Virus record (IMG/VR): IMGVR_UViG_3300029787_005125
Coordinates: 1-55,280 of that record
Source of the DNA: a virus
Length of the DNA stretch: 55,280 bases
Reading direction: 5' to 3' (one strand)
Shown one piece after another: positions 1-55,280 of this stretch. The notes under the pieces are model-generated. The model was not told the DNA's origin, made no database searches, and was given only the letters and a program-made list of their open reading frames with translations. A program made the translations under genes and the position numbers. The stretch's first letter is position 1; the number at the start of each line of letters is the position of its first letter.

Positions 1-278
1 TTCTCGGCAAAAAGATCTTCAAGCTTGTCGTAATCAACAGTTTCTGTAATTTCGCGCCACTGTGCTTTATCATGACTACTACCGAAGCGGCGAATAACAC
101 GATAGATATTTTTACCGCGCGTGTCGCATATCCAGCATTTGTAGTAGCCCTTAGCCACATTAACAGAAAATTTGCGCTTATGATGCTTACAGTAAGGACA
201 AGAAAAAAGGTGTTCATCGTTTGAACGGTAAGATGCTCCGAGAACGCTCGTTAGAATCTTAAGTTTCTTGCTGTCCAT
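1..278 (-). CDS. DNA primase, N-terminal zinc-binding part (cut by window edge)
   Basis: The gene starts with ATG at 278 and runs off the left edge, leaving about 92 residues. The fragment has a CHC2-like zinc-binding pattern: Cys27-x2-Cys30, then two His, then Cys48-x2-Cys51. Between these lies a basic, aromatic strand region like those of DnaG and T4 gp61-type primases, where this module helps recognise the template start site. The polymerase domain is outside the window, so whether this is a stand-alone primase or a primase-helicase cannot be decided. It overlaps the end of the resolvase gene by 20 bases, implying co-translation within a replication/recombination module. A different phage zinc-finger protein is possible but less likely. 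Confidence 0.75.
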   Translation of the reverse strand, partial: MDSKKLKILTSVLGASYRSNDEHLFSCPYCKHHKRKFSVNVAKGYYKCWICDTRGKNIYRVIRRFGSSHDKAQWREITETVDYDKLEDLFAE

Positions 279-780
279 TAATCCACCCCGCCTTTGCAAT
301 CACATAACTATCCGAGCGGTCAGTGTAACCAGCCTTCGGATTTCCATATCTTGTGTATTCTATATCAAAGGAGGGTACGTTGTCAAGGACAAATTGAAGA
401 GCGACGTCTTTTGCTTTCTGTCCTCTAGGAACCTTGATGCCACATAGGTCGCGGGCTTGTTTTGCTGTTAGATACTGTGGCTCTATACCAAATAGGTTAT
501 AACACAGCCACGACACAACGCCATTAAATCTTTGTAAAACTGCCATTGTAACGGCAGACGAACCACCGGAATTGAAAAACATAAACGGTTGCTCCACATA
601 AATATGTTCAATGAAGTAATCATTTCGTATTGCAGTTAAGCGGCCTTCAACTGCAGAGCATTTCTGAAAGAAGTTCTTTTCTTTACGAAGGTCTATATGG
701 TTACAAACAATAATGTTGCCGTCGTTGTCTAATATGGTGTAGCCAGTGATACTGGTTGAGATGTCGAGTCCTAAAATCAT
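259..780 (-). CDS. RuvC-like Holliday junction resolvase
   Basis: A 173-residue protein with the RNase H-like fold signature of the RuvC family. The first strand reads GLDIST with Asp6, a second strand carries Glu63 in YVEQP, and a late DRSD motif supplies Asp154 and Asp157. These match the four acidic metal ligands of RuvC (D, E, DxxD). The length is also typical (about 170). The family cuts four-way DNA junctions. In phages this resolves recombination intermediates or branched DNA before packaging, the role filled in T4 by the unrelated gp49. It sits just upstream of the primase fragment and directly after the tail genes. The family call is strong; the exact substrate is inferred. Confidence 0.85.
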   Translation of the reverse strand: MILGLDISTSITGYTILDNDGNIIVCNHIDLRKEKNFFQKCSAVEGRLTAIRNDYFIEHIYVEQPFMFFNSGGSSAVTMAVLQRFNGVVSWLCYNLFGIEPQYLTAKQARDLCGIKVPRGQKAKDVALQFVLDNVPSFDIEYTRYGNPKAGYTDRSDSYVIAKAGWINGQQET

Positions 781-792
781 ATCCGAATAATA

Positions 793-2007
793 TCAGATGT
801 CAAGCTTAATCTTAAATGTGAAGTCACGTTCCGCGGTTTTCTTCACAGGTGTTGCAACTTTAGCTATGCCAATAAGGTTTTTGTCTTCATCATAAATGCC
901 AATCTTTGAGATATATGTCGTCTTCTCAAAAGATCCAGTTGGGTCAACGTAGGAAGAGCTAACCATGTTTTTGATCGGTCTTGTTGTAAGCTCCAAGTAA
1001 GAATGTGAACTTGTGGAGGCGTAGGCATCTGTGCTATATTCTACGTAAGTGGGATTATTAGAATGGTTCAAACGAGCCTTGGGTGCAGTAGCGAACATGG
1101 TAATAGTTTGAGTATATGACGTGCCACTCATCTCTAAAATGTAGGAAGAATTTGGTGCTGTTATAGAATCATATATGGATTGTGCAAAATAAATCCATTT
1201 TGGATTATCAGCTACCCCATCTGTGTAAATATCGTTGCTGGAGTTTAAGCTTTCGGACCCTGTTAGAATCAATATTCCCTCGGAGTACAAAGCAAGACCA
1301 ATGGCGCTACCAGAACTTACACCGTAAGTCGAATACAAAACCCCATCCCTATTGGAATCTTGCGCCCTTCCAATTAGGGTGCCGGTGAAGTAATATTCAA
1401 GGTTTAGTGTTCCTTTTTTGATTTCCGAACCGTAAAAGACTGATGGTATGTTAACTAAGCCTACTTCTGCTGTATCAAAATCTCTTTGGTGTAGTGAGGA
1501 AGAGTAGGCAAAATTTGAATTTATGTAGTTGTAGTGGTTGATTGTTGATTTCAGAGCCCGCAGATGTGACACAAAGCCATCGGTAAGCGAGGTAACGGTT
1601 CCTATTCGGGCTGTGGTCGTGCCGTAGTACTGCTTGCTAATACTAGAGGTGTAAGGATATGGGCTCCCTGTTACAACCTGACCATAATCTGCTGAATTAA
1701 AGGCGGCGTTTGTGGAGGTTCTAAAATCTAGCCTTGTGCCGTTCTTGACTGCGAAGGGGTATATGAGTCCGTTATCGTCAACCTGACCGATGGACCTTCC
1801 CGTAGAAGTTGAAGCCCTATCAACGTTCAACTCATACAGCGATATACTACCACCATCCGTTAAGCGAATGGGGTCTGTAAAAGCACCAGGAATATTCGGT
1901 GTATTGTTATAATATGCGGAACCGGAATAAACTACAAATTTAACGCTTGGATAAGTTTTTAAAGTATTATTGTATACTTCATTTCGTTTAAATTTGTAGT
2001 AAGGCAT
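793..2007 (-). CDS. virion protein, probable tail fibre/adhesin component
   Basis: A 404-residue protein rich in Ser, Thr, Tyr, Asn and Gly with predicted beta structure, as in phage fibre or baseplate-peripheral proteins. I do not recognise a named family. Its last 40 residues (Ile-Gly-Ile-Tyr-Asp, then Leu-Ile-Gly-Ile-Ala-Lys, ending FTFKIKLDI) align with the end of the neighbouring 358-residue protein (ending FTIRVRLDY). A shared block around EIKKG is found mid-protein in both. The two are therefore paralogues. It is the last gene of the virion block, where T4-like phages often place host-contact proteins. No enzyme motif is visible. Confidence 0.6.
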   Translation of the reverse strand: MPYYKFKRNEVYNNTLKTYPSVKFVVYSGSAYYNNTPNIPGAFTDPIRLTDGGSISLYELNVDRASTSTGRSIGQVDDNGLIYPFAVKNGTRLDFRTSTNAAFNSADYGQVVTGSPYPYTSSISKQYYGTTTARIGTVTSLTDGFVSHLRALKSTINHYNYINSNFAYSSSLHQRDFDTAEVGLVNIPSVFYGSEIKKGTLNLEYYFTGTLIGRAQDSNRDGVLYSTYGVSSGSAIGLALYSEGILILTGSESLNSSNDIYTDGVADNPKWIYFAQSIYDSITAPNSSYILEMSGTSYTQTITMFATAPKARLNHSNNPTYVEYSTDAYASTSSHSYLELTTRPIKNMVSSSYVDPTGSFEKTTYISKIGIYDEDKNLIGIAKVATPVKKTAERDFTFKIKLDI

Positions 2008-2027
2008 AACATAACCACATATTCACT

Positions 2028-3104
2028 TTAGTAATCAAGTCTTACTCTGATCGTAAACTCGGTGCTTGGATCCTTCTTAAGAGGCTCAGACAACTTGGCA
2101 ACTGCAAGTAGCTCATTATCTGGAGAGTAGAGCCCAACCGATGTCACATACGATACAGGCATGTCCTGTGCCGTGGTTTTAACCACCATCTTACTTGCCG
2201 AGAGATACGTCTGATTCGAAGAGTAATTAAAATCAGTATTGTTTACTCTGCAGAAATACACTGTAGAGTTCAGTTCAGTCGTATTATTGAAAGATACATT
2301 GTTAATTCTATGTCGAATGGCATTAGCATTTAGGTTCATAGAGGAGCCAGTTAAAATAGCATCCACCACCTCATTGCTAGAATTCATCGCTGAATTAGGA
2401 CTAACAAGCCCCTGGAATAAAGATGCTGTTAGAACTGCGATACCGGCTTGGTAATAAATTAATCCTGCCTTAACATTTCCATTAAGATCTACGGGACCAA
2501 CGCCGCCTGACAGGACTGAGCCGGTTGCATATAAAATACCATACTCACCGGCGGGCGAATTAACCTTATACCCAGTTGACCCACTGTAATCTGTGATACT
2601 TATCAATTCACTAAATGGGGCGCTAAACGCACTATTCAGACCTAGACTTAAAGTGAAGGAGCCTTTCTTAATTTCATCCTTGCTTAGGAGTCTTGTAAAA
2701 TTAAAGAAATAAGCCTCATTGATTTTTGTACCTCCTGTAAGGTCGCCGTCGTCATCAAACCTTCGAACAGCACCGTTTTCATCAAAACCAACCAGAACTT
2801 GTGCTAATTGACTATAAACATTAAGTTTCTTGTCCTGCTGCGCTGTGGCAGGATACCCAGTGCCCGAAAGAGAAGAGTCTGCCGAATAGCCAACGGTCAA
2901 ATCAAAAATGTGATTAGCCGATGAGCTTAGGAAAGGATAGTCATAAACTGACTGGAACATTCCATGAGAAAAGTTTTTGATGTTTTCATCAGCGTAGGTT
3001 CCGGATACTATTGTACCGGTGATCGGAATCGCCTCGTGCAAGAGGTTTCTTGTTACGATGGAATCCTTTTCAGTAGTTAATTGTTTGAACGATTGAGCAG
3101 CCAT
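2028..3104 (-). CDS. virion protein, paralogue of the adjacent fibre-like protein
   Basis: A 358-residue beta-rich protein with many Ser, Asn and Gly. It shares with its downstream neighbour the internal EIKKG segment, a following ILYATG-like strand (VLYST in the partner), an AVLTAS/LILTGS strand and a C-terminal strand pair with the pattern Val-Gly-Leu-Tyr-x-Pro-Asp-Asn-x-Leu-x-Ala-Val-Ala-Lys. This points to tandem duplication and divergence. The gap to the neighbour is only 20 bases. A structural role in the tail periphery is inferred from composition and position; no catalytic motif or known domain was recognised. Confidence 0.6.
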   Translation of the reverse strand: MAAQSFKQLTTEKDSIVTRNLLHEAIPITGTIVSGTYADENIKNFSHGMFQSVYDYPFLSSSANHIFDLTVGYSADSSLSGTGYPATAQQDKKLNVYSQLAQVLVGFDENGAVRRFDDDGDLTGGTKINEAYFFNFTRLLSKDEIKKGSFTLSLGLNSAFSAPFSELISITDYSGSTGYKVNSPAGEYGILYATGSVLSGGVGPVDLNGNVKAGLIYYQAGIAVLTASLFQGLVSPNSAMNSSNEVVDAILTGSSMNLNANAIRHRINNVSFNNTTELNSTVYFCRVNNTDFNYSSNQTYLSASKMVVKTTAQDMPVSYVTSVGLYSPDNELLAVAKLSEPLKKDPSTEFTIRVRLDY

Positions 3105-3124
3105 TATTATATCCTTTTATTTAA

Positions 3125-4072
3125 TTAGTTTTTCCTTACAAATCTTAGCGGTATATCCAAACTGTATCCAGTTGCGACACCCGAGATTCTAACCGTTGTA
3201 TCGATAAATTTGTACGAGGCCGCAGCCAAGGAGGTTCCGCCGCTGGCGATAGCGACCGTACCCGTCGAGCCTAGCTGGTCAAATAAGAAAGAGCTTGTCT
3301 TCAAATTAAGAGACGAGGCTAGCTTGAATTGAACGCGAGTGCCTAAGGGTCCTCTGATTACAGACTCGCCAACTGCAGTCTGAACAAGTTGCCCGGTCGT
3401 GCCGCCATCTGAAAGAGATACGATGTAGGTTGCTATCTGATCATCGTCTACGGATGATGGATCAAGTGTTGCAGTGGCACCCACCGGCACCAAGCTGGCG
3501 AGTCGGTTGTCTACCTGCACAAAATATGATGTCTCTACTAAAGTCGTATCATATTGTTCCAATGATTGATCAGCAGATAACTCAATTGTGTCTAGCCCCT
3601 GGTCTGCCACAACATAATGAGCACCCTTTGGCGGCTCGTTACCGTTTAGAAGCCCGTCCGCTAAAGTGTTGACTGAACCGCCGGTAGCATTGGTGGTAAA
3701 GTGATCAACTGTATTTTGGTCAGCTAATACAACATAGGAGTTCAAGCCACTTGCATATGCTTGCATATTTGTGTTTGTTAGGATAACGGGCAAATATAGC
3801 AAATCATTTGCGCTATACGATAGAAGACGTGATTTCATGCTTGACATGTTGTTGGTGAAAGACTCTAACACAGGAGTCTGAAGAATGTTAATGTCGTAGT
3901 AAGCGGAACCACTTGCGTGGTTTTTGTCATACAAGCCATAGTCTATTTCATCATCTCCAAGTGCAAATTTGACGATTTTAAAACTCCCATCGCCTTTAGC
4001 AAGACGCATACGTCCCGTATCTGTTAGAACGGCGTCCAAAATGATGTCGCCGGAATTGTCTAAGAAACCCAT
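3125..4072 (-). CDS. virion structural protein with LTDxGRxRLA N-terminal module
   Basis: A 315-residue protein. Its N-terminus has a distinctive module: DAVLTDTGRMRLAKGDGSF followed by an acidic FALGDDEIDYG strand. I recall similar N-termini in uncharacterised structural proteins of marine T4-like phages. A divergent copy of the module opens the 304-residue protein at 9618-10532, suggesting both dock to related partners. The rest is beta-rich, with a Val/Ala/Ser-rich C-terminal half and no catalytic motif. A baseplate- or fibre-attachment role is inferred. The 41-base gap upstream, the largest in the window, contains a GGAAGAGGA-type ribosome binding site. Confidence 0.6.
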   Translation of the reverse strand: MGFLDNSGDIILDAVLTDTGRMRLAKGDGSFKIVKFALGDDEIDYGLYDKNHASGSAYYDINILQTPVLESFTNNMSSMKSRLLSYSANDLLYLPVILTNTNMQAYASGLNSYVVLADQNTVDHFTTNATGGSVNTLADGLLNGNEPPKGAHYVVADQGLDTIELSADQSLEQYDTTLVETSYFVQVDNRLASLVPVGATATLDPSSVDDDQIATYIVSLSDGGTTGQLVQTAVGESVIRGPLGTRVQFKLASSLNLKTSSFLFDQLGSTGTVAIASGGTSLAAASYKFIDTTVRISGVATGYSLDIPLRFVRKN

Positions 4073-4113
4073 ATTATTTATCCTCTTCCTTTAAATAGTT
4101 TTATTTTTGCTTA

Positions 4114-6933
4114 TTAGCTAGGATTTGTAACTCCTGAATTTTTAAAAGTTAAATTTAAATCCATCTTCTTCCCTGTTTTTTTACTTGTGATCCTAAGTTT
4201 GAAGTTTTTAGTCCAAACTTTTTTGTCCACTATTCCAAGTATATTGTCTGGTGGAGGAAAATCAATACTTTGCGGATCCTCCGGAAAATTTGCTTGTGAC
4301 AATGCTGTCTGCTGAAAGACTGGATCTACATAAATAAACCTTCTGCCTGACTTTGTATATGTTTGCTTTTCTTGTTTAAAGTCCAATACTTTTTGTCTTA
4401 AAAATATTTGGCCATTATTATTAACTAGCTCAATTTCAAATATGTACGTGGGATTTGAAATATTAGCATGAACATCTATAGATCTAGCGCAGTAATAATA
4501 CTTTCTATTTGGCACAATAGAATCTTTATAATAACCAGTTAATCCCGAATCAGGATCAATTGGTATTAGGGATCCCTGTGCAAAATCCTCATACGACTCA
4601 GGCTCAAAATTAATTTTAAATAACTCATACCGGTCTACGGGATCATCGGATCTGTACTCAATCTTGGCAGAATTAGATCTTATATCGTTGTAGGGGATGA
4701 ATTTCCCTGTCTGTGAGTAATACTCTGAGCTAATATAGGCTTTGTCTTTTTGTAAAATTGCGGTTGGGCGGTCGCTGTATTCACCCGTATTAGGAGACAG
4801 CAACATAATTACTTGATTGTCATTCCCCTTCAGAGGGTAAAAGGATATACCAGGCGATACAGGCGGTTTATCTCGCACAACAGCCTCTATACCACCGTAG
4901 GTATATGGTAATACAACTGCCTGAACAGATAGCTCATTTAGGTAATCAATTTTAGCGCGCTTGCGCGGGCCGGTACTGGTCGAGAAGTAGGGGGGCGAGT
5001 CGTCAGTTACTCTTTCATAACTGTATTTATTGCCGAAAACAAGAGCCACTTTCTTAAACTCATAACGATATGTTTGATCATATTTTATCTGCGTATCGTA
5101 ATAATTTAAGTTGGCAAAGTCTGTAGGTGTGAAAAAGAATGTCTGCACCAATTCTTCTTGCGATTCTTCTCCGGACGGTGCGATGGACATCCCCAAAAAT
5201 GATTTTGGAACTCTATACTTTTCAACGATATATAACAATGTTTCACTGTGACATGTCTGATTAAGGAATACTTGTTCCAATGTTCTTTTGTATGCATTCA
5301 TTAACTCATTGGGGCGATCGTCTGGATAGTAATCTAAACGCGCATTTTCAGCCGCTTCGGTGGCCACAGATGCATCTTGATTCACATCGCCAGAATAATC
5401 CTTTAAGAATTTAACTGGTAATTCGATCTTATACCGTTGTCCGTAATTGTTGATAAAATTAGGCCAGGGAACTGTTTCTAAAATCCTGTTAGTAATAACA
5501 TTCTGTAAATCAAAAAGTCCCTTATAGATTATTTCCTGAGATGAGAAATTAAATTCACCTTGTTCATTTGTAACAACCTTTTCTCTCGTAGTAAACGGCA
5601 GGGCTGTGTATATGGTGTTATAGTATTGATGAACAGCATACCCTTGTAAAAGATCCAGGAACTGAGCTGTGTCAGGATCGTTCTTAATAGAATCTAAAAA
5701 CAGTTGGGAATTAGGTCCATCAACATTGCTGTCGGCGTCAGGAGCAATCGTGATTTTATTATAAAATGGCAGTACTTCTGAGTCAAGGAACCCCTCTTTT
5801 AAGATCTCTACATCGGAATTTAATACTGCCAGATCCTTGTTTGAAGCCTCAACAGTCGCTAAAGTATCTGTTGCACCGCCGAATGGACTAGTAACAGCCG
5901 CGAGAGCAATTGGGGCGATTGCTGAGGCCATAGAGTCTGAGTATACTTTATAATAGGAGTCAACGTTTTTTTCTGTTGCTGTTTGGGCTGTCCCAACCAC
6001 CTCATACCAATTCTTTACTATCCCGCCCATCGTAATTGCGGGGCCATGATGAGGGGCTAAAAAGGAGGAGCCTGTGTTTCTAAGTTCCATTTCAAGGTAA
6101 TACGCGTTGGGTATCAAGTATTCTTTGACTTTTGGATCTGCAATGACCTCTTCATAGTCGGGCGCCGCAGTTACATAAAAGTTATAAACTGGCTCAATAT
6201 CAGTAGCCAACCCTGCTATGGCTCTAATTCCTTTATCCGCTGGCATCAAATAATGTAAAGATGTATGATCTAGATAAATACGGGAAAGTGCTTGAGAATT
6301 TAGCAGTCCTCCATATAGAATCCCCTGGAACGTTGGGTTACCCGAAGGTGAGGGGAAAGGTAACAAATTATAGACTGCTAGGGTCCCTTTAAGATAATCC
6401 TCAAAGTTGTCGCTATTATTTAACCAAGTGCTAGAGTTGGCGTTTGGACCATCAACAGCTTGATATGAATTCCAGGCAGCGTTATTAAGATTAATTAATA
6501 ATTCGTTTTCTTTTCCAGGGGTAGTGACTTCGACTGCTGGGTAATCCACGTTGAAAATTACGTTTGTTGTCGCGCCTGTATATCTTCTAGTCGGCTTTAG
6601 CTGCCTGCTTAGCCTGCCTATGGCGTCGGGGACCCCCATCTCCGACGCACCTGGGTTCTCCCCTTGACGTAGGTCTTCTACGATTCCGGCGTAATTTGCT
6701 AAGGCTGGTCCAGCAGTGCTTGTGTAGACAGCCTGATATGCCGCGAGAGCGCCCCTTAAAGGATCAACTGTGCCCCAGTTGTCACGAACCATTGGATGGA
6801 AATCTATTGATATTCCATTAATTATAGAATTATTGTCTGTTATTGGATAGTTCCCGCGGTCTTTTGGACCAACTTGTGGCGTGTCAACGATTAGAAGGTG
6901 GTCTTTGTAATATTTATTTTGAATAATAGCCAT
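4114..6933 (-). CDS. large virion protein of unknown fold
   Basis: A 939-residue protein with no family I can name. It is rich in Tyr, Asn, Pro and acidic residues, with no signal peptide, membrane segment or clear catalytic motif. The C-terminal third (about residues 680-939) looks like a beta-sandwich. It includes a stretch on restoring parameters such as YRSDDPVDRYELFKINFEP that resembles fibronectin-type or similar beta domains, followed by a Lys-rich end (KKTGKKMDLNLTFK). Position between fibre-like proteins and the 893-residue neighbour, with a 3-base gap, argues for a late virion component. Likely baseplate or tail-tip associated, but the exact role is unknown. Confidence 0.5.
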   Translation of the reverse strand: MAIIQNKYYKDHLLIVDTPQVGPKDRGNYPITDNNSIINGISIDFHPMVRDNWGTVDPLRGALAAYQAVYTSTAGPALANYAGIVEDLRQGENPGASEMGVPDAIGRLSRQLKPTRRYTGATTNVIFNVDYPAVEVTTPGKENELLINLNNAAWNSYQAVDGPNANSSTWLNNSDNFEDYLKGTLAVYNLLPFPSPSGNPTFQGILYGGLLNSQALSRIYLDHTSLHYLMPADKGIRAIAGLATDIEPVYNFYVTAAPDYEEVIADPKVKEYLIPNAYYLEMELRNTGSSFLAPHHGPAITMGGIVKNWYEVVGTAQTATEKNVDSYYKVYSDSMASAIAPIALAAVTSPFGGATDTLATVEASNKDLAVLNSDVEILKEGFLDSEVLPFYNKITIAPDADSNVDGPNSQLFLDSIKNDPDTAQFLDLLQGYAVHQYYNTIYTALPFTTREKVVTNEQGEFNFSSQEIIYKGLFDLQNVITNRILETVPWPNFINNYGQRYKIELPVKFLKDYSGDVNQDASVATEAAENARLDYYPDDRPNELMNAYKRTLEQVFLNQTCHSETLLYIVEKYRVPKSFLGMSIAPSGEESQEELVQTFFFTPTDFANLNYYDTQIKYDQTYRYEFKKVALVFGNKYSYERVTDDSPPYFSTSTGPRKRAKIDYLNELSVQAVVLPYTYGGIEAVVRDKPPVSPGISFYPLKGNDNQVIMLLSPNTGEYSDRPTAILQKDKAYISSEYYSQTGKFIPYNDIRSNSAKIEYRSDDPVDRYELFKINFEPESYEDFAQGSLIPIDPDSGLTGYYKDSIVPNRKYYYCARSIDVHANISNPTYIFEIELVNNNGQIFLRQKVLDFKQEKQTYTKSGRRFIYVDPVFQQTALSQANFPEDPQSIDFPPPDNILGIVDKKVWTKNFKLRITSKKTGKKMDLNLTFKNSGVTNPS

Positions 6934-6936
6934 ATG

Positions 6937-9618
6937 TTAGTAACCTGTCACCGTTCGTGTGGTGCTTGTAGTAGTAATTATGTTTGGTGTTGAAATGTTT
7001 TCTACTGTAGTGGGTAATGTATCTTCCTCTGTGTCGGTAGTTACAGGAACATTTTTAGAATACAGCACATTGACGCTGTCCATATCGCCTAAATTTAGTG
7101 ATTCTGCTACTTGTGTATTATTAAACTTGACCGCAAGCTGTGGGTCGGCGGACGTTATTGTCGTATTAGGTGTCCCCAACACAAACATACTTGTCAAAGG
7201 CGCGGTGGTGATTGGGCTTTCTCCCGAGACAACATTTGATACTTCCACTATCCTACATACGAGTGGCTTAGATTGATTTATGGATAGATTGTATTGCTGT
7301 TCACTTAGCAATGTCCAATTTTGCTTCATTACATCACCCGTTGTGTCATAAGAGGCTAAGTACTGAACCTGAACAACAGAGTTGTAGTTAATGAGCTTTG
7401 ACGCTGCAGATAGTTTGTTGACTGCGGCACTATTTTGAGAATAGCTAGCTGACGCCGGGGAACCCTGTAGCAATCCAAGATTAGAAGTTATCAATCCACC
7501 GCGAGGGCCGGTGACACTATTATCAACGAACGATTTTGCGTACGCATTTGTGAAAACGTTTGCTGAGGACGAGTTAAACACAACCGGCTCGGACGACCCA
7601 GATAAAGATACTAACTTTTTATTTTCATAAATAAAATTCGATGTGCTAGACAAATACTCCTCAGAATCAATTATACTCCTCGCCGTGGGGCTGGCTCTTA
7701 AGACATCTCTTAGTCTGAGCGGATTTCTCTGCATTGAGACGTTTCCCGCTTGAAGAACTTGCCTCGTTCTGCTGGTTATTGAGGAACGACGGGGCGTATC
7801 TAATACATCATTGCCAAATACCGAACTTTGCAACACTGGCAACACATCATCGTTTGAAATATCTAAACTAGCGGCCGCAATTCGCATTGGGTTAGGCGTT
7901 AGATTGAATGATTCGGGAGATAAAAATCCAAATACATTTAAAGACGCAGCTTGGGTATTTACCAAGTTATACTTTTTTGCTTCTTTGTTGACCCTCGACT
8001 TGTAGTTGGCAAAAGAGACTGTCGGTACAATAGAATCAGCGCTGGATATGCTTTGATCAATATATTCAAAACCATAATTTGCAGTACCTACAAATTGATA
8101 GGGATCCTCAAACTCTTTAGTAGCCTCATTCGTTGGGTTACGAATAGACATATATATCTTGGAATCTTCCCTTATTGCCGCTTTATTGTCCACGAACGGG
8201 CTTAGAATTTTTTCTATCTTGGCTAAGTATTCTCTTATTATCTGCACCAGCAGCAGTCGATCTGAGTCGTAATTTGGATTGTACTTATTAACCAAAGCCA
8301 GCAAGTTTTTACGCCAGAAGGCGACAGAGAAGTCTTCAAAAGGTGTATCGCCAAATATAGTCCGAATAGAAGTTAGATAATCGTTTATTAGATTGTTAAA
8401 TTCATCATTGAACTGATTTGCGCCCATTAACATTAAATCAGTTACGCGCTTTAGTTTTGTTTTTAATGGCAAGATGGAATCACTAACCAGTTTGTTTGTT
8501 TTGTCTTCTACAATAATCTCTGCCTTGTAGAGAGCCTGTCCAGATTTGATACCTTTTACTTCCTGGTCTATGAATGCAATCTCATACATTCCTCCGTTAT
8601 TTGTTGTATTACTAATAACGTTGCAATTGTTTCCTAAAGTGGCAATTGGCTCATATTTAGAAGACGCCTGTAATCCACATTTCCTAGCTTTACCGGGAGT
8701 GAGACTGTTTCCTAGGGCTTCTGTCCCAACTAGCTTATGATATATGATTACGTTTTTTATCGATACGGCTGTAGCTAGTGATTCGTTATTCTTTACAAAC
8801 GAACCTAGCATCGTAGAGTTTTTGGCATAATTCATTAAATCAAATGTAAACATACCATTAATGTTGCCAGCTGCATTGCGAGACAAAGTAACTGGAGAAA
8901 AATAAACTATTTGTGTTGTATTGAAAGAATAATCAAGAGACCTAGCAGCGTTTATTACTCTGAGATCTTTTAGCTTGACATTCAGAACCCCTGCGGCACT
9001 TAGAGTAGGGTGATTCACGTTTGAATGGGCAGCACCAGCCATGTAGGTATTGTTGTGTAGATGCACCGACCCGGGCCAGACTGTGTTAGCTGAACCATAA
9101 TCAGTGACCGTATCATTTAAAGTATACACCAACGCGTTTATAGGGCTTACACCTCCTTCAAGCAAGACCTCCTTAGCAATGTTGTTAATTGATAACTGTC
9201 CATTCCTACTCCTATATGAGCAGACTAAAACATACAAATTGTCAGACATCTGCAGGTTAAAACGCTTGGCGTGGAAAAAACTATAAACGCTAGAACCTTC
9301 CTCAGAGTTAGACTTTTCTTTAAAATCGCTTTTTTTGGCGCGAAAATAAAATTTGTTTTTTGGATTTGACGATATGATATTTTTTAAGGCCGCGACGTTG
9401 GAACTTAAAGCCTCTATTTCACTCTTGTCAGTTGAAAAATGCACATAATTTCCAAACGAAATGAAACCAAAAGTCGTACCTAATTGAATTATTTTTTCGT
9501 TTGATAACCCCATATCGACAGTCATCAAGTCTGGATACTTGGGGTCCTGGGAAATTCTTATATCTTGTATCGTTACAAACGGCATGCCTGCTGAATATGG
9601 TCCTATTGATATAGTCAT
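6937..9618 (-). CDS. large virion protein of unknown function
   Basis: An 893-residue protein. I place the start at the ATG at 9618 rather than a TTG two codons upstream, because a GAGGAG ribosome site lies eight bases before the ATG and only about two before the TTG. The ATG shares a base with the stop of the preceding gene. The N-terminal part (FVTIQDIRISQDPKYPDLMTVD) resembles a small beta domain. The middle (about residues 390-480) is helical and charged. The end is a Thr/Val/Ser-rich low-complexity tail. No enzyme motif was found. Its place among tail genes suggests a structural component. Confidence 0.5.
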   Translation of the reverse strand: MTISIGPYSAGMPFVTIQDIRISQDPKYPDLMTVDMGLSNEKIIQLGTTFGFISFGNYVHFSTDKSEIEALSSNVAALKNIISSNPKNKFYFRAKKSDFKEKSNSEEGSSVYSFFHAKRFNLQMSDNLYVLVCSYRSRNGQLSINNIAKEVLLEGGVSPINALVYTLNDTVTDYGSANTVWPGSVHLHNNTYMAGAAHSNVNHPTLSAAGVLNVKLKDLRVINAARSLDYSFNTTQIVYFSPVTLSRNAAGNINGMFTFDLMNYAKNSTMLGSFVKNNESLATAVSIKNVIIYHKLVGTEALGNSLTPGKARKCGLQASSKYEPIATLGNNCNVISNTTNNGGMYEIAFIDQEVKGIKSGQALYKAEIIVEDKTNKLVSDSILPLKTKLKRVTDLMLMGANQFNDEFNNLINDYLTSIRTIFGDTPFEDFSVAFWRKNLLALVNKYNPNYDSDRLLLVQIIREYLAKIEKILSPFVDNKAAIREDSKIYMSIRNPTNEATKEFEDPYQFVGTANYGFEYIDQSISSADSIVPTVSFANYKSRVNKEAKKYNLVNTQAASLNVFGFLSPESFNLTPNPMRIAAASLDISNDDVLPVLQSSVFGNDVLDTPRRSSITSRTRQVLQAGNVSMQRNPLRLRDVLRASPTARSIIDSEEYLSSTSNFIYENKKLVSLSGSSEPVVFNSSSANVFTNAYAKSFVDNSVTGPRGGLITSNLGLLQGSPASASYSQNSAAVNKLSAASKLINYNSVVQVQYLASYDTTGDVMKQNWTLLSEQQYNLSINQSKPLVCRIVEVSNVVSGESPITTAPLTSMFVLGTPNTTITSADPQLAVKFNNTQVAESLNLGDMDSVNVLYSKNVPVTTDTEEDTLPTTVENISTPNIITTTSTTRTVTGY

Positions 9619-10532
9619 TAGCAAGGCTCCTCGTTCTCTGTTGAGTATATATCTCTATTCAGTCTAACCCTGTTGGCATTGGTGGTAACTGCTAGCGGGT
9701 TGATCCCCAGATCCTCTAGTAAATCTTCTGAAATTTCGTCGTCAACAAGAACATTGATGTAATATTCTATGTTCTTGTCAGTTGAAGAAATAAATTCTGT
9801 TCTTGAGCTGGGGGTATAACTCACCTGCGTGTACCCTGTTGAACTTGATAAATAAACTTCTATTTCAAAGTTTTCTTTTTCAAAGGGTGTGTTTTCCTCT
9901 ATTAATTCTAAGAAAAGATAATTTTCTTTTAATGCTAGGCTGATCGTCTTTTGGTTGTCTAGGTACCCCGTAATAGCAGGTGGACCCAAGGGACCTTTTT
10001 TAAAGTATGTTTCATAATCAATTGTTATGTCAATCTGTGGTATTTGTTGTATGAAATCGTCATCATTCGAATATGACTGACCTAGAGAACTAGAAGGTCT
10101 TGATAATAAATTAAGCTGCCATGCAGGCACGTTTTGTCCAAAAAGGTTGGAACTACCAATTGGATAGGCATCAATAGTGCCCTTATCTCCATAAGGTTGC
10201 TGCTGAAAGAACTCAACGTAGTTTGCAGGATCCGATGTGTGTCCCCCTATGGTTGAATTGAAAGAGGAAGAAACTTGGTCTATAAACCTAGTGACCCGCG
10301 TCTCGGCTCCTTCTCGGGTTGTTAGCACCTTCATCTTGGGTGTATTGCTTTGAATTCTGCTTTTGCTATCGTTCTGCGCTTCTGTAAACCCAGCGGCGCC
10401 AACATCGTACAGAACATCATCATCAAAAAAAGCATAATAAGCTGGTTCGAGCTTGCCTGCCGCCAATCGGTCTTTACCGTAGTTTGTTAACTTAAATTCT
10501 AAAACTTCTTCTTTTTTGTTAAAGAATTCCAT
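9618..10532 (-). CDS. virion protein with LTNYGKDRLA N-terminal module
   Basis: A 304-residue acidic protein. The first 45 residues (FKLTNYGKDRLAAGKLEP, then an aromatic/acidic FFDDDVLYDVG strand) parallel the N-terminal module of the protein at 3125-4072: leucine-threonine, two spacer residues, glycine, basic residue, Arg-Leu-Ala, Gly, then a DD-rich strand. The C-terminal third contains Ser/Thr strands and an acidic segment (DDEISEDLLEDLG). No catalytic motif is seen. It overlaps its upstream neighbour's stop codon and its downstream neighbour's start by one base each, so it is tightly coupled to the 2784-residue protein. It may be an adaptor between the wedge and peripheral proteins; that is inference. 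Confidence 0.55.
   Translation of the reverse strand: MEFFNKKEEVLEFKLTNYGKDRLAAGKLEPAYYAFFDDDVLYDVGAAGFTEAQNDSKSRIQSNTPKMKVLTTREGAETRVTRFIDQVSSSFNSTIGGHTSDPANYVEFFQQQPYGDKGTIDAYPIGSSNLFGQNVPAWQLNLLSRPSSSLGQSYSNDDDFIQQIPQIDITIDYETYFKKGPLGPPAITGYLDNQKTISLALKENYLFLELIEENTPFEKENFEIEVYLSSSTGYTQVSYTPSSRTEFISSTDKNIEYYINVLVDDEISEDLLEDLGINPLAVTTNANRVRLNRDIYSTENEEPC
9627..9632 (-). promoter_or_regulatory. ribosome binding site deciding the start at 9618
   Basis: GAGGAG on the minus strand, eight bases before the ATG at 9618. It is far too close to the alternative TTG at 9624, so it fixes the ATG as the start. Confidence 0.7.
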
Positions 10533-13500
10533 TATCCGATATCTCCGAGATCAATAGTGTCTGGTATGTTATTCGGCAACACGTCACGGGACGCGTACTG
10601 CACTGTTTCATCAATTTTAACTAGTTCCACCAAAGAGAAGTAATCGTATGGCCAGTTGTAAGAGTAGGGACCTATATTATCTTCAAAGCCGCTGGTGTCC
10701 TCTGTAACTAAAGATCTTCTATACTTTTCGAAAGATTTCTTGGATCGCTTTTTAACTTTAAATACCATCCACTGAATGTTCTCTGAGTTGTCTGCCAGAA
10801 GATCTAGTATTTGTTTATTATCAATGACAACTTCTTTTTGCTCAAATTTCTCATTAAGATCTGGTGGTAAATTCTGCCACATGTCCGCGATATCTTGCTG
10901 TGTGACATTCGCAGAGAATTCAAAAGCGTACATCAATATCGAATCCACTGTGTTGTTAATGACAAAGTCAAATTTTGGTGGAAACACATATTTTTTAAGA
11001 TTTTTTTGAATATTTTCGTACTCGGAATTACTTTCGCTAATACTAAAAAACTTTCTTCTATTGTTAACGGTCTTAAAAGGCACAGCCACTACAGCTTCTT
11101 CTAAGATGTTTCTTTTCTTTACTGATCCAATTCTAAATATATTGTTTGTAGGCATCCCAACTACGTCGGCTAATGATCCGCCCTCCGTATCCTGAAGGGT
11201 GACAAAGTAACCTTTGTCCGAAGCGTCTGGAATGCTTCCGTATTGGTGCCACATACCCCTTAAAGAAATTTCATCTGCGCTGCTGGTTGCAGCGGTCGCT
11301 ACAGCCGAACCTGTCGGTTTTGTGAACGACACGCCGGCAAAGTTCAAAACTGGTGTCTCAAACTTAGACTGTATAAGCCAACGCTTCTTTTGTGTTACTG
11401 TTCTATCTGGTACATCGTTATAAAAATCTAACAAGTTGAAGCAGCTATCCAATTGCATTCTAGGATCATGATCCGGGTTTGCACCTACGGAATAAAACAC
11501 GGTCTCGTCACGAGAGTAAGTCACTGTTGTATTAGCAAAAATTTCATCCAACGTTGTTTGTCCACTAACTGATGCTGTGTAGGTAAATGTAGCCTGACCA
11601 CGGCCAGCAAAGGCTGGGCTTGTTAGATGCGAAAAACTCCCGGAGACATTCGCGGCTCCGACTTCGCCTTGCATTAGCGGGAATCCAAACGCCGATATTC
11701 TTGTGTACATGTCAAACTTATTGCGGTCGACCTCTGGATCTGCAATTGTCAAAGAGCCCGTGGTCATCGGCCGATAGAAATTCAGGCTCATTTCATAAGT
11801 GCTACCGCTAACAACTGCTTTAAATTCGTCTTCTCTTTTGGATTGTATTGATGTTAATTTCTCATTGAAGAACTCAACAGTTTCGCATAAGAAGTTGTCG
11901 ATAGCCATCTCGTATAGCTTGGTTCCCCTGATATCGGGGGAAACTGGTCCGAAGGAAGTGCCTAATCCCGGAGATTGGGCTTGGGCGCCAAAGCCAGCAT
12001 TCTTATCATAAATCAATGAACCCGTAACATAAGAGCCGTTATAGAACCCGCTGGGCTTGTATAGTGCCTCAAAAGGCAGCTTCTGCGGTGTAAATCCTCT
12101 AGATTTTACTGAGTCTGTTCCCAATGTGGTTATTTTTTTAAAGTCAATATTGCCTTCCGGTAAGGCGATTGCATTTGTGTTATCGACCCGCGGAAGCTGT
12201 CCCGGAGCAGATGACGTGTTTGTAAGGATCCAGTTGCCAACTGCAATGCCTGATTTAATAGTATTGTACATAATCCCGGGCGAGTATAACGGTTGTGAAA
12301 GAATTCTACTTGAGATCCTATAGTCAGTCGTTTCTGTGTTTAGATTGTTCAATAGAGACTGAGATAAAAGCGTTGCTAGTTCTACAGTGCGCTCGACTGG
12401 GTAGAAGCCCTTATATGGAAGAAACTTTAGTAGTGCATTGCAACGTAGTGATACCTTGTCTCTGTTAATTTTCAGATCCCCGGATCTTTGATTATGTAAG
12501 TCTTCATCCACAACAGAAAAATACTTCAAAAAATCAGAGTTTGTGTAGGTTTTAAAGAAGTTATCTTGTGAACTATCTGGGATAGAAGCTCCTGTTAATT
12601 CGAAAATATTATCTATGTCTGCGAGGAAGTTCTCTTCATTGTCATCTACATATGTGCTCATGAGTTCGCTTATTCTAAATTCCGGAACTATTGAGTGATC
12701 TTTTCCGATCAGAGCAATTCTTTCTGAATATGTTTGATATGATTCATACGGAGTTTTACCTGATTGTGTTCCTGCTTCCCAAAGAGCATCGCCAGCGTAA
12801 ACATCTATTGTTGTCGAGGGCACCCTGCCGGCAGGGACGCGAAGGGCATACGTGGCGGCTGGCGCAAGTCTGGAATCTCCAGGGACGGACCCAGAGTAAG
12901 AAGTATAGAAGTTCATCAGCTCGCCGGCGCCGTCGCTTACTCCTACGGAAGAAGTTGTAGCAAAATTTAAATGCCCATCCAAAGGCCATGTTGAAGTGGA
13001 TGCAACCGTTATCCCTTGAGAATTAGCGTTCCCTCCATACACAGTTGAGCGCTTAGTACGATCGTCGTCCCAAATATTTGTAATAGTAAAGTTTGTTCTC
13101 CTACGTACAACGTTCTTGAACATATTAATATCTGACGGGTATAGGTTTTCCGTATAATAAATTACTGCGCTGAGGTCACTTTTCAGAGTAAAATCGCGAA
13201 TAGATTTGTAAGAAGTGAGATTTTCTGTGTCCGATACAAGATTGTATCTTTTGTTCAACTGGTTGTGAGAGAAGTAATCAATAACATTCCGGAATGGAGT
13301 TGTAACAATCATATCGTTGGAAACGTCTGAGTTCTCCGTGTTATCCTCCAATATAAACGTAATTGGCGACGAGTTGTTTGATAGCGGCGCTTCAAAGAAA
13401 TCTGTGAACGTATTAGGTCTTTTGGGCACCGATACCTTGCCAGACGACGGGTCTATAAGGCGCGGCGGAATATCTAGAACACCTATCGTATTAGTTTCTC

Positions 13501-16500
13501 TCAAGTTTCTTCCAAGCTTAGTTTCACCTGTTCTAATCTGCTTCCAAGTTGGATATCCATATGGTCCGTTCCTCATTGTCATGAGGACATTGAAATAGTC
13601 CTCATCATCATCTAATGGAGGAGACGACCAGTAGTCGGAGTTTTTATATGAAGAAATAGAATCTGAATCCAGCGGGAAACCTAAAGTATGGGTGGATGCC
13701 GTGAAAGCGTCAACCACTCTGGTTGTAAGCCCGACGAAGGTTGTATCTTCGTAGGTTCCCGAAACAATAAGTTTATCAAGCACACTCGCACTAAAGCAGG
13801 ACGGTCTATCATTATTATAGATTATTTCACCTTCAGCCAAAGAAGCTGTAGCCCAAGAGTATTGTTGTACCGAACGCGGGATGGCGTGCTGCACAAATAG
13901 GTTGTCAAACACTGATTCGTTTGAGCCGCCCTCAACAACTCTTGTCTTTGGATTCCTGTTTGTTTTATGCCAAGAAGGAATTGTAACATAAGTATTGGCT
14001 GGGACTGACCCGAACACAGGGTCATGACCGAAAGCGCCTGCATGGAGTGTTGCCAGCTGGTTCAGACCACGGGGCTTGCCAATTTGATCTTCAACTCTAA
14101 TAGATCCAGTTAAGCTATTATCTATATTTGAGCCGGAAAGCCCTCTGTTAATAACGCCAAGATTTCTATATGGAGATGCATTGTATACAGATAATTCCTC
14201 GTGGGCTGGGTCTCTGTACCCTCTTGACAGGACTTCATATGAACCCGGTGATGAGAACAAGTTAACAAACACTGTTTCATTTGAATTAGCGCCCGAGCGG
14301 TCGGGTAATGTATACTCTAAATCGCCGCCGGTGTTTTCTGTCGTGTTTTCTACTAGCGGGAAACGACCTCTGGTTGCAAGTGTTTCTGGGTTAGCAGCAA
14401 AGCTGAATGATTGGTCTTGGAAGAACGGATCATTAATAGATCGACCAGCTGTCTGAACAACTTGATAGTTCTTTTGATAGTTTCCAATTTGGTTGTGTAC
14501 TAAAACTCCCGAAAGTCTTGTGCCAACTGAGGCAGTTGTCATCAGGATGTTCTTGATGTTCACAGGACGCTTTGCAGTTTCATCTCGGAAACGCTGTGCG
14601 GTTTCCACCTCAGGGAGCCAACCATGGGGTGCGGAGCCGGCTGGGGAGTCCAAGAACGGATAGTTAGGCGATACCACCCCCAGGGCTCCAGAGGCTCCTG
14701 TGGGAATGTTAGAGCTTGCAGCGTCTAGTCCGAGTACTAAACGGAAGCCTTCTGCTCTAGCTTCTCTCGTATCATTACCATCATTCAATTCGGTATGTCG
14801 GTAATATCTGCCGCCAACAAACTTTTCTGTGAAAGGTCCTTGTGCTGGGATTCCAGTATCAAATACTAAATCATGATGAAGGTTGGTAACCATCGTCCCA
14901 GATTTATAGTTCTGAATAACATGGCTGTTATACCCTGTCTCGACGGACGAACTGTATAAGCTAAATGGTCCATAACTTTTGCCATAGTTGCCTAAATCTT
15001 CTGAACCGGACTTGTTTATGGTGGGGTCTATGCCGTATGAGAGTTTAATTTTAGCACTTGGATTAAAGACATCGCTAGTGTCAAGTAGGCTTTCAACATC
15101 TATGTCAAATGACAACATGATGTTTTTAGGAATGTTTGTTTCTGGGACTATCGGTCCATATGGCTGTGTTGCCTCAAAAGTAAAGTTTGGTTTATAATTA
15201 GACCGCTTTGTAACACCACCGTGGGCTTGGTCCATACTATATCTAAGCTTCACAGGAGACCTCAGTCCTCTATTATACTTTTGCTGTACGACATCAAATA
15301 TAGCTAATCTGTCACTAGGCTTCTCTTTTCTAAACCTCTGCCACTTTGATTTCTCATCTTCTGGTAGCCCATCGGCGCCGGGGGAATGTGTCTCAAGCCA
15401 ACTACCAATATCATCTACCTTAGATAATCCGCGCTGGTGCTTTCCACCGTCGCGGGGAGGATGCTGTTCTGGAATACCATAATTTGGTAAGGTCCCGGTG
15501 ACATCTATGGCCCCTCTTCTTTTTAGGAATGGGAATTTATTTTGATATTTTGGTCTTTCTAGAACGTGATTTTCAATTACAACCCGAACGCTTTCAGCAA
15601 AATCAGCCGAAGCCGGGACAAGTTGAGCCAGCATTACTGATAGGGATGAGTCAAACCACTTATAGAACTCATAAAACTTTTCAAAATCTAGTTCGTCGTT
15701 GCTTACCTTTTCAAAAAACTTTTGACGAACATGCTTCATTTGCTTGTATTCAGGGCGCCACCTTTCAACGGTGTCACCCACAAGATTGTGAATGTCCTTC
15801 ATGGTAGCAAAGTAGTTAATAATCTCTTCCGAGATTGTCTGATACATGCTCTTCTCGAATGCAAAGAAGTAATTTATTGGTCGCGAATCGGACGTAAACA
15901 CGTCCTGATCTTCTGCAGAAAGAACTTTAACCATTTCTTCTGCTTGAATGTTTTCGGGAAGATTTAGCTTTGAAGAAACAATAAAATCTTTATCAATTGC
16001 GCTTGTAGAGGATACTTGGAAGAAATCTCCTCTCGCTGTGTACTGTTTGTTTAGGATATTTCCTAAATCTCCAAACCTTGTAAAAGCCGCCGATCCCGAA
16101 CTAATGTCATCAACTATAAATTGCCCGGCGGCATCGGAACCTGTGTTGTTTAGGAACTCCCAGTTAAATACTAAAGTGTCAAGTTTTGATATATCCCCAT
16201 AAGAAGCAGACGAGTTGAACGGATAAGCATAAAGGTGGGGCTGTAATGCACCATAGTTTTCAGTATCAAGAATATGCCCTGCTAGTGCTTCATCGTCAAT
16301 ATAGTCTAACCAATAACGACAAGCATTTATCTTAACGTCCGAAGTATTTAATGTAGATCCGGTGAAGTTAGTTCTATGGGCGCCGGCAAATACTCTCTTG
16401 CTGTCAGTTATAAAACTAACCGGTGGATTCGTCACGGTACCGGAAACTGTAAATTCTTGAAGAATTTCGCCGGCTTCCACTTGAATACCATGTAGCTCAA

Positions 16501-18886
16501 CGATGTAATCCGAATCTGTGCCAGTAACAAGCCCCTTCAAAGGAAATTGTTCTGGCTTAATCCTTACAGCTAAATTCCATCTGGTGTTGTCATACACATC
16601 TTCATATAGCAAGGATGAAATTTCAGGTACATAGCCCCCGACAGTGCCGGTCAAAACGAATTTGACATTTGTTGACTGCAATTCATCCCGTACAGCGTAA
16701 ACCTGGAAGTTCACCGCATCAGAGGAAGCCCAGGTTGTGTCTGTCCCAGAGTTAACAGTTCCGTGAAGACCAAATAAAGAGGCGCTGATTGTATTTGTAT
16801 CAACGTAAACAATAGAGGACTTATCTAGCTTTTTAGGGAATAAGACTTCCGCTTCTAGGGTGGCAGCATAGCCGTCAGCCAAATTGGTGTTTGATGTTAT
16901 AAAGCCAACTGAATTGGTGTTCGAAGAGTCAGTATAATTGTAAACCGTAGCAGTGGACCCCTCAGCTGTGTTAAAGTTAACAAACTTATCGGCTACAACA
17001 ACATCTCTTCTGTTGTTCCGCATTTCATATTCAACGTTGTCTGCATAAACGTTAAATTTAACTAATTCGTCGTCAATACCAAAACACCTAATTAAATTTC
17101 TAAATGCCTTTACGGTCCCCTTGGTCTTGTAGATGTAGTTAAGATTATTATAAATGTTCTGATAGATAATATTCTTTACATCATGCAGGGACTTCTCGTA
17201 CACCCTGTCTTCACTTCTAGCTGCTAGTTTTTCTAGAACATCTGCATCAACAAAAATTTCTGGCGCTACAAGTCCATAAGAAGAAAGAAGTTTTTCGGCA
17301 AACGGCAATGGTTTGTCACTACCGCTAACATACTGAATGTCCTTTAAATGATTTAGGTTTTCAATCTGAAGATGTAAAGTATCGAAATAACTTGAGATTA
17401 TCTGAGTAAGGTACTTAACGTTTTTTGTACCCTCTGTGTCTTCTTCGGTGATCCACGAAGGAATCGAACTATAAATCGACGCATTGTTGTTAACATCATA
17501 TGCTGAGCCGGTCGTCTCTAGATTTGAAGATAGTGTAACAATGTCTGGATGAAAAGAATAAATAATTGGGTCTTTAAATTCTTTTACAGCTGCGGACGAA
17601 AGAACAATAGCAGATCCTGTATTCCTAGAATTTGTGCCATAGCCTGTCCACGTACCGTTCGAGAACCGCCCAGAGTAATCCAAGACTGCGCTATCTGTTG
17701 ATGTTCTGCCAGTGATACCCTCGTTAAACTTAAAGTATACTCCTAAATCTACATTGGCTGACTCTTCTGTTGTCGTAAAAGGCGTGGGGTCGGTATTGAC
17801 GCCTCCACCTACTTGAGTAAACCAAAAACGTCCAATTTCTTGTGATGTTCTTTGGGTCTTCCAATACCTTAACTCATCAACAGAGCCGGATAGTTTACCA
17901 GCCCCCGCAGTGGTAGATGACCCGGAAGGCGATGCAATAAGGGCCCCAATATAGGCACGTAAGTTAGAGAAATCTGTGTCATCGATTCCGGCAGTCCCGA
18001 GCGACGACTCGTTGTTTAGTTCTCCATCAACATAAAATTTTGTTGTGACTCCCGCTGATGCAGACTTAACTGTGACAGCGTAGTGGTGCCAACTAGAGTC
18101 AGCTACAGAAGCAGTAGTGAGAGTAGAGGCGGCGATACTTTGCTGAGAGAATCCCGTGGTGCCAGAAAGGACCGTTAGCAAGAATGGATCCGAACCGTTG
18201 GCAGCACCCGTGAGTTCAAGTCTAAATCTAAGATAGGTCGCTGATGATGACAGTTCGCCATTCCACAAGTCAAAGATTACTTCTTTTTCAGTATTTGCCG
18301 GCAAGAATTCAGTCTTGTTCAGCCAAAACTCTAATGAGGCACCTTGTGACGAAAGATCGAACTCTAGGTTTGAGCCTCTATTCTTGTCTGGTTCATAGTA
18401 ATTTGATCCCGTAAACTGTGTTGATTTCGGGGACATCCCATTAGGATTAGGATTTGGACCCCCTTTAACATAGATATATTCCAAGTCATCCGAAAGTCCG
18501 TAGCCATCTGAGTCTGGTGTGCCAGTGCCCCAGCCGTCAGCAGAAAAAATAGCGTAGCCATTTGTTCTTGGGTAAAGATTGTCAAAGATGTGCAAATCAA
18601 TGTAAGTTGATTCGTTACGCCATTCCAGCTTTTCTCTTAATGATCCATCGTATGGATATTCATTATAAATTCTTTTTATAGCTTGGTCATAGTACTCTAC
18701 AGCTGACCCATAACGAGCAAAATTAGCTGGATCAGAAAAGTTTACTCTTGGAATAAACCTCTCTTCCTCAATAATATCCTGTTCGTGATACGCAACAGAC
18801 TCTACTTGAGACCCTATTTCATCAGCTGTTTTACCGGAGAGAGACTTTATATCCTCGGTAATTTGAAAATACTTTTTAAGACTCAT
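10532..18886 (-). CDS. giant virion protein: LamG-like domains plus gp7/tail-protein-I-like wedge segment
   Basis: A 2784-residue protein, the largest here. Residues about 175-360 form a LamG/concanavalin-like lectin domain: LEFWLN strand, DSSWHHYAVTV, KFYVDGEL and a closing VDELRYW motif. A second, more divergent lectin-like unit spans about 665-870 (DNTRWNLAVRI, then INACRYWLDYI). Between them, about 495-620, a helical stretch ends in YIYKTKGTVKAFRNLIRCFG, the kind of KxKGT helix found in phage tail protein I and T4 gp7-like wedge proteins. The order gp25, gp6/J, then this gene (after one insert) fits that role. The rest is beta-rich with no enzyme motif seen. I infer a baseplate wedge protein that also carries glycan-binding domains. 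Confidence 0.65.
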   Translation of the reverse strand: MSLKKYFQITEDIKSLSGKTADEIGSQVESVAYHEQDIIEEERFIPRVNFSDPANFARYGSAVEYYDQAIKRIYNEYPYDGSLREKLEWRNESTYIDLHIFDNLYPRTNGYAIFSADGWGTGTPDSDGYGLSDDLEYIYVKGGPNPNPNGMSPKSTQFTGSNYYEPDKNRGSNLEFDLSSQGASLEFWLNKTEFLPANTEKEVIFDLWNGELSSSATYLRFRLELTGAANGSDPFLLTVLSGTTGFSQQSIAASTLTTASVADSSWHHYAVTVKSASAGVTTKFYVDGELNNESSLGTAGIDDTDFSNLRAYIGALIASPSGSSTTAGAGKLSGSVDELRYWKTQRTSQEIGRFWFTQVGGGVNTDPTPFTTTEESANVDLGVYFKFNEGITGRTSTDSAVLDYSGRFSNGTWTGYGTNSRNTGSAIVLSSAAVKEFKDPIIYSFHPDIVTLSSNLETTGSAYDVNNNASIYSSIPSWITEEDTEGTKNVKYLTQIISSYFDTLHLQIENLNHLKDIQYVSGSDKPLPFAEKLLSSYGLVAPEIFVDADVLEKLAARSEDRVYEKSLHDVKNIIYQNIYNNLNYIYKTKGTVKAFRNLIRCFGIDDELVKFNVYADNVEYEMRNNRRDVVVADKFVNFNTAEGSTATVYNYTDSSNTNSVGFITSNTNLADGYAATLEAEVLFPKKLDKSSIVYVDTNTISASLFGLHGTVNSGTDTTWASSDAVNFQVYAVRDELQSTNVKFVLTGTVGGYVPEISSLLYEDVYDNTRWNLAVRIKPEQFPLKGLVTGTDSDYIVELHGIQVEAGEILQEFTVSGTVTNPPVSFITDSKRVFAGAHRTNFTGSTLNTSDVKINACRYWLDYIDDEALAGHILDTENYGALQPHLYAYPFNSSASYGDISKLDTLVFNWEFLNNTGSDAAGQFIVDDISSGSAAFTRFGDLGNILNKQYTARGDFFQVSSTSAIDKDFIVSSKLNLPENIQAEEMVKVLSAEDQDVFTSDSRPINYFFAFEKSMYQTISEEIINYFATMKDIHNLVGDTVERWRPEYKQMKHVRQKFFEKVSNDELDFEKFYEFYKWFDSSLSVMLAQLVPASADFAESVRVVIENHVLERPKYQNKFPFLKRRGAIDVTGTLPNYGIPEQHPPRDGGKHQRGLSKVDDIGSWLETHSPGADGLPEDEKSKWQRFRKEKPSDRLAIFDVVQQKYNRGLRSPVKLRYSMDQAHGGVTKRSNYKPNFTFEATQPYGPIVPETNIPKNIMLSFDIDVESLLDTSDVFNPSAKIKLSYGIDPTINKSGSEDLGNYGKSYGPFSLYSSSVETGYNSHVIQNYKSGTMVTNLHHDLVFDTGIPAQGPFTEKFVGGRYYRHTELNDGNDTREARAEGFRLVLGLDAASSNIPTGASGALGVVSPNYPFLDSPAGSAPHGWLPEVETAQRFRDETAKRPVNIKNILMTTASVGTRLSGVLVHNQIGNYQKNYQVVQTAGRSINDPFFQDQSFSFAANPETLATRGRFPLVENTTENTGGDLEYTLPDRSGANSNETVFVNLFSSPGSYEVLSRGYRDPAHEELSVYNASPYRNLGVINRGLSGSNIDNSLTGSIRVEDQIGKPRGLNQLATLHAGAFGHDPVFGSVPANTYVTIPSWHKTNRNPKTRVVEGGSNESVFDNLFVQHAIPRSVQQYSWATASLAEGEIIYNNDRPSCFSASVLDKLIVSGTYEDTTFVGLTTRVVDAFTASTHTLGFPLDSDSISSYKNSDYWSSPPLDDDEDYFNVLMTMRNGPYGYPTWKQIRTGETKLGRNLRETNTIGVLDIPPRLIDPSSGKVSVPKRPNTFTDFFEAPLSNNSSPITFILEDNTENSDVSNDMIVTTPFRNVIDYFSHNQLNKRYNLVSDTENLTSYKSIRDFTLKSDLSAVIYYTENLYPSDINMFKNVVRRRTNFTITNIWDDDRTKRSTVYGGNANSQGITVASTSTWPLDGHLNFATTSSVGVSDGAGELMNFYTSYSGSVPGDSRLAPAATYALRVPAGRVPSTTIDVYAGDALWEAGTQSGKTPYESYQTYSERIALIGKDHSIVPEFRISELMSTYVDDNEENFLADIDNIFELTGASIPDSSQDNFFKTYTNSDFLKYFSVVDEDLHNQRSGDLKINRDKVSLRCNALLKFLPYKGFYPVERTVELATLLSQSLLNNLNTETTDYRISSRILSQPLYSPGIMYNTIKSGIAVGNWILTNTSSAPGQLPRVDNTNAIALPEGNIDFKKITTLGTDSVKSRGFTPQKLPFEALYKPSGFYNGSYVTGSLIYDKNAGFGAQAQSPGLGTSFGPVSPDIRGTKLYEMAIDNFLCETVEFFNEKLTSIQSKREDEFKAVVSGSTYEMSLNFYRPMTTGSLTIADPEVDRNKFDMYTRISAFGFPLMQGEVGAANVSGSFSHLTSPAFAGRGQATFTYTASVSGQTTLDEIFANTTVTYSRDETVFYSVGANPDHDPRMQLDSCFNLLDFYNDVPDRTVTQKKRWLIQSKFETPVLNFAGVSFTKPTGSAVATAATSSADEISLRGMWHQYGSIPDASDKGYFVTLQDTEGGSLADVVGMPTNNIFRIGSVKKRNILEEAVVAVPFKTVNNRRKFFSISESNSEYENIQKNLKKYVFPPKFDFVINNTVDSILMYAFEFSANVTQQDIADMWQNLPPDLNEKFEQKEVVIDNKQILDLLADNSENIQWMVFKVKKRSKKSFEKYRRSLVTEDTSGFEDNIGPYSYNWPYDYFSLVELVKIDETVQYASRDVLPNNIPDTIDLGDIG

Positions 18887-18896
18887 ACTTTAATTA

Positions 18897-20423
18897 TCAT
18901 TCAACTCTAAATTTAAACGTTTGAGGTTGCTCTTGCCAATCACCTATACTGTCGTTGTAATACGACAATCTTATTTCGTACATGTAACCCGGCTCAAGCA
19001 AAGACATGTCTAAATCAAAGAAATTCCCTTCTTTATCGTAAGATAAATATGTACTTAGATTAGATCCTGTTCCATAAGGGATAGCCGCTAAGTTATCTGT
19101 TACGCGGTGAACACTAAAGGATGCACTCTCTATAATCTCAGTTGGGTTGTTGGCTGTCGCGACTGTATAAAGAGTTGGAGACCAATTCCTGTCGCGCACA
19201 AAGAACCTAAATCTTGCGGTGTCCTGCGTTGAATATTTCTTTTTAAGATTCTTGCAGGATGTAATTCTATTGAATGTAGGCGCACTATCATAAGTTGGCA
19301 TTAACTCTGGGAAGAAAGAGCCAGTAAAGAACTCAACTCCTCCGGAGTGCCATACATCGTGTATCTCCTGTAAGGGCGTAGCAGCCGCTGTAAGGGCTAC
19401 ATCGCAAGAATAGATGCCCACGCTCGTGTGACTGCCTGTAGCGTTTACATCGCCCGTAGAGACGGTGCCACCGCCGGCTTGAAGCGACAGCTTAGCGCCA
19501 GCTGGAGATCCATTTGAACTTGAGTAGAATGAAACCAACAGATTACTTGTCCCGACTGATGGAATATTGTTAAGTCCACGACGGCCATAATTATAAAGCT
19601 GCAGAGTATTGAGGTTGTCTGCAGCAGTGGCACGAGAAGAAGAAAAGAAAAAGTTCTCCCTGTCGTCTATTGTGCGAGAATCCCAGCGCGCTTCAATAAC
19701 GGGGCGCTTAAAAAAGAATTCAGTTGAACGAGCAAAAAACTTCTTTGTATAATAAGATTCTGTTGCCCCAACGGTGTTTTGAATTACTGATCCTGAATCG
19801 TCCCCGACAGAAGAGGAAAAATATGCCTCCTGGGAGGCTGTAAGGCGAACACCAAAGCCATAGTTCTCATATTCAGCGCCGGCGGCGCCCTTAATCCAGT
19901 TTTCTACAACCTCGGAAACATCCACTTCTAGATTTTCATACCCTTGTGGAAAGCTGATATTGTAATTGTCTTGTGGTAGATAATCCCCACCGATGCTTGT
20001 CCATCCGGCTGCTGAGGATGCGGACAGCCAATTAGAGAAGCCTAAATCCTTATATTCATCCATATCAAGTCCGGTGCCCTCATTCCAAGATTGTGAAATT
20101 GGTGCGACAACCAGATTGAAATCTTGAGGCAAAGTAAATGGATGTCGAGCATTGAACATCTTAAGATAAAATGAAACTGAACCAGAGGCTGGGATGGTGC
20201 CAGCAGTTCGATCTGCAGAAATAGTAGACACCGGGAATTGAATCAGAATTCTGGAAAGCTCCTGGGATTGTCCGTTGGATCCTGATTCTTGTCCGTATAT
20301 AGAAAATACCTCAAGTGAATCTGCGTATCCCATGTTAGAGCCTGTCCCTCTGGTTAAGAGATTAGCTTCAAAGGCATTAGTAATTGTGTTGTCAGCGCTA
20401 GCTGTATACCTTAAGATTGCCAT
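18897..20423 (-). CDS. virion protein with DNRLRE-like beta domain
   Basis: A 508-residue protein. The N-terminal 200 residues have the layout of DNRLRE-type beta-sandwich domains: an opening ADNTITNAF, then MGYADSLEVFSIYG, then SRILIQFPVSTI, then WNEGTGLD and VVENWI. In bacteria such domains appear in secreted carbohydrate-associated or structural proteins. The C-terminal part reads as beta-rich with a final strand pair EIRLSYYNDSIGDWQEQ. The start codon overlaps the stop of gp6/J by one base, so it is co-translated with the baseplate wedge. A baseplate-attached structural or glycan-binding role is inferred. The domain match is by eye and moderate. Confidence 0.55.
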   Translation of the reverse strand: MAILRYTASADNTITNAFEANLLTRGTGSNMGYADSLEVFSIYGQESGSNGQSQELSRILIQFPVSTISADRTAGTIPASGSVSFYLKMFNARHPFTLPQDFNLVVAPISQSWNEGTGLDMDEYKDLGFSNWLSASSAAGWTSIGGDYLPQDNYNISFPQGYENLEVDVSEVVENWIKGAAGAEYENYGFGVRLTASQEAYFSSSVGDDSGSVIQNTVGATESYYTKKFFARSTEFFFKRPVIEARWDSRTIDDRENFFFSSSRATAADNLNTLQLYNYGRRGLNNIPSVGTSNLLVSFYSSSNGSPAGAKLSLQAGGGTVSTGDVNATGSHTSVGIYSCDVALTAAATPLQEIHDVWHSGGVEFFTGSFFPELMPTYDSAPTFNRITSCKNLKKKYSTQDTARFRFFVRDRNWSPTLYTVATANNPTEIIESASFSVHRVTDNLAAIPYGTGSNLSTYLSYDKEGNFFDLDMSLLEPGYMYEIRLSYYNDSIGDWQEQPQTFKFRVE

Positions 20424-22222
20424 TATTGGATAGCTCCTGTAATATCAATATTTGGAAACTTTAATTCAAAGACAACATTGTTTTCTCCTTCAATTCGTCT
20501 CCCGTCCGCGGACAATTTATTTTGAAAATCATAAGCAATAGATGAATACGTTCCGCCGGCGCGGCTTATAATTTCTAGATCCACAACATCTATAACACCC
20601 TTAACTTTTTGAAGCACCTTATAAAAATCAGTAATCAATATTGATTCCCCAATATCATATTGATTTTTAAGAATGTAATCTCTAATTGCAGCGTTTGCTC
20701 TACTGATCACCGAAAATCTGCTGTCACCCAAGTCTACCACCACTACATAATTGATACCAAAGTTAGCAATCTGCGCATCCAGAATATCCACGGTATCATT
20801 GACTACTTTATATTGTAATATCCAATTTCTTAAATTATTTTTAAGAGTTGCATTTGCTGGTATTAACTTTCCGCTAGTATCTTCAGATATCACATAAAGG
20901 TTTAGGTTTCTCTTAAACTCATCAAAATCTCTGATAACAGCTGCTCGCTTTACCGATCCAAATTTTCCTGGCATCCCGTAACAAATAGACTGGTAATCCT
21001 GAATTGTGACGGCTCTATTCTGTGTAGCGTAGAAACCAAACACTCTTTGTTTTATCTCGTCCGATGAAGGAAGTGATACGTCGCCAACAAAAGGCTCTTC
21101 GTTTAACACTTCCAACGAAGATACCACATTACTTCTTAGTGCCTGAGAGATGGAACCCTGGGCTGCAAACTTAAAAAGTGGTCTGTCAACACCTGTGATG
21201 GTATTAACCGCTGCATTTACATCATTGTTCAAATTGACGCGATACCCGATTCTTAAAGTGGTGTTAGCTGGGGCAATTCCAAACTTATCTGTGCTTATGA
21301 GTTTTGTAGGATCAAAATCTAGATCTGTTACGTACGTCCTGCCATTTAAATCTAGAACCAAATTAGAGGGATCCACAACAGAATTGGACAAGAGTTCTGA
21401 ATCGGAGCCATATCCAAACTGTAAATATGTTCTGTTACCCTCTCTTTCCACTGTAAACCTTCTAGCCACCGGAGCGGCTTTTAAAATATTTCTAACTGTA
21501 GAATTTGTGGCCGAATTTGTATTTCTGATAGCTTTATAGATGACGTTTTGTGATAGATGATCTACCTCAACATACTCATGTCCCTCGGAATCCGTAACAG
21601 ACAAGACTTCAGCTACCCTGCTGTTTTCAATATCAACTCTCAAGAATCGCTGGAAGTCTCCAAGTTCTATCTCTTTGAATAGTGTTCTACCAGATACTGC
21701 TCGTCCTTGCGCTCTGATTACATAGTTTGTTGGGCTGCCTGACGTGCTATCTACAGTACCAACTACCACTTGGTTTGTTGACAAAGAAAAATCTACGTCC
21801 TCTAGTAGTGTATATAACCCCCCACCAGTGGATGAAAAAATTGATCCGGCGCGTAAAACTGGCGCATAAGCTACGTCTGGAACACCAGTATCTGAAGTGG
21901 ATGGCACTTGTATGTAGAAAGAAAGGATTCCAAAAGAAGATGGGCTTGTATTAAGCTTGAATCCCATCTGTCGCGCGAGACGGACAACATTGTTGTATTC
22001 AATTGAAGTCTCTAAAAATGACTCATTTGTTTGATAATCAAGATAAAAAGACAGAATGTCACCAATGTAGGCAACAGTATCTAACATCAACGATCCAAAA
22101 GAAGCTTTATTAAAGTCTTTATACGTATCGGGATAGTATCTTTTGGCGTAATTTTCTAAATCTCTACGGATAGAGTCAAAGTCACGGCTGGTGTAGTCAA
22201 TAGGTTGTAGTTTTTTGGACAT
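20423..22222 (-). CDS. baseplate wedge protein, gp6/J family
   Basis: A 599-residue protein with the opening typical of gp6-like wedge proteins of contractile tails: DYTSRDFDSIRRDL, then FGSLMLDTVAYIGDILSFYLDYQTN (split here by position, residues about 45-70) and ESFLETS. The C-terminal half has the conserved order of the Baseplate_J family: RAVTIQDYQSICYGMPGKFG, then a KRNLNLYVIS strand and a late DFYKVLQKVKGVIDV segment. This protein forms the dimeric wedge ring that links hub and periphery and drives sheath contraction. Length matches T4 gp6 (about 660). It lies directly downstream of the gp25 gene, the usual order in contractile injection systems. Confident family assignment. Confidence 0.92.
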   Translation of the reverse strand: MSKKLQPIDYTSRDFDSIRRDLENYAKRYYPDTYKDFNKASFGSLMLDTVAYIGDILSFYLDYQTNESFLETSIEYNNVVRLARQMGFKLNTSPSSFGILSFYIQVPSTSDTGVPDVAYAPVLRAGSIFSSTGGGLYTLLEDVDFSLSTNQVVVGTVDSTSGSPTNYVIRAQGRAVSGRTLFKEIELGDFQRFLRVDIENSRVAEVLSVTDSEGHEYVEVDHLSQNVIYKAIRNTNSATNSTVRNILKAAPVARRFTVEREGNRTYLQFGYGSDSELLSNSVVDPSNLVLDLNGRTYVTDLDFDPTKLISTDKFGIAPANTTLRIGYRVNLNNDVNAAVNTITGVDRPLFKFAAQGSISQALRSNVVSSLEVLNEEPFVGDVSLPSSDEIKQRVFGFYATQNRAVTIQDYQSICYGMPGKFGSVKRAAVIRDFDEFKRNLNLYVISEDTSGKLIPANATLKNNLRNWILQYKVVNDTVDILDAQIANFGINYVVVVDLGDSRFSVISRANAAIRDYILKNQYDIGESILITDFYKVLQKVKGVIDVVDLEIISRAGGTYSSIAYDFQNKLSADGRRIEGENNVVFELKFPNIDITGAIQ

Positions 22223-22233
22223 ATTTTATATCT

Positions 22234-22632
22234 CTAAATAGGTTGGTCCACATCAATTTGTAAAGATGTTGCTAATCGAAGTGGCAATATTGTAAATGAT
22301 ATTGAAATAGATAAATTGTGTGGAAATAAATCTAGGTTCCCCTCAGGCACTTGGAACTCAATTCTATCAATACCGATGTAACTCAAATATCTCTGAACCT
22401 GTTCCCTGATATTTCTGTCAATCTCAGAGTAAGTGTTATCATTATTCAATTCAAATAAATACTTTCTTAGACCCACGCCAAACTCTGGATCCATCATTCT
22501 TTCTCCTGGAATCGTTAGGATAAGCATCTTAAGGTTTTGTTTAGCCAGCTGTTCGAAAGTGGTATTTAAGTTATAAGCCCCAAAGACTTCATCTACTACC
22601 AGTGGCAACTGTGGTGATAGGCCCGATGACAT
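22234..22632 (-). CDS. baseplate wedge protein, gp25/GPW family
   Basis: A 132-residue protein carrying the gp25 hallmark near residues 36-60: LILTIPGERMMDPEFGVGL followed by RKYLFE. The rest matches the small lysozyme-like gp25 fold: a helix with REQVQRYLSYIGIDRIEF and C-terminal strands. gp25 proteins sit at the inner baseplate and help nucleate the sheath. The usual length is 110-140. The 11-base gap to gp6/J and shared strand place it in the wedge operon. Confident. Confidence 0.93.
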   Translation of the reverse strand: MSSGLSPQLPLVVDEVFGAYNLNTTFEQLAKQNLKMLILTIPGERMMDPEFGVGLRKYLFELNNDNTYSEIDRNIREQVQRYLSYIGIDRIEFQVPEGNLDLFPHNLSISISFTILPLRLATSLQIDVDQPI

Positions 22633-22640
22633 TTTCTATC

Positions 22641-24149
22641 TTACTCCTCCTCTACGTCCTCGCAAGGGTCGGTAGGCTCGTCCAGTGCGGGGTCCGGTGT
22701 ACACTCATTTGCGTTTGCATTTTCAGCAGCTGCATCCGATGTATCTCTTGTTTGGTTTTCAATCTCACTTGTAAGTAGTTCTAACAGTAAATAAAGAATA
22801 CCAAGTGGAGTTGGTGGTGTCATAAACATACCAGAAACAGTTCCCGTAAAATCTACACCGTCCATAGATAGGCGCGGGAAGAAGTTGGGTGGTAACGGTG
22901 GAAGTGGAGGATCCATGTCGTCTCCGAAATCACCATTGGATAGGTTTTGCATTAGACTGTCAGCAATGCAAAGTATAAACGTCATTAAATCACTACCATT
23001 TAAGTTGGGAGTTATCACCTCGTTTGTTGCTGTGGCTATAGAAGTATTTATCGCAGTGGCCGGCTGATCTATGGCTATTGCTGCCGTGTTAAACGCAAAT
23101 CCAGTTGCCTGTTTGATTATTTTAGATAAAGCAACATGGGGATCCACAAGCCCAACCAAGCCTTTTAAGATGTCAATTGGCGTTTTGATAAGCATCTTCA
23201 AAATAAAGTCTCTGGCAGCAGACTCAAAGGCGCTGCTCTGATCTTGTCCTGTGGAGTTTGAAGTGGCGGCACGAGCGGCGGAACGCGTCAACACAGGAGA
23301 GGCGTTATACTCACCATCATTTGCGATTGTTGTTAATATGATTCCTAAAGCAGTATTTTTAGGATTCTGGAATGTCTTGTTTATGTCTTGGAAATACTCC
23401 GATGTTAGGTAGAAGTTGTAGAGTATCGGGATCATACTTATTGTCTCAATATTAAATGTGGTGGAAAATAAGTTTTCAAACGATTGATTTTCTACGATAA
23501 AATCCACATCTTCATCACTTAAATCACCCTCAATTATGGCTTCTTCTTCTTCTGTAATCGGTATGGCTTCTTCAAAAGCATCTTCGCGGGCTTCTAGTTC
23601 ATCTTTAATTACGCGAATTAGTTTTTCAAATCGTCCTAAAGTAAACCTTAGAAAGATGCCATCCATGGTTGGGGCGGGGTCACCCTCGTGGGGCGCCTGA
23701 TCTGGTACGTATTGATAGGCCGATTCATCTACACTGAAAATTAAAAGATATAAAGATCTCAGCTTTCCAACTGTGGATTGAGAATTATACACATATGGCT
23801 CTACATCCTCACCAACAGCCGAACGCATTTTATCCGTGAAATCGCGCCAAGATATCGGAAAATCTAAATAGTCAAATAACGCAGTGCCGCCGTTGTCCCG
23901 AATGTCATAGATTAAATTTTCACCGGCTTGGATTTCACTCTCGGCTTCGGCTTGTGTTTTACTAACGTAAAATGATTTAAAATCATCTAACAAGTCTTCT
24001 GCATCTTGAAAGGCTTCTCTCCAATTTGCGCGCCGCTCTTTCGCAAGGGTCGTGCCCGCCACGCCCCCGCCAAGATTACGCCCTGCGTCACCAAGCTCGG
24101 TCTTGGAGTCGTCTAAAACGAAGAATTTGGAAAGTGGTAAATCAGCCAT
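22641..24149 (-). CDS. virion-associated protein of unknown function, acidic
   Basis: A 502-residue acidic protein I do not recognise. Visible features are a Glu-rich segment near residues 190-215 (EEEEAIIEGDLSDEDVDF), an amphipathic helical region about 320-365 (TPIDILKGLVGLVDPHVALS), a proline-rich linker (DPPLPPLPPNFFP, about 420), a moderately hydrophobic stretch (LGILYLLLELL) and an acidic tail ending in EEE. It is encoded eight bases before gp25 and ten after the 1382-residue protein, so a baseplate assembly or hub role is plausible. The hydrophobic stretch is too short and too polar around it to call a membrane segment with confidence. Confidence 0.45.
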   Translation of the reverse strand: MADLPLSKFFVLDDSKTELGDAGRNLGGGVAGTTLAKERRANWREAFQDAEDLLDDFKSFYVSKTQAEAESEIQAGENLIYDIRDNGGTALFDYLDFPISWRDFTDKMRSAVGEDVEPYVYNSQSTVGKLRSLYLLIFSVDESAYQYVPDQAPHEGDPAPTMDGIFLRFTLGRFEKLIRVIKDELEAREDAFEEAIPITEEEEAIIEGDLSDEDVDFIVENQSFENLFSTTFNIETISMIPILYNFYLTSEYFQDINKTFQNPKNTALGIILTTIANDGEYNASPVLTRSAARAATSNSTGQDQSSAFESAARDFILKMLIKTPIDILKGLVGLVDPHVALSKIIKQATGFAFNTAAIAIDQPATAINTSIATATNEVITPNLNGSDLMTFILCIADSLMQNLSNGDFGDDMDPPLPPLPPNFFPRLSMDGVDFTGTVSGMFMTPPTPLGILYLLLELLTSEIENQTRDTSDAAAENANANECTPDPALDEPTDPCEDVEEE

Positions 24150-24158
24150 AATATTCTC

Positions 24159-27100
24159 CTACAATTCCAGCTCTGCCTCAAACTGGGATTCAAAGGGGTC
24201 AGAAAGTTCTGAACTATCGATAAATCTAACTTTTGTCCCCAAACTTAGTACTTTAGCTACAACAGTTTCAGAATTTTCAACCGACTTCCACCACAATTTA
24301 AATTTTTTAGTTTCTCTTGTGCCGCGGATGGGGGTCTCATCAATCTTTGTTTTCACAGTTATAAAGAAGCCGGCCTCTGGCAGATATTCGGGGGACTTCA
24401 TACCCGAAATATACTCTGCCACCTTTGAGTGTCCGTCTCTTGGCACTGCTAATCTTGGCAATGATCTGATAAATGCTTTGTTAAAGGGAAGCTGTTTTTT
24501 GTTTGGCAGCGCTTTTTTGAGCGAGTTGTTGATTGGTACTGCGCTGCGCAATATTCTATCGTAGATAAGAAAATCTAGAATCTCATCAAATCCAGCAAAT
24601 GTGTCCTCGTCAGTAATAGAGAACTGTGTTCCGTCCGGAAAAGCGATTGTGCCATCGCTAAATTTGATTCCGCCATCTTCTACGACTTTAAGTCTGCCTA
24701 TCTTCTGATTGAAATAAGATGTCAGGTCTTGTCTTATTATGGCTTCATCTGGCTGCTCTGTTTGTTCCATTAGGAAAAACATTAACGACTGTAGTATCTG
24801 ACCTCTGACAAACTGGAATACAAAGCTATTCCTATCCAGCAAAGTTTCAAGATTAAAGGCGGACATTACAAAGATGTTCTTAATTATTACTTCCGCTATA
24901 TGAATCTGAATTAACAGGAGATACATCCCGTACTTAATAATATTTCTAACTTTTTTACTTAATGGAATGTTGTCATTATTACAGGCAGCCTCTTTAAACT
25001 CCTCTGTCATTTGGTCCAGAATTCCATCAACGTCCAAAAAGTCCGCTATCTCACCGGGTGGACAATCATCGTTTAAGGAAAATAAATTCAATGACTGCAA
25101 GGTGGTCGCACTAAACACTCCATTATCTATCACATAATCAAACATATTGTCGACCAAAGCACCATACGCTTGTGGGAATATCTTATAGTATGCTATGTTG
25201 TTGGCCTGAGGTTTGTTAAGACCGGTATCCATTAGGTATGGCATGATTTTATCGGCAAACTTTTTAATAAAAACGTTTTGCTGACTTACTAAGCCCGGGC
25301 CTGCATCAATAATGTCCTGTTGACTGGGGATCGACATATTTTGTAGTTGTCCCTGTAACGTCAAAGATTCAACTTGCTCTTCGCTTAACAAGCCAGATGT
25401 GTAGTTAGTAATTACTTGTGCCGGAATTGTCGACCCGGACTGCGAATATCTAGGAAAAAGAAGTCTCACCCTGTCCAGAGTTACCGAATCCTTAGAAAAA
25501 TTAAAATTTAGTTGCACCGGTGAATAAAACCCAGGTGCCAGATTAGTGATCGGAACCTGCGAAGAATAAAGGTTTTGCGTTTCGGATGAGCGAAGTCCTG
25601 GATCGTAGGAAAAAGTCTCGGCGTCAATATAATCTTTAAAAGCATTAAAGAAGCCAGAATTAAACTTATATGTGGTGTATACTGGATTTGAAAGGTCGCT
25701 GTCTAATGAGTTGGTCGTCTGCCTCATCTTATCGGCTATTCCATTAATGGCGCCTTTAAACTCAGGGTTGTCCATCACCTTCGCCATCTCACCCAGGGCC
25801 GTGCTAACAGCATCGGCTGCCATCGACCCATCAAATCCCAACAATTCTTCTATGCTTACAGGGCAATTTCCTAGCCCTTCTTGACTGAAGGTATCCGAAA
25901 TAGTATCAAAAACACCAATTATTGGTTCCAAAAAACTTAAATCAAGTTGCCCTGCTGCTTCAGGTTCGACGCCGGCGAACCTAAGACTATTCAACATTCC
26001 AGTTGATTTATTACTGACAACTGGCTCTAACAATACTTCTTTTGTAGAATCCGCTGAGGCAATAAACTGCATCTGAACCGTTTCTGCCAAAGTATTAAAA
26101 GTTTCCGGGATTGACTTAGTGATCAACGGTGTAGCAAATTTAGAGTCAGGACAATCTAGATTGATATCTGGTAGATTCAGCTGCAAACCGTCTTCTATAA
26201 GATCAATCAAATCTTGGATATTTTCTCCATCATCACCCGTAAGTAAGCAAACATTATCAGTGTTAAGTTGATATACTTGATTGGCAATTTCATTACAAAG
26301 ATCGGTAACATCCACTGTTGCAGATAAGTCCGCAAAGAATCCCAGTACGCCTGAAACTGTGCTAAGTTGGTTTCTTACGACATCCAAGTCGTATGCAGAG
26401 TTAAAGTCTATAATCTTATCCAACAATACAGTTGAAACATCGGACCTATTAACGAACAGCATGCATATCTCTATTGAGCTTAATATATCCGATAAGGATG
26501 TAAGGTATGCCAAAATTTGTTCATTTGTCATTCCATTTTTTGCGGCGATCTGGTCTAATTGTGAGCCTGCACCAACCGATGGCAATAGTGCGTTTTCCGG
26601 GTTTGGGTCTGCTGTGATAAAACCAGTTATATCATTGACGCCATAGTCAGACGATGCTGGTGTGTTGAGATTACAACTTTCTCTAAGCAGGTCGGCTAAT
26701 TTTTGAATAATCTCTAATACAGCTTGCTGCAGAGAATCAACAATTGTCTTTAATATCTCTTTCCATATATCCCCATCAATCGTAAATGGCTTAAACATTT
26801 CTAAGTCAAATGATGGTTTTGAGATTGAAGCAGCTTTTGGCAGATCGGGAGGATAGTAAATGGAGGATGAATCGCTGAGCAGAGCTTGTTGCACTGCTTG
26901 ATTTATTCTTCCAATTTCAAAATTAAGACCAAACGTTAGGCAGAGCAGCGCTTCTTTAGCTAATTCATCAATGCCAAATTGTCTAAAGATATTAGCAACT
27001 TGTGGGTTCGCACTTTCTATGAAGCCCATAGGTCCCTGGTCTAGAACATTCCCGATAACTTTAGTGATCGCCACACCGGTGTTCAGGGCTTTAGCCTTTC

Positions 27101-28307
27101 TTTCTGCAAATACTCTTTTAAAGACCTCTGGATTTTCAACAATTTTTTGCTTTAGTTCTTGAAGCTGATCTGTTGTAAGGGAGGTGGTGAATCCTTCCTC
27201 CAAAGACTCAACATTCTTAATATCTATAAGGTTAAATTCACTGGCTGCTTTTAACAGTTCGTTCTCAAAATCCTTTTTAGGTTGCGGACTAAAGTTCTCA
27301 AACAGACCCCCTTGTATTGGATCGCCAAAGGCGCCCTGCTCAGACGATGCTGACATGAACTCAAAGAAAGAATACGGATTTTGAGTGTCTGTCGTATCCT
27401 GTACGGATGTAATAATGTTATCATAATTTTTTAAAACAGCGATGAGTAGAGGGTCGTTAAGGATCTTGTTGTATTTGGCTATTGAAAAGTATCCAATTTT
27501 AAGTGGTTGTGAAGATATCGAGTCTTCTACAACTAGATAATCCAAGCTATGCAACGCTAGCTTGTTTCTTTTTTTGCCAAACTTTAATGTGATCGTATCC
27601 GCCTCAGAAAAATTATAACTGGGTGCCTGAATTCTTGCTTGTTTGGTGAGTTCGGTAACAATAATGTTGAGAATCTTTACTGCGCTAGACTGTAGGGCGT
27701 TAAAATCAGCATTTAATTTTAGCTGCCCCTCAAAGCCCTTATACTGCGTATCAAACGTTCTAAGCCCATTGTTTAGTAGCTTGTTCTCTGTCCCTATTGT
27801 ACCAACCACTAAAGTTGTTTCACTATTAGGTCCGGTAATGTTCTGCTGTTCATTGAAGAAATCTAGATTTGGCTGATACAAAGGCATCTTGTTATTTGCC
27901 TCTAGTTTTTCTCTCTCCCCATCAAAATCAAAATAGCACTTTAAAATGGCTATTGACTTATTTGATGCCGGCTTTGTTTGGTACCAGTATTCTATAGAAG
28001 TTTTCTCTACGATGCTATTTTTCAAATCTGCGGCAATTGAAACAATATCAACAGTGCAATCATTATCCGGCCGGCAATTCTCTTCAAAATATTGCTCATC
28101 GTATAAGTACGAATAAAACTCTGGAAGAAATGATGTAATAAGTTCATTACAACCAGCCTGAAGGATCTCCGTCTCATGACTGTCAAGATCATTATTAGAG
28201 TTAACCCGATCAATCTTAACTTTTAGCTTGTAAGCCTCACTCTGTTTTTCATAAAACGGAATGTTAAACTGCTTACTAGTATATTCTTTGGTGACAATTC
28301 TGGTCAT
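24159..28307 (-). CDS. large virion-block protein of unknown function
   Basis: A 1382-residue protein without a recognised domain. It mixes helical and beta-rich regions. Helices dominate about 385-560 (including IWKEILKTIVDSLQQAVLEI and QKLADLLRESCN) and around 1150-1230 (KKVRNIIKYGMYLLLIQIHI). No signal peptide, Walker motif or hydrolase motif is apparent. The helical stretches resemble in style those of the adjacent 502-residue protein, but I could not align them. Position between the spike/peptidase genes and gp25 is where other myoviruses encode hub, tail-tube-initiator or tape-measure proteins. It lacks the regular coiled coil expected of a tape measure, so a baseplate hub component is the more cautious guess. 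Confidence 0.45.
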   Translation of the reverse strand: MTRIVTKEYTSKQFNIPFYEKQSEAYKLKVKIDRVNSNNDLDSHETEILQAGCNELITSFLPEFYSYLYDEQYFEENCRPDNDCTVDIVSIAADLKNSIVEKTSIEYWYQTKPASNKSIAILKCYFDFDGEREKLEANNKMPLYQPNLDFFNEQQNITGPNSETTLVVGTIGTENKLLNNGLRTFDTQYKGFEGQLKLNADFNALQSSAVKILNIIVTELTKQARIQAPSYNFSEADTITLKFGKKRNKLALHSLDYLVVEDSISSQPLKIGYFSIAKYNKILNDPLLIAVLKNYDNIITSVQDTTDTQNPYSFFEFMSASSEQGAFGDPIQGGLFENFSPQPKKDFENELLKAASEFNLIDIKNVESLEEGFTTSLTTDQLQELKQKIVENPEVFKRVFAERKAKALNTGVAITKVIGNVLDQGPMGFIESANPQVANIFRQFGIDELAKEALLCLTFGLNFEIGRINQAVQQALLSDSSSIYYPPDLPKAASISKPSFDLEMFKPFTIDGDIWKEILKTIVDSLQQAVLEIIQKLADLLRESCNLNTPASSDYGVNDITGFITADPNPENALLPSVGAGSQLDQIAAKNGMTNEQILAYLTSLSDILSSIEICMLFVNRSDVSTVLLDKIIDFNSAYDLDVVRNQLSTVSGVLGFFADLSATVDVTDLCNEIANQVYQLNTDNVCLLTGDDGENIQDLIDLIEDGLQLNLPDINLDCPDSKFATPLITKSIPETFNTLAETVQMQFIASADSTKEVLLEPVVSNKSTGMLNSLRFAGVEPEAAGQLDLSFLEPIIGVFDTISDTFSQEGLGNCPVSIEELLGFDGSMAADAVSTALGEMAKVMDNPEFKGAINGIADKMRQTTNSLDSDLSNPVYTTYKFNSGFFNAFKDYIDAETFSYDPGLRSSETQNLYSSQVPITNLAPGFYSPVQLNFNFSKDSVTLDRVRLLFPRYSQSGSTIPAQVITNYTSGLLSEEQVESLTLQGQLQNMSIPSQQDIIDAGPGLVSQQNVFIKKFADKIMPYLMDTGLNKPQANNIAYYKIFPQAYGALVDNMFDYVIDNGVFSATTLQSLNLFSLNDDCPPGEIADFLDVDGILDQMTEEFKEAACNNDNIPLSKKVRNIIKYGMYLLLIQIHIAEVIIKNIFVMSAFNLETLLDRNSFVFQFVRGQILQSLMFFLMEQTEQPDEAIIRQDLTSYFNQKIGRLKVVEDGGIKFSDGTIAFPDGTQFSITDEDTFAGFDEILDFLIYDRILRSAVPINNSLKKALPNKKQLPFNKAFIRSLPRLAVPRDGHSKVAEYISGMKSPEYLPEAGFFITVKTKIDETPIRGTRETKKFKLWWKSVENSETVVAKVLSLGTKVRFIDSSELSDPFESQFEAELEL

Positions 28308-28310
28308 AGC

Positions 28311-29297
28311 TTAGTTTGTGTTGTTGTACTTGCTCAATATAAATAGACTTTTGCCATTTTTTAGCGTCTCTGCCCCAGCTGGGGCATCAAGATAATTTTG
28401 TTGAACTCCTACGAGCTTATTCATGTTGAGCAAAAGCTGTGTCTCTACGTTTGTAAGATTATTAACAATCACCTCCACTCCTGTTGGTATGAGGGTTTCA
28501 AAATCAGGAGCGGTCAACTGTCCATAAAAGGGAGAGCGGTGCGAATGGTTAATCAAAGCGTTGTTCATCTCTCCCTGATATTTGACAAAGTTATTGAATA
28601 TGCCTCGGAGATCCTGTATAGACGCTACAACGGCTCTCAAACACTGTTGTAGATTTGCGCCCTTGACAAGAGGCTGCATATCCGAGTCATCGTTCATGGC
28701 AATCAAATCAATACCATACCCTTTGGTTGTGGCATTACTAAGATCTCCACCTTGTGAGTTCTTCTTATCAGTCCTCGTCACGAGCTTAATGTTCTCTCTA
28801 GCAATCATACGAAGGGTATCGGCTTTGAGTACGACGGTAGATCTTGGGTCTGATTTTGTTGTATTTCCAACTGTGCCAGCCGCTAAACCAAAGTACGAAT
28901 CTGGATCGGACTTCTGTGAAAGATAAACGCGTGCAGCATCCAATTTAAAGTTTGGGTCTACTTCTAAAAGTCTGTTTCTATCGTCTCTTTTGCGTGCCCT
29001 AAACCCTAATCTACCAGCTACGATGTCTACAGCAGCGCAGTGAGTATCTTTGTTTCCCCCAAATCCAGACAAAATGTTGTTGGGTCGGTCAAGTCCCAAA
29101 ACAATACCAGCATTGCCTTTGTGTTTATGCCATTCTTCTTTTACTGAGATGTATTTTGGAGCGTCAAAATCTCTCCTAGTTCCTTTGCCGAAGCCCATAA
29201 ACTCTGCTTTGCCTTGCTCTGGCAAGGATTCAAAAACACGGCGGTCAGCCTTTGGCATTATGCTTAAATCAATTGCAGTTTTTTTGTTTCTAGCCAT
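28311..29297 (-). CDS. probable baseplate spike-associated protein
   Basis: A 328-residue protein. A segment near residues 155-175 (VLKADTLRMIARENIKLVTR) resembles the repeating strands of gp5/VgrG-like spike beta-helices, in which sugar- or ion-stabilised strands read RxxARxxIKLVT. The N-terminus is basic (MARNKKTAIDL) and the C-terminus is helical. The gene lies six bases after the M23 peptidase gene and four before the 1382-residue protein, next to the other parts expected at the tail tip. I infer a central spike or spike-cap component. The evidence is a short motif plus position, so an unrelated structural protein is possible. Confidence 0.45.
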   Translation of the reverse strand: MARNKKTAIDLSIMPKADRRVFESLPEQGKAEFMGFGKGTRRDFDAPKYISVKEEWHKHKGNAGIVLGLDRPNNILSGFGGNKDTHCAAVDIVAGRLGFRARKRDDRNRLLEVDPNFKLDAARVYLSQKSDPDSYFGLAAGTVGNTTKSDPRSTVVLKADTLRMIARENIKLVTRTDKKNSQGGDLSNATTKGYGIDLIAMNDDSDMQPLVKGANLQQCLRAVVASIQDLRGIFNNFVKYQGEMNNALINHSHRSPFYGQLTAPDFETLIPTGVEVIVNNLTNVETQLLLNMNKLVGVQQNYLDAPAGAETLKNGKSLFILSKYNNTN

Positions 29298-29303
29298 TTT
29301 TCT

Positions 29304-30704
29304 CTACGCTTGTGTCTTCTTTACTTTGTTTGGTTTGTGTCTTTCTCTTGCTGGATCATCGCTGGTAAAAAGATTTTGACGGCTTGGATCCTCCCGATCA
29401 CGGTACTGAGCTGTGGTTTTGGTGTTATAGTAGAGTAGCCACTCATCAGGATAAAAATCAGCAGGATGTAGCTGACCTACTGAGTTCGCTGTCCCCCATT
29501 TGTTTTTTGTATTGACAGCAAAATGTAAATGAGACCCGCCGGATCTGCCCGTGTTTCCACAATAGGCAACCAGTTGTCCTTTTTTTACCCTTTCGTTTTT
29601 TTGTGGTATTGCCGGGGTGTCCAAGTGAATATACCGTACATAATACCCCGTATCCGTTAGAATAACAAGTTGGTTGCCGGCTGATGATGGTACTCCAGTG
29701 CCCGCAAAGCAGATCGGCTTGTTCTCAACAACAACACCGTCATCAACCGCATACAAAGGACGTCCGTCAAAGCCTCTAAAATCAAGAGCACCATGCTTTC
29801 TATTAGGGGATAACTTACCTTTATACTTGTAGTCCGCACCTCTAAAATACGTGCTAGATATGCCTACGGTATGACCCCCCAAAGCGGTGCCGCGCGCTCC
29901 TGGATCTCCAGGCTTAGTTGGTAAACACCACCCAGACACTGGGTTATCAGGAAAATCAGTCCAATCACTGCCATCCCCTAATTTTTTGCCTGTTTGTCTA
30001 TCGGACCCAACAATACCATTCTGAGACGGACACGTCATATCTGTCCCCCACAAAGGTCCCTTAGATGGGTCAGGATTGGCTGCGCGCCGTCCTTCGCCAC
30101 CGGGAGGGTCGGACTGGTAGTTCCCCACGAAGCCAGGGATGCTTGAGTTAAATATGTTATTAAGTTCCACGGAAGAAATATTTTGTATCGCAATTGGTCC
30201 TCCGACCACTCTTACTATCCTGGGGTTGAAAAGATTCTCTACATCTTCAAATTTCACTGCCACTAACATTCCCAAGGGCAGTGGTACAGCGCCATCTGAT
30301 ATGTCCGAATACACATCTGGGTATGTGATCAACACAGGGTCCGTATTGGAATTGGGAGCGGGTCTAGGTTCTAGTTCTGGTATATAAACCTTATACGCAA
30401 AACTAGAAAAGTCTATTCCTTTTACTTCCGCTTCTTCTTCATCTTGATTGGCTTTGTAGAGGTAGTCATTAAACAAAGCAGTTTTGTTTTGATAAGAAGC
30501 AAAAGCCACAAGACGATGGCTAACGACCACTCCGTTAAATTCAGCAATATTGTTGAGAGTATTTTTAGAAAACGCGGCTTCAGCAGCCATTCGCATAGCA
30601 GTTGTGGTTCGCGTGCGTCGACGATCTCCTGATTCACCAGAGTTTCCGTCTTGAATGTTATTCAGTGAGCCGAAGGTCAAATCAGACATTTTTATGCTAG
30701 CCAT
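29304..30704 (-). CDS. tail-associated M23 (LytM-type) peptidoglycan endopeptidase
   Basis: A 466-residue protein. The C-terminal half (about 290-400) is an M23 zinc peptidase with all expected ligands: His304-x3-Asp308, His360 in YIHLD, and His392-x-His394 in GSHLHF. The family cleaves peptide cross-links in peptidoglycan. The N-terminal 175 residues lack a signal peptide and include a beta-rich segment (PLGMLVAVKFEDVENLFNPR) that resembles the OB-like N-terminal domain of T4 gp5. A Gly/Pro-rich linker follows (about 196-270). No holin or signal sequence accompanies it, so I infer a tail lysin that opens the cell wall during injection, replacing the gp5 lysozyme. It overlaps its neighbour upstream by eight bases. 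Confidence 0.85.
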   Translation of the reverse strand: MASIKMSDLTFGSLNNIQDGNSGESGDRRRTRTTTAMRMAAEAAFSKNTLNNIAEFNGVVVSHRLVAFASYQNKTALFNDYLYKANQDEEEAEVKGIDFSSFAYKVYIPELEPRPAPNSNTDPVLITYPDVYSDISDGAVPLPLGMLVAVKFEDVENLFNPRIVRVVGGPIAIQNISSVELNNIFNSSIPGFVGNYQSDPPGGEGRRAANPDPSKGPLWGTDMTCPSQNGIVGSDRQTGKKLGDGSDWTDFPDNPVSGWCLPTKPGDPGARGTALGGHTVGISSTYFRGADYKYKGKLSPNRKHGALDFRGFDGRPLYAVDDGVVVENKPICFAGTGVPSSAGNQLVILTDTGYYVRYIHLDTPAIPQKNERVKKGQLVAYCGNTGRSGGSHLHFAVNTKNKWGTANSVGQLHPADFYPDEWLLYYNTKTTAQYRDREDPSRQNLFTSDDPARERHKPNKVKKTQA

Positions 30705-31005
30705 CTTGATTGCCCTCGTTCAACAAATCAAACAGTTGCTCTTTATCGTCATCTGTCAGCCCAACTTGTCCTGTCTTTTGTCTCTGCAGAATTGCGGCTA
30801 GCTTCACCATCTGCTCGTTGGATCTTTGAAGGTTCTCTACATACTTCGCAGCAATCGACCCCATCTCCCTTCTGTCAGCTGGAGATGCTTTCATATCCGC
30901 CATTACGTCCATCAGCAAGGATTTGGCCATGGCTCGGTCTTCCTTAATATTGGTCGTAGTTTCTTCGATGTAATGTTCTAAACTTAAATCTCGCTGTTTT
31001 CCCAT
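30697..31005 (-). CDS. small helical protein of unknown function
   Basis: A 102-residue, charged and almost entirely helical protein, including DRAMAKSLLMDVMADMK and a Met/Gln-rich helix near 65-85, with an acidic C-terminus (DDDKEQLFDLLNEG). I do not recognise it. It lies between the sigma factor gene (22-base overlap) and the M23 tail peptidase gene (8-base overlap). The overlaps suggest coupled translation. Candidates are a late-transcription co-activator, a chaperone for tail assembly or a small terminase-like protein; nothing in the sequence selects one. Confidence 0.6.
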   Translation of the reverse strand: MGKQRDLSLEHYIEETTTNIKEDRAMAKSLLMDVMADMKASPADRREMGSIAAKYVENLQRSNEQMVKLAAILQRQKTGQVGLTDDDKEQLFDLLNEGNQDG

Positions 31006-31670
31006 TTTGTCTTAAACGTCCTGTATCTCTTGCGGAGCTTATTAAGGTTGTTAACAACCTGCTTGGTGTTTAACCCTGTAAGCTCTCGAAGATATAAGTA
31101 AATAGCTTTTTTGTTAAAAATTTCTATTTGTTCAGCGGAGTCTAAGAGAATACGGACAGCCATGAGAACCTTTTTCTCGTTTTCCTTAACCATAAAGGAG
31201 TCCCAAGTGTCTATTTCGTTATTTAAAGACATCCAAAATTCAACCTCAGATCTCTTATCATAGTAGCTAGGCTCATCTGATACTAGATTTTCATCCACTT
31301 CATTGAGGACATCCTCCATGAATATCTCTGTTTTAAGACGCTTCTTGGTTCTTTTAACCTTGTGTATGAACCAATTCTTAGTTACCACTGAGAAATACGA
31401 AAAAGCCTTAGAGCCCTTGTTCGGATCGTATTTATTTAGGATAGTCGTCAGCCAGACCTTACAATCCGCCCTAAGATAATCAATGTTTGGCAATGTGGTA
31501 AACCGATATGTATAGATTATCTTATCTACCATATCGTCAAATGCAGGCTGTATATACTCTTCATACAATTTTGATCGAAGTTCTCGATCTTCTGTCGAAG
31601 CGTATTTAACTATTGCGTCTTCGTGTACCTGCGTAAAGTAATGATTTTTCTTGCTCTTCTTCCTCGGCAT
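30984..31670 (-). CDS. late transcription sigma factor, T4 gp55-like
   Basis: A 228-residue basic protein. Residues about 75-120 match the conserved core of T4 gp55 (a reduced sigma-70 region 2): a helix leading to NKYDPNKGSKAFSYFSVVTK and then the basic HKVKRTKKRL. T4 gp55 has the equivalent DETKYKNPHAYITQ and RIKKERKEV. gp55-type factors direct host RNA polymerase to late promoters with the sliding clamp. T4 gp55 has 185 residues, so this one carries an extra C-terminal helical part (about 165-228, ending in a basic NKLRKRYRTFK helix). It would be expected to control the late virion block downstream. The start overlaps the preceding gene by 65 bases; no later ATG would preserve the N-terminal helix. 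Confidence 0.75.
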   Translation of the reverse strand: MPRKKSKKNHYFTQVHEDAIVKYASTEDRELRSKLYEEYIQPAFDDMVDKIIYTYRFTTLPNIDYLRADCKVWLTTILNKYDPNKGSKAFSYFSVVTKNWFIHKVKRTKKRLKTEIFMEDVLNEVDENLVSDEPSYYDKRSEVEFWMSLNNEIDTWDSFMVKENEKKVLMAVRILLDSAEQIEIFNKKAIYLYLRELTGLNTKQVVNNLNKLRKRYRTFKTKWENSEI

Positions 31671-31974
31671 TTAATGCTTCCTCTAGTTCTTGCTCTAATT
31701 CTTCGTCTATCGTATATTCAAATATCTCTCTAAACCCTGAGATTTCATCATTCACCTCTTTAATTCTAAACACTAATTCTTGAATTATGGGTTCACCGTG
31801 ATAGGAATCCATACTGTACATGTCTTTTACAAAGACCTGGAATGCCTTGGTAGTTAGAAACAAATCGGATATATTGTCCGATATGAACATAAACTTCTGC
31901 AGCAGCCTGGACAAATACCATGCTAAGAGTGCATTTACTATTAATGAAGTAACGAGAACGATATATATGAGCAT
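31606..31974 (-). CDS. small single-pass membrane protein
   Basis: A 122-residue protein that opens with a clear hydrophobic segment (residues about 2-21, LIYIVLVTSLIVNALLAWYL), followed by a basic/aromatic stretch and a long acidic, probably coiled-coil C-terminal part (ELEQELEEALNAEEEEQEK). This suggests an N-terminal anchor with a cytoplasmic tail. It is the only convincing membrane protein in the window. The 65-base overlap with the sigma factor gene is long for this genome. The function is unknown; lysis-related or replication-membrane roles are possible but unsupported. Confidence 0.65.
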   Translation of the reverse strand: MLIYIVLVTSLIVNALLAWYLSRLLQKFMFISDNISDLFLTTKAFQVFVKDMYSMDSYHGEPIIQELVFRIKEVNDEISGFREIFEYTIDEELEQELEEALNAEEEEQEKSLLYAGTRRRNS

Positions 31975-32222
31975 TATCTATCTTTATTTAGTTTATCTTT
32001 TTGTTGTTCTAGCTCTTCGCGCGAATCTTCAATAAACTGCTCTGTAATTTGACCGGTTTTATTTGACTTTGTTCCGGTTTTTTTCGTTGTAAAGGTTGTC
32101 AGCATTTTTACTAATGTGGAATCAGAGTCGCATACAGGGCATACAGACTGTGTTTCGTTAGAAGGGTGATATATTACTGATATTTTGTTACACGCGGCAC
32201 AACGATACTGATATCGTGGCAT
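31974..32222 (-). CDS. FmdB-like zinc-ribbon protein
   Basis: An 82-residue protein with an N-terminal FmdB-type zinc ribbon: PRYQYRCAACNK with Cys8-x2-Cys11, then Cys28-x2-Cys31 in VCPVCDSD. The remainder is a Thr/Lys-rich linker and a charged helix ending in KDKLNKD. FmdB-like ribbons are common small proteins in bacteria and phages, thought to act in regulation or nucleic acid binding, though few are characterised. It shares one base with the start of the membrane protein gene and one with the stop of the 54-residue gene, so the small-gene cluster is probably translated as a unit. Confidence 0.75.
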   Translation of the reverse strand: MPRYQYRCAACNKISVIYHPSNETQSVCPVCDSDSTLVKMLTTFTTKKTGTKSNKTGQITEQFIEDSREELEQQKDKLNKDR

Positions 32223-32386
32223 TAACGATTCTTTTCAAGTTCCCTTAGTCTTTTGTCAATGTCAACTAAATGCTTCTCAAGCTCGCGCGCCTGCTGACTA
32301 ATTGCCTTTCTCAAAGAAACTTCTACAATCTCTTTAACAGCTCCCTCTGATAGAAATTTTGGCTGTTGATTTTTCCTGAATGTCAT
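32222..32386 (-). CDS. 54-residue charged helical protein
   Basis: A short open frame starting at the ATG at 32386 and ending at a TAA at 32222-32224. It encodes 54 residues: MTFRKNQQPKFLSEGAVKEI, then a charged amphipathic helix rich in Lys, Arg, Glu and Leu (DIDKRLRELEKN). A perfect AGGAGG ribosome site lies eight bases upstream. The frame exactly fills the gap between its neighbours and its stop overlaps the FmdB-like start region. These points argue for a real gene. The pattern suggests a small coiled-coil protein; its function is unknown. Confidence 0.7.
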   Translation of the reverse strand: MTFRKNQQPKFLSEGAVKEIVEVSLRKAISQQARELEKHLVDIDKRLRELEKNR

Positions 32387-32389
32387 TTG

Positions 32390-32587
32390 TTATTCCTCCT
32401 CGTTAACTTCAACATTATCTAAATTAATTGTTGGCGGGTTGGTTACAACCAACTCTGAATGGGTTGAATCTTCTGGACTTACCTGAAAATTCATATCTTG
32501 CAGGACAGGGACGATGTCCGACTGTTCCATTAGTGATCTCTGAAGAGCCATCATGAGGGCTCCTACTGCTTGATTAGAAAGTTTCAT
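32390..32587 (-). CDS. small acidic protein of unknown function
   Basis: A 65-residue protein with an N-terminal amphipathic helix rich in Met and Leu (AVGALMMALQRSLMEQ) and an acidic, Asn/Val-rich C-terminus ending in NEEE. A strong AAGGAG ribosome site precedes the ATG. It lies just downstream of the glycan island and opens the run of small genes leading to the sigma factor. I recall similar short proteins near gp55 in T4-like marine phages, but no function is known to me. Confidence 0.65.
   Translation of the reverse strand: MKLSNQAVGALMMALQRSLMEQSDIVPVLQDMNFQVSPEDSTHSELVVTNPPTINLDNVEVNEEE
32395..32400 (-). promoter_or_regulatory. ribosome binding site for the 54-residue gene
   Basis: A perfect AGGAGG on the minus strand, eight bases before the ATG at 32386. 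It supports this very short frame as a real gene. Confidence 0.75.
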
Positions 32588-32602
32588 CTTTTCTCCTTCT
32601 TC

Positions 32603-33475
32603 TTAAGTTTTGAAATCAAAACACTCTCTTACGCCTTGCTTAATGGCGATACTTGCTTTCCACCCGCGATCTGCTAGAGGTTCGGGATTAGCTTTGGTTT
32701 CCTGAACCTCTCCAGGACGTGGTGCGACGTAATCAAATTGTACGTCATGATAATCTAATACTATGTTCTTTACTTCATTTAAGGAAATATTTGTTCCGGT
32801 GCCTACATCGAACACTTGACCGGAAAAGTTTTCCTCTTGTTCCATACAGAAAATGTTAGCACTTACAACGTCATCAACGTGGACCATGTCTCTCCTTTGC
32901 TCTCCGTCGCCAGTTATGAACGGTTGCTCGCCAGACTGGAGTGTGCGGCGCCAATTTGCAATTGCCGTTGCATATGGTCCATCGGCGCGTTGGTCTTTAG
33001 AGTATACATTAAAATATCTTAGGCTTACAGTATCTAGCCCATAAACTCCAGAGTAAATTCCACATTCCTTCTCTGTTACTAGTTTCTGCAATGCATAAGG
33101 ATTGGTCGGTCCAGAGCCGTTACCCACAACAGAAGAAGAAGACGAGTAGATAACTCTTTTGACTGATCCTACTTTTCTGGCGAAATTCAATAGCACACTT
33201 CCTGCCAAAACATTGTTTTTCATGGTGCCAACTGGGTCCTCCAAGCATAGACCAATCCTTGGCCAGCATGCTAAGTGGAAAATATATTCTGGCTGGAAGT
33301 CTGCATAATATGGATGAAACAAACCGTCAGAGTCCTCTGCCAACGTCTTAATAATATCCCTGGGAATATCCGACTGTAAATCAATCCCGATAACCTCGTG
33401 CCCCAATTCCTGAAGTCTTGAGAAGAGATTACCTCCAATATATCCTTTGTAGCCGGTTACTAAACATCTAGCCAT
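32603..33475 (-). CDS. NAD-dependent nucleotide-sugar epimerase/dehydratase
   Basis: A 290-residue extended short-chain dehydrogenase. The NAD-binding motif is G8-x2-G11-x2-G14 ([10 protein letters not shown]). The catalytic set is a serine in the SSSSS strand (111-115), Tyr127 and Lys131 in NPYALQK. A late [16 protein letters not shown] motif is typical of UDP-glucose 4-epimerase-like and UDP-glucuronate-type enzymes. The enzyme would interconvert or dehydrate an NDP-sugar in the cytoplasm; the exact substrate is not determined. It is the last gene transcribed in the glycan island and overlaps the GDP-mannose dehydratase gene by eight bases. Confidence 0.82.
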
Positions 33476-34451
33476 TTTGTTCTCCTTTTATTCTTTTTAA
33501 ATCTTCTTCAAACATTAATTTAGCGAGTCCATTAAACTTTATTTTCGGTTCCCATTTTAGACTGGTTCTGGCTTTACTGCTATTACCTAACAAAAATGGA
33601 ACCTCTTGCGGTCTAAAATAGCGCTCGTCAATCCTAACATGTTTATCCACCGAAAGTCCAGCGTGATTAAACACTTCTTGTAGAAATTCGCGAACAGTTC
33701 TTGTTTCGCCAGTTGATATAACATAGTCATCAGCCTTATCCTGCTGGACCATAGACCACATCGCCTCGACATAATCGCCGGCGAAACCCCAATCTCTCTT
33801 AGCCTCTAGATTGCCTAGATATAAGATATCTTGCAGCCCTAGCTTTATCTTAGCAGCTGCAATCGTAATTTTTCTAGTAACAAATGTTTCACCTCTGCGC
33901 GGTGACTCATGATTAAACAAAATACCACTAGAGGCATGTAAGCCGTAGGACTCCCTGTAATTCCTGACCAAGTTATGAGAAAATAATTTAGCACAGGCAT
34001 AAGGTGACGCTGGAGTCATTCTGCTTTTTTCTGTGTATCCAGTTTTCGGACATGGAGCGTCACCATACATTTCAGAAGAAGAAGCCTGATAGAATCTGAT
34101 ATTCGGATCTGTATTACGGATCGCCTCTAGTATTCTCAATGGACCCATCGCAACGCCATCGACTGTGTGCTCTGGGATATCGAACGACACCCGAACATGC
34201 GACTGTGCAGCCAAATTATAAATCTCTCTTGGTTTATACTTAATTATAAGCCTGTACAGAGACCCAACATCGTTCAAGTCCCAGTACTCAAGGATAAAAT
34301 TAGGATTGTTGTAGATTGAATCCACTCTAACCGTGTTAATCGTGGACGTTCTTCTTTTAAGACCAACCACTCTATAGCCCCTAGAAAGCAATAGTTCCGC
34401 CAAGTAAGAGCCATCCTGGCCAGTAATTCCTGTTATTATAGCTGTTTCCAA
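33468..34451 (-). CDS. gmd: GDP-mannose 4,6-dehydratase
   Basis: A 327-residue enzyme converting GDP-D-mannose to GDP-4-keto-6-deoxy-mannose, the first step to GDP-L-fucose. Identity is clear from the N-terminal [15 protein letters not shown] with G8-x2-G11-x2-G14, KRRTST, the SSSEMYG active-site strand (Ser125, Glu127), Tyr151-x3-Lys155 in SPYACAK, and the family signature [20 protein letters not shown] is the usual cofactor. It is somewhat shorter than the E. coli enzyme (373). The start is a TTG at 34451, supported by AGAGGA seven bases upstream and by the family N-terminus. It lies directly before the next gene in the pathway, GDP-fucose synthase. Confidence 0.95.
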
Positions 34452-35381
34452 TTAATATCCTCTAATGTTTGGATAGTTTATTTTAAACCAATCGCAAGTC
34501 TTTTTTAAGCCCTCTTCTAAAGAAGTGTACCATTCTTTCTTCCACCCCAAATCTAGAAGTTTTTGATTACTGGAGGGCTTTCGATACTGTCCCGCTGGCA
34601 TGCTTGTGTTCCACATCACTTCTCCAGTGTATTCTAGAATACGACAAATTAATCCGACGACCTCTTTAATAGAATACTCTTCTGTTCCTCCAATATTAAT
34701 TGGTTCAGGTTCATTATACCTTTCCATCAAGAACAATAATATGCGTGCAATATCTTGCGAATATGTGAATTCTCTTAAAGGAGTTCCATCTCCCCAGCAC
34801 TCAATAGCGGGGCTATTGTTTATTTTTGCTTCCCAAACTTTTCTTATAATCGCTGGTATGACGTGACTATTCTCTAGATCAAAATTGTCATTTTCACCAT
34901 AAAGGTTGTTTGGAATCGCCGTAATAAAGTTACACCCATACTGCTGTCGGTATGCCCGAGACATGACGTCTACCATTCTTTTAGCATACGCATAGCCAAA
35001 ATTAGATTTGTGAGGAGGACCTAAATGTAATTGATCCTCAGTTAGGGGATAAGTAATATATGGTCCGTCAGGATATACGCAAGTTGATAATAAAGAAATA
35101 ACTTTATTGGCTTTTGATAGCAAACAAGAACTCAAAAGAGCTTGGTTCAGCGCAGAGTTGGTCATATAAAAATCTGCTATTTCTTCTGTGTTGACTTTTA
35201 CACCGCCCACTTTTGCTGCTAAATGAATAATATTTTTTCCGGCAAATGCCTCGCCACTTGTATCCACCATAGACATCATATCCCATAGAGCACGTCGATC
35301 AGGATATTCTGCCTGCGGAGTAACACTTTTAAAAGCGGAGCCCACCATGCCGGAACCACCAGTTACAATTAAGTTATTCAT
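34452..35381 (-). CDS. fcl: GDP-L-fucose synthase
   Basis: A 309-residue short-chain dehydrogenase that epimerises and reduces GDP-4-keto-6-deoxy-mannose to GDP-L-fucose using NADPH. Diagnostic features are GGSGMVGS, HLAAKVGGVKVN, a STCVYPD strand matching the family SSCIYP with its catalytic Cys101, Tyr130-x3-Lys134 (GYAYAK), PNNLYGENDNFD and WGDGTPLREFTY. The length fits the family (about 320). It is immediately adjacent to gmd and to the fucosyltransferase, so the three genes form a complete unit for making and transferring fucose. Confidence 0.95.
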   Translation of the reverse strand: MNNLIVTGGSGMVGSAFKSVTPQAEYPDRRALWDMMSMVDTSGEAFAGKNIIHLAAKVGGVKVNTEEIADFYMTNSALNQALLSSCLLSKANKVISLLSTCVYPDGPYITYPLTEDQLHLGPPHKSNFGYAYAKRMVDVMSRAYRQQYGCNFITAIPNNLYGENDNFDLENSHVIPAIIRKVWEAKINNSPAIECWGDGTPLREFTYSQDIARILLFLMERYNEPEPINIGGTEEYSIKEVVGLICRILEYTGEVMWNTSMPAGQYRKPSSNQKLLDLGWKKEWYTSLEEGLKKTCDWFKINYPNIRGY

Positions 35382-35384
35382 AGC

Positions 35385-36215
35385 CTATTCCCACTTAAAC
35401 CACTGCTCTAGCGGCACTTTGCTGAGGTTTTTATTGCTGGTGCCTTTCCATGGTCGCCACGGGCCGTAAACCCCAATCTTGGAAGCGTCACTCAAAAAAG
35501 ATGCCCACCAAGATAACGTTCCATGTTCAAACAATATATTATCAAAAGACCTAATAAAATTAAAGTCTTCATCAATTGTCCCAGATTGCACAATTGGGCG
35601 ATACTTTTCAAATGCAAGAACAAAAGAATTAAAATACTCAACTGATTCACTTATGGGGACACTCTTGTCTTTAGACACAGACGTATGGAACGCTATATCA
35701 GACAATTCTTGCTCAGTCATATGTTTCCAAGTTGGCATGTCTGTGACGATATATAATTGATCAAAATGAAATTTATCAATTGCGTTCACATAGTCCGAAG
35801 CTTTAGGTTTTAAGTAGAACTCGTTTTTCATGAAAAGTCTATCACCCGTTCTCATGTGTAGCACCAGATCATTATTTTCTCTTTTTTCGACGCTTGGGTA
35901 CCAAGTTTTAATTTTATCTCTATGCGACAAAAAAAATCTATAGTCCTCAAAGTATCCCGATAGCAAAACATCATTACCAATTAAAGATTTATTAAACGCT
36001 TTAACAAATTGCGAATCACCGTTAATTGCTAGACATTCGTTCTGGGGTGGTGACCCAAAGGTTACACCCAAATTCTCAAGTGGTCTTTGCCCATAATAAT
36101 TTGGATACGGTGCTAGTGCTGTAACACTTGTACCATAGTAGTCTGCTAACATTCTAGCAGCGTTATATTGAAAAAGATTATTGCCAAAGCCGTTTGTTAG
36201 TTTAACATATATCAA
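35385..36215 (-). CDS. GT11-like fucosyltransferase
   Basis: A 276-residue protein with the alpha-1,2-fucosyltransferase (GT11) layout. It opens with YVKLTNGFGNNLFQYNAARM, like the family GGLGNQLFQY. It then has LSGYFEDYRFF (family GYFQ strand) and H120-x-R122-x-G-D125 (HMRTGD), the nucleotide-binding HxRRGD motif with Thr in place of the second Arg. The late part is shorter and less conserved. It would move fucose from GDP-fucose onto a galactose-type acceptor, though linkage is unproven. The start is a TTG at 36215 that overlaps the preceding stop (TTGA), preceded by AGG seven bases upstream. The gene directly follows its substrate-making enzymes in the cluster. Confidence 0.85.
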   Translation of the reverse strand: MIYVKLTNGFGNNLFQYNAARMLADYYGTSVTALAPYPNYYGQRPLENLGVTFGSPPQNECLAINGDSQFVKAFNKSLIGNDVLLSGYFEDYRFFLSHRDKIKTWYPSVEKRENNDLVLHMRTGDRLFMKNEFYLKPKASDYVNAIDKFHFDQLYIVTDMPTWKHMTEQELSDIAFHTSVSKDKSVPISESVEYFNSFVLAFEKYRPIVQSGTIDEDFNFIRSFDNILFEHGTLSWWASFLSDASKIGVYGPWRPWKGTSNKNLSKVPLEQWFKWE

Positions 36216-37006
36216 GGCAATACCTGTTTAACAAAGTTCCCCTCAGCATCTATTAACATTTCATTTTCGTTTCTGTAGGGGAAATCAGAAATTGGTCGGG
36301 TCTTATCAAACCCCGTAAATGGACGACATATGTCGGGAACATACTTTGTTTTTACATTGATAGTTTTTAAATATTCCTCCCATAAGTGCTCAGTACAAAC
36401 AAAATTGTTATCTGTTCGATTAGGGTCTTCACCATCAAGATACTTAAATGAACAATATTTTTCAAAAGTAGCCGGATTCGATAGAGCAAAGAAGCACAAA
36501 TCTCTATGCCCCGAAGGAGTAAACCTCGTGCTGTATATGACATCATCTGGGTACTGTAGCGCTGTGAGGCTTAAAGATTTCGGAAACATTGAATTATCTG
36601 GTCGGCATCTTACGATTACATCATACCGAAAGTTGTTTTCTTCAGCATAGCTTTTAGCTAACGAAAACCCATGACCAATGTTATCAATTTGATTTTGCAT
36701 CCTTGTTCTAAAGTAACCTAAAGTGCCAAAATTTTCATCGGGAAGATTTTCATCATTATCAATAACAAGTTGCTTAAGATGATCGCCGTATATATTGGTT
36801 AAGCTATCAGTTATCTCATCGTTAGTGTAGGTGTTAGTTAAATAATATTTCTGCTCTAAAGATTTACCACAAGAATGAAGTGTATTTTTAGAGGAAATAT
36901 ATGCGAAAACATCTGCTTTGTTTGGCTCTATCAGGTGCTTCATGTGATTGCGCCAATTAACTTTATAATCTCTTAACTGTCCAGTTATTAATACTGCTGT
37001 TTTCAT
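36212..37006 (-). CDS. glycosyltransferase-like protein (LITGQLR family)
   Basis: A 264-residue protein beginning KTAVLITGQLRDYKVNW, then ADVFAYIS, and further on YDVIVRCRPDN, a strand ending in an Arg-x-Asp motif like the DxD region of GT-A folds. Proteins of this pattern occur in capsule and lipopolysaccharide loci, some labelled WavE-like. A sugar-transfer role is likely but unproven. The protein at 40886-41713 has the same layout (ILLRG, CDVFFHTW, YDLVVMIRFDV) and is probably a distant paralogue. I chose the ATG at 37006 because AAGGAG lies five bases upstream and ATGA overlaps the preceding stop; a longer frame starting at 37033 has no such support. Confidence 0.7.
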   Translation of the reverse strand: MKTAVLITGQLRDYKVNWRNHMKHLIEPNKADVFAYISSKNTLHSCGKSLEQKYYLTNTYTNDEITDSLTNIYGDHLKQLVIDNDENLPDENFGTLGYFRTRMQNQIDNIGHGFSLAKSYAEENNFRYDVIVRCRPDNSMFPKSLSLTALQYPDDVIYSTRFTPSGHRDLCFFALSNPATFEKYCSFKYLDGEDPNRTDNNFVCTEHLWEEYLKTINVKTKYVPDICRPFTGFDKTRPISDFPYRNENEMLIDAEGNFVKQVLP

Positions 37007-38094
37007 GCTTTCTCCTTTTGATGCTTTAGCCATTCAGATTGGGTTTGTATGTCTTGCATTATAGGACCCGGGGGTGGTGTGGATATCGGAAAAGAACTTA
37101 ACAATAACTTTAATGGTATTGGGGATTCTTCAGAAGTTCTCTGCAACAGGAACTCGTGAAGGTGCGTCTGAAGCCATTGCGGTTGCGAAACTATAACATT
37201 CCACCTATTATCAAATGGATAATCTCTTATTTTGTTTTTATCTTTAGATTTAGTAAAAACATAACGATTAGTAGTATAGAGAATTCCGCCGTCTTTTATA
37301 TTAGTTTGAAACCAAGAGAAATATGATTCTAAAGTTTTGCGAGGCATCTCCCCAAACGATCTGGTATTAATAACCAGCTCACATTCCATTTGGACTGACT
37401 CATATGCGCCATATGGAATAAGTAACACATCACACTCTACGTCGTCTACATGACAATTAATGTTTTCAGTTCCTAAAAGGCTTACAATTTTGCAATCCGG
37501 AACAACATTGCTTAAATAGTAGTGCTGTGTTAACAGGACCTCGGGGAGATCCACAATTATATATTTTGCATTTTTATACATTTTTTTTATCTTGCTCGCC
37601 AAATTGCCATATCCGGCGCCGATTTCTAAAACATTCTTAAGTTGCTTCTTATGAAACAGAAAATCAATCATTCGCTTTATTTGCCAAGCCGAATATACAT
37701 GATACAGGTCATCAAAATTCAACAAATACGTTTTATCTTGAAACTCGTGTGCGTATCTTCTTGGATTACCAATGTTTGTATTAAACGGAACTACTTCTAA
37801 ATCATCCTTCATCATGATTACCAACTCATTAAACCGTGATACTAGCTCTTTAATTTCCAGGTCATTATAATTCACATCATAATTCTTGCCGGATAGTGCT
37901 AAATCCCTTTCCTGTGATGGTAACGCTGTCTCCAACATATTACTAATACCGTTTGTACGAAACGAATCCATAGATCTATAATCACTTACTTTATGATAAT
38001 ACAAATCACCAAATACGTCCCAATGATCTTGAGAGCTATAATTTGTGTTTTTAATTTTATCTAAGTAATTTTGATAGTCCGATTCACTCAACAC
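37003..38094 (-). CDS. putative sugar O-methyltransferase
   Basis: A 363-residue protein. The C-terminal part is a SAM-dependent methyltransferase with motif I EIGAGYGNLASKIK and acidic DLPEVL at the end of strand 2. The N-terminal 130 residues (DHWDVFGDLYY, then NMLETALPSQERDL) match what I know of the putative sugar O-methyltransferase family found in O-antigen and capsule loci. It would cap or decorate a sugar in the glycan. The start is a GTG at 38094 with only a weak ribosome site, five bases after the upstream stop. A TTG in the next codon is possible. The ATGA overlap couples it to the next gene. Confidence 0.8.
   Translation of the reverse strand: MLSESDYQNYLDKIKNTNYSSQDHWDVFGDLYYHKVSDYRSMDSFRTNGISNMLETALPSQERDLALSGKNYDVNYNDLEIKELVSRFNELVIMMKDDLEVVPFNTNIGNPRRYAHEFQDKTYLLNFDDLYHVYSAWQIKRMIDFLFHKKQLKNVLEIGAGYGNLASKIKKMYKNAKYIIVDLPEVLLTQHYYLSNVVPDCKIVSLLGTENINCHVDDVECDVLLIPYGAYESVQMECELVINTRSFGEMPRKTLESYFSWFQTNIKDGGILYTTNRYVFTKSKDKNKIRDYPFDNRWNVIVSQPQWLQTHLHEFLLQRTSEESPIPLKLLLSSFPISTPPPGPIMQDIQTQSEWLKHQKEKA
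37012..37017 (-). promoter_or_regulatory. ribosome binding site deciding the start at 37006
   Basis: AAGGAG on the minus strand, five bases before the ATG at 37006, within the end of the preceding gene. It argues for this ATG over a longer frame. Confidence 0.75.
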
Positions 38095-38099
38095 GATAA

Positions 38100-38786
38100 T
38101 TAAACTTTCAAACCAGTGGCTAAGCCGTCATCCCTAAATTGCTGCACCGCCTTCAGACCAGCTTCAGCTGGGTCATCTTGAAGCCTATGCAATCTCTTAA
38201 GCACCGAATCTGGAACTGTGACGATATCGGCGCCTTGAAGTTCTGCTTCCAACACGTTATATACTGTTCTGCAAGCGGCCCACAAAATCTTAACATTAGG
38301 ATAGTCAGAAAAGGACTTTGAGGCATACTTAACAAGATTTTCGGAATTCACGCCGCAATCGTTCAATCTTCCGGCAAAAATAGAAACAATGACATCTGTG
38401 TTCAAACCAAAGCAATCTTTTATTGAATGCACCTGTTTCTCGGTAAAAATAGCTGTCACGTTAACCTTAACTCCCTTATCGTGAAGTTTTTTAATGACCG
38501 CTGCATTTGAGCTACCATCTGTTTTGATCACAGGAATTTTTACCAATATTGAGGGGTCAAACGAAGTTATCGCAACTGCGACTCTTTCTATGTCTTCATC
38601 ATTGTCATCGTATAGCTGAAATGAGATGGGTCGCCCCTTTGAGTATTGGAGGCAGTGTCTGATAAACTCAGGATAATCAGTCACGCCGGCGCTTCTTAAA
38701 AAGGAAATGTTTGTGGTAAACCCTTTTACATCATTTCCGGAGTTGTTCTCTATATCGGTACCATCATAATATATTTCTATCTTCAT
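38100..38786 (-). CDS. transaldolase / fructose-6-phosphate aldolase-like enzyme
   Basis: A 228-residue protein of the small transaldolase family (class I aldolase, Schiff-base). It has the early KGFTTNISFLRSAG (family GVTTNPS), the catalytic lysine strand ILVKIPV with Lys83, VNVTAIFTEKQV, and SIFAGRLNDCG (family FVGRLDD). The phosphate-site segment SFKTP is replaced by AACRTV, so the substrate may differ from fructose-6-phosphate. Cyanophage TalC belongs to this family and acts in central metabolism, but here the gene is inside a glycan cluster and next to the nucleotidyltransferase fusion. I infer a role in making an unusual sugar or polyol precursor; a metabolic role cannot be excluded. 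Confidence 0.82.
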   Translation of the reverse strand: MKIEIYYDGTDIENNSGNDVKGFTTNISFLRSAGVTDYPEFIRHCLQYSKGRPISFQLYDDNDEDIERVAVAITSFDPSILVKIPVIKTDGSSNAAVIKKLHDKGVKVNVTAIFTEKQVHSIKDCFGLNTDVIVSIFAGRLNDCGVNSENLVKYASKSFSDYPNVKILWAACRTVYNVLEAELQGADIVTVPDSVLKRLHRLQDDPAEAGLKAVQQFRDDGLATGLKV

Positions 38787-38797
38787 TGTATTGTCCT

Positions 38798-40870
38798 CTA
38801 ATCATTTAATCTGTGAATGTGATTCAGCCAGTTAATTGCCATAATCATGGCGTATATCCCATGCCCCTCGTTAATTTGCCTTCTAAAAGGAATAAAACGA
38901 ATAAAATACATTGACATGTAAAAAATACCTTTTTTATAAACTTCAAGCCAGTCTTCAACATCCATTATAATAGCATATTGTTGACAAATATTTTCATAGT
39001 CTTTTATGTTGCAATTAAAATATTCGGGAGTGCACGTTAAATTGTTGATGTCTTTGTTTAATAAAGGATTGTCAATAATATTCCACTCTCTATAGTTCGA
39101 AACTATCGATTGAAATATTTTGCCAAGATCAAAATAGCATGTATCCACAAACCGGCTGCCGTCAAGATCTATAAGCTTAAAATCTTGAAAAGTTTCATTA
39201 TACAGTATATTCTCAAGCGTTAAATCTCCATGTATGGGGCTGAGATATTCAGTGTTAAAATTATATATATTTAAATCTTCTATTACTTTCCTTAGTCCAG
39301 AGTACTGCTTACCGTTTACCACAACCGTATCTTGGTTTATCAGATGTTTCATCACCTCACACTCGTTTTCATAAAGCACTAATTTAGGCTCTATTTTCGT
39401 GTTATAGAATGTCTCCATAAACTCTAGGCTAGTATTCTTCTTCCTATAACAATATACATTATTGTGTAACTTGGTAACCACTTTTTCTAGAACCCTGTTC
39501 CTCTCCAGATCTCCGAACTCGTCCAGCTGTTTATAATTTTCGAGATATTCCATGTCGAAATAAAACCAGTGGTCATTATCTTCAGAATTTAAAATTTTTG
39601 GAACAAGTGTGTCATCATAATATTTAAGCCTCTGAAGATCACTCAACTGTCTTTTCAGTTTTTCATAGTGCTCGTATGTCGCCTGGTTTTTAACAATATA
39701 CTTTCTAACAAAGTATTTGCCGTTATTGCTAACAAGAACGGTTTTGCTAAAAGAATTTCCCTTAAATGTCTCGATGACTTCTAAGTCATAATTTCCGCTT
39801 TCATTGAGATCAATATCATCTATGCCCGCGTCTCTAGTTAGATTTATAGACAAGGACTGGCGCACCAGCGGATTAGAAGGCTTTAGATCATTAATCAAAT
39901 AACGAGGACCTGGATTAAGACCCATTACCAGCCTATCATATTCAATCCCAAGCTTCTGGAGCATTGCCTCGAACGTCTTCCTAGTCCTACGAGGTCGCGC
40001 AGTAGACAACACAACCAACTTATCTTTGGATCTCCATTCTTGTATTTTTTTTGCAGCATCATTAATAACAAAATTGTCCTCCACAATATCATTTGAACAC
40101 CCTTTGTGCCTAAGGAGAACCCCATCAACATCACAAATTATTGTTGCCTTTTTTCTTCTCTCTTCGATAGCTTTCTTTGCCATTTTTGGGTCACCAAAAA
40201 AATAAGCAGTTTTAATTTTAGCCAACTCTACATTAAGATCTTTATGATTCTTGCTAAAAAATTGGGAAAAATGTAATAAGTCGCAGGGACTATTTTGTAT
40301 CTGTTCGGAAGATTTAAAATAATAACAACCGATGATCCCTCTAGCTACTGCTTCACTAGTATTCACAAATGGCTGTTTTTCACTAAAGTTAACAATGGAC
40401 TCACTAGACGGATTAACTATTATCTTTCCCCAATTTTTATGTTCATTGGGATGTATGTCCCAAGTGGGTATTACTATGTCAACACACGGATTGTCCCCAA
40501 CCTTTTCAATCATTGGACGTATATCCACATAGTGATCACAATCACACACTATAATTTTACTAAGTGCCCCCAATTTCTTCAGACCTAATTGAATTGTCTG
40601 GAATGGTCCCTCTGTTTGCTTATCGATCAGTACTACGTTTATTTTTTTACTGAGGTGGGGGAATAGGCGCTCTTTTAAAGTTTTAGATACTTGATTGGAG
40701 GACTCTTGATCGCGCCTAACTATAAAATTATAGCTGTCAACTTCAACATTGCTGAAGCTGTCAAGAACATGCTCTATAAAAACTCTGTTGTCTAAATTTA
40801 AGAAGGGCTTAAAATTGTAATCAAATCGCGAGCTTTTACCAGCCATTGGTATTATAATATTAAATGACAC
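38798..40870 (-). CDS. trifunctional nucleotidyltransferase - HAD phosphatase - sugar/choline-type kinase
   Basis: A 690-residue fusion. Residues about 1-235 are a nucleotidyltransferase: IIPMAGKSSRF with Gly11 and Arg15, Lys21 and DCD (Asp110, Asp112). Residues about 240-335 are a capsule-type HAD phosphatase: Asp247-x-Asp249 in CDVDG, Thr290 in LSTAR and Asp328 in INDLKP. Residues about 380-690 are a choline/aminoglycoside kinase-type domain: His547-Gly-Asp549, Asn554 and Asp568/Asp570 in LIDLDG. All three active sites look intact. The combination suggests that one protein phosphorylates, trims and CMP- or NMP-activates a small alcohol or sugar. The start is a GTG at 40870. It follows 15 bases after its upstream neighbour. 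Confidence 0.85.
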   Translation of the reverse strand: MSFNIIIPMAGKSSRFDYNFKPFLNLDNRVFIEHVLDSFSNVEVDSYNFIVRRDQESSNQVSKTLKERLFPHLSKKINVVLIDKQTEGPFQTIQLGLKKLGALSKIIVCDCDHYVDIRPMIEKVGDNPCVDIVIPTWDIHPNEHKNWGKIIVNPSSESIVNFSEKQPFVNTSEAVARGIIGCYYFKSSEQIQNSPCDLLHFSQFFSKNHKDLNVELAKIKTAYFFGDPKMAKKAIEERRKKATIICDVDGVLLRHKGCSNDIVEDNFVINDAAKKIQEWRSKDKLVVLSTARPRRTRKTFEAMLQKLGIEYDRLVMGLNPGPRYLINDLKPSNPLVRQSLSINLTRDAGIDDIDLNESGNYDLEVIETFKGNSFSKTVLVSNNGKYFVRKYIVKNQATYEHYEKLKRQLSDLQRLKYYDDTLVPKILNSEDNDHWFYFDMEYLENYKQLDEFGDLERNRVLEKVVTKLHNNVYCYRKKNTSLEFMETFYNTKIEPKLVLYENECEVMKHLINQDTVVVNGKQYSGLRKVIEDLNIYNFNTEYLSPIHGDLTLENILYNETFQDFKLIDLDGSRFVDTCYFDLGKIFQSIVSNYREWNIIDNPLLNKDINNLTCTPEYFNCNIKDYENICQQYAIIMDVEDWLEVYKKGIFYMSMYFIRFIPFRRQINEGHGIYAMIMAINWLNHIHRLND

Positions 40871-40885
40871 TTTATCTCTAACTGT

Positions 40886-41713
40886 TTATTCATAATGTAT
40901 CACAAAAAGACCATTTCCTAATTGAGATTTTCGTTTTGTGGGACATCCTCTCACCAGCCTGCTGTTAGGTTCGAAATTTTTGATTATCCCATATAAAGAT
41001 TTTTTATCAGCATATGTTAAAATATCTACTAAATTTTTTATTTTTACATGATCTTCCAACAAATAATACAAATGATGAAGACTACAATGCTGCGTTGGAT
41101 TAAACCAACCCGGGTCGCGATTTATAGCCACTGTATCTTCTTTCATATTTAGGCAATCATAATAGTTATCGATAACGTCGGGTGTAAAAACAATCAAATT
41201 ATCATCAATTCCTATATCTTTTGTGGATTCTTTATCAATATATTTCTTTTTTAAATTAGGACCCATTGCATACACGAACACTCTATCGTGCAGCTCCTGA
41301 GTTTTTCGAATTGTTTCTAGATCAAGCTTGTGAAATAAATATACATCAAATCTTATCATAACCACCAAATCATAGTGCGTGTTTGTTTTTTGCTTATATT
41401 GATTATAAATCTCAATAACTCGTTTAGCGTTTAGGACCACCTTTTTACCTAGCTCCGGACCATGGGCGCCGCCGATGTCATCATCGTAGGCGTATGCTTT
41501 AGCGTTAAAATCTAGCGCGAGCTGATCATATTCATTATTGTCACGGTCGGCTTCTTTCCAAGTGTGGAAGAATACATCACAATCATAATTGTTTAATAAA
41601 TTTGTTTTTAAATTATCAATATTATTCCTATAATCAACTGAGACCTGTTCCTTAAACTGCCAGTGTTCATAAGTGTTTATAGAAGACCCTCTTAGTAAGA
41701 TTGCCACTTTCAT
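40886..41713 (-). CDS. glycosyltransferase-like protein, distant paralogue of the gene at 36212-37006
   Basis: A 275-residue protein. It opens VAILLRGSSI, followed by an NLLNNYDCDVFFHTWKEAD segment and YDLVVMIRFDVYLF near residues 118-131, whose Arg-x-Asp is a candidate nucleotide/metal site. A late IFTPDVIDNYY-like stretch (VFTPDVID) and an aromatic, basic C-terminus complete it. This pattern is known from glycan loci (WavE-like and related uncharacterised proteins). A soluble glycosyltransferase role is inferred. It lies between the nucleotidyltransferase fusion and the FkbM methyltransferase with gaps of 15 and 5 bases. Confidence 0.65.
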   Translation of the reverse strand: MKVAILLRGSSINTYEHWQFKEQVSVDYRNNIDNLKTNLLNNYDCDVFFHTWKEADRDNNEYDQLALDFNAKAYAYDDDIGGAHGPELGKKVVLNAKRVIEIYNQYKQKTNTHYDLVVMIRFDVYLFHKLDLETIRKTQELHDRVFVYAMGPNLKKKYIDKESTKDIGIDDNLIVFTPDVIDNYYDCLNMKEDTVAINRDPGWFNPTQHCSLHHLYYLLEDHVKIKNLVDILTYADKKSLYGIIKNFEPNSRLVRGCPTKRKSQLGNGLFVIHYE

Positions 41714-41718
41714 CTAAT

Positions 41719-42468
41719 TTAATCCTTTAGAATCGCTACTAAATCATTTTCAGAAAAAATCTCATATCCATTGGATCTTAAGATTTCTATAGCCTCGGAC
41801 TCCTCGTCTTTTGTATATAGTCCCTTGCTTGTTCCAAAGTTAGGATGACTAGGAGGATATCTGGTTTGTCCATAAATTTCTGATATATATATTTTTGGCA
41901 CAATCTTATCAAACGGGAATGATCTCATTATAACTATGTCATGACCCTCGCAATCTGTTTGAAGCACAACATTTTTATACGACCGAACATTATACTTGTC
42001 AAGTATGTAATCAAACGTTTTGGTTTGTACTTCCAGGATCTGTTCAAATTGTTTAAGCTCAGGGCAGCCAAGATTATTCTTGTTTTCGTAAAAGGAACCT
42101 AAACCGCCAGCCCAATGTTCAGCCCACAGGTGTGGCTGCGATTCTAGTCTGAACGTGACTTTTCCAGATGAAATAAGATGCTCTGGAATATACCTCATTT
42201 GCACGGTCTCTTCTTTGTCGCTTATGGCAACGTTTTCAAAATTAATGTTGCTTAAGTGAGCGTAGTTTTCCTTTAGTTTTTTGAAATACCCCGGGATAGG
42301 CTCAATCATGATAGATGTCGGGTCATTCCGTAACACAAAATCCCACATCCTGTCACAACAATAGCCGTCATTAGCACCTATCTCAATTAGCAAAAAATCT
42401 TGGGGAGAACTTAGGTATAAATTTTCCACCATTTTCATCAGTTGTTCAGTTTGTATTTTTTTTACCAT
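41719..42468 (-). CDS. FkbM-family methyltransferase
   Basis: A 249-residue SAM-dependent methyltransferase. Motif I is LIEIGANDGYCCDRMW and motif II is SIMIEPIPGYFKKL. A conserved NINFENVAISDKE strand follows, and LQTDCEGHDIVIMRSF matches the FkbM signature KIDVEGxE with Thr and Cys substitutions. FkbM proteins O-methylate sugars or polyketides and are frequent in polysaccharide loci. No membrane segment is seen. It is one of three methyltransferases in the island and probably modifies a hydroxyl on the growing glycan; the acceptor is unknown. Confidence 0.85.
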   Translation of the reverse strand: MVKKIQTEQLMKMVENLYLSSPQDFLLIEIGANDGYCCDRMWDFVLRNDPTSIMIEPIPGYFKKLKENYAHLSNINFENVAISDKEETVQMRYIPEHLISSGKVTFRLESQPHLWAEHWAGGLGSFYENKNNLGCPELKQFEQILEVQTKTFDYILDKYNVRSYKNVVLQTDCEGHDIVIMRSFPFDKIVPKIYISEIYGQTRYPPSHPNFGTSKGLYTKDEESEAIEILRSNGYEIFSENDLVAILKD

Positions 42469-42498
42469 ACTTTTATCCTTCCTGGTAGAGTTTTTAAA

Positions 42499-43233
42499 TT
42501 ACATTTTTTTTATTACAGCTAGATTTTTTGCACCGTTATAATCAGCAAATATTGTCATATTTTTAATATTATTTTCCAGATAGTCAACCTCACTAGGAGT
42601 TAACACATTGTTAGTTACCCATTTACCAGTTTGTTGAAATTGTCTGTACGCATCAATCAAATGCACTTCCCTTTTATGATAAATTTTTTCTATGTTTTGA
42701 TTAACATCCTCCCCATCTAGCCAAGCGTTCATGTCATGTAAGCGATTGTCTCTATCCTTAGCGCAGGATAAGTCTTCAACAATATAACACCCATTTTTCT
42801 TTAACTTCGGCAACAAGTTAGCCAAACTTATAGCTATACCGTCTGATACGTGAGCAGCATCATCAATAATAATATCGTAATATTCTTCCTCTGAATCAGC
42901 AGGGTTGACAGGAGACAATCTCTGTAGATCACCTCTGTTTAACTGATTTCCTACTATCACATTAACCCCCAAATTTTTTATTTCTTCAACCGTAACAGTT
43001 ACGGACGAATGGGTAATAAAAAATGGATCAAATAAAGTTACGTCCGCATTCGGCAAAAAGTCTCTCCACATCTTTATTGATGCACCCGTATCTCCCGCTC
43101 CCAATTCTAAAATTCGGAGTGGCTTATCCCGGATGTTCTTTAGCATATGAAAATATACTTTTTCTGTGTAGTTGTGTTGTGGTCCGGCCTTGTCTGTTCC
43201 ATGAATCTTGCCGATTTTTGTTAATTCATTCAT
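42499..43233 (-). CDS. class I SAM-dependent methyltransferase
   Basis: A 244-residue protein. It starts with IGKIHGTDKAGPQHNYTEKV, like the macrocin and demethylmacrocin O-methyltransferase group (KxGTDK...H.Y.). SAM motif I is ILELGAGDTGASIKMW, followed by VTLFDPFF and DIIIDDAAHVSDG, where acidic residues may bind a metal. The acceptor is likely a sugar hydroxyl. The 30-base gap to the FkbM gene is one of the larger gaps in the island and holds a GGAAGGAT-type ribosome site for that gene. The two unlike methyltransferases side by side suggest at least two distinct methylation positions. Confidence 0.85.
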   Translation of the reverse strand: MNELTKIGKIHGTDKAGPQHNYTEKVYFHMLKNIRDKPLRILELGAGDTGASIKMWRDFLPNADVTLFDPFFITHSSVTVTVEEIKNLGVNVIVGNQLNRGDLQRLSPVNPADSEEEYYDIIIDDAAHVSDGIAISLANLLPKLKKNGCYIVEDLSCAKDRDNRLHDMNAWLDGEDVNQNIEKIYHKREVHLIDAYRQFQQTGKWVTNNVLTPSEVDYLENNIKNMTIFADYNGAKNLAVIKKM

Positions 43234-43239
43234 TACTAT

Positions 43240-44109
43240 CTATAGCTCTCTTTCTTTCATATATTCTGGCTCTACAGAATCTCTACAGGTTTTACAGAAA
43301 CCCTCTTTAGGTCCATCCTCCTTGTGGTGGTCCCGCCATGGTCTGTACTTATCACTCATGTATATATCCCATAGCTTTCCCTCGCTAACATGTCCCATGA
43401 TGCCACTTTCTTGACCTGGGACATCTGAGCGCAGGGCGCAGCAAACCATCACAGAGCCGTTAAAATCAATGTACATGTTCTGAGATACTTGAAGACATTT
43501 CTGCGTTCTTGTGTAAGCAGAGGCAATCTGGACGGTGTCTCCTCTGCTTGATCCATCCTTGTCGAAATTTCTTGAACGTATGTGTATTGTCATGCCCCTA
43601 TACGAGAGGTCGTATTCCAACTTGCAATCCTCGATATCGGTGATTATTTTAGCTGGGAGATCAAGCTTCTTTATTTTCTTTTGTGCTCGCTTGCGCATTT
43701 TTTCATGATTGTACCTCTCATTATTCCCTAGATATTGCTGAATCCATAGCTGATTGAAACCGGCATCACATAACTCTTCCACATAATCTCTGGTTATATA
43801 ATCACCATTTGTGTTAGTTCTTAATATAGCTTTGGGCAGCGCCTCACGGGCTTGTTTGATTCTTTTTATAAAAAGCTCTCTTTTCGCAGTTGGTTCGTTA
43901 TATCGACTGTAAGTAAGTTCACCAGAAAAATCTACTTCCCTTAACTGCGATATCAAGTCTAAATAAACCTCCTCTGGCATGATTTTATTATCTGATATTC
44001 TGTCCACAAATGAATTTGGACAAAACCAGCACTTCCTATTACAATAAGAAAATGTCTCAATCTCAATGAGTTTAAGATTTTCTTTAAAAATTTCTTTATT
44101 TGTTTTCAT
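43240..44109 (-). CDS. radical SAM enzyme with SPASM-like C-terminus
   Basis: A 289-residue protein. Cys23-x3-Cys27-x2-Cys30 (CNRKCWFC) is the radical SAM cluster motif. A later set of cysteines (CLQVS, then MVCCALRSDV, then FCKTC) fits an auxiliary SPASM-type iron-sulfur site. Many such enzymes modify peptides or carbohydrates through radical chemistry. A separate short precursor peptide was not seen nearby, and its neighbours are a methyltransferase and a glycosyltransferase, so a sugar is the more likely target (for example epimerisation, dehydration or C-methylation). It shares an ATGA overlap with the next gene. No specific reaction can be assigned from sequence. Confidence 0.85.
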   Translation of the reverse strand: MKTNKEIFKENLKLIEIETFSYCNRKCWFCPNSFVDRISDNKIMPEEVYLDLISQLREVDFSGELTYSRYNEPTAKRELFIKRIKQAREALPKAILRTNTNGDYITRDYVEELCDAGFNQLWIQQYLGNNERYNHEKMRKRAQKKIKKLDLPAKIITDIEDCKLEYDLSYRGMTIHIRSRNFDKDGSSRGDTVQIASAYTRTQKCLQVSQNMYIDFNGSVMVCCALRSDVPGQESGIMGHVSEGKLWDIYMSDKYRPWRDHHKEDGPKEGFCKTCRDSVEPEYMKEREL

Positions 44110-45050
44110 CTATCTAACATTCCTCTAATAGTTGCAACGAGTTCATCAGCCCTATGAGACCATCGGCAATTGTCATGAAAAAACGTCTTTGCATTTTCAA
44201 CTATTGTTCTTCTATCTTTATCATTATTTAAATAAAAACTTAACTTATCATTAAAGTCTGTTAAGTCATTACTAAATTCAACACAATTAACTCCATCTTT
44301 AAAAATATCACGATACTCAGACGGTATCTTTTGACAAAACAAAAGCGTGCCCGTGGCAGCAACTTCATAGTATCTTGGTGTTATGTCCCCAAAAGCTGCT
44401 TGAGTCGCTATCCATATCTTTGATTTATTTATGGTTTTTGAATATTCCTCATAACTTGGTATTCTAGCCGGCCGGGAATCACTTGAACTCCAAAAAACTT
44501 TAATTTTGTCGTTTTTAGTTAGAATATCTCCTATTTTGGTGCGTATGTTTTCCACCGGGAACGCACCAGTTGGGTAGTGTTTATTTTCGTGCAAGGCTCC
44601 GGAAAAGCCAATATCATATTCTTTTTCCATCTTTCTATCAAAAAATACAGATTGATCAAATCCGTAAGGAAATAACTTGGTTTTTATTCCGGTAACTTTT
44701 TCAATCTTTTTTGTTCCGGGGACCGGAGTTAAAATTTGATCTATTTTATTAATTTTACAAAAATTTAGTTTTTCCTTTAATTCATTTTGTGGTTTAAATA
44801 ATACGCAAATAGATGGAATACTCATGCCTGACAGGCGACCAAAATATTTATGGTTAAACCAACCTAACCCAAATATAATTACATCAGGGCTAAAATTACT
44901 TTGAGTTATTAGGTGCTCAATATTATGTGGTACACCTCGATGTAACATCACACTATGGTCTCGCGCTAGTTGATCGTATACCCCGTCATAATATTTATAA
45001 TTACTGGACGTCCCTGTTTGTACCACAGGGTCTACATACAGAATCTTCAT
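44106..45050 (-). CDS. CgeB/GT4-like glycosyltransferase
   Basis: A 314-residue GT-B-type protein. The N-terminal domain begins MKILYVDPVVQTG. The C-terminal domain has DIGFSGALHENKHYP and, near residue 225, ITPRYYEVAATGTLLFCQKI, the nucleotide-binding helix with Glu followed by a Gly loop that is characteristic of CgeB-like and GT4 transferases. No signal or membrane segment is present. It would transfer a sugar from an NDP donor to a soluble acceptor; donor and linkage are unknown. Both ends overlap neighbours (ATGA junctions), so it is tightly coupled to the radical SAM gene downstream. Confidence 0.8.
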   Translation of the reverse strand: MKILYVDPVVQTGTSSNYKYYDGVYDQLARDHSVMLHRGVPHNIEHLITQSNFSPDVIIFGLGWFNHKYFGRLSGMSIPSICVLFKPQNELKEKLNFCKINKIDQILTPVPGTKKIEKVTGIKTKLFPYGFDQSVFFDRKMEKEYDIGFSGALHENKHYPTGAFPVENIRTKIGDILTKNDKIKVFWSSSDSRPARIPSYEEYSKTINKSKIWIATQAAFGDITPRYYEVAATGTLLFCQKIPSEYRDIFKDGVNCVEFSNDLTDFNDKLSFYLNNDKDRRTIVENAKTFFHDNCRWSHRADELVATIRGMLDR

Positions 45051-45949
45051 CTGCTTAAATCCTTGACTCCTGGTGCCATGTCCTGGAGTTTTCTAAATTT
45101 TCCTTGGTTGTGAATTCCATTCACTACTAAATTGTAGTCATATATCACTGGCTGAACCATGTGCGCAAAAATAGAAATTATTTCGTTGTCCCCCCACCGA
45201 TACTTGTAAACACCTCCATCGTTATTGACAGCGGTTATCCATTTTTGCCATAACTCCGTCTTGAACATTTCAGTTTTTATAACGTATGTATCACACCAAT
45301 TCAAGTAGTGGAAATTCCAATCAGCGTTTTTATCAAGCAATAGTTTCTTTAAAGGTTGGGATTTTGGAATCACCCTATTGTTTATTAGAAAATTTTTAGT
45401 GAACTCCCATAGTCCAACTCTGGTGTCTAAGTGACCTTGATGGGGCGTTCCATTTTTTAATCTTTGACCAACAAAATACGCCCCCATAAAATATTCCGTC
45501 TCGCTCAACACTCTAAACGGGTCATAGGACATTTCCTCTTCATACCCTGATTCATCATCATGGGTCATAATGTAGTCATATTGTGACAATTCGGTATTCT
45601 CATAACCATACATGTTGCTAGTAAAATTGCACATATGTAGGTAACCCTTACGTTGCACAGAAAAGTTATTCTGCACGTACCATAGGTTTTTTCTGTTGTG
45701 GTAGAGTTCCTCTTCTTTTAGAAATGGTGGAGTTTCATACGGAACAGATTTAAAGATCACATTTTGCGGTGAGCATGCCTCTTTTACCTCGCTCCTAAAG
45801 GAATCATTGTCATAAATGTCATCAAAATAATGCACGTATACAGGGTAATTGTATTTATTATTATAATTTTCCCACAAAGATGCTAGTGAATGCTTAATGC
45901 ACTTACTTCGCGAAGATATGTATACTATGCATGCATTTAAATCATTCAT
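45047..45949 (-). CDS. GT15-like (mannosyltransferase family) glycosyltransferase
   Basis: A 300-residue protein. The opening NACIVYISSRSKCIKHSLASL and the middle YLHMCNFTSNMYGYEN then YDYIMTHDDESGY then YDPFRVL follow the order of family 15 alpha-mannosyltransferases (YRHMCRFNSG, then YDYYWRVEPDV, then YDPF). The acidic HDDESG stretch would be the metal-binding site. In yeasts, GT15 enzymes (Kre2/Mnt1) act on glycoproteins, with a signal anchor; this copy lacks the anchor. The family is unusual for a phage. The donor could be GDP-mannose, shared with the gmd branch, but that is inference. The resemblance is judged by eye. Confidence 0.7.
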   Translation of the reverse strand: MNDLNACIVYISSRSKCIKHSLASLWENYNNKYNYPVYVHYFDDIYDNDSFRSEVKEACSPQNVIFKSVPYETPPFLKEEELYHNRKNLWYVQNNFSVQRKGYLHMCNFTSNMYGYENTELSQYDYIMTHDDESGYEEEMSYDPFRVLSETEYFMGAYFVGQRLKNGTPHQGHLDTRVGLWEFTKNFLINNRVIPKSQPLKKLLLDKNADWNFHYLNWCDTYVIKTEMFKTELWQKWITAVNNDGGVYKYRWGDNEIISIFAHMVQPVIYDYNLVVNGIHNQGKFRKLQDMAPGVKDLSR

Positions 45950-45961
45950 AATTATTTCTCA

Positions 45962-46969
45962 CTAATAATACTTGACATCACAAGCCTCATATATTTCGTC
46001 TATCAATTCTAACACATTTTTAGTTTCTATTAAATTGAACTCTTCTAGTCTACTGTACAATACAGGGTGGTTGGGGCATGACCCGGCATATCCCCCATAT
46101 GAGTTTGGCGTGCCTACAGAATTATTAGTAGCTACTAATTTTTCAATTGTCTCTTGTTGAGCTGGGTCCAAAAAGTTTAACTCTTCAAACACATTCATGG
46201 CTTTGCCCCCAAGTTTAATAAATCCGGAATCTGTCATCAAAGACAAGCTACACTCAAGATTTTTTGGCTCACAAGATATTGTTACTTCTGCATTCCCCCC
46301 ATAATCACCAAAATCTAACATGGCATATACAGTATCTTCTATATCTACTGTTTTATGTTTAGTATTATATTTTTTCGCTGCCGCAACACTTGGTTTGCCA
46401 AGTAAATAACACAGAATATCTAAGTAATGTATTCCACACTCATGCAAAATACCGCCCCCAACTTTGGGCTGACCTCTCCAATCATAAAAATATTCTTTTG
46501 GCCTCTGCCATCTTTGGACTAAGCTGAAGCCTCTTACGTTTCCAACAAGATTGTTGTCCAATAGGTATTTTAGGTTTTGGATACAAGAATTTAATCTAAC
46601 TTGTAGAACTGCATACACATTTTGTTGGCAACTTTCGGCATAAGAAACTAAATCATCTATCTGTTTTGGGTCTAAAGTTGCGGGCTTTTCTATCAAAACG
46701 TCGCACCCATTTTGTAAACAAAATATTGCCTGTTCATAATGTTGAGAGTTAGGAGTTGCGATGACTATAAAATCAACTCCAGTTTGTAGTACCATTTGTT
46801 TATAATCCGTAAATGAACTCACAGTCAACCGATTCTTTTTTTGATCTAAAACCTGTTGATCGGTGTCACATATTGCAACTAGTTCGTATTCCTCATTGGC
46901 TTCAACTGCCTCCAGATGTCTTGGAAAAATCATTCCACATCCTATGATGCCTACTTTTTTACTCTTCAT
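45962..46969 (-). CDS. Gfo/Idh/MocA-family oxidoreductase
   Basis: A 335-residue NAD(P)-dependent dehydrogenase. The N-terminal Rossmann motif is KVGIIGCGMIFPRHLEAV, followed by VIATPNSQHYEQA and the catalytic EKPATLD (Lys in EKP). GGGILHECGIHYLDILCYL supplies the conserved substrate-site His. These enzymes oxidise or reduce nucleotide sugars or inositols. The pairing with a DegT aminotransferase gene immediately before it resembles WlbA/WlbE-like steps that make 3-amino sugars. I take the ATG at 46969 as start because GAGAGGG lies five bases upstream. An upstream TTG at 46996 is less likely, as it lies inside the aminotransferase gene. Confidence 0.9.
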   Translation of the reverse strand: MKSKKVGIIGCGMIFPRHLEAVEANEEYELVAICDTDQQVLDQKKNRLTVSSFTDYKQMVLQTGVDFIVIATPNSQHYEQAIFCLQNGCDVLIEKPATLDPKQIDDLVSYAESCQQNVYAVLQVRLNSCIQNLKYLLDNNLVGNVRGFSLVQRWQRPKEYFYDWRGQPKVGGGILHECGIHYLDILCYLLGKPSVAAAKKYNTKHKTVDIEDTVYAMLDFGDYGGNAEVTISCEPKNLECSLSLMTDSGFIKLGGKAMNVFEELNFLDPAQQETIEKLVATNNSVGTPNSYGGYAGSCPNHPVLYSRLEEFNLIETKNVLELIDEIYEACDVKYY

Positions 46970-47771
46970 AGGTTCCCTCTCTGATTGATTTGGCAACCTT
47001 TTCGGCTATTGGGCAATTACCCCTGATACCTTTTCTAATGTAATAAGGTTGCTCGTAAACAACGTTTGGATAATGCCCTGCACTTGGACCTCGGAGTCCA
47101 AGTTCTGCTTTGATTCCATTCATGTGGAGTTTCATCTGTTCATAAGCCATCAGGCATAGTGGTTCTGCTAATCTAAAATTAAATCCAAGATATTCATGGT
47201 TATACCTTCCAACCTGTCCTTGGTCGCAAATAGATCTGATTTTTTTACTGTCTAGCTTACTGCCTTTTGGAATACAAATCATGCCTCCTTCAAATGTTGA
47301 TATATTTTTTGTTTTATAAAAACTAAAAGCACCTACATCTGACATCATGCCAGCAGGCTTACCACGGTGGCAGGTTGCTCCAAAGGCTTGTGCAGTGTCT
47401 TCTAAAACAACTAGATTATGTCTTTCAGCGATTTCATTAATTTTTTCCATATTACATACGCGACCATATAGATGCACAGGCATTATGGCCTTTGTTTTTT
47501 GTGTAATAGCTTGTTCAATTTTGTTTTCATCAATCAAAAGTGTTTCTGGATTAATATCAACAAATACTGGTTTTGCGCCTGCAATTAATATTGCATTTGA
47601 GGTCGCTATAAAAGTAAATGGCGTTGTTATAACTTCATCGTCTGGCTCCAGATCCATTGACCACAGAGGGGCAATCAGGGCACTAGTGCCGTTATTTACA
47701 GCTATACAATCTTCTAAATTAAAAGTTTCTTTAACATAATCTTCAAATATATTTCTAATAATTACTGGCAT
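46959..47771 (-). CDS. compact DegT/DnrJ/EryC1-type sugar aminotransferase
   Basis: A 270-residue PLP enzyme. Motifs include NGTSALIAPLWSMDLEPDDE, TTPFTFIATSNA, GAKPVFVDINPE, MPVHLYGRVCNM, EDTAQAFGA with Asp125, and FYKTKNISTFEGGMI with the PLP lysine at Lys155. The family usually has 360-400 residues. Here the N-terminal first segment is short, and about 60-80 residues of the small C-terminal domain are missing, though the end (HYPNVVYEQPYYIRKG, then CPIAEKVAKSI) resembles the family terminus. Core catalysis could persist or be impaired. It would make an amino sugar with the following oxidoreductase, with which it overlaps by 11 bases. Confidence 0.82.
   Translation of the reverse strand: MPVIIRNIFEDYVKETFNLEDCIAVNNGTSALIAPLWSMDLEPDDEVITTPFTFIATSNAILIAGAKPVFVDINPETLLIDENKIEQAITQKTKAIMPVHLYGRVCNMEKINEIAERHNLVVLEDTAQAFGATCHRGKPAGMMSDVGAFSFYKTKNISTFEGGMICIPKGSKLDSKKIRSICDQGQVGRYNHEYLGFNFRLAEPLCLMAYEQMKLHMNGIKAELGLRGPSAGHYPNVVYEQPYYIRKGIRGNCPIAEKVAKSIREGTYEE
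46975..46980 (-). promoter_or_regulatory. ribosome binding site deciding the start at 46969
   Basis: AGAGGG on the minus strand, five bases before the ATG at 46969, inside the end of the aminotransferase gene. Confidence 0.65.
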
Positions 47772-47774
47772 TTT

Positions 47775-48659
47775 TTACGCTCCAAACATATATTCTTTAT
47801 AGAGTCTTGAAACCTTGAGCATGTCAAGTTCACTGTCGTCCTTACCACTTGTTTTTTTTGAAAAATCCATACTTGGCGGCTTATAAAGAGCGACTGGTTT
47901 ATAATCCCACTCCTCTTCTTCGATTATTATAGCATTTGAGCCAGCTATTTCTTTAGTTCCTCCTGCCGAGGAACATATTATAGTACAGCCACATGCCCTA
48001 GCATCCACTACTACATTCGGACAATGGTCTAGCCACGCCAAGTGAATAAAAAATTTACACCTTTTGTACAGCGAATATAACTGTCTTTGTGACAAAACTC
48101 CAACATAATGTAATTTATCATCTTTGATCTTATCGCCGGGACTAACGTTACCAGCAATTAACATCCCGTCGTTAGGTCCAGAATGCTCCAAAAAATATCT
48201 AATATTTTCGTTAAGTCTTTTGTGAGGTCGCCAAGTGGCGGCACATGACCACAGATTCTCATATCTGTCTAGACCAAACACTGGCGTCTCTTCAATCTTT
48301 CTTAAATCTGCCCCATTATGGATAACGATAGAATTTCTGTGCTGACCAAAATACTTTGTGATAAGTTCTTTGTTAAAATTTGATTGAAAAATCACACCGC
48401 TTGCCATATCGTACGTTCTTTTAATATTGGCATTCTGTTTATTGTAGTCCTGAGTAGTGTTGAAATATATACCGTCTAACCTCTGGTACATTGGCTTTGT
48501 GTAGCTCTGTCTTGATGATTCTATGAAACATAGAATTGCATCAGGATCGTCAGGATCTATCCGAACGCCAATTTCTGCTAGATAAGGCACCAGTTTAGAG
48601 GCAAAAGAATTCGGACCAGAGTTACTAGATAAATTAACGTTTTCTATTCCAAGCTTCAC
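47775..48659 (-). CDS. GT4-type glycosyltransferase
   Basis: A 294-residue GT-B protein. The N-terminus KLGIENVNLSSNSGPNSFASKLVPYL reflects the family glycine loop. The C-terminal domain has the donor-site helix FFIHLAWLDHCPNVVVDARA with CGCTIICSSAGGTKEIAG. The start is GTG at 48659, with GGGAGG five bases upstream and a GTGA overlap with the preceding stop; an upstream TTG at 48677 has a far poorer context. Its likely role is transfer of a sugar onto the growing chain in the cytoplasm. It lies four bases before the aminotransferase gene. Confidence 0.82.
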   Translation of the reverse strand: MKLGIENVNLSSNSGPNSFASKLVPYLAEIGVRIDPDDPDAILCFIESSRQSYTKPMYQRLDGIYFNTTQDYNKQNANIKRTYDMASGVIFQSNFNKELITKYFGQHRNSIVIHNGADLRKIEETPVFGLDRYENLWSCAATWRPHKRLNENIRYFLEHSGPNDGMLIAGNVSPGDKIKDDKLHYVGVLSQRQLYSLYKRCKFFIHLAWLDHCPNVVVDARACGCTIICSSAGGTKEIAGSNAIIIEEEEWDYKPVALYKPPSMDFSKKTSGKDDSELDMLKVSRLYKEYMFGA

Positions 48660-50272
48660 GGGATCCTCCCATAGCAAGCTTTACGTCTAATTCGCTGTGC
48701 AGTTTGAAACTGTAGCTGTTGCTTGGTTTTGTCAACGTTGAGAGGATTACTTCTGTTATAAACGTGCATTATTTTGTCTATGTAGACACTTCTCTCCGCA
48801 CTCATCTCTAGCAACGGCAACATCAATGCCTGATCGTAAGCGGTTTTATAGTAATCTCCATCATCGTTTTGTAAATCTCTCATGTCTAGGTTCTGCCATA
48901 AAAGATGCTTAAACGTTCTAAGATGAGAAGCTCTCCATTTATCAGATCTAAAACTATTCTTGCTTATCACCTCAGTGGGATATTCTGACGGCTCAATTCC
49001 AACTGTGCCAAGGGGATAATATACATAGGTGCCATATGTCATCATACAATTTGTGTCAACATACACTTTGTTTAGATAGTTTAAGCAATTCAGGCTTGAT
49101 AACCAGTCATCTCCATCTAAAATAATATTTACGTCCTCGGCACTGTGCTTATCTTGATTTAGAACCGTCGCAATATTACCTAAAGCATACATTTTGTCTT
49201 TATTCGTTACTAAGGTAAAGTTATCCTTGTCTTTAATGAAGTCTTTAATTATCTCAACTGAGCGATCCGTTGATACATCATCTATTATGTAACAGTGATA
49301 ATTGTGATACTCTTGGTTATATAAGCTTTCTAGGCATTTCAGGATCCACTCTTCACAGTTGTAAAACGGCACAATTATATTAAATTTAGTTTCCTGAGTC
49401 GTGTTTGTTTTAGGAGGAGTGTCAATACTCCACAAGTTTTCCAGGGTGGACCAAAAAACTTTTGTTCTGGTTTTACAATGATTAAGAGTGCTTTCCACTG
49501 TTCTGAACCATTCTTCATCTTTGTGTTGAACGTTTTCATTCAATACAAGATCGCACCCTAGCATTTTGGCTTCCATTATAAATCTTGGGCATGTGTCACC
49601 GCCGGGTGGTATATATATAACACCTTTAGACTCGGCCATCTTATTTAACAACTGCTTGTGTTCTAGCCCCCACACCAACTCGTATTCAAGATTATTTTCT
49701 AAAGCATAATCAATTGCTAACTGACTTCCTTTAATCCAGGATGGAGAATTTGTTATGAGCCATTTATTGTTTTTCTTTGAAGTGTCTAGGCTCTTAATAT
49801 AATTTAAAGTTTTTTTTGAAAAAACAGAATTTAAAACTTTAATGTTGTCGGCTTTTAGAAATGAAAATTTATTAATATATTTTTGTCTTTGTTTCTCGGA
49901 CATAAACCAAGTAAGCAAAGATTTTGCATAAAATGCTGATATCAACTTGCCGCGTCTTTGCGAGTGACAGTTGCACTCACCTGAAATTGCAGCATGCTTC
50001 TCTGGTGATCTATACGAGCAATACTTATAGTCGTATTCCAGAACGCAGTAGTTGAGATTCTTAATGGCATAAAAAATGCAAGATTCATCTAAATTAGCAT
50101 AATTGCCAAAAATCCACATCTTGTCGTGATGTGCCTGCATCTGTTGAACAGTTAACGTAGAACACAATACTTTTTTTACGGGTATAAGACTATCTTCTAT
50201 GATAGCTTCTGTCGTTAACTCTGCTCCCCCAACATAATGCTCCACAAAAGCATCAGAAGCAAAAATTATCAC
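48656..50272 (-). CDS. fusion of a GT-B domain and a GT2 domain
   Basis: A 538-residue two-domain glycosyltransferase. Residues about 1-280 form a GT-B/GT4-like domain (FASDAFVEHYVGGAELTTEA; a later YIPPGGDTCPRFIMEAKMLG helix). Residues about 295-538 form a GT2 GT-A domain: FNIIVPFYNCEEWILKCLES, CYIIDDVSTDRSVEI and ILDGDDWLSSL, with DGDD as the DxD motif. Such fusions can add two successive sugars. The start is a GTG at 50272 with a GGAAG site upstream; an ATG slightly upstream runs into a stop at once. The gene abuts the GT4 gene at 50274 and overlaps the next by four bases. Confidence 0.82.
   Translation of the reverse strand: MIIFASDAFVEHYVGGAELTTEAIIEDSLIPVKKVLCSTLTVQQMQAHHDKMWIFGNYANLDESCIFYAIKNLNYCVLEYDYKYCSYRSPEKHAAISGECNCHSQRRGKLISAFYAKSLLTWFMSEKQRQKYINKFSFLKADNIKVLNSVFSKKTLNYIKSLDTSKKNNKWLITNSPSWIKGSQLAIDYALENNLEYELVWGLEHKQLLNKMAESKGVIYIPPGGDTCPRFIMEAKMLGCDLVLNENVQHKDEEWFRTVESTLNHCKTRTKVFWSTLENLWSIDTPPKTNTTQETKFNIIVPFYNCEEWILKCLESLYNQEYHNYHCYIIDDVSTDRSVEIIKDFIKDKDNFTLVTNKDKMYALGNIATVLNQDKHSAEDVNIILDGDDWLSSLNCLNYLNKVYVDTNCMMTYGTYVYYPLGTVGIEPSEYPTEVISKNSFRSDKWRASHLRTFKHLLWQNLDMRDLQNDDGDYYKTAYDQALMLPLLEMSAERSVYIDKIMHVYNRSNPLNVDKTKQQLQFQTAQRIRRKACYGRIP
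48665..48670 (-). promoter_or_regulatory. ribosome binding site for the GTG start at 48659
   Basis: GGGAGG on the minus strand, five bases before the GTG at 48659. It supports a non-ATG start with a GTGA stop/start overlap. Confidence 0.7.
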
Positions 50273-50273
50273 A

Positions 50274-51536
50274 TCAGTCTTCCACGAGACTACTAAACAG
50301 CGCCTCTATTTCGTCATCACTAACCTCATTATCGATAAGTGATGTAATATTTTCTACAAACTGTCCATACATACTATCATTTGTAAAATTCTCTATAATA
50401 TGATTTTTTAAGATCTTGGCTTGATTTTTCCAATGTGTTTCTTTAACTAAGCATTCTTTCAAGGCAGATTTGTAATGCTTTTCTTTGGCATATGCCCACT
50501 TCGAGTCGGCTTGAATAACGCCGTCCCAAACGGCTTCGCTTTGCACTTGTGCAATATCATAATCTACCTTGATAACCTTCGGGACTTGTTTGCCTTTCTT
50601 ATTTGGCTTACAAATAAAGTCCATCTGCCCTGACCAAGTGGTGGTTATCAAAGGCAACCCATGATAAGCAGCCTCAAACAACGGAAGACCATAGCCCTCA
50701 CCATGACCAATATTAATCATTGCCTTCATGGTAGGATGCTCATAGAGCCACGCTAGGTTCCCAGGAGACATTTCACCATGAATTAGGTACACAGAGCACT
50801 TACGGTCTGTGTAAGGCTTTAGGAGGCTTTCTAGACGGCTCTGTGTGTGTTCTCTGTCTATAACTGAATCCGACGCCATGTTGGTCTTCACAACCAGACC
50901 CACATCTGCCTCATCTGAGAAAGTCTCTACAAACCATTTAATAGTGTTATCTAGATTCTTTCTTGGTCCCCACTGAGCTACTGCGAGAAAATTCTTGTTA
51001 GTCTTAAATTCAATATTAACTTGTTCTGGTTCGAATAGCCTGACAGGATAATTGACCGTCTCTACGGGCACATGTAAACCCCAGTCCTTATGGTCATTCC
51101 CATGCTGGTCTTTAACGTCGTATCTTGTTTGCTCAAACACTTTCTTTGAATGATTTGAGACAACGATCACTTTATCAACAGTATCATTGCATTTAGCGAT
51201 CCACTGTGGGGATACTTTTGTTGTTTCAATTCCGGCAGTGTAACCCACATTTACTGGGGCAATCTTTTCAAATTCATTAGGAACCGTGATTTGCAACGAT
51301 ACATCAAACTGACCTCCCTGCTGGGCGTAATTTTGCGTCTTTAAGATATTCTCATGAATAAAACTTGCTTCTTCGTCAATATTTGCAATCTGCCCAGTCT
51401 GTCCCCATGGGATATTTATTATGTATATATCAAACAGGTCAGGTCTGGAGCGGAGTGACCTTAGTGCAAATCTAGATTGTTCGCCATAGCCCGAACGCGA
51501 AAGTAGCGGGCCCTTTACTAATATTCTTTTCAACAT
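50274..51536 (-). CDS. GT4 glycosyltransferase
   Basis: A 420-residue GT-B protein. The N-terminal loop is LVKGPLLSRSGYGEQSRFAL. The C-terminal domain begins NFLAVAQWGPRKNLDNTIKW and carries INIGHGEGYGLPLFEAAYHG with the E-x7-E-like donor site, followed by LITTTWSGQMDFI. The length fits GT4 (350-420). It likely uses an NDP-sugar; which one is unknown. The one-base overlap with the next GT4 gene and the shared GT4 architecture suggest these two act in sequence. No membrane segment is visible. Confidence 0.87.
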   Translation of the reverse strand: MLKRILVKGPLLSRSGYGEQSRFALRSLRSRPDLFDIYIINIPWGQTGQIANIDEEASFIHENILKTQNYAQQGGQFDVSLQITVPNEFEKIAPVNVGYTAGIETTKVSPQWIAKCNDTVDKVIVVSNHSKKVFEQTRYDVKDQHGNDHKDWGLHVPVETVNYPVRLFEPEQVNIEFKTNKNFLAVAQWGPRKNLDNTIKWFVETFSDEADVGLVVKTNMASDSVIDREHTQSRLESLLKPYTDRKCSVYLIHGEMSPGNLAWLYEHPTMKAMINIGHGEGYGLPLFEAAYHGLPLITTTWSGQMDFICKPNKKGKQVPKVIKVDYDIAQVQSEAVWDGVIQADSKWAYAKEKHYKSALKECLVKETHWKNQAKILKNHIIENFTNDSMYGQFVENITSLIDNEVSDDEIEALFSSLVED

Positions 51537-52786
51537 TAAAATACCTTTACTTCATATGAGTTATAGCCCTTGCGGTGTTCCCAGGAGCCTTTTTGTTCAT
51601 GTATTGAGGTGAATAAATCATCCCACGTCTGGATAAATTTATCAAACCCAAAAAATTCTTCTGTCCAAGCGCGTCCAGCAAGTCCTAGCTCGGTCCTATC
51701 CTCCGGGGTCATCTCATAAAGTTCTGTTAGAGCATTAATAAAATCATCTTTGTTTAGGCGGTCCTCGTAAATAAACGGAACATGCTGAGATCCAATAATC
51801 GCTTTGGACGAAGGATTTAGTCCGATGCCAAAGAAGTTTTCTCCATCAGTTACCTGATCTTGAAGTCCTCCTGTCATATTGACCAATATTGGAGTTCCAC
51901 AGGATAGTGATTCCAATGTAGAGAGTCCAAACCCTTCGGCATCAGAAATGCTAATAGTGAGGTCTGCCATGTTATATATTCCGGCGAGATCTGGAGCATT
52001 TACCTTCTCTCTTGAGAATAAAACCTCACCGTCGACAAGACCAAGTTCGTGGATAATTGCCTCCAGGTCTTGTCCATTCTGATCTTTTACATCAGTGTGC
52101 ATTATTAAACATGCTTTGTCATGACCGACTTTATCTAGGAACTCTTTAAACCACCAAATTAAGGTACCCGACTGTTTACGTCTTGCGTTTCGACTATTCC
52201 AGAAACAAACGAATTTATCATTTAAATTTTTAGATAATCTCCAGGCTTTTATTTCTTCGGCAGAATGTGGTTTAAACACATCCCCGTCAACAGCATGCGG
52301 AATATAAGACGAATCTACTGTTGGTGCCACTGTTTCTACAATATCGTGCGTTAGCTTAGATATGCAAGCAACGTGGTCATTTGAAAGATAATATTTACGG
52401 TTAAATGTAGGGTATGGGTAGTTGTCCCAAACATGGTAGTAAACCATAGGAACATGTGGTCTGATTTCATTTTCAATAGCCCAAAGCCAATCATAAAATC
52501 TAGGGTCTGTCATAAACCAAAGAATATCTGGCTTTTGCTGGCGAATCATGGCTCGGACCATATCTTGATTTCCATATCCATCAACTGGCCAGATGATCCA
52601 ATCTTCACCCCACTCCTCAGTCTTCTGGGGGTTATGATCCGGGTGCCTAATGGCTCCTCCAAATGAAACAAACTGGTACTTACCAGTTTTAAGCATTCCT
52701 TCAATAATATATTTTGTCTGAGTTCCGACACCACTCGGAGACAGCGGATGATCGCTGATGGTGAAAATCTTAATCTTATCTGACAT
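51536..52786 (-). CDS. GT4 glycosyltransferase, first gene of the glycan island
   Basis: A 416-residue GT-B protein. The N-terminal domain has ISDHPLSPSGVGTQTKYIIE. The C-terminal domain has FVCFWNSRNARRKQSG, a VKDQNGQDLEAI segment and DAEGFGLSTLESLSCGTPIL with the conserved Glu pair of GT4, then NMTGGLQDQV. No initiating polyprenyl-phosphate transferase precedes it; this is the gene transcribed first in the island, eight bases after the nuclease gene. An acceptor-priming role is possible but not shown. Confidence 0.87.
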   Translation of the reverse strand: MSDKIKIFTISDHPLSPSGVGTQTKYIIEGMLKTGKYQFVSFGGAIRHPDHNPQKTEEWGEDWIIWPVDGYGNQDMVRAMIRQQKPDILWFMTDPRFYDWLWAIENEIRPHVPMVYYHVWDNYPYPTFNRKYYLSNDHVACISKLTHDIVETVAPTVDSSYIPHAVDGDVFKPHSAEEIKAWRLSKNLNDKFVCFWNSRNARRKQSGTLIWWFKEFLDKVGHDKACLIMHTDVKDQNGQDLEAIIHELGLVDGEVLFSREKVNAPDLAGIYNMADLTISISDAEGFGLSTLESLSCGTPILVNMTGGLQDQVTDGENFFGIGLNPSSKAIIGSQHVPFIYEDRLNKDDFINALTELYEMTPEDRTELGLAGRAWTEEFFGFDKFIQTWDDLFTSIHEQKGSWEHRKGYNSYEVKVF

Positions 52787-52794
52787 TTAAGTTC

Positions 52795-53577
52795 CTATCT
52801 GCAGTGTTCTGTTTTACGCAACGAACAAGGATAAGGCTTTAAGCAATTAAGTCTATTTTTAATAGAAAAGCCTTTTTGGATATTGTATATTGCTTGGTAT
52901 AAAACTTTAAGGGCGTTCTCAGTTTTTTTGGCGCCACTTGTTACTCTAAATATCTCGACTCTATTCTTTTTAGCCGTTCTTTTTAACAAAGCAAAGTGAG
53001 TCTCTACGTCCTCAGGATTTAAATTGTGCTTCTGGCAAAAGAAATGTTTGTATAGGGTCAACTGATATGTGACCATCTTTTCAGCCTTTTTGCGGGAATC
53101 CCAGCCCCAAGAGCAAGTCTTCCAATCAAATAGATGGTACTTGTCTCCTACTTTAACAACAGCATCCACAAATCCTTTAAAGTGAAACCCAAAGTTTTCT
53201 ATCTCTTCATACAGAAGTTCCTCGGAGGAATAAACCTCGTAGTCTCCAAAGTAGCTTTTAAGTGCGTCTTCAACTTCAGCCAGTACCTCGGGTCCAGCAG
53301 TGCGCATTTGTTCAACATTCTTCTGATTTACTTCGATATTTTTTTCCGCAAGTTTTTCTAGTTCTTGGTCAAAGCCAATCTGGAATATCTTTGCCTCATC
53401 AATGGTCTCGCGGAGAAGCTTCTTCTCACACACATCGTGAATAGCGGTTCCGAATGCAGTGTATTCGTTACCCTCAAAGGAAGCAACCTTCTCAATCCAG
53501 CTCTTCTTGTGGTAATGCGGACAGTGGGCCCAATCTTTTAGTTCAGAGTATGATATATGTTTCTTAGTGGTCATCAT
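52795..53577 (-). CDS. PD-(D/E)XK nuclease of the RecB/Cas4-like group
   Basis: A 260-residue protein. Motifs: SYSELKDWAHCPHYHKK near the start, FGTAIHDVC with His47, GFVDAV with Asp138, LFDWKT with Asp151 and Lys153, and the following QLTLY helix with Gln172 and Tyr176. Cys19 together with Cys245, Cys251 and Cys259 gives a plausible four-cysteine set like the iron-sulfur clamp in Cas4 and AddB-like nucleases. There is no Cas1 or Cas2 nearby, so a phage exonuclease role in recombination or host DNA degradation is more likely. It overlaps the metallopeptidase gene by 14 bases. Confidence 0.85.
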   Translation of the reverse strand: MMTTKKHISYSELKDWAHCPHYHKKSWIEKVASFEGNEYTAFGTAIHDVCEKKLLRETIDEAKIFQIGFDQELEKLAEKNIEVNQKNVEQMRTAGPEVLAEVEDALKSYFGDYEVYSSEELLYEEIENFGFHFKGFVDAVVKVGDKYHLFDWKTCSWGWDSRKKAEKMVTYQLTLYKHFFCQKHNLNPEDVETHFALLKRTAKKNRVEIFRVTSGAKKTENALKVLYQAIYNIQKGFSIKNRLNCLKPYPCSLRKTEHCR

Positions 53578-54193
53578 TTAGAGCATCTACTACTTTCTGG
53601 TACATCACCGGACTAATTTTTTTAACATACTGTGGGCTCTCTGTAAAGTATTTTTCAAAGCCATTGGCAAAATATTCCTCAATCGAGGTTGCCCCATATG
53701 GGGAGCAAAATAGACCCATTGTTATTGTCTGAAGCTTGGGATAACCAACTACGTTAGCCAAAAAGTCATCAAACATCTTATTGTATTCCAACATCTCATA
53801 ACGAATGCGTGGCATCTGATCAAACCCCTCGCCTTGTAACAAGAAATACAACTTCCTTCTTTTACCTAAGAACTCAGCCAACATTCTATTATCGTAGATA
53901 GCATGTGGATTTCCGACCTCAACAGCGTGTGCCACTTCGTGAACAAAGTTCTCAATCATATCCTCGTTCGTAGGTTCACCTAGTTTCATGTAGATGGCCC
54001 CGTGGTTATAAGCAGCGTTACGTCCATCTAGAGCCGCGTTATCCGAGATATAACATATATCAACGTTTCGCAAAACAGACTTTGGCAATATCTGTTCTAT
54101 CTGATGACAGAATAAAGGAATGTCTACGGCTGGTTCTGTTTCACCGTAGACAAACACTGGAATATCGTAGATGTAGTACTCTCTACTAAACAT
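53564..54193 (-). CDS. HExxH zinc metallopeptidase-like protein
   Basis: A 209-residue protein. A helix carries the zinc motif H85-E-V-A-H89 (NFVHEVAHAVE), and a second helix near residues 168-182 (TSIEEYFANGFEKYF) offers the third ligand (Glu172 or Glu173), the gluzincin arrangement. No signal peptide or membrane segment is present, so it would act in the cytoplasm, perhaps on a phage or host protein. I chose the ATG at 54193 over a TTG at 54214 because the ATG overlaps the preceding stop in the usual fashion for this genome. Substrate unknown; similar proteins of unknown role occur in large phages. Confidence 0.7.
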   Translation of the reverse strand: MFSREYYIYDIPVFVYGETEPAVDIPLFCHQIEQILPKSVLRNVDICYISDNAALDGRNAAYNHGAIYMKLGEPTNEDMIENFVHEVAHAVEVGNPHAIYDNRMLAEFLGKRRKLYFLLQGEGFDQMPRIRYEMLEYNKMFDDFLANVVGYPKLQTITMGLFCSPYGATSIEEYFANGFEKYFTESPQYVKKISPVMYQKVVDALNDDH

Positions 54194-54422
54194 TTTGCTT
54201 TTCCATCGTTTCAACGTCGGCTAGTGCCTGTTCGTATCCACGAAGAAAATTCTCTTCTGCAACTGCTAGCAAAAACTCTGGGAACTCGGCTGCAAAGACT
54301 TCAACTGCCATATCAACAGTTACATCTTCAGATCGAGCCAATCTCTCGCCAATATAATTAACGACCAGTTCTTTGAGTCCCGTCTCAGAACTCACAGTTT
54401 CATTTAAATCTATATTTTCCAT
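54186..54422 (-). CDS. small acidic protein of unknown function
   Basis: A 78-residue acidic helical protein (DLNETVSSETGLKELVVNYI, then AVEVFAAEFPEFLLAVAEEN). The start is taken as the ATG at 54422, since GAGG lies five bases upstream and the gene then begins seven bases after the PhoH stop. A longer GTG-initiated frame from 54473 would overlap PhoH coding sequence. I do not recognise a family. Its stop overlaps the start of the metallopeptidase gene, so it may act with it, for example as a substrate or partner; that is speculation. Confidence 0.65.
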   Translation of the reverse strand: MENIDLNETVSSETGLKELVVNYIGERLARSEDVTVDMAVEVFAAEFPEFLLAVAEENFLRGYEQALADVETMEKQNV

Positions 54423-54427
54423 TTTAA

Positions 54428-54431
54428 CCTC
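54428..54431 (-). promoter_or_regulatory. ribosome binding site deciding the start at 54422
   Basis: GAGG on the minus strand, five bases before the ATG at 54422 and overlapping the PhoH stop. Confidence 0.55.
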
Positions 54432-55280
54432 ACAAATTTTGTGCGGCGAAAGTAGCAACTCTTGAACGTTCACCCTTTAGGAGGGTTACGTGAGCAGCCA
54501 ACTCAAAGTCTTTAAATTTCTCAACAGCATGAGTCAGGCCGTTCGTCGTAGCATCTATGTAAACGTTATCAATCTGTTCCACATCGCCAGTCAACACAAT
54601 CTTGGTTCCTTCACCAACTCTTGTTATTATAGTCTTTAATTCGTGAGTTGTCAAGTTTTGTGCCTCATCAATTATAATAAAGGCTTTTCCGATAGAGCGG
54701 CCACGAATATAAGTGATTGCTTCAATCTCAATCGTGCCCTTCTCCAAGTACATATCCAAAGTAACCTTGTCATTTCCCATTAGGGTCTGAAGATTATCTT
54801 GAATCGGCATCAACCAGGGGGACATCTTCTCTTCCATCGTGCCCGGTAAGAAACCTATGTCTTTTCCTAGCGGCTGTACGGGTCTAGAAACGATTAGACG
54901 AGTGTAGGTGGACGTTCTATCGTCCAGGGTCTGTTCAAGCGCTGCTGCGATCGCACAGAGCGTCTTACCGCTACCTGCTTTACCAATGGCAGTGATAACC
55001 TCAATGTCTGGGTCCATAAGAGCATCTATCAAGAAAGATTGCTCTTTGTTTCTCGGCTTAATGCCCCACACGCCTCTTTTTTCTTTACGCAATTGCCTAA
55101 CCGGCGTATGTTCATTGATGAACCTTCCCAATGCAGTCTTCTTTTCATTTGCATTGGAAATCAGCATCACATATTCATTTGTCTTGAGATTTCTGCCTTC
55201 AAGATAAACGTCTTTCTTATCATAGAACTGATCTATTATCCCATCGTCTACCAACACCTCTGAGAACCCAGTGTATATAC
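54430..55280 (-). CDS. phoH: PhoH-family ATPase, PIN-PhoH type (N-terminus outside window)
   Basis: The frame stays open to the right edge, so the gene is incomplete at its 5' end. The visible 283 residues contain a KxWG(I)xPRN linker (VWGIKPRNKEQ), Walker A GKAGSGKT, SRPVQPLGKDIGFLPG, YIRGRSIGKAF, Walker B IIIDEAQNL, TRVGEGTKIVLTGD and the final TLLKGERS. The start of the visible part (YTGFSEVLVDDGIIDQFYD) and the NEYVMLIS and ALGRF motifs match the region joining PIN and PhoH domains in PIN-PhoH (PhoH2) proteins, so a PIN ribonuclease domain probably lies beyond the edge. Such proteins are RNA helicase/ribonucleases. PhoH genes are common in marine phages. Confidence 0.92.
   Translation of the reverse strand, partial: IYTGFSEVLVDDGIIDQFYDKKDVYLEGRNLKTNEYVMLISNANEKKTALGRFINEHTPVRQLRKEKRGVWGIKPRNKEQSFLIDALMDPDIEVITAIGKAGSGKTLCAIAAALEQTLDDRTSTYTRLIVSRPVQPLGKDIGFLPGTMEEKMSPWLMPIQDNLQTLMGNDKVTLDMYLEKGTIEIEAITYIRGRSIGKAFIIIDEAQNLTTHELKTIITRVGEGTKIVLTGDVEQIDNVYIDATTNGLTHAVEKFKDFELAAHVTLLKGERSRVATFAAQNL

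Follow-up and report, generated by a model that had tools for sequence, protein, structure and literature searches.

A phage aldolase and a predicted nucleotidyltransferase-HAD-kinase fusion form a conserved gene pair and probably a compact nucleotide-sugar module

The lincosamide GDP-octose pathway starts from a sugar lengthened by a transaldolase-family enzyme: LmbR extends ribose 5-phosphate, after which LmbN isomerises, the kinase LmbP phosphorylates, the phosphatase LmbK trims and the nucleotidyltransferase LmbO activates the product (PMC4351081, PMC5854111). The order kinase, phosphatase, nucleotidyltransferase also occurs in GDP-heptose synthesis, and the GmhA/GmhB/HddA set consists of NDP-heptose synthesis genes (PMC10680097). 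MurNAc recycling by MupP, AmgK and MurU combines a HAD phosphatase, an anomeric sugar kinase and a GlmU-like nucleotidyltransferase (NTase), each encoded by a separate gene (PMC5371407). The same three activities are found as neighbouring genes in Synechococcus phage S-SRM01 (a fused NTase and kinase followed by a 3'-phosphatase) and in Bacillus phage G (gp311-310-309). Phage transaldolases are usually read as pentose-phosphate auxiliaries (PMC5082946, PMC3037559). Here we describe a phage locus that places an aldolase of the transaldolase fold beside a single polypeptide with NTase, HAD and kinase domains, unlike the S-SRM01 and phage G loci, where these activities are split or differently fused and have no aldolase beside them. 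In literature searches of limited coverage, we found neither this pair nor a trifunctional protein of this kind described.

The locus lies in virus record IMGVR_UViG_3300029787_005125, whose whole stretch of 55,280 bases was analyzed and is referred to as the window. The window contains T4-type baseplate wedge, PhoH and nuclease genes, as well as a minus-strand run of glycan genes at ~32.6-52.8 kb; glycosyltransferase, GDP-mannose dehydratase, aminotransferase, methyltransferase and Gfo/Idh genes lie within ~18 kb of the pair. Within this run, the fusion (38798..40870, minus strand; 690 aa, GTG start) is upstream in transcription of the aldolase (38100..38786, minus strand; 228 aa, ATG start), and the two open reading frames are 11 bases apart. 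The ribosome-binding-like sequence AGAGGA precedes the aldolase ATG, and the fusion GTG is preceded by only a weak sequence of this kind.

An earlier note on this DNA had reported a three-domain protein with intact active-site residues at this distance from the aldolase; its coordinates are exact, and an alignment of 11 family members showed the catalytic motifs to be invariant in each of the three domains. These comprise G11..R15, K21, D110/D112 and K165 in the NTase, D247xD249G, T290 and N327D328 in the HAD domain, and R389K390, E441, H547GD549..N554 and D568 in the kinase. PDB sequence searches gave marginal or insignificant results (phmmer of the fusion, a marginal NTase match alone; the kinase profile, insignificant protein-kinase matches only), and a fold search was therefore used for the fusion. 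Domain 1 (aa 1-240; 40151..40870, minus strand; Pfam PF12804, 8.6e-10) is a predicted sugar-1-phosphate nucleotidyltransferase of the RmlA/GlmU/UGPase fold: in an AlphaFold model of the whole fusion (mean pLDDT 82, pTM 0.53), it matches RmlA, GlmU and UDP-glucose pyrophosphorylases (Foldseek E 2.2e-11 with RmlA, prob 1.00). Domain 2 (aa 241-356; 39803..40150, minus strand) is a putative capless HAD phosphatase resembling PNKP 3'-phosphatases, with DVDG, TAR and ND motifs (phrog_415, 6.6e-5) and 31-37% identity to stand-alone phage HADs. Domain 3 (aa 357-690; 38798..39802, minus strand) is a predicted small-molecule kinase that carries the Brenner motif (HGD..N, here HGDLTLEN), the downstream Asp (LIDLDG) and the APH fold of APH/MTR-kinase-like enzymes; its Pfam APH score falls below the cut-off in the window and above it in the related fusion L169. 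A separate model of this domain (pLDDT 91, pTM 0.89) matched 5-methylthioribose kinase (4.2e-8), fructosamine-3-kinase (1e-7) and NahK (2.3e-7), with protein kinases ranking after them. Methylthioribose kinase and NahK act on sugars at the anomeric oxygen, which they phosphorylate; AmgK also has an APH fold. Because the TM-scores against these fold matches are only ~0.5 and the PDB sequence matches are insignificant, we infer rather than read off that the kinase substrate is a sugar. Structure prediction agrees with the three-domain description, each modeled fold being the one expected for its role (sugar-1-phosphate nucleotidyltransferase, phosphatase or sugar kinase). No domain of either protein reached an equivalog cut-off in profile searches.

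With its predicted HAD phosphatase, APH-fold sugar kinase and GlmU/RmlA-fold NTase, the fusion corresponds in type to MupP-AmgK-MurU, but those proteins come from separate genes and act on MurNAc; nothing in the window is linked to MurNAc, and the MurU profile did not match the window NTase. The GDP-heptose pathway differs from the pair in that its kinase is of the GHMP type rather than the APH/MTR-kinase fold and its phosphatase is a HAD-IIIA GmhB rather than a PNKP-like capless HAD; furthermore, the kinase, phosphatase and NTase are all fused in the window, and GmhA, the sedoheptulose-7-P isomerase, is absent from the window. The lincosamide octose pathway is unlike the pair in other respects: in the pair, the last three activities appear to reside in one polypeptide with no adjacent isomerase, the aldolase residues are altered, and the setting is a phage glycan cluster rather than an antibiotic cluster.

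The aldolase matches Pfam TAL_FSA (E 2.4e-23), and its nearest named family is TIGR02134, the S. aureus-type transaldolases (E 9.5e-56, 34-41% identity). It scores 189.1 bits against an equivalog cut-off of 281.95 for that family, which two bacterial fusion partners exceed (L240, 321.5 bits; L241, 301.4 bits), and only 62 bits against the FSA family (TIGR00875), whose cut-off is 245.95. As the earlier note had observed, the Schiff-base lysine is intact (Lys83, in VKIPV); Asp8, Asn26, Asn109 and Thr111 are likewise conserved, so that the catalytic Asp, Asn, Lys, Asn and Thr of TIGR02134 are all present. The alteration that it had noticed in the phosphate-site segment is also real: the window has WAACRT where relatives have WAS(P/C)RE, placing Ala171 in the column of the phosphate-site Ser (that of AASIRH in TalC 3r8r) and keeping Arg173. 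A second change had gone unmentioned. Gln57 occupies the catalytic-water column that holds Glu in transaldolases (Glu in 3s0c, Gln in 4xz9), and with this Glu and the phosphate-site Ser both gone, the window aldolase lacks residues that define transaldolase activity. Compared with the Gln59/Tyr131 pair of FSA, it has the Gln and a Phe in the Tyr131 column.

These substitutions characterize a subclass, which we term Q-type. Among 77 distinct ordinary TIGR02134-type aldolases, no sequence departs from the catalytic-water Glu, the phosphate-site Ser and Arg, or the Pro and Leu that follow the TTN motif (77/77). By contrast, Gln replaces Glu in all 18 distinct fusion-linked sequences of the subclass, the window included, Gly or Ala replaces the Ser in 17/17 readable sequences, Arg is changed to Gln in 13 of the 17, and the Pro after TTN is replaced in most; the catalytic-centre Lys, Asp, Asn and Thr are unaltered. 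The window aldolase retains the Arg that most of its Q-type relatives have lost. It thus departs from S. aureus-type transaldolases in its sub-cut-off score, in Glu to Gln and, with its subclass, in Ser to Ala or Gly. This Glu/Gln position is part of a residue group that organises the catalytic water; exchanging members of that group interconverts transaldolase and FSA activities experimentally (PMC13259622). Judged by its residues, the window-type aldolase is a natural hybrid with an FSA-like Gln, a transaldolase-like Phe and an altered phosphate shell, and the two substitutions shared by the subclass suggest a changed acceptor.

To gather fusions, viral contigs were scanned with kinase-domain relatives, and genome and viral contigs were then scanned with full-length fusions; scans of the same contigs with a single fusion or aldolase sequence as query returned no matches, and alignments were required. 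After clustering at 85%, 24 distinct three-domain fusions, viral and bacterial, remained. A same-strand aldolase gene lies within 1.5 kb of 22 of them, usually overlapping or at most 26 bases away (18/20 when restricted to fusions with both flanks present); the 41 distinct NTase-HAD genes that lack a fused kinase have no such neighbor (Fisher p 2e-15, for sequences that are related and not independent). Since the aldolase was not used in the fusion searches, this adjacency is not built into the sample. The earlier note had made its proposal depend on such co-location in other genomes, and it recurs. The two fusions without the aldolase are L247 from Prochlorococcus, which has a KdsD-like isomerase at a distance of 2.3 kb, and one represented by a pair of nearly identical Actinomycetota MAG loci.

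At least two phage groups carry the pair, as do Legionellales, Planctomycetaceae, Myxococcales, Kofleriaceae and Alphaproteobacteria MAGs, although some IMG/VR contigs and MAGs may contain misbinned DNA. The bacterial copies sit in polysaccharide-type loci and are rare (1/284, 1/294 and 1/41 genomes in the groups sampled), so that the pair has no cultured reference; no fusion relatives were found in plasmids. The fusion partners are spread over several places in the aldolase tree, including the deep branch L168-L173 and L244 nearer TIGR00875. The aldolase occurs on either side of the fusion, lying upstream in L266 and L267, which rules out a fixed rule that the Q-type aldolase is always downstream. 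Its occurrence on both sides and its descent from more than one aldolase lineage argue for selection for linkage. The same aldolase family is flanked by two other divisions of the activities in viral loci, namely HAD, aldolase and a fused NTase-kinase (L269/L024) and aldolase, a fused HAD-kinase and NTase (L059); such differently split activities beside an aldolase are hard to explain other than by a shared pathway. Our findings therefore support a conserved functional pair that belongs to glycan clusters in phages and in a small number of bacteria.

Taken together, the intact folds and motifs, the conserved adjacency, the several gene architectures and the aldolase residue shift lead us to favor the reading that the pair is probably a compact nucleotide-sugar module, an aldolase-fed pathway in two proteins that condenses the scheme of GDP-heptose and lincosamide GDP-octose synthesis. 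The aldolase would form a carbon-carbon bond through its Schiff base, yielding a ketose or ketose phosphate from an acceptor that may be unphosphorylated or phosphorylated elsewhere, and a host isomerase might convert this product if an aldose is required. The APH-fold kinase domain would then phosphorylate the anomeric hydroxyl (C1), the HAD domain would strip the distal phosphate and the RmlA-like domain would couple the sugar-1-phosphate to a nucleotide. This putative order follows HddA, GmhB and HddC; alternatively, dephosphorylation may come first, as with MupP, AmgK and MurU (PMC5371407). The resulting NDP-sugar would feed the glycosyltransferases of the same phage cluster. The logic of an aldolase-fed nucleotide sugar is already known, and what is new is its compaction into two proteins and the unusual aldolase subclass: a recurrent, predicted trifunctional sugar-activation enzyme with a fixed partner that carries natural Glu to Gln and Ser to Gly/Ala changes.

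The weak point of the module is the missing isomerase, since SIS genes are common beside related aldolases (41/49 distinct viral TIGR02134-type aldolases) and rare beside fusions (2/24). In the window cluster, no ketose-aldose isomerase was found, and neither the annotated ORFs nor profile searches yielded an SIS gene. The earlier note had envisaged a self-contained branch making an activated polyol or short sugar. The conserved pair and the three expected folds uphold its core, but "self-contained" is not supported given the isomerase counts, nor is "polyol", as no polyol-type reductase is conserved alongside the pair and the NTase resembles RmlA, GlmU and UGPase rather than IspD-type polyol cytidylyltransferases. 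Either a GmhA-like activity comes from the host, or no isomerisation of the product is required and the pathway differs. A form of the latter, which we consider unlikely, is that the Q-type aldolase and the fusion together yield a new kind of nucleotide sugar with no isomerase involved. The FSA/transaldolase hybrid, with its dismantled phosphate site, would combine a C2 or C3 donor with an acceptor that is non-standard and possibly unphosphorylated. The product, either an activated ketose or, when glycolaldehyde is the donor, an aldose, would be phosphorylated and nucleotide-activated directly by the fusion. If so, phages would gain a sugar outside the synthetic repertoire of their hosts.

The lack of an isomerase near most fusions would also fit a CDP-polyol type of branch, one that carries the aldolase product through phosphorylation, trimming and cytidylylation with no isomerisation step, and CDP-6-fructose/CDP-glucitol synthesis shows that non-aldose activation is possible (PMC10918830). 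We regard such a branch as improbable: besides lacking a conserved polyol reductase, the pair has an NTase that matches the IspD profile weakly (E 0.004), whereas CDP-glucitol enzymes belong to PF01128 (IspD), and its best fold matches are sugar-1-phosphate nucleotidyltransferases. Membership in the CDP-glucitol/CDP-mannitol pathway itself was dropped, the enzymes described there being IspD-type with an SDR reductase (PMC10918830). Equally doubtful is pentose salvage, whereby the fusion would make an NDP-pentose (NDP-arabinose, for example), with the aldolase confined to interconverting pentose phosphates. KpsF/KdsD-type isomerases do accompany some relatives, as in the S-SRM01 run of KpsF-like, NTase-kinase and HAD genes and in Prochlorococcus (such an isomerase near the kinase/NTase/HAD set of AG-402-C09; the KdsD-like one of the aldolase-free L247). 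However, arabinose 5-phosphate needs no Schiff-base aldolase, yet the aldolase is kept beside nearly all fusions, where KpsF-type isomerases are rare.

Whether the aldolase could instead be an ordinary TalC-type auxiliary that boosts the host pentose-phosphate pathway, next to the fusion by chance, was assessed against five cyanophage TalCs. Cyanophage TalC shares its fold and 26-33% identity over ~90% of the length. The five retain Glu, Ser and Arg, however, and have psbA, ribonucleotide reductase, tRNA, glutaredoxin or DNA maturase genes as neighbors; nothing within 5 kb of them matches the NTase, HAD, kinase, SIS or GHMP profiles. The window aldolase has neither the photosynthesis/nucleotide gene context nor the intact residues, its type having replaced Glu and Ser while locked to the fusion. 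It is thus not an ordinary cyanophage TalC by residues and context, which makes the auxiliary reading very unlikely; the earlier note had offered an alternative to that reading. Related viral aldolases point the same way. Of 49 distinct viral TIGR02134-type aldolases, 43 have a GmhA-like SIS, GmhB-like HAD or HddA-like GHMP kinase gene within 5 kb, 37 have both SIS and GHMP kinase nearby and four have none of the set. Such aldolases also adjoin GmhA/GmhB/HddA-like genes on plasmids, with the full GmhA/GmhB/HddA/NTase/aldolase set in Lawsonia and Rhizobium. These clusters amount to the NDP-heptose genes with an aldolase added, and they follow the scheme of lincosamide octose synthesis. Individual SIS, HAD and kinase scores fall below equivalog cut-offs, so the sugar need not be heptose. 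As the pair recurs in many viruses and a few bacteria, there is more to such phage "transaldolases" than help with energy metabolism, and TIGR02134-type copies in viral contigs would mostly be nucleotide-sugar pathway genes rather than pentose-phosphate auxiliaries.

Least probable of all is that the NDP-sugar serves phage DNA base modification instead of a surface glycan, as proposed for the pentosylated cytosine of phages RB69 and Thanatos, for although NDP-pentoses are made by phages for their DNA (PMC12838424) and the phage G kinase-HAD-NTase genes are flanked by genes annotated as glucosyl transferases, the window pair lies among glycan-type genes and its bacterial copies among polysaccharide-type ones.

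Directly downstream of the aldolase lies a SAM methyltransferase gene (37003..38094, minus strand; 363 aa; PF00891, 1.3e-5). In L250 and L160, genes for homologues of its product lie just upstream of the fusion gene (phmmer, 291 and 264 bits), and the methyltransferase is possibly an accessory of the aldolase/fusion module.

The nucleotidyltransferase (NTase), HAD and kinase activities that the window joins in one protein are far more commonly encoded as a separate kinase and an NTase-HAD protein than in the three-domain form. In the marine virus AG-345-E15, a kinase ORF overlaps an NTase-HAD fusion ORF (L012:4394-6251, locus-internal coordinates, as for all compared loci), and together they are a split form of the window's module. 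Phage S-SRM01 encodes a KpsF-like isomerase, an NTase-kinase fusion annotated as 'NDP-sugar synthase' and a HAD annotated as '3' phosphatase' (L009:3897-6309); these genes, beside which lie fucosyltransferase genes, probably constitute an NDP-pentose set. In Bacillus phage G (gp311-309; L014:4965-7394), gp311, which carries no annotation, is an APH-like kinase and a relative of the kinase domain of the window's fusion; a HAD and an RmlA-like NTase adjoin it. Another relative of this domain forms the C-terminus of a longer ORF in a faecal contig from a phage collection (L013:3964-5973), the N-terminal half of which resembles a multi-pass membrane protein.

The aldolase-fusion pair itself occurs in a Legionellales MAG (L240:9273-18698), followed by genes for a GmhA-like SIS isomerase, a Gfo/Idh protein, a 2-hydroxyacid dehydrogenase, an SDR and a sugar-phosphate cyclase related to AroB, which scores 392 bits against TIGR04425, slightly below the cut-off of 400. 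A widespread operon type in viral contigs (L016-L095), SIS - (GmhB) - TIGR02134 aldolase - GHMP kinase, apparently encodes a complete aldolase-fed heptose-like pathway.

Within the window's minus-strand glycan cluster, a radical SAM enzyme with a SPASM domain is encoded at 43240-44109(-). A Gfo/Idh/MocA dehydrogenase ORF (45962-46996(-)), which starts with TTG, overlaps a DegT aminotransferase ORF (46959-47771(-)) whose N-terminus is apparently short; the two are a typical amino-sugar pair. The phage ORF at 45047-45949(-) matches the Pfam family Glyco_transf_15 (E 2e-18), glycolipid 2-alpha-mannosyltransferases known chiefly from fungi.
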